In this document: positions 1 to 38,093 of the stretch, piece by piece
How positions within the stretch are numbered: the first letter of the stretch is position 1
How the letters are laid out: each line of letters begins with the position of its first letter
Assembly: GCF_024055715.1 (NCBI RefSeq)
Contig: NZ_JAMXMV010000040.1
Location: forward strand, 1-38,093
DNA length: 38,093 nt
Reading direction: 5' to 3'
DNA from: Actinoallomurus soli
GTDB lineage: Bacteria > Actinomycetota > Actinomycetes > Streptosporangiales > Streptosporangiaceae
Program-made: the position numbers and the translations under genes
Notes under the pieces: model-generated
Databases searched by the model: none
Seen by the model: only the letters and a program-made list of their open reading frames with translations
What the model was told of the DNA's origin: nothing

Positions 1-21
1 CGGCCTGTGGAGCCGGTGTAA
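1..21 (+). CDS. 3' end of a probable tnpB (IS200/IS605 accessory nuclease), cut by the window edge
   Basis: Only the last six codons and a TAA stop are inside the window, reading RPVEPV. Taken alone this could be chance. The call rests on what follows directly: the three-hairpin right end typical of actinobacterial TnpB elements, in which the tnpB reading frame normally stops just before or inside the omega-RNA. TnpB is an RNA-guided DNA endonuclease, the ancestor family of Cas12. Its catalytic part lies outside the window and cannot be judged. Confidence 0.4.
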   Translation, partial: RPVEPV

Positions 22-127
22 GACCCCGGCCGGGACTTGTCCCGGCCGGGGCTGTCGGTGTTGAAGCAGGAAACCCTGCGGCGTGAGCCGCAGGAATCCC
101 CCTCGTTCACGAGGGGGAGGAAGTCAA
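22..127 (+). mobile_element. Right end of an IS200/IS605-family element with omega-RNA-like 3' scaffold
   Basis: Three perfect stem-loops follow one another: 24-35 with 40-51 (12 bp, loop CTTG), 75-82 with 87-94 (8 bp, loop GTGA) and 98-105 with 110-117 (8 bp, loop TTCA). They are followed by AGGAAGTCAA at 118-127. This layout, with a C-rich/G-rich last hairpin and a terminal GTCAA, is what I know from right ends of actinobacterial TnpB elements, where the element end is also the 3' end of the omega-RNA scaffold. The guide would then begin at 128, inside the neighbouring aldo/keto reductase gene. No tnpA is visible. The left end lies outside the window. Confidence 0.72.
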
Positions 128-1062
128 TCGGAGGAGACGTCGTCGAGCGCGTCCCGGATCTCGGTGGGCAGCGTGACGTCCTCCGCCTTGAGGATCGCGG
201 TGAGCTGGGCCGCCGTACGCGCCCCGACGACGGGGGCCGTGACGCCGGGCCGGTCGCGCACCCAGCTGAGCGCGACGGCCACCGGTGAGACGCCGAGTCC
301 CTCGGCGGCGGTCGACACCGACTCGACGATCTGGGCGCCGCGCTCGCTCAGATAGGGCTGCACGAACTCCGCGTAGTGCGGGGACGCCGCGCGAGAGTCG
401 GCGGGGATGCCGGTGCGGTACTTGCCGGTGAGCACCCCGCGGCCGAGCGGGGAGCACGGAAGCACTCCGACGCCCAGTTCGGCGCAGGCCGGCAGCACGT
501 CGTCCTCGATGTCCCGGCGCAGCAGGGAGTACTCCACCTGCGTCGAGACGATCGGGGTGCGACCCGGCCATGCCCTCTGCCACGTCGCGGCGCGGGCGAG
601 CTCCCACGCGGCGAAGTGCGACACGCCGGCGTAGCGCGCCCGGCCGGAGGCGACCGCGTCGTCGAGGGCGGACAGCGTCTCCTCGAGAGGCGTCCGAGCG
701 TCGTAGGCGTGCAGCTGCCACAGGTCCACGTGGTCCGTGCCCAGGCGCTCCAGCGAGGCGTCGAGGGCGCGCAGCAGGTGCCGCCGGGACGCGTCGCGCG
801 TACCGTCGGCGGTCAGCACGGCCTTCGTGGCGATGACCAGATCGTCACGTGCGACGAGCTGGCCGACGAGGGAGCCCAGGACCCGCTCGCTCTCTCCACC
901 GCAGTAGACGTCCGCGGTGTCGACCAGGGTGCCGCCCGCCTCGACGAAGGCGGTGAGCTGGGCGGCGGCGTCCTCGACCTCGGTGTCCCCGCCCCACGTC
1001 ATCGTTCCGAGGCCGAGGCGGGAAACGGCAAGGCCGCTCCGGCCGAGGTGACGCTGTTCCAT
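124..1062 (-). CDS. Aldo/keto reductase, C-terminus formed by the IS end
   Basis: NADPH-dependent oxidoreductase of the aldo/keto reductase superfamily (TIM barrel); the substrate cannot be told. The sequence opens with HLGRSGLAVSRLGLGTMTWG. The catalytic tetrad is readable as Asp48 and Tyr53 (DTADVY), Lys80 (ATK) and His118 (LHAYD). A late motif around SPLGRGVLTGKY is typical of the YajO/Tas-like branch. I chose the ATG at 1062 because the family begins at this M-x-x-R-x-LG segment; the upstream in-frame extension is Arg/Pro-rich low-complexity sequence. The TGA stop (plus-strand 124-126) lies inside the last bases of the transposable element and the last codon straddles the junction. The protein ends ...DALDDVSSD; relatives commonly continue a few residues further, so a short C-terminal truncation by the insertion is likely (inference). 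Confidence 0.88.
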   Translation of the reverse strand: MEQRHLGRSGLAVSRLGLGTMTWGGDTEVEDAAAQLTAFVEAGGTLVDTADVYCGGESERVLGSLVGQLVARDDLVIATKAVLTADGTRDASRRHLLRALDASLERLGTDHVDLWQLHAYDARTPLEETLSALDDAVASGRARYAGVSHFAAWELARAATWQRAWPGRTPIVSTQVEYSLLRRDIEDDVLPACAELGVGVLPCSPLGRGVLTGKYRTGIPADSRAASPHYAEFVQPYLSERGAQIVESVSTAAEGLGVSPVAVALSWVRDRPGVTAPVVGARTAAQLTAILKAEDVTLPTEIRDALDDVSSD

Positions 1063-1183
1063 GTCTGCGGAGCGTATCGGCAGTCCGGGGGCCCGGCATA
1101 CGCCGCCCGCCGGCCCGGGACGCGCGCGCACGGGCCGCGGGGACACGCCCGACCCGTCGGTCGGGCCGGGGTCCGCGCGCCAC

Positions 1184-1189
1184 TAGGCT
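1184..1189 (+). promoter_or_regulatory. -10 box TAGGCT of uppP
   Basis: TAGGCT fits the actinobacterial TANNNT consensus. It lies 59 nt before the uppP start, giving a leader of about 50 nt that carries the AAGGAG ribosome site. No convincing -35 is visible. Confidence 0.45.
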
Positions 1190-1248
1190 TCCATCGTCAT
1201 TCAGCGACTTCCCGCATGTCGGCGGGTGCACAAGGAGACACCGAACCC

Positions 1249-2067
1249 GTGAACTTCGTGCAAGCGACCGTGCTGGGCATCGTCCAGGGCCTTACCGAGT
1301 TCCTCCCGATCTCCAGCTCCGCGCACCTTCTGATCGTGCCGCGGCTGCTGGGCTGGAAGGACCCCGGCGCGGCGTTCACGGCGGTCATCCAGCTCGGCAC
1401 GATGCTCGCGGTCCTGCTGTTCTTCTGGCGGGACATCGTCCGCATCATCGGCACATGGTTCCGCAGCCTCACGAACAAGGAGCTGCGCGGTCACCTGGAC
1501 GCGCGGATGGGGTGGTACGTCGGGCTCGGCACGATCCCGGTCTCCGTCGTCGGGCTGGCGTTCAACAAGATGATCGAGGGTCCCGCGCGGAATCTCTGGA
1601 TCAACGCCGCCTCGCTCATCGTCATGGGCCTGGTCATGATGGTCGCCGAGTGGGCGGGCCGGCAGAAGCTCGAGGTCGGCGACCTGAACATGCGGGACGG
1701 CCTCATCATCGGCGGTTTCCAGTGCCTGGCGCTGATCCCCGGGTCCTCGCGGTCGGGCTCCACCATCACCGGCGGCCTCTTCCTCGGGTACACCCGTGAG
1801 GCCGCGGCGCGCTACTCCTTCCTGCTGTCCATCCCGGCGGTGGTCCTGTCCGGCCTGTTCGAGCTGCGCAAGGTGAGCGAGGGCGGCCTGCCGGTCGCCG
1901 GCACCGCCGTCGCGACCCTGGTGTCCTTCGTCGTCGGGTACGCCTCGATCGCGTGGCTGCTGAAGTTCCTCGTGCGGCACTCGACGCTGCTGTTCACCTA
2001 CTACCGGGTGGCGCTCGGCGGCGTCCTGATCGGCCTGCTGGCCGCCGGCGCCATCACCGCCACCTGA
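1249..2067 (+). CDS. uppP: Undecaprenyl-diphosphatase (UppP/BacA)
   Basis: Integral membrane phosphatase that converts undecaprenyl diphosphate to undecaprenyl phosphate, recycling the lipid carrier for peptidoglycan and other wall polymers; overexpression of the family gives bacitracin resistance. At 272 aa it has the usual family length. Two family signatures are present: EFLPISSSAH near residues 15-24 and PGSSRSGSTI near 164-173, which contribute active-site Glu, Ser and Arg. Several hydrophobic helices fill the rest. The start is GTG with AAGGAG 11 nt upstream; the longer in-frame extension to the left only mirrors the antisense reductase. It lies convergent to corA, and a 22-bp tandem duplication covers both stop codons. 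In M. tuberculosis uppP likewise precedes the phosphatase/DUF3090 cassette. Confidence 0.96.
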   Translation: MNFVQATVLGIVQGLTEFLPISSSAHLLIVPRLLGWKDPGAAFTAVIQLGTMLAVLLFFWRDIVRIIGTWFRSLTNKELRGHLDARMGWYVGLGTIPVSVVGLAFNKMIEGPARNLWINAASLIVMGLVMMVAEWAGRQKLEVGDLNMRDGLIIGGFQCLALIPGSSRSGSTITGGLFLGYTREAAARYSFLLSIPAVVLSGLFELRKVSEGGLPVAGTAVATLVSFVVGYASIAWLLKFLVRHSTLLFTYYRVALGGVLIGLLAAGAITAT

Positions 2068-2103
2068 GCCGCGGCGTCACGGCCACCTGGGCCGCGGCGT
2101 CAC
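2059..2103. repeat. Two-copy 22-bp direct repeat across convergent stop codons
   Basis: Copies at 2059-2080 and 2082-2103 share the core GCCGCGGCGTCAC and differ at one base. Copy one contains the uppP TGA; copy two contains the corA stop (TCA on the plus strand, 2100-2102). Confidence 0.85.
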
Positions 2104-3071
2104 AGCCAGCCGCTCTTGCGGAACCAGCGGTACAGGACCAGGCAGATGCCGAGGATCAGCAGGAGCGCCGCGGGGTAGCCCCACCACTCCTTCAACTCCG
2201 GCATGTGGGTGAAGTTCATCCCGTACACGCCCGTCACCATCGTCGGCACCGCCAGGATCGCCGCCCAGGCGGAGATCTTGCGCATGTCCTCGTTCTGCTG
2301 CATGCCGACCTGGGCCAGGTGCGCGTTCAGCACGTTCGTCAGCAGCTCGCTGTGGGAGTCGACGCGCTCGTCCACGCGCAGCAGGTGGTCGAGGACGTCG
2401 CGGAAGTACTCCCTCGTGCCGGGCGCGACCTCGACGCGGCCCTTGACGATGTCCTGCAGGACCGGGATCAGCGGATCCTCGGCGCCGCGGAACTCCAGCA
2501 CCTCGCGCTTGAGGTCGTAGATGTCCTCGGTGACCATGCTGCGCCCCGGCGAGAAGACCGCGCGCTCCAGCTCGATGATGTCGGTCTCGACCTCGTGCGC
2601 GATCGTCTCGTACCGGTCGACGACCTCGTCCAGCACCGTGTAGAGGACGGCGCTCGGCCCGTGCTCCATCAGGGCGTGGTCGCCCTCCAGCCGCCGGCGC
2701 ACCTCCTTCAGCGGGCTGCCCTGGCCGTGCCGGACGGTGATGACGAAGTCCGCGCCGACGAACAGCATGATCTCGCCGACCTCGATGTCGGAGGTCTCGT
2801 CGATGTAGCGCAGCGTCTTGATGACGACGAACAGCGTGTCGCCGTAGCGTTCGAGCTTCGGGCGCTGATGGGCGTTGACGGCGTCCTCGATGGCCAGCGG
2901 GTGCAGCGCGAGCTCGTCGGCGACCAGGTCGAACTCCTCGCGGGTCGGCTCGTGCAGGCCGATCCACATGAACGCGTCGCCGTTCTCACGAGCGACGTCG
3001 AGGGCGTCACTGAGGTCACCGTCGACGCTCTCCCGCTCACCTTTGCGGTAGATGGCGCAATCCATGATCAT
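2100..3071 (-). CDS. corA: CorA-family magnesium/divalent cation channel
   Basis: Pentameric inner-membrane Mg2+ (or Co2+/Ni2+) channel. The signature Gly-Met-Asn is present in VYGMNFTHMPELKEWWGYP near the C-terminus, at the end of the first transmembrane helix (about 265-285). A second helix follows (about 295-315) and the tail is basic (RWFRKSGWL). The first 240 residues are the acidic, helical cytoplasmic funnel. I took ATG at 3071 because relatives start near MI(V/M)DCAIYR. A TTG at 3113 with AAGGA just upstream would add 14 residues and an ATG at 3065 would remove two, so the start is not settled. It converges on uppP and diverges from the phosphatase gene at 3176. Confidence 0.9.
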   Translation of the reverse strand: MIMDCAIYRKGERESVDGDLSDALDVARENGDAFMWIGLHEPTREEFDLVADELALHPLAIEDAVNAHQRPKLERYGDTLFVVIKTLRYIDETSDIEVGEIMLFVGADFVITVRHGQGSPLKEVRRRLEGDHALMEHGPSAVLYTVLDEVVDRYETIAHEVETDIIELERAVFSPGRSMVTEDIYDLKREVLEFRGAEDPLIPVLQDIVKGRVEVAPGTREYFRDVLDHLLRVDERVDSHSELLTNVLNAHLAQVGMQQNEDMRKISAWAAILAVPTMVTGVYGMNFTHMPELKEWWGYPAALLLILGICLVLYRWFRKSGWL

Positions 3072-3162
3072 GGCCGGACATTGTTCCGTATCGCTGGTTA
3101 ACAAAACGTCCAACAGTCCTTACCCAGGGACACGGGAGGCAAGCGCCGGTCCCGAGTGCCAC

Positions 3163-3168
3163 TAGAGT
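3163..3168 (+). promoter_or_regulatory. -10 box TAGAGT, leaderless start of the phosphatase gene
   Basis: TAGAGT ends 7 nt before the GTG at 3176, the spacing expected if transcription begins at the start codon itself. No ribosome site lies in between. Confidence 0.55.
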
Positions 3169-3175
3169 TCACCGG

Positions 3176-3838
3176 GTGGCCACACTTCTGCTGGTACGCC
3201 ATGGGCTGACCGAGATGACCGGACCGGTGCTCGCGGGCTGGACCCCGGGCGTGCATCTGGACGACCGCGGCCGGAAGCAGGCCGCCGAGCTCGCCGCGCG
3301 CCTGGCGCCCGTGCCCCTCGACGCGATCGTGTCCAGCCCTCTGGACCGCTGTCAGGAGACCGCCGGGGCGATCCTGGCCGGCCGTGACGGCCTCGGTGTC
3401 CAGACCGACGAACGGCTCGGCGAGGTCAGGTACGGCGAGTGGACCGGCCGCCCGCTCGAGGAGCTGACCAAGGAAGACCTCTGGAAGGTCGTCCAGGCGC
3501 ATCCGAGCGCGGCGCGGTTCCCGGGCGGGGAGTCCCTCGCGGAGGCACAGCACCGGGCCGTGTCCGCGATCCGCGAGTGGAACGACCGGCTCGGACCGGA
3601 GGCGACCTACCTCGTCTGCAGCCACGGCGACATCATCAAGGCGATCGTGGCCGACGCCGTCGGGCTGCACCTGGACCAGTTCCAGCGCATCCAGGCCGAT
3701 CCCGCCGCGCTCACCGTCATCCGCTACACCGAGCTGCGGCCCTTCCTCGTCCGCCTCAACGACGTCGGCGGCCGGGTCGACGATCTTCTTGCGAAGTCGG
3801 GGCGGGACAGTGACGCACCGGTCGGCGGCGGAGCGTAG
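3176..3838 (+). CDS. Histidine phosphatase superfamily protein (MSMEG_4193/Rv2135c type)
   Basis: 220-aa cytosolic enzyme of the phosphoglycerate mutase-like (histidine phosphatase) fold. LLVRHGLTE gives the phospho-accepting His9 with Arg8. A later acid/arginine set is seen in SSPLDRCQETA and GEVRYGEWTG, and the second catalytic His in CSHGDIIKAI near residue 150. In actinobacteria this subgroup sits next to the DUF3090 and SCO1664-like genes upstream of mshC, exactly as here. It has been called a putative phosphomutase, but a phosphatase role is at least as likely and the substrate is unknown. GTG is chosen as start because it directly precedes the ATLLLVRHG strand and lies 7 nt after a -10 box. 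The gap to DUF3090 is 10 nt, so the two are probably one transcript. Confidence 0.9.
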   Translation: MATLLLVRHGLTEMTGPVLAGWTPGVHLDDRGRKQAAELAARLAPVPLDAIVSSPLDRCQETAGAILAGRDGLGVQTDERLGEVRYGEWTGRPLEELTKEDLWKVVQAHPSAARFPGGESLAEAQHRAVSAIREWNDRLGPEATYLVCSHGDIIKAIVADAVGLHLDQFQRIQADPAALTVIRYTELRPFLVRLNDVGGRVDDLLAKSGRDSDAPVGGGA

Positions 3839-3848
3839 GGTCTTCCTC

Positions 3849-4400
3849 ATGCCGGTCATCGCATACGACATGCCCGACAGATTCGTCGCGGGCACCGTCG
3901 GCCAGCCGGGTGAACGCGCCTTCTTCCTCCAGGCGCGGGCAGGCCGCCGCGTCACCAGTGTCGGTCTGGAGAAGTTCCAGGTGACGCTCCTGGCCGAGCG
4001 CCTCGAGGAGCTGCTGGACGAGGTGCTGCGTCAGGGCGGCGGCGCCGCGGTGGTCCCCGCCGTCGCCCCCGTCGAGCTGCAGGACGACGAGCCGCTCGAG
4101 CAGCCCGTCGAAGAGGAGTTCCGGGTCGGCACCATGGCCCTCGCCTGGGACCCCGAGGACGAGCGGATCGTCATCGAGGCCCAGGAGATGACCGAGAGCG
4201 AGGAGGACGAGGCCGACATCGGCAGCGAGAACCCCGCGGTCGCCGTGCTCCGGGTGCGGATCACCGCGGCCCAGGCGCGGGCGTTCGCGCAGCGGGCCTT
4301 GAAGATCGTCGCTGCGGGTCGTCCGCCGTGCCCGCTGTGCGGCCTTCCGCTGGACGCTCAGGGTCACGTGTGTCCCCGACAGAACGGCCATCTTGGCTGA
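3849..4400 (+). CDS. DUF3090 family protein with C-terminal zinc-ribbon-like end
   Basis: 183-aa actinobacterial protein of unknown function. The body is an alpha/beta domain starting VIAYDMPDRFVAGTVGQPGERAFFLQA. An acidic stretch in the middle (TESEEDEADI) is followed by AQARAFAQRALKIVAAGRPPCPLCG. The end (CPLCG...GHVCP) could bind zinc through three Cys and one His. Start ATG at 3849 matches the conserved VIAYDMPDRF opening; there is no strong ribosome site, and coupling to the upstream stop 10 nt away is likely. It is always found with the kinase-like and phosphatase-like neighbours, so a joint pathway is likely, but no biochemical function is known to me. Confidence 0.88.
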   Translation: MPVIAYDMPDRFVAGTVGQPGERAFFLQARAGRRVTSVGLEKFQVTLLAERLEELLDEVLRQGGGAAVVPAVAPVELQDDEPLEQPVEEEFRVGTMALAWDPEDERIVIEAQEMTESEEDEADIGSENPAVAVLRVRITAAQARAFAQRALKIVAAGRPPCPLCGLPLDAQGHVCPRQNGHLG

Positions 4401-4427
4401 GACCCCGATCCCCTGGACACTTAAGTC

Positions 4428-5192
4428 ATGAGTCAGCCCTCCAGGTACGGCCTCGGCGGGGACGGCGCGCTGAGCCCCGCCGACACCGAGGCCGCCCTTC
4501 GCCTCCTCCAGCACGGCGACATGACCGTCGAAGGGCGACTCGTCGCTGCCAGCAACGCGACGCTGTACTGCTCGATCACCTACGACGACCTGCGCGCCAA
4601 CTGCGTCTACAAGCCCGTGTCCGGAGAGCGTCCGCTGTGGGACTTCCCGGACGGCACCCTGGCGGGGCGCGAGGTCGCCGCCTATGTCGTCTCCGAGGAG
4701 ATGGGCTGGCACGTCGTGCCGCCGACGGTGCACCGCGACGGGCCGTTCGGCCCCGGCATGGTGCAGCTGTGGATCGACCACGACACCGACGTCGACCTGC
4801 TGGAGCTGTCCCGTGGCGACGATCCGGGTGTGCGCCGCATGGCCGTCTTCGACGCCGTGATCAACAACGCCGACCGGAAGATCGGCCATCTGCTGCCCAC
4901 CCGGAGCGGCCACGTGTACGGCTGCGACCACGGGGTCTGCTTCTCATCGGAGTACAAGCTCCGTACGGTGCTGTGGCAGTGGCGGGGCAAGTCGCTCACC
5001 TCCGAGGCCGTCGACGCGCTGCAGCGGCTGCGCCGCGCCTTCACCCGGGACGGCTTCGCCCGGCGGCTGTCCGGGCTGCTGACGACCGAGGAGGTCGAGG
5101 CGGTGCACGGCCGGATCGAGCTCATGCTCAAGCACCGGATCCACCCGTACCCGCCGGAGGACTGGCCCGCCATCCCCTGGCCGCCCCTGTAA
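4428..5192 (+). CDS. SCO1664-family protein with PI3/4-kinase-like fold
   Basis: 254-aa protein related to the atypical (PI3/4K-like) kinases. The nucleotide lysine is probably in CVYKPVSGE. The catalytic loop is recognisable as FDAVINNADRKIGHLL (Asn-Asn-x-Asp-Arg-Lys) and the metal site as GCDHGVCF, in the place of the DFG of ordinary kinases. N- and C-terminal helices surround this core and the protein ends HPYPPEDWPAIPWPPL. Start ATG at 4428 lies 27 nt after the DUF3090 stop. It is the third member of a phosphatase/zinc-protein/kinase triad. Whether it phosphorylates a lipid, a sugar or a protein cannot be told from sequence. Confidence 0.87.
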   Translation: MSQPSRYGLGGDGALSPADTEAALRLLQHGDMTVEGRLVAASNATLYCSITYDDLRANCVYKPVSGERPLWDFPDGTLAGREVAAYVVSEEMGWHVVPPTVHRDGPFGPGMVQLWIDHDTDVDLLELSRGDDPGVRRMAVFDAVINNADRKIGHLLPTRSGHVYGCDHGVCFSSEYKLRTVLWQWRGKSLTSEAVDALQRLRRAFTRDGFARRLSGLLTTEEVEAVHGRIELMLKHRIHPYPPEDWPAIPWPPL

Positions 5193-5212
5193 CGCCCGGC
5201 CCGGCGTCCGTA

Positions 5213-5288
5213 CCGTCCTCGCACCGCGCCCGTCGCACCCGTCCGCACGCCGCGTCCGTCCTCGCACCGCGTCCGTCCTCGCACCGCG
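5213..5288. repeat. Three copies of a 16-bp repeat in the convergent spacer
   Basis: CCGTCCTCGCACCGCG occurs perfectly at 5213-5228, 5256-5271 and 5273-5288, with further partial copies (CGTCCGCACGCCGCG) between and after. It fills the 142-bp spacer between the SCO1664-like gene and the esterase, which are convergent. No gene or clear terminator hairpin lies there. Confidence 0.85.
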
Positions 5289-5334
5289 CCCGTCCGCACG
5301 CCGCGCCGTGCGCGCTCAGCCGGGGCGGAGGCCG

Positions 5335-6309
5335 CTACTGGGGCGAGCCGCTGGGAGCGGGTGCCGTGGCGACCGGCCCGGGAGCCCCGGCCTTCGTCCA
5401 GCCCTGCGCGAGGAAGCCGAACGCGTCGGGGAGGACGCTGCGCACGTAGTCCCAGTCGTGGCCGCCGGGACGTTCCTCCAGGACGGCCGGCACGCCGGCC
5501 GCGTCGAGCAGCTTCTTGAACCGCTCCGGCTCGCCCTTGATGACGTCGTTCTCCTCGCTCTCGGCGGCCGACAGGAAGATGCGCACGCGGCGCGCGGCCT
5601 CGACGTTGTGGTCCGGCCGGTTGGCGTCGATGACGGCGTCCTGGTCGCCGAACATGTGGGACGGGTCGTCGACGTGGAAGTAACCGGAGATGGACGTCAC
5701 CGCGCCGAAGACGCCGGGGTGGCGCAGCGCGAGGTTCATCGACCCGTAGCCGCCCATGGAGAAGCCGCCGATCGCCCGGTGCGCGGCGTCACGCCGGTGC
5801 CGGCCCTCGACGGCGGGGATCACCTCGTCGAGCAGCCGGTCCTCGACGCGGTCGGACCCGTCGGCGGCGTTCGCCCACTCGGTGTCGTCGTGATGGCTGC
5901 CGTTCCCGTCCGGCACCGCCAGCACGAACGGCGTGCCGCCCTTGGCGACGTACGACGCGACCTGCTTGGCGAGCCCCTCGTCGTCGATGAGCGTCTTCGG
6001 GTCGCTCGGCACGCCGTGCAGGAAGTACAGCACCGGCAGTTTCCGCGTCTCCGGCACGTCGGGGCGCCACACGTACACCCCGTACGCCTTGTGGTCGACC
6101 GGGTCGGTCACCTGAATGCGGGTGAGGCCCGGCCGCGCGGGAGACGGCGTGTCGGTGTCCTGCGGCCGGCGGGTGGCGGCCGAGCCGTGGTGCAGGCCGA
6201 GGTTGACGATCACGTACGCGAGGCCGAGCGCCGCCACGAGCGTTCCCGCCCACGCGGAAAGGCCCGCCAGCGGCGGGCGTCGAGTCTTCTTCCTGCGATG
6301 TTTCGCCAC
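5335..6309 (-). CDS. Membrane-anchored alpha/beta-hydrolase esterase
   Basis: 324-aa protein of the esterase D / mycolyltransferase-like alpha/beta hydrolase group. A basic N-terminus (KHRRKKTRR) is followed by one transmembrane helix at about 17-38, so the enzyme probably sits outside the cell tethered to the membrane. A Pro/Thr/Ser linker leads to the hydrolase domain (from about residue 62). The nucleophile elbow is GGFSMGGYGS and the catalytic His is in PGGHDWDYVRSVLPDAF; an oxyanion-hole segment YFLHG is also visible. The C-terminus is Pro/Ala/Ser-rich. GTG at 6309 is the only start that keeps the positive end of the anchor. The substrate is unknown (a wall lipid or a xenobiotic ester are possibilities). 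Confidence 0.85.
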   Translation of the reverse strand: MAKHRRKKTRRPPLAGLSAWAGTLVAALGLAYVIVNLGLHHGSAATRRPQDTDTPSPARPGLTRIQVTDPVDHKAYGVYVWRPDVPETRKLPVLYFLHGVPSDPKTLIDDEGLAKQVASYVAKGGTPFVLAVPDGNGSHHDDTEWANAADGSDRVEDRLLDEVIPAVEGRHRRDAAHRAIGGFSMGGYGSMNLALRHPGVFGAVTSISGYFHVDDPSHMFGDQDAVIDANRPDHNVEAARRVRIFLSAAESEENDVIKGEPERFKKLLDAAGVPAVLEERPGGHDWDYVRSVLPDAFGFLAQGWTKAGAPGPVATAPAPSGSPQ

Positions 6310-6320
6310 GGTGGGTGCTC

Positions 6321-6326
6321 AGGCTA
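6321..6326 (-). promoter_or_regulatory. -10 box TAGCCT of the esterase gene
   Basis: On the minus strand TAGCCT ends 11 nt before the GTG at 6309, which would give a leader of only about five nt. No ribosome site is visible. Confidence 0.4.
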
Positions 6327-6494
6327 GGGGAGGGGACAAGCGCGACCAGACTTCCACATCGCTGGCGGACCAGCAGTTATTCCACGCGACATGGCGCAAG
6401 CTTTACCCTCCGCCCGACATTCGGAACCCGAGCGGCATTCGGTTGACCTTCGGCGAACCTGAACCTGCCTGATCGTGGATCCCGGGACGCCGGT

Positions 6495-6500
6495 TAGGCT
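6495..6500 (+). promoter_or_regulatory. -10 box TAGGCT, leaderless start of mshC
   Basis: TAGGCT ends 7 nt before the mshC ATG. The intervening GCTGGGT has no useful ribosome site, so the transcript probably starts at or next to the ATG. Confidence 0.55.
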
Positions 6501-6507
6501 GCTGGGT

Positions 6508-7764
6508 ATGCGATCGTGGCCCGCCCCCAAGGTCCCCAGCCTGGCCGAACACGGCCTTCCCGCCCCTGACGACGTCCGACTGAGCGTCTACGACTCGTCC
6601 ACCGGCGCCGTACGCCCCACCGATCCCGGCCCGACCGCGCGGATCTACGTCTGCGGCATCACGCCGTACGACGCGACCCACCTGGGTCACGCCGCAACGT
6701 ACCTGGCGTTCGACCTGGCCTCCCGAGTCTGGCGCGACGCCGGGCACGACGTGCACTACGTGCAGAACGCCACCGACGTCGACGACCCGCTGCTCGAGCG
6801 CGCGGACCAGACCGGCGAGGACTGGCGCGCGCTGGCCGAGCGGGAGATCGCGCTGTTCCGCGACGACATGACCGCCCTGCGCGTGCTCCCTCCCCGCGAC
6901 TACGCCGGCGCCGTCGAGTCCATCCCGCTGATCATCGAGTTCATCGAGCTGCTCCGGGCCAAGGGCGCGACCTACGAGCTGGACGGCGACCTGTACTTCC
7001 CCATCTCCGCCGACCCGTCGTTCGGCGCGGTGAGCCGCCTGTCGGCCGAGGAGATGCTCCCGCTGTTCGCCGAGCGTGGGGGAGACCCCGGGCGCAAGGG
7101 CAAGAAGGACCCCCTCGACGCGCTGCTGTGGCAGGCCGAGCGCCCCGGCGAGCCGTCGTGGGACTCCCCGTTCGGCCGGGGCCGGCCCGGCTGGCACGTC
7201 GAGTGCGCGGCGATCTCCGTGCGCAGCCTCGGCATGTCCTTCGACATCGAAGGCGGCGGCTCGGACCTGGTCTTCCCCCACCACGAGATGGGCGCCTCAC
7301 ACGCCCAGATCGCCACCGGCGAGCGGCCGCACGCCAAGGCGTACGTCCACGCCGGCATGGTCGGCCTGGACGGCGAGAAGATGTCCAAGTCGCGCGGCAA
7401 CCTGGTCTTCGTGTCCCGGCTGCGGAAGGCGGGCGCGGACCCGATGGCGATCCGGCTGGCACTGCTGAACCACCACTACCGCTCCGACTGGGAGTGGACG
7501 GAGGACGACCTGACCCGGGCCGAGGCGCGCCTGGCCCGCTGGCGTGAGGCGGTCCTGCTCCCGGCGGCGCCCCCGGCGGCCGAGCTCGTCGGCCGCATCC
7601 GGCGGCACCTGGCCGATGACCTCGACGCCCCGGCCGCGCTCTCGGCCGTCGACCAGTGGGCCGACCACGCCCTCGGCGTCACCGACGAGGACCGCGAGGC
7701 CGACGGCGCCGCGCCCGCTCTGGTCCGCGCCGCCGTCGACGCGCTGCTCGGCGTCGAACTGTAG
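6508..7764 (+). CDS. mshC: L-cysteine:1D-myo-inosityl 2-amino-2-deoxy-alpha-D-glucopyranoside ligase (MshC)
   Basis: ATP-dependent ligase that joins cysteine to GlcN-Ins, the penultimate step of mycothiol biosynthesis; it works like a cysteinyl-tRNA synthetase through Cys-AMP. At 418 aa it matches the family. [10 protein letters not shown] opens it, the zinc/cysteine site begins with YVCGITPYD, and the HIGH-type motif is HLGH in [10 protein letters not shown]. The KMSKS loop is [10 protein letters not shown], and [10 protein letters not shown] and [12 protein letters not shown] are further active-site blocks. MshC rather than CysS is indicated by the short C-terminus without an anticodon-binding domain and by the CGITPYD variant. 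The ATG at 6508 gives the typical M-x-S-W opening. It follows the phosphatase/DUF3090/SCO1664 cassette as in other actinobacteria, with the esterase inserted in between on the other strand. A strong hairpin ends it. Confidence 0.96.
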
Positions 7765-7772
7765 GAGTGACG

Positions 7773-7803
7773 GACGAGGGGAGGCGGGTCGCCTCCCCTC
7801 GTC
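7773..7803 (+). terminator. Terminator hairpin of mshC
   Basis: Perfect 13-bp stem (7773-7785 with 7791-7803, 5-nt loop GGGTC) beginning 8 nt after the mshC stop. There is no U tract, as is common in high-GC actinobacteria. Confidence 0.7.
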
Positions 7804-7839
7804 AGGGCGTCGGTGGGCGTTCCCTCGTCGGTACGTCAC

Positions 7840-7965
7840 CGGCGTCGCGTCGCCCGCGCGTCACCGCGGTCGCATCACCGGACGTGGCGTCGCCCGTACG
7901 TCGGCGGAGTCACTTCACCGGAGGCCGCGTCGCCCGCACGTCGGCGGGCGTCCGTTCGCCGGCGC
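7840..7965. repeat. Degenerate short repeats in the mshC/PAC2 spacer
   Basis: GCGTCGCCCG followed by a variant of (T/C)ACGTC or CGTC recurs at roughly 40-50 bp steps (about 7845, 7890 and 7927), mixed with GTCACCG units. No coding or RNA signal is seen in this 200-bp convergent spacer apart from the mshC terminator. Confidence 0.5.
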
Positions 7966-7966
7966 G

Positions 7967-8815
7967 TCACTCGGCGTCGCCGCGGCGGCGCAGGTACCGC
8001 TCGAACTCCCGGGCGATCGCGTCTCCGCTCGCCTCCGGGAGCTCCGTCGCGTCCTTCTGCTCCTCCAGCGCGCGGACGTACTCCGCGACCTCGGTGTCCT
8101 GCTCGGCCAGTTCGTTGACGCCGTGCTCCCAGGCGCGCGCCTGCTCGGGCAGCTCACCGAGGGACACTGAGATGTCGAGGACGTCCTCCACCCAGCGCAG
8201 CAGCGCCAGGGTGGCCTTCGGCGACGGTGGCTGCGCGACGTAGTGCGGCACCGCGGCCCACAGGGACACCGTCTCGAGGTCCGCCTTCGCGCAGGCGTCC
8301 TGCAGCACGCCCAGGACGCCGGTGGGCCCCTCGTAGCGCGCCGGCTCCAGCTGCAGCCGCGTGGTCAGGGCGGCGTCGGAGGAGGCCGCGGTGACCGGCA
8401 CGGGCCGGGTGTGCGGCGCGTCGGCCAGCAGTGCTCCGAGCAGCACGACGGTCCGGGCGTTCAGCTCGAGCATGATGCCCACCAGGTCACGGCAGAACGC
8501 GCGCCAGCGCATGTTCGGCTCGATGCCATGGATGAGCACGACGTCGCGGTCGGAGCCGGGCATCTTGGCCACCGACAGGCGGGTCGTGGGCCAGCTGATC
8601 CGGCGCGTCTGCCCATCGACCATCTCGACGGTCGGACGCGTGACCTGGAAGTCGTAGTAGTCGTCCGGGTCGAGTGCGGCCAGCGGGGTCGCGTCCCAGA
8701 TGTCCTCCAGGTGCCGTACGACACCGCTCGCCGCTTCACCGGCGTCGTTCCACCCCTCGAAGGCGGCGATCACCACCGGGTCGACGAGCTCGGGCACGTC
8801 GTCGAGTTCGACCAC
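7967..8815 (-). CDS. PAC2 (proteasome assembly chaperone 2) family protein
   Basis: 282-aa protein of the PAC2 superfamily, related to the archaeal/eukaryotic 20S assembly chaperones. It starts ELDDVPELVDPVVIAAFEGWNDAGEAAS, the usual family opening. HGIEPNMRWRAF and a GALLADAPHTRPVPVTA block follow, then GVLQDACAKADLETVSLWAAVPHYVAQPPSPKATLALL, which forms the conserved core. The C-terminus is charged and helical. GTG at 8815 is supported by GGGAGG 6 nt upstream. In actinobacteria it is a long-standing neighbour of mshC and metH. Whether the bacterial protein helps assemble PrcAB, encoded 28 kb away here, has not been established to my knowledge. Confidence 0.9.
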   Translation of the reverse strand: MVELDDVPELVDPVVIAAFEGWNDAGEAASGVVRHLEDIWDATPLAALDPDDYYDFQVTRPTVEMVDGQTRRISWPTTRLSVAKMPGSDRDVVLIHGIEPNMRWRAFCRDLVGIMLELNARTVVLLGALLADAPHTRPVPVTAASSDAALTTRLQLEPARYEGPTGVLGVLQDACAKADLETVSLWAAVPHYVAQPPSPKATLALLRWVEDVLDISVSLGELPEQARAWEHGVNELAEQDTEVAEYVRALEEQKDATELPEASGDAIAREFERYLRRRGDAE

Positions 8816-8855
8816 GCGCTGCCTCCCAACCGACGTCCGATAAACGACAACCTCC

Positions 8856-8861
8856 AGCCTA
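8856..8861 (-). promoter_or_regulatory. -10 box TAGGCT of the PAC2 gene
   Basis: Minus-strand TAGGCT about 40 nt upstream of the GTG, giving a leader of about 34 nt with a GGGAGG ribosome site. Same hexamer as at uppP, mshC, metH, the HAD gene and dop. Confidence 0.45.
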
Positions 8862-8916
8862 TGTCCTGTACGCCCCCCGGCGTTCCCCGGAGATCATCTT
8901 GTGGTCGAGCCCGCCG

Positions 8917-9375
8917 TCACCGGCCGTCGGTCGTACGGACGATCAGCACGTCGCAGGGGGAGCGGTGCGACAGGTTCGCCGGCACCGAGCCGAGCAGCCG
9001 GCCCGCGAGGCTGTTCAGCCCGCGGTTGCCGACCACGACGAGGTCGGCGCGGCGGCGCCCGGCGAGCTCGACGAGGGAGTCGACGGCGTCGCCCTCGACG
9101 GCGACCGTGTCGATGTCGCGGGCCCCGGCGGCGACGGCCCGCTCCCGTGCGGCGCGCAGCGCGTCGTCGGCGGGGGTCGAACCCTCGATCTTGTAGGCGA
9201 GGTCGCCGAGGCGGTCGGCGGCGTGCTGGCGCTCGCGCTCGGGCATCGGGTGGTAGGCGCAGGCGAGGACGAGCGTGCCGCCGGCGTCGGCCGCGATGCG
9301 CGCTGCGGCCTCGACCGCCCGGAACGAGGACGGGGAGCCGTCGGTGCCGACGAGGACGGTGCTGTACGAACCCAC
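8917..9375 (-). CDS. Universal stress protein (UspA family), single domain
   Basis: 152-aa USP domain. VLVGTDGSPSSFRAVEAAARIA forms the first strand and helix. The ATP-binding signature G-x2-G-x9-G-(S/T) is seen in VVVGNRGLNSLAGRLLGSVPANLSHRSPCDVLIV. An ATP-binding USP is therefore likely; such proteins respond to stress, hypoxia or energy state. The GTG at 9375 is chosen over longer starts because AAGGAGG lies 4 nt before it and the protein then starts at the usual SYSTVLVG strand. It is divergent from metH; the 200-bp spacer between them holds a perfect 15-bp palindrome. Confidence 0.92.
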   Translation of the reverse strand: MGSYSTVLVGTDGSPSSFRAVEAAARIAADAGGTLVLACAYHPMPERERQHAADRLGDLAYKIEGSTPADDALRAARERAVAAGARDIDTVAVEGDAVDSLVELAGRRRADLVVVGNRGLNSLAGRLLGSVPANLSHRSPCDVLIVRTTDGR

Positions 9376-9462
9376 GGGTCCTCCTTGAGGGAGACCGGAC
9401 CGGACGGGCGCCCGGTGACGGACGATCAGGCATACGGTGCCGTTCAGGACAACGCGCATCGA

Positions 9463-9477
9463 CCGTAACGGTTACGG
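9463..9477. promoter_or_regulatory. Candidate operator: 15-bp palindrome between usp and metH
   Basis: CCGTAAC-G-GTTACGG is perfectly symmetrical, AT-richer than its surroundings, and lies 88 bp upstream of usp and 100 bp upstream of metH. CGCATGCG follows at 9480-9487. A dimeric repressor or activator site is the natural reading; the regulator is unknown. Confidence 0.45.
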
Positions 9478-9562
9478 AACGCATGCGCGCCGAGATGTCG
9501 ATCACGTTCCCGTGCGCCCTTCCGCGCGTGCCGCGCGCGAGCGGGATTCCGGCGGCCGCCGA

Positions 9563-9568
9563 TAGGCT
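9563..9568 (+). promoter_or_regulatory. -10 box TAGGCT, leaderless start of metH
   Basis: TAGGCT ends 8 nt before the metH ATG; no ribosome site lies in the gap. No cobalamin riboswitch-like element is visible upstream. Confidence 0.5.
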
Positions 9569-9576
9569 TGGGGCCC

Positions 9577-13050
<3,474 letters not shown>

Positions 13051-13083
13051 CCGCCGCCGTCACGCGGACGCCCCGGCCGGCGG

Positions 13084-13111
13084 GGACGGCCCGCGACGGA
13101 CGGCCCGCGAC
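13084..13111. repeat. 14-bp tandem duplication after metH
   Basis: GGACGGCCCGCGAC is present twice head to tail (13084-13097, 13098-13111). A partial third copy, ACGGCCCGCGACGG, occurs inside the terminator stem at about 13134. Confidence 0.8.
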
Positions 13112-13120
13112 GGACGCCTC

Positions 13121-13164
13121 GGTCGCCGAAGGAACGGCCCGCGACGGCCGTCCCTTTGGCGACC
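13121..13164 (+). terminator. Long terminator hairpin of metH
   Basis: 19-nt arms (13121-13139 with 13146-13164) pair with one mismatch and one G-U pair around the 6-nt loop CGCGAC. A TTT lies in the 3' arm. It is 70 nt after the metH stop and 21 nt before the next -10 box. Confidence 0.7.
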
Positions 13165-13179
13165 GTCGCACGCGTGACA

Positions 13180-13185
13180 TAGGCT
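13180..13185 (+). promoter_or_regulatory. -10 box TAGGCT of the HAD gene
   Basis: TAGGCT 43 nt before the GTG start gives a leader of about 36 nt carrying GAAGGGAAGG. Confidence 0.45.
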
Positions 13186-13227
13186 TCGTTGCCCCATTTC
13201 GGCGCGGGGGACGAAGGGAAGGTACGG

Positions 13228-13869
13228 GTGCTGCAGGCGGTCCTGTTCGACATGGACGGGTTGCTGCTCGACTCCGAGCGGCTCTGGCTGGAGGCCGAGG
13301 CCGAGGTGATGGCCTGGCTCGGCGGTTCGTGGGGACCGGAGCATCAGGAGTTCCTGGTCGGGGGCTCGCTCGACCGCACGGTCGCCTACATGCTCGAGCT
13401 GACCGGCGTGCCCGCCGCGCCCGAGGAGGTCGGCCGCAGGCTGATGGGCGCGATGGCCGAGCGGCTCCGGGCCGACGTCCCGATGATGCCCGGCGCGCGG
13501 GACCTGCTCGACGAGGTCCGCGGCGCCGGCCTGCCGTCCGCCCTCGTCTCCTCCACCCACCGGGTGCTGATGGAGTACGCCCTCGACGGCATCGGCCGCG
13601 ACAGCTTCACCGTGACCGTGGCCGGGGACGAGGTGCGCCGGACGAAGCCGCACCCGGAGCCGTACCTCGCGGCGACCCGCCTGCTCGACGTCGACCCGCG
13701 CCGCTGCGTCGCCCTGGAGGACTCGCTCAACGGCGCGACCAGCGGGGCCGCCGCGGGCTGTCACGTCGTCGCCGTGCCCAGCGTCGTGCCGATCGAGGAG
13801 GCTCCGCGCCGTACGGTCGTCGCCTCCCTGCGCGAGGTCGACCTGGACCGCCTGCGCGCCCTGATCTGA
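13228..13869 (+). CDS. HAD-superfamily phosphatase, beta-phosphoglucomutase-like
   Basis: 213-aa HAD subfamily IA enzyme with a helical cap. Motif I is FDMDGLLLDSE (nucleophile Asp8, acid/base Asp10), motif II SSTH, motif III the Lys in RRTKPHPEPY, and motif IV LEDSLNGATSGAAAGCHVVAVPS. This pattern is shared by beta-phosphoglucomutase-like phosphatases of small sugar phosphates; the true substrate cannot be told. GTG at 13228 puts the nucleophile strand at the very N-terminus and has GGGAAGG upstream; the longer in-frame start at 13189 would add an unrelated Gly-rich leader. It is downstream of metH in the same direction but separated by a terminator and its own promoter. Confidence 0.9.
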   Translation: MLQAVLFDMDGLLLDSERLWLEAEAEVMAWLGGSWGPEHQEFLVGGSLDRTVAYMLELTGVPAAPEEVGRRLMGAMAERLRADVPMMPGARDLLDEVRGAGLPSALVSSTHRVLMEYALDGIGRDSFTVTVAGDEVRRTKPHPEPYLAATRLLDVDPRRCVALEDSLNGATSGAAAGCHVVAVPSVVPIEEAPRRTVVASLREVDLDRLRALI

Positions 13870-14048
13870 ACCCCCTGGCCGCCTCTGGGCCCTGACGTGG
13901 CCCCTGGACCGCCTCCGTGCCCTGGCCCTCTGGATCGCCCCGGGCGCCCTGGAGCCGCGCTCGACCGTCCCCGCCCGGTCCGGGTCCGGGACCACCCCGA
14001 GGTCATGCCCGGGGAGTACCCGGAACGGTCCCGGAGGAGGAGCGCCGA

Positions 14049-14064
14049 ACACGTCATGACGTGT
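14049..14064. promoter_or_regulatory. Candidate operator: perfect 16-bp palindrome
   Basis: ACACGTCATGACGTGT reads the same on both strands. The half-site ACGTCATGA recurs at 14075-14083, 24 bp further on. It lies about 104 bp upstream of the small membrane protein, in the 298-bp spacer after the HAD gene, which otherwise holds only low-complexity CCTGG/GCC-rich sequence. A homodimeric regulator of TetR or similar type is a reasonable guess. Confidence 0.5.
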
Positions 14065-14167
14065 CAGGATGGAGACGTCATGAGATGGCCGGACCCCGGC
14101 CGGTCCGGCGGCGCCGTCCGCCTCGGACGGGCCGGCGGGACCGGCCGGGCCGCGGGTGAGGTGTGCG

Positions 14168-14596
14168 ATGAGCGATGTCCTTCTGTTCACGATCAGCCTG
14201 GCGGCGACCGTGCTCGGCCTGCTGGGCAGCTGGGCGGCCCTCCGCAGGCGCGGCGCCGCGTCGGGCATGCGGGGCGCCGCCTGGTCCATGGTGCCGATGG
14301 CCGCCTATCTGACCGGCCTCACCAAGTTCCTGGCGGACCTGGCGTTCAGCCCGGTCAAGTGGGCCGGCGTCGCCCTGTTCGGCCTCGGCGCCCTCCTCTA
14401 CGTCGCCTCCGGCATGATGCTGCGGAAGGGCTCGGCGGTGGAGGGCGGGCCCCGCCGGAAGGCCGAGCCGAAGAGCGCGCCGAAGGGCACGGCGCCCAAG
14501 GGCGAGATCGAACGCCGCCGGTCGGCCGGCGGACCGGCCGCCGACCCGGATCTGGCGGAGATCGAGCAGATACTGAAGAACCGCGGTATCAGCTGA
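14168..14596 (+). CDS. Small membrane protein of unknown function
   Basis: 142 aa. Three hydrophobic segments are seen: about 4-22 (VLLFTISLAATVLGLLGSW), about 38-58 (AWSMVPMAAYLTGLTKFLADL) and about 64-86 (VKWAGVALFGLGALLYVASGMML). The remainder is a basic, Pro/Lys/Arg-rich cytoplasmic tail (RRKAEPKSAPKGTAPKGEIERRR) that ends in a short acidic helix, PDLAEIEQILKNRGIS. I do not recognise a functional family. ATG at 14168 has GAGG 6 nt upstream; a GTG four codons earlier is possible. It sits alone between the HAD gene and the peptide-transport operon. Confidence 0.75.
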   Translation: MSDVLLFTISLAATVLGLLGSWAALRRRGAASGMRGAAWSMVPMAAYLTGLTKFLADLAFSPVKWAGVALFGLGALLYVASGMMLRKGSAVEGGPRRKAEPKSAPKGTAPKGEIERRRSAGGPAADPDLAEIEQILKNRGIS

Positions 14597-14652
14597 TGAC
14601 CTGCGAAGATACCGGCATCTGGTGACGCTCCGCATTCGCCGCGTCGCGCTTT

Positions 14653-14734
14653 CGTGAGATCACGTCTGGCCTTGATGACGACGAGATCACAATCGAGACA
14701 CGGGTACTAGCGCCAGCCTGCTCACGGGCGTGAG
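14653..14734. promoter_or_regulatory. Upstream region of the peptide-transport operon with CGTGA inverted repeats
   Basis: The 255-bp spacer before the operon holds CGTGA-GA-TCACG (14653-14664), a second GAGATCAC (14683-14690) 27 bp from the first, and CTCACG-GG-CGTGAG (14721-14734). Three related half-site sets in 82 bp suggest a regulator site. No confident -10 could be assigned. Confidence 0.4.
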
Positions 14735-14851
14735 AGTCATCTCCGGGGAGGTAGGTTCCCTCTCCGATGGACCGCAACGACGGGTGTCCGCAGGTTGGCC
14801 CCTGGTCGGTCCTGAGATGAACAACGCGGCCGAACGTGGGAGGTACCTGTC

Positions 14852-15850
14852 GTGACCGCACCGATCGAGGTCACCGGGTCAGAGCTCGAGGCCAGGCCCG
14901 ATGCCGTCCTCGGCGGCGCGCGAAAGATCGAGGGACGTTCCCTCGGCCAGATCGCGTTCATGCGCCTGCGGCGCGACAAGCTGGCGATGACCGGCGGGAT
15001 CGTCGTCGTCGTGCTGATCCTGGTGGCGATCTTCGCTCCGTGGCTGACCGACTGGTTCGGTCACCCGCCGAGCGAGTTCCACCAGGACCTGATCGACCCG
15101 AACCTGCAGCGCCCGCTGCACGGCCCGTGGCACTCCGGGATCAGTGGGAAGTTCCTCCTCGGCATCGAGCCGACCAACGGCCGGGACATTTTCAGCCGCA
15201 TCGTCTACGGCGCCCGGATCTCCCTGCTGATCGCCTTCCTGGCGACGCTGATGTCCGTGGTGATCGGCACCGTCCTCGGCATGATCGCCGGCTACTTCGG
15301 CGGCTGGGTCGACACCCTGATCGCCCGGGCGATGGACGTCTTCCTGGCGTTCCCGCTCCTGCTGTTCGCGATCGCGCTCGGCGGCGTGGTGCAGGGCAAG
15401 GCGTTCGGGCTCTCCGGCAACGGCCTGCGCATCGCTCTGCTGATCTTCATCATCGGCTTCTTCAACTGGGCCTACATCGGCCGGATCATCCGCGGCCAGA
15501 CCCTGACGCTGCGCGAGCGGGAGTTCGTGGACGCCGCGCGGGCGATGGGGGCGCGCGCCCCGTACATCCTGTTCCGTGAGGTGCTGCCCAACCTCATCGC
15601 CCCGATCCTGGTGTACTCCACGCTGCTGATCCCGACGAACATCCTGTTCGAGGCGGCGCTGTCCTACCTCGGCGTCGGCGTCAGCGAGCCCACCCCGACG
15701 TGGGGCGCCATGCTCTCCCAGGCGGTGCCGATCTACTCGGTCGACCCCTGGTTCATGGTGGTGCCCGGTCTGGCCATCTTCGTGACGGTGCTGGCCTTCA
15801 ACCTGTTCGGCGACGGCCTCCGCGACGCGCTCGACCCGCGGGCCCGCTGA
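14852..15850 (+). CDS. Peptide ABC transporter permease, DppC/OppC type
   Basis: 332-aa inner-membrane subunit of a type I importer for di- or oligopeptides (SBP family 5 system). The N-terminal cytoplasmic part contains LGQIAFMRLRRDKLAMTGGIVVVVLILVAIFAPWL, the OppC N-terminal domain with TM1. The permease core follows, and the EAA loop that docks onto the ATPases is REFVDAARAMGARAPYILFREVLPN. Six transmembrane helices are expected. It ends in FGDGLRDALDPRAR, the usual OppC end. GTG start with GGGAGG 8 nt upstream. It is the first gene of the operon, an unusual order, since the binding protein usually comes first. Confidence 0.93.
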   Translation: MTAPIEVTGSELEARPDAVLGGARKIEGRSLGQIAFMRLRRDKLAMTGGIVVVVLILVAIFAPWLTDWFGHPPSEFHQDLIDPNLQRPLHGPWHSGISGKFLLGIEPTNGRDIFSRIVYGARISLLIAFLATLMSVVIGTVLGMIAGYFGGWVDTLIARAMDVFLAFPLLLFAIALGGVVQGKAFGLSGNGLRIALLIFIIGFFNWAYIGRIIRGQTLTLREREFVDAARAMGARAPYILFREVLPNLIAPILVYSTLLIPTNILFEAALSYLGVGVSEPTPTWGAMLSQAVPIYSVDPWFMVVPGLAIFVTVLAFNLFGDGLRDALDPRAR

Positions 15851-15896
15851 CCGCACGCCTTCTCCAAGAAACCCCCACAAGGAGGAACGTAGCCAA

Positions 15897-17645
15897 ATGA
15901 GGAGAACCATCCCTCTCGTCGCGACAGGGCTCGCGGCGACCCTCGCTCTGGCCGCCTGCGGCGGCGGGAGCGGCGGTTCGGGCACCAGCGGCGGTGACGG
16001 CACGTTCAACGCCGCGCTGACCAAGCCCGTGAACGCGTCGACCAAGACCGGTGGCACCCTCCGCCTGGCCAACTCGGGCGACTGGGACAACGTCGACCCG
16101 GCCGACACGTACTACGCCTACTCGTGGGACTTCGCCCGCCTCTACGGCCGTACGCTGATGATGTTCAAGTCCGTGCCCGGCCCGGACGGCGCGCAGCTGA
16201 CCCCCGACCTCGCGCAGGGCCCGGGTCAGCACAGCGCGGACCTGAAGACCTGGACGTACAAGCTCAAGCCGGGCATCAAGTACGAGGACGGCACCCCGGT
16301 CCGGGCGCAGGACATCAAGTACGACGTCGAGCGGTCGCTGGACAAGAAGGTCTTCCCGAACGGGCCGACCTACTTCAACGACTACCTCGACCTGCAGGGC
16401 TACACCTCGCCCTACAACGACAAGACCCCCGGCAAGCTGGGTCTCAAGGCCGTCGAGACGCCGGACGACCAGACGATCATCTTCCACCTGAAGAAGCCGT
16501 TCGCCGCGTTCGACTACTTCGCGATGCTGCCCGCCACCATGCCGGTGCCCCCGGCCAAGGACACGGGCGCGAACTACAAGCAGCACGTCGTCGCCACCGG
16601 CCCGTACAAGTTCGAGAACTACACGCCGGGCAAGTCGATGGCGCTGGTCCGCAACACCAACTGGGACCCGAGCACCGACCCGAACCGCAAGCAGCTGCCC
16701 GACCGGATCGAGGTGCAGCTCGGCATCAACGCCGACGACCTCGACAACCGCCTCATCAACGGGTCGCTGGACAGCGACGTCGTCGGGACGGGCGTGCAGG
16801 CGGCCGCCGCCGCCAAGATCCAGTCGCAGCCGCGGCTCAAGAAGAACGCCGACGCGGCGCCGACGGCCCGCCTCTGGTACACCGCGATCTCCAGCGACGT
16901 CGCGCCGTTCGACAACATCCACTGCCGTCGCGCCGTGGAGTACGCCGCCGACAAGCAGGCCATGCAGACCGCGTTCGGCGGCCCGCTGTCCGGCGGTGAC
17001 ATCGCGACGCACCTGCTGATGCCGCTGATCCCCGGCAGCAAGGACATCAACCCGTACCCGTCCGGTCCGGGCAACCACGGCGACATCGCCAAGGCCAAGC
17101 AGGAGCTGGCGGCCTGCGGCAAGCCCAACGGCTTCAAGACGGTGCTCACGGCCCGCACCGAGCGGACCAAGGAGGTCAACGGCGCGCTGGCTCTCCAGCA
17201 GAGCCTCGCGAAGGTCGGCATCCAGGCGGAGATCAAGAAGTTCCCGCAGGGCGACTACTTCAAGCTGTACGCCGGCAAGCCGGAGTACGTGAAGAAGAAC
17301 GGCCTCGGCCTGATCATGATGGCGTGGGGCGCGGACTGGCCGGAGGGCTTCGGCTACCTGTCCCAGATCGTCGACAGCCGCGTCATCCGCGACGCCGGTA
17401 ACACGAACCTCGGCGTCAAGGACCCGGAGGTCGACAAGCTGGTCGACAAGGCCGCCGTCACCCCGGACGCGACCGCCCGCAACGACCTGTGGGCGCAGAT
17501 CGACGCCAAGGTCATGGACGACGCGTACATCATGCCGTTCCTCGACGTGAAGGGCCTGCTGTACCGGCCGCCGGGCGTGAAGAACGTCTTCGTGAACCAG
17601 GGCCTCAACGGCCTGTACGACTACGCCCAGATGGGCGTGAAGTAA
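15897..17645 (+). CDS. Peptide-binding lipoprotein (SBP family 5, OppA/DppA-like)
   Basis: 582 aa. The signal peptide ends in the lipobox LAAC with Cys21 as the lipidated residue, followed by a Gly/Ser-rich tether (GGGSGGSGTSGG). It captures peptides outside the membrane and hands them to the two permeases. Family blocks are seen in GGTLRLANSGDWDNVDPADTYY, KPGIKYEDGTPVRAQDIKYDVERS and a C-terminal LNGLYDYAQMGVK. The start ATG is preceded by AAGGAGG, the strongest ribosome site in the operon, 11 nt upstream, fitting the need for excess binding protein. It is a paralogue of the lipoprotein at 21123-22835. Confidence 0.94.
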   Translation: MRRTIPLVATGLAATLALAACGGGSGGSGTSGGDGTFNAALTKPVNASTKTGGTLRLANSGDWDNVDPADTYYAYSWDFARLYGRTLMMFKSVPGPDGAQLTPDLAQGPGQHSADLKTWTYKLKPGIKYEDGTPVRAQDIKYDVERSLDKKVFPNGPTYFNDYLDLQGYTSPYNDKTPGKLGLKAVETPDDQTIIFHLKKPFAAFDYFAMLPATMPVPPAKDTGANYKQHVVATGPYKFENYTPGKSMALVRNTNWDPSTDPNRKQLPDRIEVQLGINADDLDNRLINGSLDSDVVGTGVQAAAAAKIQSQPRLKKNADAAPTARLWYTAISSDVAPFDNIHCRRAVEYAADKQAMQTAFGGPLSGGDIATHLLMPLIPGSKDINPYPSGPGNHGDIAKAKQELAACGKPNGFKTVLTARTERTKEVNGALALQQSLAKVGIQAEIKKFPQGDYFKLYAGKPEYVKKNGLGLIMMAWGADWPEGFGYLSQIVDSRVIRDAGNTNLGVKDPEVDKLVDKAAVTPDATARNDLWAQIDAKVMDDAYIMPFLDVKGLLYRPPGVKNVFVNQGLNGLYDYAQMGVK

Positions 17646-17679
17646 CCTCCGCTCCTTAGAAGGCAGGTGAAGGCCGTCG

Positions 17680-17711
17680 GTGGCCGGCGGGCGAGTCCGC
17701 TCGCCGGCCAC
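17680..17711 (+). terminator. Intra-operon hairpin between binding protein and permease genes
   Basis: Outer stem 17680-17685 with 17706-17711 (GTGGCC/GGCCAC), a GGCG bulge, inner stem 17690-17695 with 17700-17705 (GGCGAG/CTCGCC), loop TCCG. It lies 35 nt after the lipoprotein stop and 15 nt before the permease GTG, with no U tract. It may trim or stabilise the upstream message so that the binding protein is made in excess (inference). Confidence 0.5.
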
Positions 17712-17725
17712 CGTGGCCGGGCACT

Positions 17726-18735
17726 GTGGTCACATTCCTCATCCGGCGTCTCATCGCCGCGATCGCGCTGCTCATCATCGTCAGCATGGTGACCTTCGCG
17801 ATCTTCTTCCTCGTCCCGAGGCTGACCGGGGCCACCACCGCGGACCTCGCCTCGCGGTACGTCGGCAAGAGCGCCGGACCGCAGGCGATCCACGAGGTCG
17901 AGGTACGGCTCGGGCTGAACAAGCCGGTGGCGATCCAGTACTGGAACTTCGTCAAGGGCATCATCATCGGCGCCCACTACGACTTCGGACCGTCGAAGGT
18001 CTACTGCGGGCCACCGTGCTTCGGCTACTCCTTCATCAACCAGACGCCGGTCTGGCCCGACCTGCTCGACCGGGCCCCGGTCACCCTCTCGCTCGCGGCC
18101 GGTGCCGCGATCATCTGGGTGATCTTCGGCGTCACGGCCGGCGTGATCTCCGCGCTCAAGCGGGGCACGGCGATCGACCGCATCTCGATGGGCATCGCGC
18201 TGGCCGGCGTCTCACTGCCCATCTTCTTCACCGGTCTGCTGTCGCTGGCCATCTTCCGTGACAACCTGAACTGGTTCCCCAACGCCGGAACCTACGTGGG
18301 GCTGACCCAGAACCCGCTCCAGTGGGCCTCGGCACTCGCCCTGCCGTGGGTCACCCTCGCGTTCCTCCAGGCGGCCCTGTACGCCCGGCTGACCCGTGCG
18401 GGCATGCTGGAGACGATGGGCGAGGACTACATCCGGACGGCGCGCGCCAAGGGACTGCCCGAACGCACCGTCATCGTCCGGCACGCCCTGCGGTCCACGC
18501 TCACCCCGGTGCTCACGATCTTCGGCCTGGACCTGGGCATCCTGCTCGGCGGCGCGGTGCTCACCGAGAGCACCTTCTCCCTGCCGGGGCTGGGCAAGTT
18601 CGCCATCGACTCGATCAACAACAACGACCTTCCGCGCGTGCTCGGCGTGGTGATGGTGGGCGCGTTCTTCATCGTGCTGTGCAACCTCGTCGTGGACGTC
18701 CTGTACGCCGTGGTCGACCCGAGGGTGAGGCTGTC

Positions 18736-18739
<4 letters not shown>
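17726..18739 (+). CDS. Peptide ABC transporter permease, DppB/OppB type
   Basis: 337-aa partner permease. It opens with the family N-terminus VTFLIRRLIAAIALLIIVSMVTFAIFFLVP. A periplasmic segment follows that is longer than usual and contains a Cys pair (YCGPPCFGYSF). The EAA loop is EDYIRTARAKGLPERTVIVRHALRSTLTPVLT, and the end is VVDVLYAVVDPRVRLS. GTG at 17726; the ribosome site is weak, since the region upstream is a hairpin. It overlaps the next gene by 4 nt (GTGA), so translation of the ATPase is coupled to it. Confidence 0.93.
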
Positions 18740-19809
<1,070 letters not shown>

Positions 19810-19900
19810 TCGAGGAGATCGTGGGGGACGGGCACGCCGCGCCGGCACGTACCGTCGATGGATGGCACCGGCCGGACGGCCGGATCGAACTGGAGAGACA

Positions 19901-20986
19901 GTGACTACACCCGACAGCGAGGTCGTGGCGGACCAGCGACCGGCCGGTGACGGCGACGCGCTGCTGGAGGTCCGCGGGCTCCGCAAGCACTTCCCGGTCA
20001 CCCGCGGCGCGCTCGTCAAGCGCCAGGTGGGGGCGGTCAAGGCGGTCGACGGCGTCGACTTCGCGGTGCGCCCGGGCGAGACGCTCGGCCTCGTCGGCGA
20101 GTCCGGTTGCGGCAAGACCACCACCGGCCGGATGATCACGCGGTTGCTGGAGCCGTCGGACGGGCAGATCGTCTTCGAGGGCCAGGACATCACGCACGTG
20201 TCGCAGGGCAGGATGCGGCCGCTGCGGCGCGACCTTCAGATGATCTTCCAGGACCCGTACTCCTCGCTGAACCCCCGCAAGACCGTCGGGTCGATCATCG
20301 GGGCGCCGTTCCGGCTGCAGGGCATCGAGACCGAGAACGGCGTCAAGCGGGCCGTGCAGGACCTCCTCGAGGTCGTCGGGCTCAACCCCGAGCACTACAA
20401 CCGCTACCCGCACGAGTTCTCCGGCGGCCAGCGCCAGCGCATCGGGATCGCCCGCACCCTCGCGCTGCGGCCGAAGCTCATCGTCGCGGACGAGCCGGTC
20501 TCCGCGCTGGACGTGTCGATCCAGGCCCAGGTCGTCAACCTCCTGGAGGACCTGCAGGAGGAGTTCAACCTCACCTACATCGTGATCGCCCACGACCTGT
20601 CGGTGGTGCGCCACATCTCCGACCGCGTCGGCGTCATGTACCTCGGCAAGCTCGTCGAGATGTCCGACGCCACCAACCTGTACGACAGCCCGATGCACCC
20701 CTACACGGTCGCGCTGCTGTCGGCGGTCCCGATCCCCGACCCGGCCAAGCGGAAGGGGCGCGAGCGCGTCCGGCTGCAGGGCGACGTGCCGAGCCCGCTC
20801 AACCCGCCGCCGGCCTGCCGCTTCCACACCCGCTGCTGGAAGGCGCAGGAGATCTGCGGCAAGGTCGAGCCGCCCCTTGTCGAGGTCGTCCCGGGGCACC
20901 GCGTCGCCTGCCACTTCCCCGAGAACGCCCCCGAGGGCGCGGGGGAGAAGGTCACGAAGGCGGCCGAGCAGGCGGACCTCGCCTGA
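19901..20986 (+). CDS. Peptide ABC transporter ATPase, OppF type
   Basis: 361 aa; second ATPase of the importer. Walker [10 protein letters not shown]-loop [16 protein letters not shown], signature FSGGQRQR, Walker B LIVADEPV, and switch His in IAHDLSVV. The OppF character shows in [28 protein letters not shown] and in the C-terminal [16 protein letters not shown]... [11 protein letters not shown] at 19901 has GGAGAG just upstream; the gap of 91 nt after oppD is the largest within the operon. A hairpin at the stop codon probably ends the main transcript. Confidence 0.95.
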
Positions 20987-21017
20987 GGCCGAGCCGTCGG
21001 CTCCACTCTCGCCTCAG
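20983..21017 (+). terminator. Probable terminator of the peptide-transport operon
   Basis: CTGAGGC (20983-20989, including the oppF stop) pairs with GCCTCAG (21011-21017). The interior folds again as GAGCC-GTC-GGCTC (20991-21003). Confidence 0.5.
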
Positions 21018-21088
21018 CGAGCCGTCCGCCCCAGACGCGGGACGCGGACGGCCGCCGAGGCGTGGTGAAGCTCTCACAGCGCCGATTC

Positions 21089-21103
21089 GTGCAAAACATG
21101 CAC
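21089..21103. promoter_or_regulatory. Candidate operator GTGCA-N5-TGCAC in front of the second lipoprotein
   Basis: Perfect 5-bp arms around AAACA, in an unusually AT-rich patch, directly upstream of a -10-like box. A protein bound here would cover the -35/spacer region. Confidence 0.5.
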
Positions 21104-21110
21104 TCACTGC

Positions 21111-21116
21111 AATAAT
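21111..21116 (+). promoter_or_regulatory. -10 box AATAAT, leaderless start of the second lipoprotein gene
   Basis: AATAAT matches TATAAT at five of six positions and ends 6 nt before the GTG. It is the best -10 match to the bacterial consensus in the window. Confidence 0.55.
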
Positions 21117-21122
21117 TTACTC

Positions 21123-22835
21123 GTGAGCGGTAGATTCGCGGCCTGTGCCGTCCTCCTCCTGCTCGGTGCCGTCGCCTGCGGCGGACCGGCCACGGTGCGT
21201 CCCGACACGTCGTTCGACCAGGCGTCGTCGCGTGTCGTGTACCCGTCCACCGCGCGTGGGGGCACCCTGCGCCTGGCCGTGACCGACGCCCCGGTCTCCC
21301 TGGACCCCGGCGACGCCGGGCTCGCCTACGAGGCGGACCTCGCCCGCCTGTACGCCCGCTCTCTCGTCACCTACGCCCCGGCTCCCGGATCCAACGGGCT
21401 GCGGCTCGTGCCCGACCTGGCGGAGACGCTCGGCCGGCCCGGTGACGGCGGCCGGACCTGGACGTACAAGCTGCGCGCCGGGCTCACGTACGAGGACGGC
21501 ACCCCGGTCCGGGCCCGCGACGTCAAGTACGCGGTCGCGCGCAGCTCCTACACCTCCCAGCTCAGCGACGGGCCTCGTGACCTGCGCGAGGCTCTCCGCG
21601 GCGCCTACTGGGGCCCGTACCTCGACCACGACCTCGACCACTTCACCGGCGTGACCACGCCGGACGACCGCACGGTCGTGTTCCACCTCAAGCGACCCGA
21701 CTACGACTTCGACCAGCTCGTGGCCAGCCCGCAGACGGCCCCCGTGCCGCAGGCGAAGGACACCCGGCTCGACTACGAGCAGCACCCCCTGTCGACCGGA
21801 CCGTACCGGTTCGAGCGGCACGACATCGGCACCGGTTTCACGCTGGTGCGCAACCCGCACTGGCACGACGACCCGAACCGCACCGCGCTGCCCGACCGCA
21901 TCGAGGTGACCGAGCGCGTCGCCGCCGCGGACCTCGACGCGAGGCTGGGCTCCGGCCGCCTGGACGCCGACCTGGCGGGCGCGGGCGTGCAGCCCGCGAC
22001 CCGGAACACGATCCTGGCGGCGCCCACCGCCAAGGCCCATGCGGACGACCCGCTGACCGGGCTGGTGCACTACGCCGCGCTGTCGACCCGTGTCCGCCCG
22101 TTCGACAACGTGCACTGCCGGCGGGCCGTCCAGTACGCCGTCGACCGCACGGCGGTCCAGAGCGCCTACGGCGGGCCCACCGCGGGCGTGCCGGCCACCA
22201 ACGCCCTGCCGCCCACGGTCACCGGATACCAGGCCGCCGATCCGTACCCCTACGACCTCACGCGGGCACGGCGGGAGCTGGCGGCGTGCGGTCACCCCAA
22301 CGGGTTCGGCACGGGCATCGCCGTGCGCGCGGACCGGCCGGGCGACGTCGCCGCCGCCCAGGCCCTCCACCAGGCGCTCGGACGGATCGGAATCGACGCG
22401 CGGGTCACCGAACTCTCGGCGTTCCAGTGGGGGAGCACGGCCGGTTCCCCCGCGTACGTCCACCGGAACGGCCTGGGCGTCCTGATCGGCTCCTGGGCCG
22501 CGAACGAGCCCACCGGCTCCGCCTTCCTGCGCCCCCTCACCGGCACCGTCACGAGGGTCAACAACCTGAACCTGATGGAGCTGCGCGACGCGAAGGTGAA
22601 CCGGTACCTCGCCCTGGGCGCCCGCACCCCCGACGCCACGCGCCGCGCGCAGCGATGGGCCGACGCCGACCGCGCCGTCATGCAGACGGCCGCCTTCGTT
22701 CCCCTCCTCGCCGAGAAGACCGTGCTGTACCGCCCCGCGGCGCTCGCGAACGTCTACGTCCACCCGGCCTACGGGATGTACGACTACGCCGCGCTCGGCC
22801 TGCGGTCCGCGGCCCGGACGACGGCGTCCCCCTGA
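21123..22835 (+). CDS. Second peptide-binding lipoprotein (SBP family 5)
   Basis: 570 aa. Short signal peptide with lipobox VAC-G (Cys19). It shares many blocks with the operon lipoprotein at 15897-17645: GGTLRLAVTDAPVSLDPGDAG, AGLTYEDGTPVRARDVKYAVARS, PFDNVHCRRAVQYAVDRTAV, LAACGHPNGF and the C-terminal YGMYDYAALGLR. It is therefore a diverged paralogue, probably serving the same permeases with a different ligand range. It is transcribed separately: a terminator precedes it, and an operator-like repeat and its own promoter stand at its start. A terminator hairpin overlaps its stop codon. Confidence 0.92.
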   Translation: MSGRFAACAVLLLLGAVACGGPATVRPDTSFDQASSRVVYPSTARGGTLRLAVTDAPVSLDPGDAGLAYEADLARLYARSLVTYAPAPGSNGLRLVPDLAETLGRPGDGGRTWTYKLRAGLTYEDGTPVRARDVKYAVARSSYTSQLSDGPRDLREALRGAYWGPYLDHDLDHFTGVTTPDDRTVVFHLKRPDYDFDQLVASPQTAPVPQAKDTRLDYEQHPLSTGPYRFERHDIGTGFTLVRNPHWHDDPNRTALPDRIEVTERVAAADLDARLGSGRLDADLAGAGVQPATRNTILAAPTAKAHADDPLTGLVHYAALSTRVRPFDNVHCRRAVQYAVDRTAVQSAYGGPTAGVPATNALPPTVTGYQAADPYPYDLTRARRELAACGHPNGFGTGIAVRADRPGDVAAAQALHQALGRIGIDARVTELSAFQWGSTAGSPAYVHRNGLGVLIGSWAANEPTGSAFLRPLTGTVTRVNNLNLMELRDAKVNRYLALGARTPDATRRAQRWADADRAVMQTAAFVPLLAEKTVLYRPAALANVYVHPAYGMYDYAALGLRSAARTTASP

Positions 22836-22863
22836 CCGGCCGCGCGGCGGCGATCAGGGGGAC
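22826..22863 (+). terminator. Terminator hairpin overlapping the stop of the second lipoprotein gene
   Basis: GTCCCCCTGA (22826-22835, ending in the stop codon) pairs perfectly with TCAGGGGGAC (22854-22863). The 18-nt interior is itself GC-rich and palindromic (CCGCGCGG). Confidence 0.65.
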
Positions 22864-22874
22864 GGTCGCGACGG

Positions 22875-22981
22875 TCGGGACACCGGCCCTCTCGGGACAC
22901 CGGCCCTCTCGGGAGACCCCGCCCTGTCGGGAGGCCCCGGTCCGGCTCCGTCAGGACGTCCCGGGCTCCGTCAGGACGTCC
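22875..22981. repeat. Two families of short tandem repeats next to the broken permease
   Basis: TCGGGACACCGGCCCTC stands twice in tandem (22875-22891, 22892-22908), followed by two degenerate copies. Then a 20-bp unit containing GGCTCCGTCAGGACGTCC stands twice (22942-22961, 22962-22981; one mismatch). The block separates the second lipoprotein from the permease remnant. Confidence 0.8.
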
Positions 22982-22993
22982 AGGCCGGGCCTG

Positions 22994-23470
22994 TCAGAAG
23001 GTTCCGGGCTGCTCGACGGCGACGGCCTTCGAAACATCCATGCGGGAGGCCCGCCATGCCGGCCACAGGGCCGCCAGGACCCCGATGACCGCGGACAGCA
23101 CCAGGTAGCCGGCCAGGTGGTCACCGGCACGCTCAGGACGTTCAGGCCCTGGCCGCGCAACGCCCGCTGGAGGCCGATCCCGGCGATGACGCCGATGGCG
23201 AGGCCGAGCACCGCGCCGAACACCGCGATCAGCACCGACTCCGGGCGGATCATCCGCCGCGTCTGCCGCCGGCTCGTGCCGATCGCCCGGAGCAGCCCGA
23301 TCTCCCGGGTCCGCTCGATCACCGACAGCGCGAGCGTGTTGATGATCCCCAGCGCGGCGACGACGATGGACAGGGCCAGCAGCGCGGTCAGCAGCAGCAC
23401 GAACTGGCCGACGCCGGTCGACGGCAGGCAAGGCATGCGCGACGAGGTTGCGCACGGTCACCCTGAGCAT
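22994..23470 (-). pseudogene. FtsX/MacB-type ABC permease, internally deleted and frameshifted
   Basis: The reading frame begins properly with MLRVTVRNLVAH, the usual N-terminus of actinobacterial FtsX-like permeases of about 850 aa, overlapping the ATPase stop. After about a dozen residues, near 23425-23440, it jumps out of frame straight into the C-terminal part: STGVGQFVLLLTALLALSIVVAALGIINTLALSVIERTREIGLLRAIGTSRRQTRRMIRPESVLIA. The whole extracellular region and the first transmembrane helices are gone. A second defect lies near 23113-23120: homology passes from the frame reading GLNVLSVPVTT to the frame reading HLAGYLVLSAVIGVLAALWPAWRASRMDVSKAVAVEQPGTF, as if one base were lost. The gene cannot make a working permease. 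The open frame 22951-23436 is not an intact gene, since its tail after the second shift is nonsense. Confidence 0.88.
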
Positions 23471-24264
23471 CACCGGTAGCCGACCCCCGGCAGCTCGAAA
23501 CCCTTCATGCGCTCCAGCACGCTCTCGGCCGTCGGATCCGACATCCGGTCCACCAGCCGCCCGTCGGCCAGGAAGAGCACCAGATCCGCGTACGCGGCCG
23601 CCACCGGGTCGTGCGTCACCATCACGACCGTCTGTCCCATCTCCCGCACCGCGTTGCGCAGGAACGCCAGCACCTCCGCGCCCGACCGGGAGTCCAGGTT
23701 GCCGGTCGGCTCGTCCGCGAAGATGATCTCCGGGCGGCTCACCAGCGCGCGGGCGCACGCCACCCGCTGCTGCTGGCCGCCGGACAACTCGCCCGGCCGG
23801 TGCGACAGCCGCTCGCGCAGCCCGAGCGAGTCGACGACGGCGTCCAGCCACGCCTGGTCCGGCCTACGGCCGGCGATGTCCAGCGGAAGCGTGATGTTCT
23901 CCAGCGCCGTCAACGTCGGGACCAGGTTGAACGCCTGGAAGACGAAACCGATCCGGTCCCGCCGCAGCCGGGTGAGCCGCTTGTCGTCCAGCCGCGTCAG
24001 GTCCACGTCGCCGACGAACACCCGCCCGGAGTCCACCGAGTCCAGGCCCGCCATGCAGTGCATGAGCGTCGACTTGCCCGAGCCCGACGGCCCCATGATC
24101 GCGGTGAACAGGCCGGCGGGGAGGTCCACCGACACCTCGTTCAGCGCGACGACCTTCGCGTCACCCCGGCCGTACTCCTTGACGATCCGATCGGCGCGCG
24201 CGGCCGGCGCGGCCGTCACGAGGGCGGAAGGATCGCCGGTCACGGGGGAGGGGGTATCGGTCAC
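23470..24264 (-). CDS. ABC transporter ATPase, MacB/LolD-like
   Basis: 264 aa. The nucleotide-binding domain is intact: Walker A GPSGSGKS, Q-loop FQAFNLVPTLTALENI, signature LSGGQQQR, Walker B IIFADEPTGNLDS, switch His in MVTHDPVAAAYAD. This class pairs with FtsX-like permeases for antimicrobial-peptide resistance, lipoprotein or lipid handling. GTG at 24264 has AGGAG 9 nt upstream. Its own permease follows with a 4-nt overlap but is a pseudogene, so the ATPase is now an orphan unless it serves another permease. It is downstream of the two-component genes on the same strand with a 221-bp gap and shares a 23-bp upstream element with them. Confidence 0.93.
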   Translation of the reverse strand: MTDTPSPVTGDPSALVTAAPAARADRIVKEYGRGDAKVVALNEVSVDLPAGLFTAIMGPSGSGKSTLMHCMAGLDSVDSGRVFVGDVDLTRLDDKRLTRLRRDRIGFVFQAFNLVPTLTALENITLPLDIAGRRPDQAWLDAVVDSLGLRERLSHRPGELSGGQQQRVACARALVSRPEIIFADEPTGNLDSRSGAEVLAFLRNAVREMGQTVVMVTHDPVAAAYADLVLFLADGRLVDRMSDPTAESVLERMKGFELPGVGYR

Positions 24265-24304
24265 GGAAGGAACTCCTGCTCACCTGCGGTGTTCTGTCCG
24301 AATG

Positions 24305-24310
24305 AGACTA
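24305..24310 (-). promoter_or_regulatory. -10 box TAGTCT of the ABC ATPase gene
   Basis: Minus-strand TAGTCT, 40 nt before the GTG at 24264, giving a leader of about 34 nt that contains AGGAG. Confidence 0.4.
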
Positions 24311-24381
24311 GGAGCCGCAGTGAGCCGTTTCGTCGGCCCAGCGAACGGAGACCGCTTCCCCCCGCAGACGGAGCGCCCGGA

Positions 24382-24404
24382 CCGCCTCCTCCTCGGGGAT
24401 GAAG
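24382..24404. promoter_or_regulatory. Copy A of a 23-bp element shared with the two-component promoter
   Basis: Contains, on the minus strand, TCATCCCCGAGGAGGAG. The same 23 positions with two mismatches recur at 26395-26417. It lies 118 bp upstream of the ATPase start. This is a candidate binding site for the adjacent NarL-type regulator. Confidence 0.5.
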
Positions 24405-24485
24405 ACGAAGAACGCCCAGGGACGAGGAGACGGACGTCAGGGGAGGAACAACGCGGACGCCGGGGAACCGGGAGGGCGAGCGCGC

Positions 24486-25163
24486 CTAGCCCTGGCCCGG
24501 CTGGGTGAGGCCCGTCTCGTACGCGAAGACGACGGCCTGCACCCGGTCGCGGAGCCCGAGCTTGGCCAGGAGGTTGCCCACGTGCGTCTTCACGGTCGTC
24601 TCGCTCACGACGAGCTCCGCCGCGATCTCGGCGTTCGACAGGCCGCGGGCGACGTGCCGCAGCACCTCCAGCTCCCGCTCGGTGAGCATCCGCAGCCCGC
24701 GCGGCGGCGCGGTCTCCCGCACGGCCGGCAGCCGCGTCGCGAACTTGTCCAGCAGCCGCCGCGTCACGCTCGGCGCCACGATCGCGTCGCCGGCCGCCAC
24801 GATCCGGATCGCCGTCACCAGATCCTCCGGCGGCGCGTCCTTCAGCAGGAACCCGCTGGCCCCCGCCCGCACCGCCTCGACGACGTACTCGTCCAGGTCG
24901 AACGTCGTCAGGATCAGCACCCGCGGATCGTGGGTCGCCGCGCCCTCCCGGACGATCCGGCGCGTCGCCTCGATCCCGTCCACGCCCGGCATCCGGATGT
25001 CCATCAGGACCACCTCCGGCAGCAGCGTCCGCGTGAGCTCCACGGCCTGGGCGCCGTCGCCGGCCTCGCCCACCACCGCGATGTCGGGCTCGCCCTCCAG
25101 GATGAGCCGGAAGCCGGTGCGCAGCAGCGGCTGATCGTCGACGAGGAGCACCCTGATCGTCAC
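24486..25163 (-). CDS. NarL/LuxR-family response regulator
   Basis: 225 aa. Receiver domain 1-120: acidic pair Asp9-Asp10, phospho-acceptor Asp55 in VVLMDIRMPGVDG, the Thr in ILTTFDLDEYV, and the Lys in GFLLKDAPPEDL. The LuxR helix-turn-helix is at about 155-215: LTERELEVLRHVARGLSNAEIAAELVVSETTVKTHVGNLLAKLGLRDRVQAV. GTG start directly abuts the kinase stop, and the last kinase codons carry its ribosome site GGAGGT. It is thus co-translated with the kinase. Its likely targets are its own operon and the ABC ATPase/permease genes downstream. Confidence 0.96.
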   Translation of the reverse strand: MTIRVLLVDDQPLLRTGFRLILEGEPDIAVVGEAGDGAQAVELTRTLLPEVVLMDIRMPGVDGIEATRRIVREGAATHDPRVLILTTFDLDEYVVEAVRAGASGFLLKDAPPEDLVTAIRIVAAGDAIVAPSVTRRLLDKFATRLPAVRETAPPRGLRMLTERELEVLRHVARGLSNAEIAAELVVSETTVKTHVGNLLAKLGLRDRVQAVVFAYETGLTQPGQG

Positions 25164-26348
25164 CTAGACCTCCAACGGGAAACGGGCGCGGACTTCGAAC
25201 CCACCACCGGAACGCGGCCCGATCCGCAGATCGCCACCATAGAGGGCGACCCGCTCACGCATGCCCACCAGCCCATGCCCACGGCTGCCGTTCTGGCCCA
25301 GCCCGGCCGCCAGTCCACGGCCGTCGTCCTCGACCTCAACCATGAGCTGCCGGTCCGCGTAGTGGATCCGCACCCAGGCCCGCGCCTGCGGGCCCGCGTG
25401 CTTCAGCGTATTGGTCAGCGCCTCCTGAATCAGGCGGAACGCCGCCAGGTCCACGCCAGGAGACAGGTTCCGGCTCTCCCCCTCGATCCACAACTGCACC
25501 TGCAGCCCCGTCTCCCGCAGATGATCGACCAGCTCGCCCACGTCGTTCACCCCCGGCTGCGGAGACAGCTCACCCCGCACCGGCTCCGCCTCCGTCCGCA
25601 GCACCCCGACCAGCCGCCTCATCTCGCCCAGAGCCGTACGCCCCATCTGCTCGATGGTGCTGAGCGCGTCGCGCACGGCATCCGGATCGCGCTCCAGAAT
25701 CCGCCGCGCCGCTCCGGCCTGAACGGTCATCACGCTGACGTGGTGGGCGACCACGTCGTGCAGCTCGCGCGCGATGCGCGAACGCTCCTCCGTACGCGCC
25801 GCCCGCGCGTCCGCCTCCCGCGCCCGCTCGAGCCGCCGCGCCCTGGCCTCCAGCTCGTTCAGGTACGCCCGGCGCAGCCGCAGGCTCCGGCCCAGCCACC
25901 ACACGCCCACGAACAGGACCGTGTTGCTCACCGCCGGCCAGAAGTCCGCGCCCGCCGCGATCAGCAGCCCGATGAACAGCATCAGCGTCAACGCGCCGAC
26001 GGGCAGGCTGGTCGCCATGCCCCGATGCGCCGCGACGGTGTAGATCGCGATCAGCATGGCCACGGCGGGCGCCGACACGTCATACCCCATCACCGTCAGC
26101 GTTCCACAGACCGCCATGACGAACGCCAGCACCCCGACCGGCATGCGCCGCCGCGCCGTGAGCGACATCAGGGCGACGCCGCTGAGCACCACGCTGAAGA
26201 CGTCCGGCCCCGGAGCGCCGTTGCCTCCCTGCAGCACGACCGCGGCCAGGTAGGCCACCGTCAGGAGCACGGCCATGAACGCATCCGCCGTGACCGGATG
26301 CGCCTCCAGCCACGCGCGGCGACCACGAATCAGCTCGGACACACCCAC
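25164..26348 (-). CDS. Sensor histidine kinase, HisKA_3 (NarL partner) type
   Basis: 394 aa. Four or five hydrophobic helices occupy about 20-155 with very short loops, so the signal is probably sensed within or at the membrane. A coiled linker (LNELEARARRLERAREADARAARTEE) leads to the phospho-acceptor helix ERSRIARELHDVVAHHVSVM. The ATPase domain has an N box FRLIQEALTNTLKHA, a G1 box VEDDGRGL and a G2 segment GSRGHGLVGMRERV. The GTG at 26348 is the longest start; a second GTG at 26342 lies 8 nt after CATAAC and could be the leaderless start. An inverted repeat covers the first of them. Kinase and regulator form one operon. Confidence 0.93.
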   Translation of the reverse strand: MGVSELIRGRRAWLEAHPVTADAFMAVLLTVAYLAAVVLQGGNGAPGPDVFSVVLSGVALMSLTARRRMPVGVLAFVMAVCGTLTVMGYDVSAPAVAMLIAIYTVAAHRGMATSLPVGALTLMLFIGLLIAAGADFWPAVSNTVLFVGVWWLGRSLRLRRAYLNELEARARRLERAREADARAARTEERSRIARELHDVVAHHVSVMTVQAGAARRILERDPDAVRDALSTIEQMGRTALGEMRRLVGVLRTEAEPVRGELSPQPGVNDVGELVDHLRETGLQVQLWIEGESRNLSPGVDLAAFRLIQEALTNTLKHAGPQARAWVRIHYADRQLMVEVEDDGRGLAAGLGQNGSRGHGLVGMRERVALYGGDLRIGPRSGGGFEVRARFPLEV

Positions 26349-26363
26349 ACGTTATGGCGTGTG
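26346..26363. promoter_or_regulatory. Inverted repeat CACACG-N6-CGTGTG over the kinase start
   Basis: Perfect 6-bp arms around TTATGG; the minus-strand centre contains the -10-like CATAAC. Binding here would block initiation of the kinase/regulator operon, so autoregulation is possible. Confidence 0.45.
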
Positions 26364-26394
26364 ACGGTATGTGGTCCCCTCCTGCGCGCGGATC

Positions 26395-26417
26395 CCGTCT
26401 CCTCCTCGGGGATGAGG
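26395..26417. promoter_or_regulatory. Copy B of the shared 23-bp element, upstream of the kinase operon
   Basis: Same element as at 24382-24404 (21 of 23 positions identical), here 47 bp upstream of the kinase start and in the same orientation relative to the gene. Confidence 0.5.
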
Positions 26418-26460
26418 TCACCGGCGGGTGCGGCCGGGACATCACCGCATGACGTGTCCC

Positions 26461-26534
26461 TACGTCCGCCGTGCGGTCCGGCCGGGGGCACGCGGGGCGG
26501 AGTGGGGGTACGTCCGCCGTGCGGTCCGGCCGGG
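26461..26534. repeat. Perfect 26-bp direct repeat
   Basis: Copies at 26461-26486 and 26509-26534 (core CGTCCGCCGTGCGGTCCGG), 48 bp apart, the second ending next to the stop of the exonuclease gene. The region from 26349 to 26537 has no gene. Confidence 0.85.
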
Positions 26535-26537
26535 AGG

Positions 26538-27167
26538 TCACCGGACCGGGGCGCCGTCCCACGCCATCAGGTTCTGCAGCAGCTCCGCCTGCTCGACCGC
26601 GTCGTCCAGCGCGTGGTGCGTGTGCCGCCGACGGGACAGCAGGTGACGCGGCATCCTTCCCTTGACCGACCGGGTCACCGTCTCCCCGGACCTGGCGGCG
26701 TACAGCGTCTTGAGGTCGATGAAACGTGAGTGCCCGAACGGCGACCCCGTCTCGGCGAACCGTACGAAGTACCAGTACAGGAACATCCAGTCGAAGCCCA
26801 GCGGATACGCCGCGAACACCGGCTTGCCGCCCTCCGCCCGGCCGGCCGCCTCGACCCACCGGGCCGCCGCCGACATGGCCTCCGCCGGATCCCGGCCCTC
26901 CCGCAGCAGCCGATCACGGTCCAGGCCGCTGACCGCCAGCGCGTCCGCGTCGTACTCGTCACTGATCGGGCGCAGCTCGGCGTAGAACGTCGTCGCCTCC
27001 GGATCGCGCCGCGTGAACGTCCGGCCGTCGTACGTCCCGGCCACCGCCAGCCCGAAACTGATCATGGAATACGGGCCCGGGATCGGCCCGTCGGCCTCCA
27101 CGTCGGCCGAGATGTACACGTCCGGGGCGGGTCCGCCCGGTGACCTCGGCGTCTCGTTCCGGCTCAT
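26538..27167 (-). CDS. DEDD-family 3'-5' exonuclease-like protein
   Basis: 209 aa with an RNase T/DNA polymerase III epsilon-like fold. The first metal pair is Asp22 and Glu24 in ISADVEADGP. GKPVFAAYPLGFDWMFLYWYFVRF forms the central block, and the ExoIII motif is HHALDDAVEQAELLQNL (His and Asp). Length fits single-domain exonucleases. Whether it acts on DNA or RNA is not clear. ATG at 27167 lies 8 nt after CATGAT on the minus strand, so it may be leaderless. It neighbours the RecB-like nuclease on the same strand but is separated by 315 bp of repeats. Confidence 0.82.
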   Translation of the reverse strand: MSRNETPRSPGGPAPDVYISADVEADGPIPGPYSMISFGLAVAGTYDGRTFTRRDPEATTFYAELRPISDEYDADALAVSGLDRDRLLREGRDPAEAMSAAARWVEAAGRAEGGKPVFAAYPLGFDWMFLYWYFVRFAETGSPFGHSRFIDLKTLYAARSGETVTRSVKGRMPRHLLSRRRHTHHALDDAVEQAELLQNLMAWDGAPVR

Positions 27168-27266
27168 ATCAGCCGATCATGCCGGTCGCCGGACGCCCGG
27201 TCACCTCATTTTCGTCCGCACACACCGGTGGCGGCGGCTCTCATCGGCCGTCCGCCCGGACCGGTC

Positions 27267-27497
27267 CACACGCCGTCGCGTGGACCCGCCTCACACGCCA
27301 TCGCGCCGACCCCCACACGCGTCATCGCGGAAGCCGGTTTCCGCACTTCTCGCGCGGGCCGACCGCCCACGTCGTCGCGCCGACCGGCCTCACACGCCGT
27401 CGCGCCGACCGGCCGCACGCGCCGTCGCGGGGCCGGGCTCACACGTCGTGCGCGGATTGGCCTCGCCGTCGCGGGGCCGGGCTCACACGTCGTCGCG
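27267..27497. repeat. Eight-copy degenerate minisatellite
   Basis: Variants of CACACGCCGTCGCG followed by CCGACCGGCC-like sequence start at about 27267, 27292, 27314, 27367, 27391, 27415, 27440 and 27484, mostly 22-26 bp apart. They fill the 315-bp space between the exonuclease and the RecB-like gene. The last copy runs over the stop codon and encodes the final residues (DDV) of the RecB-like protein. Confidence 0.75.
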
Positions 27498-28382
27498 GGG
27501 ATCCCGCGGCGACACCTCTTCCCGCGGCAGTCCCGGCCCGCCGGCCACGGCCGGCAGCGGTGGCGGCTCTCCGCCGAACGACGGGCAGCGCTCCTGGTGA
27601 TCGCACCAGTCGCACAGCCGGCTCTTGCGCGGCCGCCACTCGCCGGAGTCCATCGCCCGGCGGATCGCCTGCCACAGCGCGTCGACCTTGCGCTCGGTCG
27701 CGCGCAGGTCGGCCTCGTCGGGGGAGTAGCGCAGCACCTCGCCGTTGCCGAGGTACATCAGCTGCAGCAGCCGGGGCACCGTGCCGCGCAGCCGCCACAG
27801 CACCAGCGCGTAGAACTTCATCTGGAAGAGCGCCCGCGCCTCGAAGTCGGCCCTCGGCGCCTTGCCCGTCTTGTAGTCCACCACCCGGACCTCACCGGTC
27901 GGGGCGACGTCCAGCCGGTCGATGTAGCCGCGCAGCTGCAACCCCGAGTCCAGGACCGTCTCGACGTACAGCTCACGGCTCGCCGGCTCCAGCCGGCGCG
28001 GATCCTCCAGCACGAAGTAACGCTCGACCATCGCCCGCGCCTCGGCCAGCCACTCGGCGCGCGCCGTCTCGACGTCCTCGCCGTCGAACAGGTCCGCGAG
28101 CTCCGGCTCCTCGGTCAGCAGCCGGTCCCACTCGGGCCCCAGCAGCTCCAGCGCCGTCGCCGGCGTTCGCCGCGCCGCCGGGATGTCGAACAACCGCTCC
28201 AGCACCGCGTGCACGAGCGTGCCGCGCACGGCCGCCGGACTCGGCCGCTCGGGGATCCGGTCGATCACCCGGAAGCGGTACAGCAACGGGCACGTCATGA
28301 AATCGCCCGCCCGCGACGGGGACAACGTGCCGATCACTCGGGCGCCGTCCGGGGACGTCGCGCCGGTCTCGATGGCCGTCAT
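27483..28382 (-). CDS. RecB-family exonuclease (PD-(D/E)XK) with iron-sulfur cysteines
   Basis: 299 aa; homologous in context to Rv2119. Nuclease motifs are GTLVHAVLERLF, LRGYIDRLDV (metal Asp), VRVVDYKTGKAPR (Asp and Lys) and FQMKFYALVLWRL. Four cysteines are placed as in AddB/Cas4-type iron-sulfur nucleases: Cys31 (MTCPLLYRFR) and Cys257, Cys260, Cys266 (CDWCDHQERC). A 4Fe-4S cluster staple is therefore expected. It is a free-standing nuclease domain without helicase, probably for DNA repair. ATG at 28382 lies exactly 7 nt after TAGGGT. It is divergent from the M50 protease across a 440-bp repeat-filled spacer. Confidence 0.9.
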   Translation of the reverse strand: MTAIETGATSPDGARVIGTLSPSRAGDFMTCPLLYRFRVIDRIPERPSPAAVRGTLVHAVLERLFDIPAARRTPATALELLGPEWDRLLTEEPELADLFDGEDVETARAEWLAEARAMVERYFVLEDPRRLEPASRELYVETVLDSGLQLRGYIDRLDVAPTGEVRVVDYKTGKAPRADFEARALFQMKFYALVLWRLRGTVPRLLQLMYLGNGEVLRYSPDEADLRATERKVDALWQAIRRAMDSGEWRPRKSRLCDWCDHQERCPSFGGEPPPLPAVAGGPGLPREEVSPRDPRDDV

Positions 28383-28389
28383 GCCCGCA

Positions 28390-28395
28390 ACCCTA
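28390..28395 (-). promoter_or_regulatory. -10 box TAGGGT, leaderless start of the RecB-like gene
   Basis: Minus-strand TAGGGT, then TGCGGGC (7 nt), then ATG. No ribosome site. Confidence 0.55.
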
Positions 28396-28443
28396 GGGGA
28401 GACCGACGACAGAATCGCGCCGGAACATGCCCGGCACCCACCG

Positions 28444-28582
28444 GCCGGGATCCACCGCCGGGACTCACCAGCCGGGACTCACCAGCCGGGACTCACCAGC
28501 CGGGACTCACCAGCCGGGACTCACCAGCCGGGACTCACCAGCCGGAACTCACCAGCCGGAACTCACCAGCCGGGACCCACCG
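28444..28582. repeat. Ten-unit tandem array of a 14-bp repeat
   Basis: GCCGGGACTCACCA is repeated head to tail six times without change (28457-28540). Two units carry GCCGGAACTCACCA (28541-28568). Degenerate units stand at both ends (28444-28456, 13 nt; 28569-28582). No spacers are present. The 14-bp period is open in the plus reading frames and would read GTHQPGLTSRDSPA, but no gene is likely. The rest of the 440-bp divergent spacer (28583-28800) is CCGG/CCACC-rich low-complexity sequence with further imperfect repeats (ACCGGTGGAAxCGCCGG twice). Confidence 0.93.
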
Positions 28583-28809
28583 GCGGCCGACCTGCCGCCG
28601 ACCGGTGGAACCGCCGGCCGGCCACCGGTGGAAACGCCGGTCCGGCATCGGCGCGACCGCAGGCCGACCGGCCACCTACCGGCCGGCCACCTGCGGCAAC
28701 GGCGGCCGGTCGCCGGCCGAACCGTCGGGCGATCGCCGGCCGAGCAGTGGCGGGACCATCCGTGGGAACGGCGTCCGACGCCCTTAGGCGGCCTTGACGA
28801 CCAGACGCG

Positions 28810-28815
28810 TACCAT
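28810..28815 (+). promoter_or_regulatory. -10 box TACCAT, leaderless start of the M50 protease
   Basis: TACCAT ends 7 nt before the GTG at 28823. TTGACG at 28794 is too close (10 nt) to be a normal -35. Confidence 0.5.
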
Positions 28816-28822
28816 TCCCCAC

Positions 28823-29953
28823 GTGGCAGACAGCACCCCCCGCGACCGCGGCCCCTCCCACCGCCCGGGCATCCTCATGGGACGGCCGTTCGGCATTCCG
28901 GTGTACGTCTCGCCCACCTGGTTCATCGTCGCGCTCATCATCACGGTGATGTTCGAACCCACCGCGCTGCGCATCGTCGACCGGCCGCAGAGCTACCTCG
29001 TCGCCTTCCTGTACGCCGTGCTGCTCTACGGCTCCGTGCTGGTCCACGAACTCAGCCACTCCGTCGTCGCCCGCGGCTTCGGCCTGCCCGTACGCGCCAT
29101 CACCCTGCACGTGCTGGGGGGCGTCTCCGAGATCGAGCGCGAGCCGCGCACCCCCGGCCGCGAGTTCGCCGTCGCGGCGGCAGGCCCGGCGCTGTCCCTC
29201 GCCCTCGCCGCCGCCGGCTACGCCGTCCTCCACCTCGTCGGCCTGCCCCCGGTCGCCGAACTGCTCGTCGAGGCGCTCACCGTCGCCAACCTCATCGTCG
29301 GGGTCTTCAACCTCCTGCCCGGCCTGCCCCTCGACGGCGGCCGGATCGTCCGCGCCGGAGTGTGGAAGCTCACCGGGCGCCAGCGCGCCGCCACCGTCAC
29401 CGCCGGCTGGATCGGCCGCGCCGTCGCCCTCGCCGTCCTCGCCCTCAGCGCCGCCATGTCCGTCACCGGCGGAGGCCGCTGGCTCACGGTGCTCTGGGGC
29501 GCCCTCGTGGCGTCGTTCATCTGGATGGGCGCCAGCGAGGCGATCCGGGTCGCCGTACTCCGCGAGCGCATCCCCCTCCTCAACGCCCGCGCCCTCGCCC
29601 GCCGGGCCGTGCGCGTCCCGCAGAACCTGCCCCTCGCCGAGGCGATCCGCCGCGCCCGCGAGGCGCGCGCGGGCGCCATCGTCGTCGTCGGACACGAGGG
29701 AGACCCGGTCGGCATCGTGAGCGAGAGCGCCGTCAACGCCACCCCGGAGAACCGCCGTCCCTGGGTCGACGCCTCGGCCCTCACCCGCACCCTCGACCCC
29801 GGCCTGATCCTGCCCGCCGATCTGGCCGGCGAGGACCTCCTGGCCGCGCTCCAGCGCACCCCCGCCACCGAGTACCTCCTCGTGGAGCCCACAGGGGAGA
29901 TGTACGGCGTGCTCGCCACCGAGGACGTCAGCCGGACCGTCGCGAGGCCGTAG
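28823..29953 (+). CDS. M50 site-2 protease with C-terminal CBS region (SpoIVFB/Rip3-like)
   Basis: 376-aa intramembrane zinc metalloprotease. The first helix follows MGRPFGIPVYVSPTWF. The zinc motif HExxH is HELSH at 75-79, and the second motif is NLLPGLPLDGGR with the metal Asp near 171. Six or so transmembrane helices span about 30-240. A pair of CBS-like segments (about 255-376: NLPLAEAIRRAREARAGAIVVVGHEGDPVGIVSESAV and LLAALQRTPATEYLLVEPTGEMYGVLATEDV) probably senses adenine nucleotides. Members cleave membrane-bound anti-sigma factors or similar proteins; the substrate here is unknown. The GTG is fixed by the promoter spacing and the loss of the repeat-coded extension. The last base triplet (TAG) also begins the -10 box of trmI. 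Confidence 0.92.
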   Translation: MADSTPRDRGPSHRPGILMGRPFGIPVYVSPTWFIVALIITVMFEPTALRIVDRPQSYLVAFLYAVLLYGSVLVHELSHSVVARGFGLPVRAITLHVLGGVSEIEREPRTPGREFAVAAAGPALSLALAAAGYAVLHLVGLPPVAELLVEALTVANLIVGVFNLLPGLPLDGGRIVRAGVWKLTGRQRAATVTAGWIGRAVALAVLALSAAMSVTGGGRWLTVLWGALVASFIWMGASEAIRVAVLRERIPLLNARALARRAVRVPQNLPLAEAIRRAREARAGAIVVVGHEGDPVGIVSESAVNATPENRRPWVDASALTRTLDPGLILPADLAGEDLLAALQRTPATEYLLVEPTGEMYGVLATEDVSRTVARP

Positions 29954-29956
29954 CCT
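29951..29956 (+). promoter_or_regulatory. -10 box TAGCCT of trmI, overlapping the upstream stop codon
   Basis: The TAG stop of the protease gene is the first half of TAGCCT, which ends 6 nt before the trmI ATG. This allows a leaderless trmI transcript in addition to read-through. Confidence 0.45.
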
Positions 29957-29962
29957 TAGAAC

Positions 29963-30895
29963 ATGACCGAACCCTCCTCCGCCGGTTCTCGCATGCCCAA
30001 GGTCCCGCACGGGCCGTTCCGTCCCGGCGACCGGGTTCAGCTGACCGACCCCAAGGGCCGCATCAACACCGTCACCCTCCAGCCCGGCAAGATCTACCAC
30101 AGCCACAAGGGCTCCATTCCGCACGACGAGATCATCGGCAGCCCCGAGGGCAGCGTCTTCCGGTCCTCCGGCGGCACCGAGTACCTCGCCTTCCGCCCCC
30201 TCCTCGCCGACCACACCCTCCGCATGCCGCGCGGCGCCGCCGTCGTCTACCCCAAGGACGCCGCCCAGATCCTCGCCGCCGCCGACATCTTCCCCGGCGC
30301 GCGCGTCGTCGAGGCCGGCGCCGGCTCCGGGGCGCTCAGCTGCTGGCTCCTGCGCGCCGTCGGCGAGCACGGCGTCGTCTCCTCCTACGAGCGCCGCGAG
30401 GACTTCGCCGAGATCGCCCGCGCCAACGTCGAGGGCTACTTCGGCGGCCCGCATCCCGCCTGGCGCCTGACCGTCGGCTCCCTCGAGGACGCCCTGACCG
30501 ACACCGACGTCGATCGCGTCGTCCTCGACATGCTCGCCCCCTGGGAATGCCTCGACGCGGTCGCCAAGGCCCTCGTCCCCGGCGGCATGGTCTGCGCCTA
30601 CGTCGCGACCACGACCCAGTTGTCCCGCGTCGTCGAGGCGCTGCGCGAGCACGGCACGTTCGCCGAGCCGTACGCCTTCGAGACGCTCGTGCGCTCCTGG
30701 CACGTCGAAGGACTCGCCGTCCGCCCCGACCATCGCATGGTCGGCCACACCGGCTTCCTCGCCACCGCCCGGCGGCTCGCCGACGGCGTACGCCCCCCGG
30801 CGCGGCGCCGCCGCCCCGCCAAGGGCGCCTACGGCGAGACCACCGAGACGACGACTGAGCGACCCGAGGCCGAAGCCGATCTGTCCGGAGAGTGA
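29963..30895 (+). CDS. trmI: tRNA (adenine(58)-N1)-methyltransferase (TrmI)
   Basis: 310 aa; methylates A58 in the T-loop of tRNA using S-adenosylmethionine, as a homotetramer in the family. The N-terminal beta domain begins GPFRPGDRVQLTDPKGRINTVTLQPGKIYHSHKGSIPHDEIIG. The class I methyltransferase motif I is VVEAGAGSGALSCWLLRAVG, and VVLDMLAPWECLDAVAKALVPGGMVCAYVATTTQLSRVVEAL forms motifs IV-VI. A basic tail (PPARRRRPAKGAYGE) follows. It is the homologue of Rv2118c and, as there, lies next to a RecB-like gene and mpa. An internal Met at codon 11 is an alternative start. Confidence 0.95.
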   Translation: MTEPSSAGSRMPKVPHGPFRPGDRVQLTDPKGRINTVTLQPGKIYHSHKGSIPHDEIIGSPEGSVFRSSGGTEYLAFRPLLADHTLRMPRGAAVVYPKDAAQILAAADIFPGARVVEAGAGSGALSCWLLRAVGEHGVVSSYERREDFAEIARANVEGYFGGPHPAWRLTVGSLEDALTDTDVDRVVLDMLAPWECLDAVAKALVPGGMVCAYVATTTQLSRVVEALREHGTFAEPYAFETLVRSWHVEGLAVRPDHRMVGHTGFLATARRLADGVRPPARRRRPAKGAYGETTETTTERPEAEADLSGE

Positions 30896-31096
30896 CGAGA
30901 ATCTCTCCGCTCGGCACGACCCCCTCCGGACGCCAGGACTTGCGCCGTCAAGGCCGTGAAGCGATCTTTTTCTCGACGGCCGGGGGGTTCCGCCGAAGGT
31001 CCTCCGTCCCGGGGACCTGCCACTTCATCCTGAACATGGTTCCCACGCCACGACACGAGTACCCATGGGCCAGGTTACGGAGGCGCTCAGGATAGG

Positions 31097-31102
31097 TAGG
31101 GT
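31097..31102 (+). promoter_or_regulatory. Possible -10 box TAGGGT of arc/mpa
   Basis: TAGGGT with a weak TTACGG 16 nt upstream (31075-31080) would give a leader of about 34 nt to the GTG. The 247-bp gap after trmI holds nothing else I can name. Confidence 0.3.
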
Positions 31103-31142
31103 TTCAGGTAGGTCGTCGTCTCTGCCTGAGGAGGTGACGAGC

Positions 31143-32906
31143 GTGGCCGCTCGTGACGATGCCGGGGCGCGTAAGGCGCAGCACGAAAAGGAGGTCCGCG
31201 ACCTCCAGACGCAGGTCTCCTTCCTGGAGGAGGAGATCTCCGTGCTGCGCCGCAAGCTCGCGGAGTCCCCCCGACAAGTTCGTGTACTCGAAGAGCGCCT
31301 TCACGAGGCGCAGGCAAGTCTGGCCGCGGTTACGGGCCAGAACGAACGTCTCGTGGCGACTCTCAAGGAAGCCCGAGAGCAGATCATCGCCCTCAAGGAG
31401 GAGGTCGACCGGCTCGCACAGCCACCGTCGGCCTTCGGAACGTTCCTCGCCGCGCGCGAGGACGGCACGGTCGACATCTTCACCGGTGGCCGCAAGCTGC
31501 GGGTGAACGTCAGTCCGGGCATCGAGATCGACGAGTTGCAGCGTGGCCAGGAGGTCATGCTCAACGAGGCGCTCAACGTCGTCGCCGCTCTCGAGTTCGA
31601 GACGCAGGGCGAGGTCGTGATGCTGAAGGAGGCCTTCGAAGACGGCGAACGCGCCCTCGTGATCGCCCACGCCGACGAAGAACGCGTCGTCAAGCTGGCC
31701 GAGCCCCTGCGCGGGATCGCCCTGCGCGCCGGCGACTCGCTCATGCTGGACACCCGATCCGGATACGCCTACGAGAAGATCCACAAGGCGGAGGTCGAGG
31801 AGCTCGTCCTCGAAGAGGTCCCCGACATCTCCTACCAGGAGATCGGCGGCCTCGGCCCGCAGATCGAGCAGATCCGCGACGCCGTCGAGCTGCCCTACCT
31901 CCACGCCGACCTGTTCCGCGAGCACCAGCTCCGTCCTCCGAAGGGCGTCCTGCTGTACGGCCCGCCCGGCTGCGGCAAGACCCTCATCGCCAAGGCGGTC
32001 GCCAACTCGCTCGCCAAGCAGGTCGCCGAGAAGACCGGTGCCGAGGGGAAGAGCTTCTTCCTCAACATCAAGGGCCCCGAGCTCCTCAACAAGTACGTCG
32101 GCGAGACCGAGCGGCACATTCGCCTGGTCTTCCAGCGGGCCCGCGAGAAGGCCTCCGCGGGTACCCCCGTGATCGTGTTCTTCGACGAGATGGACTCCAT
32201 CTTCCGCACCCGCGGATCCGGTGTCTCATCCGACGTCGAGAACACCATCGTCCCCCAGCTGCTGTCGGAGATCGACGGCGTCGAGGGCCTGGAGAACGTC
32301 ATCGTCATCGGTGCCTCCAACCGGGAGGACATGATCGACCCGGCGATCCTCCGCCCCGGCCGGCTCGACGTGAAGATCAAGATCGAGCGTCCGGACGCCG
32401 AGGCCGCCAAGGACATCTTCTCCAAGTACATCCTCACGGACCTGCCGCTCCACCCCGACGACCTGAAGGAGCACGGCGGCTCTCCGGAGGCCACCGTCGA
32501 CGCGATGATCCAGCGCGTCGTCGAGCGGATGTACAGCGAGACCGAGGAGAACCGCTTCCTGGAGGTCACCTACGCCAACGGCGACAAGGAGGTCCTGTAC
32601 TTCAAGGACTTCAACTCCGGCGCGATGATCCAGAACATCGTCGACCGGGCCAAGAAGATGGCCATCAAGGACTTCCTCGACAGCGGGCAAAAGGGCATGA
32701 GGGTGACCCACCTTCTCGCGGCCTGCGTCGATGAGTTCAGCGAGAACGAGGACCTGCCCAACACCACCAACCCCGACGACTGGGCCCGCATCTCCGGCAA
32801 GAAGGGCGAGCGGATCGTCTACATCCGCACGCTCGTCTCCGGCAAGCAGGGCACCGAGGCCGGGCGCTCGATCGACACCGTCGCGAACACCGGGCAGTAC
32901 CTCTGA
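31143..32906 (+). CDS. arc: Proteasome-associated ATPase ARC/Mpa
   Basis: 587 aa; hexameric AAA ring that captures pupylated proteins, unfolds them and feeds them into the 20S core. An N-terminal coiled coil (about 15-95: [26 protein letters not shown]...) binds Pup. Two OB domains (about 96-240) follow, then the AAA module. Walker A is GPPGCGKT at 273-280, Walker [11 protein letters not shown] with Asp348-Glu349, sensor 1 [12 protein letters not shown], and the arginine finger region [11 protein letters not shown]. The C-terminus is ...ANTGQYL, the Gln-Tyr-x motif that docks into the alpha ring. I chose GTG at 31143 because GAGGAGG precedes it at proper distance; GTG at 31134 would overlap that site. 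A strong terminator follows, so arc and dop are separate transcripts. Confidence 0.97.
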
Positions 32907-32920
32907 CCGACGAGGAACCC

Positions 32921-32951
32921 GCGGCGGCCGGAATCCGTTTCCGGCCGCCGC
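32921..32951 (+). terminator. Terminator hairpin of arc
   Basis: Perfect 13-bp stem (32921-32933 with 32939-32951), loop TCCGT, 15 nt after the stop codon. Confidence 0.75.
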
Positions 32952-32962
32952 GCGGCATTCTC

Positions 32963-33064
32963 CGAAGAGATCTTCGCTCCGTACGCCCGGCCGCGCTGTG
33001 ACGCGGACCACAACGGCCGTACGACCTCACCACGCCATGACCACGGCTTGACCGAAGTCATGGC
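32963..33064. promoter_or_regulatory. Upstream region of dop with two inverted repeats
   Basis: CGAAGA-GA-TCTTCG (32963-32976) and GCCATGAC (33034-33041) with GTCATGGC (33057-33064), 15 nt apart; the second pair encloses TTGACC. They lie in the 299-bp arc/dop spacer, 130-240 bp before the dop start. No further gene is visible there. Confidence 0.4.
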
Positions 33065-33192
33065 ACCCCCTGCATCCGCCATTGCCCCGACGGTGCGCCG
33101 AGGCCGTCCGAGACCGGATCCGGCCTCCCCTCCCGTGACCGGTTTCGCATCACGATCGCGCCGCGCCGCACAGGACCACCGCCATCGAGCAT

Positions 33193-33198
33193 TAGGCT
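33193..33198 (+). promoter_or_regulatory. -10 box TAGGCT, leaderless start of dop
   Basis: TAGGCT, 7 nt (CGGACCT), ATG. No ribosome site is present. Confidence 0.55.
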
Positions 33199-33205
33199 CG
33201 GACCT

Positions 33206-34720
33206 ATGAGCGTGCGGCGGGTGATGGGGATCGAGACCGAGTACGGCATTTCCGTGCCCGGTCAGCCAGGGGCCAACGCGATGGTGACCTCCTCGCAGGT
33301 CGTCAATGCGTACCTCGCGGCGTCGGCGGCGAAGGCCAGGCGGGCGCGGTGGGACTTCGAAGAGGAGAACCCACTGCGCGACGCCCGCGGCTTCGACCTG
33401 GCCCGTGAGGTCGCCGACCCCACACAGCTGACCGACGAGGACCTCGGCCTGGCCAACGTCATCCTGACCAACGGGGCCCGCCTCTACGTCGACCACGCGC
33501 ACCCGGAGTACTCCACGCCCGAGTGCACCAACCCCCGGGACGCCGTCATCTGGGACAAGGCCGGAGAGCGCGTCATGGCCGACGCCGCCGCCCGCGCCGC
33601 CCGGGTGCCGGGCACCCACCCGATCCAGCTGTACAAGAACAACACCGACAACAAGGGCGCCTCCTACGGCTGCCACGAGAACTACCTGATGCGCCGGGAG
33701 ACCCCGTTCTCCGACATCGTCCGGCACCTCACGCCGTTCTTCGTCACCCGGCAGGTGGTCTGCGGCGCCGGCCGCGTCGGCATCGGCGTGGACGGCCGCG
33801 GCGACGGCTTCCAGATCAGCCAGCGGGCCGACTTCTTCGAGGTCGAGGTGGGCCTCGAGACCACCCTCAAGCGCCCCATCATCAACACCCGTGACGAGCC
33901 GCACGCCGACCCGGAGAAGTACCGCCGGCTGCACGTCATCATCGGCGACGCGAACATGAGCGAGGTCTCGACCTACCTCAAGCTCGGCACGACCGGCCTG
34001 GTCCTCGCCATGATCGAGGACGGCTTCCTCACCGTCGACCTGTCGGTCGACATGCCGGTCGCCACCCTGCGGGCGATCTCCCACGACCCCAGCTGCAAGC
34101 ACCTGCTCACCCTGCGCGACGGCCGCAAGATGACCGCCGTGCAGCTCCAGATGGAGTACCTCGAGCAGTCCCGCAAGTACGTCGAGGACCGGTTCGGCGG
34201 CGACGCCGACGACCTGACCAGGGACGTCCTCGACCGCTGGGAGTCGGTCCTGCAGCGGCTCGGTGACGACCCGATGCAGCTGTCGCGCGAGCTCGACTGG
34301 GTCGCCAAGCTGGAGCTGCTCGAGGGCTACCGCACCCGCGACGGGCTCGACTGGTCCCACCCGCGGCTGCAGCTCGTCGACCTGCAGTACTCCGACGTCC
34401 GGCCCGACCGCGGTCTGTACAACCGGCTCGCCGCGCGCGGGCGCATGGAGCGGGTCGTCAGCGACGCCGAGATCGTGGCGGCGATCGAGGACCCGCCCGA
34501 GGACACCCGCGCCTACTTCCGCGGCCGGTGCCTGCGCCAGTACGCCGACTCCGTCGCGGCGGCGTCCTGGGACTCGGTGATCTTCGACGTGCCGGGTCGC
34601 GAGTCGCTGCAGCGGGTGCCCACCCTGGAGCCGCTGCGCGGCACCAGGGCGCACGTGGGCGCCCTCCTGGACCGCTGCCGCACCGCCTCCGACCTCGTCT
34701 CGGCCCTGACCGGCGAGTGA
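33206..34720 (+). CDS. dop: Pup deamidase/depupylase Dop
   Basis: 504 aa of the carboxylate-amine ligase (glutamine synthetase-like) fold. It deamidates the C-terminal Gln of Pup to Glu and removes Pup from tagged proteins. [10 protein letters not shown] at 7-16 contains the metal and ATP glutamates. Downstream are [41 protein letters not shown] and [19 protein letters not shown]. The Dop-specific insertion (about 38-80, [30 protein letters not shown]) follows the first strand and separates it from PafA. Ends in [12 protein letters not shown]. Its product acts on the Pup encoded 233 bp downstream, which ends in GGQ and so needs it. PafA is not in the window and would be expected beyond prcA. 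Confidence 0.97.
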
Positions 34721-34917
34721 CCCGCACGCCCGCTCGTACGCCCTCCTCGGCCCGCGTACGGGCGGCCGTGGAGACCGGTGCCGCTGTGATCGCTGCACAG
34801 TTGTGACGGGTATGACCGTTTCGCGGAGATGGCGACCGGCGATAACGGCGTCAGGAGACCAACCGCCGATCGGCGTGGCGCACGCTCAGTGATCCACTCC
34901 GCGTCGGTGGTCGGCGA

Positions 34918-34923
34918 TAGAGT
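34918..34923 (+). promoter_or_regulatory. -10 box TAGAGT of pup
   Basis: TAGAGT lies 30 nt before the pup ATG, giving a leader of about 23 nt with GGGAGG. This suggests that pup and the genes after it have a promoter separate from dop. Confidence 0.45.
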
Positions 34924-34953
34924 CGAGGTCTCGGCACGAACGGGAGGACCACG

Positions 34954-35163
34954 ATGGCAACGAGGGACACCGGCGGTCAGCGGCAGACGACCCGGCGCGA
35001 GGACGAGGTCGACGAGACCCAGACCGCGCCCAGCGAGGACGTCCAGGAGCGCCAGGAGAAGCTCACCGACGACGTCGACGCAATCCTGGACGAAATCGAC
35101 GAGGTCCTCGAAGAGAACGCCGAGGAATTTGTCCGTAGTTACGTGCAAAAAGGCGGCCAGTGA
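34954..35163 (+). CDS. pup: Prokaryotic ubiquitin-like protein Pup
   Basis: 69 aa. Disordered charged N-terminus, then a helix-forming acidic segment that binds the Mpa coiled coil ([40 protein letters not shown]). The C-terminus is Gly-Gly-Gln, the precursor form that Dop must deamidate before PafA ligates it to target lysines. Lys66 is near the end as usual. GGGAGG lies 6 nt before the ATG. The stop overlaps the GTG of the next gene (GTGA), so the two are translationally coupled. The last 40 bases turn AT-richer (AATTTGTCCGTAGTTACGTGCAAAAA region), as does the start of the following gene. Confidence 0.97.
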   Translation: MATRDTGGQRQTTRREDEVDETQTAPSEDVQERQEKLTDDVDAILDEIDEVLEENAEEFVRSYVQKGGQ

Positions 35164-36380
35164 GGGATATGTCCGGTTTAATCCCTCTGAGCAAACGGTG
35201 CAAAGACTGCGGAGAGGTCAAACCGGCGGCAGATTTCTGGCGCCGGAAGCAGTCGCCCGACGGCCTGGCTCTGTACTGTAAGGAGTGCTTCGGCCTTCGC
35301 AACGCCGCCGCTTATCGGAAAAGGCGGGCGGCGGAAGGAAAGTCGGCGCGCGACTACCGTCGGCATTCCGCCGTTCCGGATGGCATGAAGTACTGCGCCG
35401 TGTGCAAAGAGATCAAACCGATCTCCGAATTCGGCCGTAATCGGGCGGAGCCCTCGGGGCTGGCTTCTTATTGCCGTCGCTGCCATAACAAGGCGATGGC
35501 CGAGATCAAGGCCAAGAAGCACGGCAGTACGCGGAGCTACCACCTCCAGCGTCGGTATGGGATGACCGAGTGCGAAGTCGATGAGCTCGCCCAGAGGCAT
35601 GGGGATCTCTGCCTGATCTGCCTGCACCGGCGCTCATTGCACGTTGACCACGACCATGCCACCGGAGAGGTCCGGGGGATGCTCTGTTTCAGCTGCAACG
35701 GCGCGCTCGGCCAGTTCAAGGATGACGCCATCGTCATGCGTCGGGCCGTCGACTATCTCGAAGGCAGGCTGGTCGAGCCCGTGCGGCCGCGACGGGCGGC
35801 GCGCCGCTCGAGAGGCGCCGCGAAAAGCCGCCGCCATTACCGGCTGATGCAGAAGTATGGGATCGGCGCGGATGAGGTCGAGCGGCTGATCGAGAGCCAG
35901 GGCGGCATCTGTCCGATCTGCCGGACGGCGGAGCCGGCGCACGTCGACCACGACCACGTCACCGGGGCCGTGCGGGGGGTCCTGTGCGGCGACTGCAACA
36001 CGGGGATGGGGCAACTGCGGGACGATCCCTGGCTCGTCCGCCGGGCGATCGAGTATCTGACGGGTGGGCTGTCGGGGATCCGGCTGACCGGGGACGGCGG
36101 TTTCGAGGTGGCCGTCGTACGCCCGCGGCGGTCCGAGGAGGTCGTCGATCCGGGATGGCTCCTGGCGCGAGCCTGCATGGACGACCTGGCGCTCCTGCAC
36201 GCGATGGCGGAGGGGCACTCGGAGGATCCCTGGGAGACGGATGTGTCCGTGGTGGGGCCGGGGCCGTCGGAGGAGCGGTTTCCCGCACTCGATCTGAGCG
36301 ACCCGGGGTCTCCGGATCGCGGCGCGTTGCCGCGGGAGCCGCTGGGGCCGCCGGAGTGGGCCTTGACGGCCGCTGACTGA
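35160..36380 (+). CDS. Double endonuclease VII (His-Me finger) protein in the proteasome operon
   Basis: 406 aa. Two zinc knuckles come first: Cys14/17/40/43 and Cys79/82/105/108, each with the pattern CxxC-x(2)-KP-x(2)-(D/E)F...GL..YC..C. Then two recombination-endonuclease-VII domains follow, about 133-203 and 232-303. Each has CxxC (151/154; 251/254), the catalytic HVDHDHxTGxVRGxLC block (161-176; 261-276) and the final CxxCN (176-180; 276-280). The corresponding residues are exactly 100 apart. A 100-residue acidic/Pro tail closes the protein. T4 endonuclease VII is a dimeric Holliday-junction resolvase with these metal and catalytic residues, so this may be a covalent pseudo-dimer (inference). 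Start GTG overlaps the pup stop with AAAAAGG 6 nt upstream; ATG at 35169 is the alternative. The first 400 bases are visibly poorer in G+C than neighbours. Confidence 0.88.
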
Positions 36381-36432
36381 GCCGGTCGGGTTCGCCCTGG
36401 GCGGACGAGGGCAGGGATCACCGGTATGCGCC

Positions 36433-36455
36433 TGACGTCACAGTGACAGTAGGGT
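36433..36455 (+). promoter_or_regulatory. Candidate promoter/operator of prcBA
   Basis: Palindrome TGACGTCA (36433-36440) overlaps GTCAC-A-GTGAC (36437-36447), directly followed by -10-like TAGGGT (36450-36455). A start near 36462 would leave a leader of about 40 nt with GGAAGGAG. Confidence 0.4.
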
Positions 36456-36502
36456 CTGAGTTGCGGAGGCGCATCGCATCCGCTGCCTTTGGAAGGAGTC
36501 GT

Positions 36503-37351
36503 GTGACGTCGCAAGGTTCCGCGCCGGGGCGTCTACCGGGCGCGTTCATGAGCCAGGGCCCCCCGTCGTTCACCGAGTTCCTCTCGTCGTACTCGCCGGG
36601 ACTGCTGCCCGGGTCGCGCGAGCTTCCGGCCGGGGTGTCGGCCGGGGACAAGATCCCGCACGGCACGACGATCGTCGCGATCACGTTCCCGGGTGGTGTG
36701 GTGATGGCGGGCGACCGGCGGGCCACCGCGGGCAACGTGATCGCCCAGCGGGACATCGAGAAGGTCTACCGCGCCGACGAGTACTCCGCCGTCGCGATCG
36801 CGGGCACCGCGGGCATCGGCCTGGAGGTGGTGCGCCTGTTCCAGGTGGAGCTGGAGCACTACGAGAAGATGGAGGGCCGTACGCTCTCGCTGGAGGGCAA
36901 GGCCAACCGGCTCGCCACAATGGTGCGCGGCAACCTGGGCATGGCCCTGCAGGGTCTCGTGGTCGTGCCGCTGTTCGCCGGTTACGACGAGGACGAGGAC
37001 CGCGGCCGGATCTTCAGCTACGACCCGGCCGGCGGGCGGTACGAGGAGCAGGACTTCTACAGCATCGGCTCGGGGTCGGTGTTCGCGAAGGGTGCGCTGA
37101 AGAAGCTGTTCCGGCCGGAGCTGTCCGAGGAGGACGCGGTCGTCGCCTCGATCCAGGCCCTCTACGATGCGGCGGACGACGACTCGGCCACCGGCGGCCC
37201 GGACCTGACCCGCCGGATCTTCCCGGTGGTCGCCGCGGTCACGGCCGACGGGTACCGGCGGTTGCCGGACGAGGAGGTCGGGGGTCTGACGGAGCGGGTC
37301 GTCGAGGGACGGATGCGCTCGCCGGGCGGGCCGTCGGCTCCGCTGCTGTAA
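36503..37351 (+). CDS. prcB: Proteasome beta subunit PrcB
   Basis: 282 aa; catalytic subunit of the 20S core. A propeptide of 54 residues ends in KIPHG and is removed by autocleavage to free the nucleophile Thr55 ([21 protein letters not shown]). The Asp (Asp71 region, AGDRRAT) and the Lys in [10 protein letters not shown] complete the active site. [15 protein letters not shown] is the conserved Ser-Gly-Ser block. GTG at 36503 with GGAAGGAG 4 nt upstream; a shorter start at Met16 (36548) would still leave a 39-residue propeptide. It lies 122 bp after the endonuclease VII gene and 45 bp before prcA. Confidence 0.97.
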
Positions 37352-37396
37352 CGTCCGCGATCTCGAGTAGTGAACGAGTAGTAAGGAACGCCACCG

Positions 37397-38093
37397 GTGT
37401 CCATGCCGTTCTACGTGTCGCCCGAACAGCAGATGAAGGACAAGGCCGACTACGCGCGTAAGGGCATCGCGCGCGGCCGCAGCGTCGTCGTGCTGCAGTA
37501 CGACGACGGCATCCTGTTCGTGGCGGACAATCCGTCCCGCGCGCTGCACAAGATCAGCGAGATTTACGACCGGATGGCGTTCGCCGCGGTCGGCAAGTAC
37601 AACGAGTTCGAGAACCTCCGCCAGGCGGGCGTGCGCTACGCCGACGTCAACGGGTACATGTACGACCGCCGTGACGTCACCGCGCGGGGTCTGGCGAACG
37701 CCTACGCGACGACGCTGGGCACGGTGTTCACCGAGATGAACAAGCCGTACGAGGTGGAGCTCGTCGTCGCGGAGCTGGGCGAGGACGCCGCCTCGGACCA
37801 GATCTACCGGCTGACGTTCGACGGGTCGGTCGCCGATGAGCACGGTTACGTCGCGATGGGCGGTCAGGCCGACCAGGTCGCGGCGGCGCTGCAGGAGCAC
37901 TACGAGGAAGGGCTGCCGCTGGCGCGTGCGCTGCGGCTCGGCGTACGGGCGCTGGAACGGCAGGACGCCGACCGGCATCTGGAGGCCGAGCAGCTGGAGG
38001 TCGCGGTGCTCGACCGGAACCGGACGCACCGGTTGTTCCGCCGGCTGCCGCCGGCGCGCATCCGGACGCTGCTGGAGGAGGCCGGCACGGGGA
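37397..38093 (+). CDS. prcA: Proteasome alpha subunit PrcA (5' part, runs off the window)
   Basis: At least 232 aa; non-catalytic subunit forming the outer rings and gate of the 20S core. It starts [71 protein letters not shown], the alpha-type opening with the gating N-terminus and the H0 helix. [23 protein letters not shown] and the G-rich [11 protein letters not shown] follow. The GTG at 37397 is preferred to ATG at 37403 because AAGGAA lies 8 nt upstream of it. No stop is reached before 38093, so the C-terminus (usually a short acidic or Pro-rich tail) is missing. Confidence 0.96.

Follow-up and report, generated by a model that had tools for sequence, protein, structure and literature searches.

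What is a nuclease gene doing in the middle of a Pup-proteasome operon? The question is raised by a 38,093-nucleotide contig of Actinoallomurus soli (NZ_JAMXMV010000040.1), referred to here over its whole length as the window, in which a reading frame for two endonuclease VII domains lies between pup and prcB. Phage T4 endonuclease VII is a zinc-bound dimer that resolves branched DNA. The tie between the proteasome locus and DNA damage, as represented by PafBC and by pupylated RecA, RuvA and Nei2, has been studied mostly in mycobacteria.

Organization of the locus

The features on which the analysis rests are listed below, all on the forward strand. Row counts refer to a conservation alignment comprising the window protein plus 109 of the 178 matching proteins listed.

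31065-32906, +: arc/mpa, proteasome ATPase (TIGR03689, E = 3e-254)
33206-34720, +: dop, depupylase/deamidase (TIGR03688, E = 3.3e-238)
34901-34923, +: RecA-NDp/PafBC-like promoter, GCGTCGGTG-N8-TAGAGT, ending 30 nt before the pup ATG
34954-35163, +: pup, with a C-terminal GGQ (PF05639, 9.9e-30; TIGR03687, 9.1e-21)
35160-36380, +: tandem endonuclease VII protein, 406 aa, GTG start (PF02945 twice; whole-protein E = 2.7e-44, 149 bits)
35199-35288, +: zinc knuckle 1 (residues 14-43; C14/C17 and C40/C43), every Cys kept in 81 or more of the 82 rows that cover it
35394-35483, +: zinc knuckle 2 (residues 79-108; C79/C82 and C105/C108), Cys in 104/104, 103/104, 105/107 and 107/107 rows
35541-35762, +: endonuclease VII domain a (PF02945, 80.8 bits)
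35841-36062, +: endonuclease VII domain b (PF02945, 86.3 bits)
36066-36377, +: C-terminal tail, with a model pLDDT below 50 at residues 359-406 (the last 48)
36503-37351, +: prcB (PF00227, 2.4e-42), its start set by comparing relatives; the longest ORF begins at 36443
37397-38092, +: prcA (PF00227, 6.5e-17), its frame open at the contig end

The gene order is arc, dop, pup, nuclease, prcB and prcA, with dop rather than pafA directly upstream of pup. The actinobacterial Pup-proteasome locus consists of arc, dop, pup, prcBA, pafA and pafBC; the window represents such a locus with a nuclease added, and pafA and pafBC would fall past the contig end at 38093. Within 34700-36600, no sigma-70-type promoter was found, and the two terminator-like sites detected (0.7 in shuffled sequences) both lie within the nuclease gene.

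The GTG start at 35160 overlaps the pup TGA (35161-35163), so that 4 nt are shared. A start codon with this 4-nt overlap is available in 18 of 115 measurable loci, a count that relies on the earliest start codon from the pup stop onward, which may differ from the one used, includes some pairs of the same contig entered twice, and omits 5 of 120 loci that gave no start. At the other end of the gene, a prcB start codon lies 48 nt within the nuclease 3' end in Streptomycetaceae-like loci, as seen in the eight such loci with separate frames that were examined and additionally in L157. The loci concerned are L121-L123, L127, L128, L138, L141, L144 and L157, each with a prcB GTG start in the other frame. 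Because the overlap is with pup or with prcB depending on the lineage, the nuclease gene is interlocked with the operon at either end. In many lineages it overlaps its neighbours or is parted from them by short spacers.

Streptomycetaceae-like copies share a conserved tail, VAPGVYQLPS, which was considered as a functional C-terminus or proteasome-docking motif. This was rejected, since a prcB start lies there in another frame and nuclease copies that are otherwise decayed retain the stretch holding this internal start.

Domain architecture of the encoded protein

The preliminary description of this DNA, made from its letters, had reported two zinc knuckles, two complete endonuclease VII domains at 100-residue spacing, and a start overlapping the pup stop, all of which were confirmed in the ORF at 35160-36380. 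Both domains exceed the curated PF02945 cut-off of 23.6 bits. The CxxC, HVDHDH and CxxCN motifs start at residues 151, 161 and 176, then again at 251, 261 and 276, giving a repeat of exactly 100 residues, and 37 of 79 positions are identical between the domains. A search of the whole genome (98% complete; E 0.001) returned just two PF02945 matches, both of them these domains, which argues against a chance resemblance. Both domains are well formed in the AlphaFold model, in which the protein adopts the fold of T4 endonuclease VII and Hpy99I; knuckle 2 and domain a jointly align to Hpy99I. The nearest protein, 92% identical, is encoded by Actinoallomurus rhizosphaericola, a match that very probably places the window in Actinoallomurus (Thermomonosporaceae).

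The restriction enzyme Hpy99I (PDB 3fc3) is the best solved relative by sequence (5.3e-7). The window protein differs from it in having two nuclease domains per chain and no methylase among the scanned ORFs. Compared with T4 endonuclease VII (gp49; PDB 1en7, 1e7d and 2qnf), it carries two domains per chain and two extra zinc knuckles; where the T4 enzyme has a Glu after CNAA, the window protein has Met or Leu and Hpy99I has Leu. The T4 enzyme is also the product of a phage gene, in contrast to the chromosomal operon described here. With phage endonuclease VII proteins (PHROG 2633 and others), the window protein has the knuckle-plus-nuclease unit in common (1.8e-73). Relatives were present in 1729 of 50,697 phage records, all below 60% identity, with the best-covering ones listed at 31-44%; none of the matches in these 1729 records covered 80% of the query.

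Linkage to pup and prcB across genomes

To place the gene in a wider context, whole genomes were searched for PF02945 and Pup, and the positions of the matches were compared. A match was designated as linked when it lay on the same contig and strand as pup, from an overlap of up to 250 nt to a distance of 1.5 kb downstream. Four overlapping surveys together yielded 90 distinct genomes with an endonuclease VII domain just after pup. In the phylum sample, 33 of 51 PF02945 matches were linked (25 of 396 genomes), and in the order survey 29 of 51 (16 of 121 genomes). Linked matches numbered 26 of 50 (26 of 81 genomes) in the family of G204, whose Dop is 99% identical to that of Micromonospora, and 36 of 69 (36 of 81 genomes) in Streptomycetaceae, the family of G023, whose Dop is 93% identical to that of Actinacidiphila. 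Among matches of at least 60 bits, linked and unlinked numbered 27 and 5 in the phylum, 28 and 3 in the order, 19 and 11 in the G204 family, and 24 and 2 in the G023 family; one genome with an endonuclease VII match and no listed pup place (G001) was counted as unlinked. The nuclease is an accessory rather than a core member of the Pup-proteasome locus, because all 121 order genomes have pup and just 16 have the linked gene.

The surroundings were compared in 39 linked loci, comprising every genome with a linked copy in the phylum and order surveys other than the window's, which were chosen for a domain within 1.5 kb of pup and include several partial copies. They contain arc in 29 cases, dop in 37, and prcB and prcA in 38. 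Where one of these genes is missing, the edge of the stretch is mostly too near; L136 is the exception, with no prcB within 2.1 kb. A scan of named genomes, using an alignment of 14 pup-linked proteins (A1) as the query, placed the best 80 of 561 relatives all less than 1.5 kb after pup, with prcB downstream in 79. These 80 were picked by their likeness to linked copies and so demonstrate consistency rather than an unbiased rate, and at least five lie on the same contigs as loci among the 39. Hosts include Micromonospora, genera of the Actinoplanes group, Catellatospora, Geodermatophilus, Modestobacter, Klenkia, Frankia, Streptacidiphilus, Actinacidiphila, Actinomadura, Nonomuraea and an Acidimicrobiia assembly.

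The link with pup and prcB, which had earlier been surmised from a single locus, is therefore strongly supported by position (90 genomes; 38 of 39 loci; 79 of the best 80 relatives), and the place of the nuclease between the two genes is fixed over several families. It is the subfamily nearest the window protein that occupies this one slot; other PF02945 proteins, seen as the unlinked survey matches, are scattered. A homing or mobile HNH endonuclease with scattered insertion sites was also considered and set aside, as the nearest subfamily keeps to its slot.

Conservation, selection and decay

A loss of catalytic residues across the family, which the preliminary description had named as evidence against its proposal, was not seen. 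Of the 109 tandem rows with letters at the 14 core positions of the two active centres, 108 keep every one. In domain a, the four Cys, D163, H164, H166 and N180 are present in 110/110 rows and H161 in 102/110; in domain b, the four Cys, D263, H266 and N280 are present in 109/109 rows and H264 in 108/109. The first His of the domain b HVDHDH motif (H261) is kept in just 67/109. Median dN/dS among 18 chosen Micromonospora loci was 0.245 for the nuclease, compared with 0.084 for pup, 0.089 for prcB and 0.096 for dop, showing purifying selection on the nuclease that is weaker than that on its neighbours.

Several linked copies are partial, broken or decayed. Linked genomes whose only match falls below 60 bits make up 12 of 36 in the G023 family and 7 of 26 in the G204 family, and the decayed copies in the Streptomycetaceae-like sample indicate that the nuclease is dispensable. 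In L140 (genome G042), a 62-residue frame at 5813-6001 on the reverse strand, whose ATG overlaps the pup stop, consists half of knuckle and half of nuclease end, and looks like an in-frame remnant of the gene. No nuclease remnants were found in 20 further regions downstream of pup from order genomes without the gene. Shorter pup loci outside the linked set gave two weak nuclease matches, L104 (2e-7) and L105 (6e-4).

Forms, phylogeny and origin

Single- and double-domain forms, both of which the preliminary description had proposed to look for, were found. Among the 80 named loci (the best of 561), 71 encode one domain, 4 have two adjacent one-domain ORFs and 5 have a fused tandem, which makes the tandem a minority form. 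Fused tandems occur in Actinomadura/Nonomuraea-type genomes and in Frankia nepalensis; other lineages have two separate ORFs.

A tree of 89 domains was built from 82 columns after dropping 72 of 161 domains (at least 82% identical) and excluding linked domains below 55 bits, and many of its forks are open. At one fork (support 86/91), 72 of the 73 pup-linked rows share a side with a single phage row (L246); the opposite side takes 15 of the 16 phage, plasmid and unlinked rows plus a single linked one (L133). A single clade of all linked rows is not rejected by the data (p-AU 0.41). A clade supported at 99/90 unites the second domains of Actinomadura/Nonomuraea-type tandems and takes in one single-domain row as well. 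In the two-gene forms, the first and second ORFs are mostly separate in the tree, and the Frankia tandem lies elsewhere, unplaced. These separate placements suggest that domain doubling probably arose more than once. In the tree, window domain b joins the first ORFs of two-gene forms (99/88), to which it is 61% identical. A recent in-place duplication of the window domains was considered and is unsupported, domain b being nearer to these first ORFs than to domain a (37/79, 47%). The L133 copy (genome G274), which also occupies the slot between pup and prcB, carries an extended, phage-like loop and clusters with the phage rows; it is possibly an independent capture in the same slot.

The G+C content is 0.608 in the 5' part of the nuclease gene, 0.718 in the linker and second domain, and 0.638 in pup. 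An acquisition by the operon, proposed earlier from the lower 5' value, did not hold up: the low G+C is a weak sign of recent acquisition because pup itself is similar, linkage is widespread, and nuclease distances loosely track those of Dop, PrcB and Pup. The correlations were 0.35 with Dop, 0.47 with PrcB and 0.47 with Pup, none of 2000 permutations reaching as high, in a sample of 87 single-domain loci reduced to 79 with all genes and to 30 after identity thinning. The corresponding value for Dop and PrcB is 0.82. These figures suggest a gene passed down largely together with its locus, with some noise or exchange.

A RecA-NDp-like promoter upstream of pup

RecA-NDp is a DNA-damage promoter used by PafBC; its consensus is given as tTGTCRgtg-8 nt-TannnT in a passage of PMC5656591 and as TGTCGG-10N-TA-3N-T in a passage of PMC8151990. 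The site upstream of pup (34902-34923) has 1 mismatch in 11 fixed positions. Across the whole genome, TGTCGGTG-8N-TANNNT with at most one mismatch occurs at 114 sites, the pup site included, and at 20 in the reversed control. In this genome, an equally good site lies 66 nt before the ATG of recA, an established target; no site within one mismatch was found in the 3 kb on either side of ruvC.

Comparison of 156 different pup upstream regions, some of which are near-identical, revealed the core within one mismatch at -45 to -70 in 42; mononucleotide shuffles averaged 0.4 and never exceeded 2. After thinning, 30 of 124 regions retained it (shuffles mean 0.3, maximum 3), and the strict core was present in 9 of the 156 (shuffles mean 0.07, maximum 2; reverse complement 0). 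The rates are similar with the nuclease (32/115) and without it (10/41), from which it follows that the promoter belongs to pup and that the nuclease would share it. Six exact RecA-NDp-like sites were also recorded in the window genome (L271-L276), several of them preceding genes without an obvious repair role; by eye, some of the downstream ORFs resemble an acetyltransferase and a pentapeptide-repeat protein.

The nuclease gene in the literature

In the open-licence papers searched, we found no mention of an operon of endonuclease VII with pup or the proteasome, and an older figure may possibly show an unlabelled ORF between pup and prcB. Nor was there any mention, in the same literature, of SCO1645, which we take to be the Streptomyces coelicolor gene of this slot. 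The word "endonuclease" is absent from the main text of PMC2588565, PMC3511204, PMC8223512, PMC12288473 and PMC6017811; PMC3511204, in describing the locus, puts pup directly before prcB. Both the domain family and the locus are known, and their combination appears undescribed in the literature searched.

Proposed function and alternative explanations

The best single reading, to which we assign a probability of about 0.4, is that the protein is an active, zinc-bound enzyme of the phage endonuclease VII/Hpy99I kind, a structure-selective endonuclease that serves as a recurrent accessory DNA-repair member of the actinobacterial Pup-proteasome operon. Upon DNA damage, PafBC would switch on the pup-nuclease transcript, and reinitiation at the pup stop would allow the nuclease to be made along with Pup. 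The two domains may pair within the single chain much as the two subunits of the T4 homodimer do; two domains per chain and the existence of one- and two-domain forms fit a dimer and are suggestive of it. The paired domains would then cut branched, mismatched or cross-linked DNA in repair, after which pupylation and the proteasome could remove the nuclease, as reported for RecA in M. smegmatis. PMC8223512 describes the PPS as returning PafBC-induced RecA to its pre-stress level after damage. Nei2, a PafBC-regulated repair enzyme, is described in PMC11323726 as pupylated after mitomycin C. The pupylated DNA-damage proteins named in these two sources are RecA, RuvA and Nei2.

Several observations count against this repair reading. 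The gene is patchily present (16/121 order genomes, 25/396 in the phylum), the 3 kb on each side of ruvC hold no RecA-NDp-like site within one mismatch, and several exact sites stand before genes with no evident part in repair. Sequence comparisons point the same way, with selection weaker than on pup, prcB and dop (0.08-0.10), a nuclease-Dop correlation of 0.35 vs 0.82 for Dop-PrcB, and H261 in just 67/109 rows. PMC11323726 also reports that a dop deletion in M. smegmatis showed no sensitivity to cross-linkers. A replacement of RuvC by the nuclease was also considered and is unsupported, RuvC being present in the window genome.

Patchiness, decay and fast evolution are usual for defence genes. 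Since the nuclease exhibits patchy presence, decay and faster evolution, it might instead attack branched or concatemeric phage and plasmid DNA, with Pup and the proteasome keeping a toxic nuclease low until infection. A hit to the PADLOC model of a type II restriction enzyme (7.6e-17) and the standing of the restriction enzyme Hpy99I as best solved relative (5.3e-7) agree with such a role, which we nevertheless regard as unlikely: the gene keeps one operonic slot over many families rather than moving among shifting islands, and the window ORFs scanned, a part of all ORFs, include no methylase or other defence gene. Decayed copies also suit a passenger, that is, a phage-derived endonuclease VII gene that landed long ago between pup and prcB, was tolerated as the operon was left undisturbed, and is now being lost. 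The relatives in 1729 of 50,697 phage records are in keeping with this origin. An idle gene is harder to reconcile with two active centres that keep their core residues in 108 of 109 tandem rows, with the purifying selection indicated in Micromonospora, and with repeated domain doubling; a more phage-like copy in the same slot (L133, 86/91) also speaks against one ancient landing, yet a single linked clade is not rejected (p-AU 0.41). On balance, the passenger explanation seems rather unlikely. A still more remote alternative is an adaptor or regulator whose knuckles and endonuclease VII domains serve to contact DNA or PPS proteins, directing pupylation or the expression of the operon, with cleavage in second place; we consider this improbable. 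We prefer, as the best single reading, a DNA-repair nuclease that is an accessory of the pup operon, with the passenger, defence and adaptor explanations as its rivals.

A bolder version of the repair reading, which we hold to be doubtful, would give pupylation a nucleic-acid arm: a dedicated junction nuclease, single-chain or encoded by two genes and made from the pup transcript under PafBC, would open branched or cross-linked DNA, while Pup would set its lifetime and perhaps that of proteins at those sites. If true, this would be a bacterial counterpart of ubiquitin-controlled DNA-repair nucleases. The repair reading predicts branched DNA as the substrate, mitomycin C as the inducer and pupylation as the fate of the protein. 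In Micromonospora, Actinomadura, Frankia, Geodermatophilus and Streptomycetaceae, a mid-operon nuclease that retains its catalytic residues gives geneticists a way into the damage link, and the one-gene, two-gene and fused forms provide natural versions of what may be one dimeric nuclease.

Other genes at and near the locus

In some Actinomadura/Nonomuraea-type loci, the gap between the nuclease and prcB measures 1 to 3.6 kb. In four of these loci, L148, L153, L154 and L155, the gap holds a Y-family DNA polymerase gene on the opposite strand (at 4.1-5.3 kb in the oriented loci); the L148 polymerase contains IMS domains, and L255 has a polymerase gene at this place without a nuclease. In L252, L253, L261 and L268, loci of the order in which the nuclease is absent, pup and prcB lie about 2.8 to 7 kb apart. 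In the window itself, a PD-(D/E)XK nuclease (PF12705, 2.3e-40) is encoded on the reverse strand at 27483-28382, upstream of arc, and is separated from it by genes for an M50 peptidase and a TrmI-like methyltransferase.
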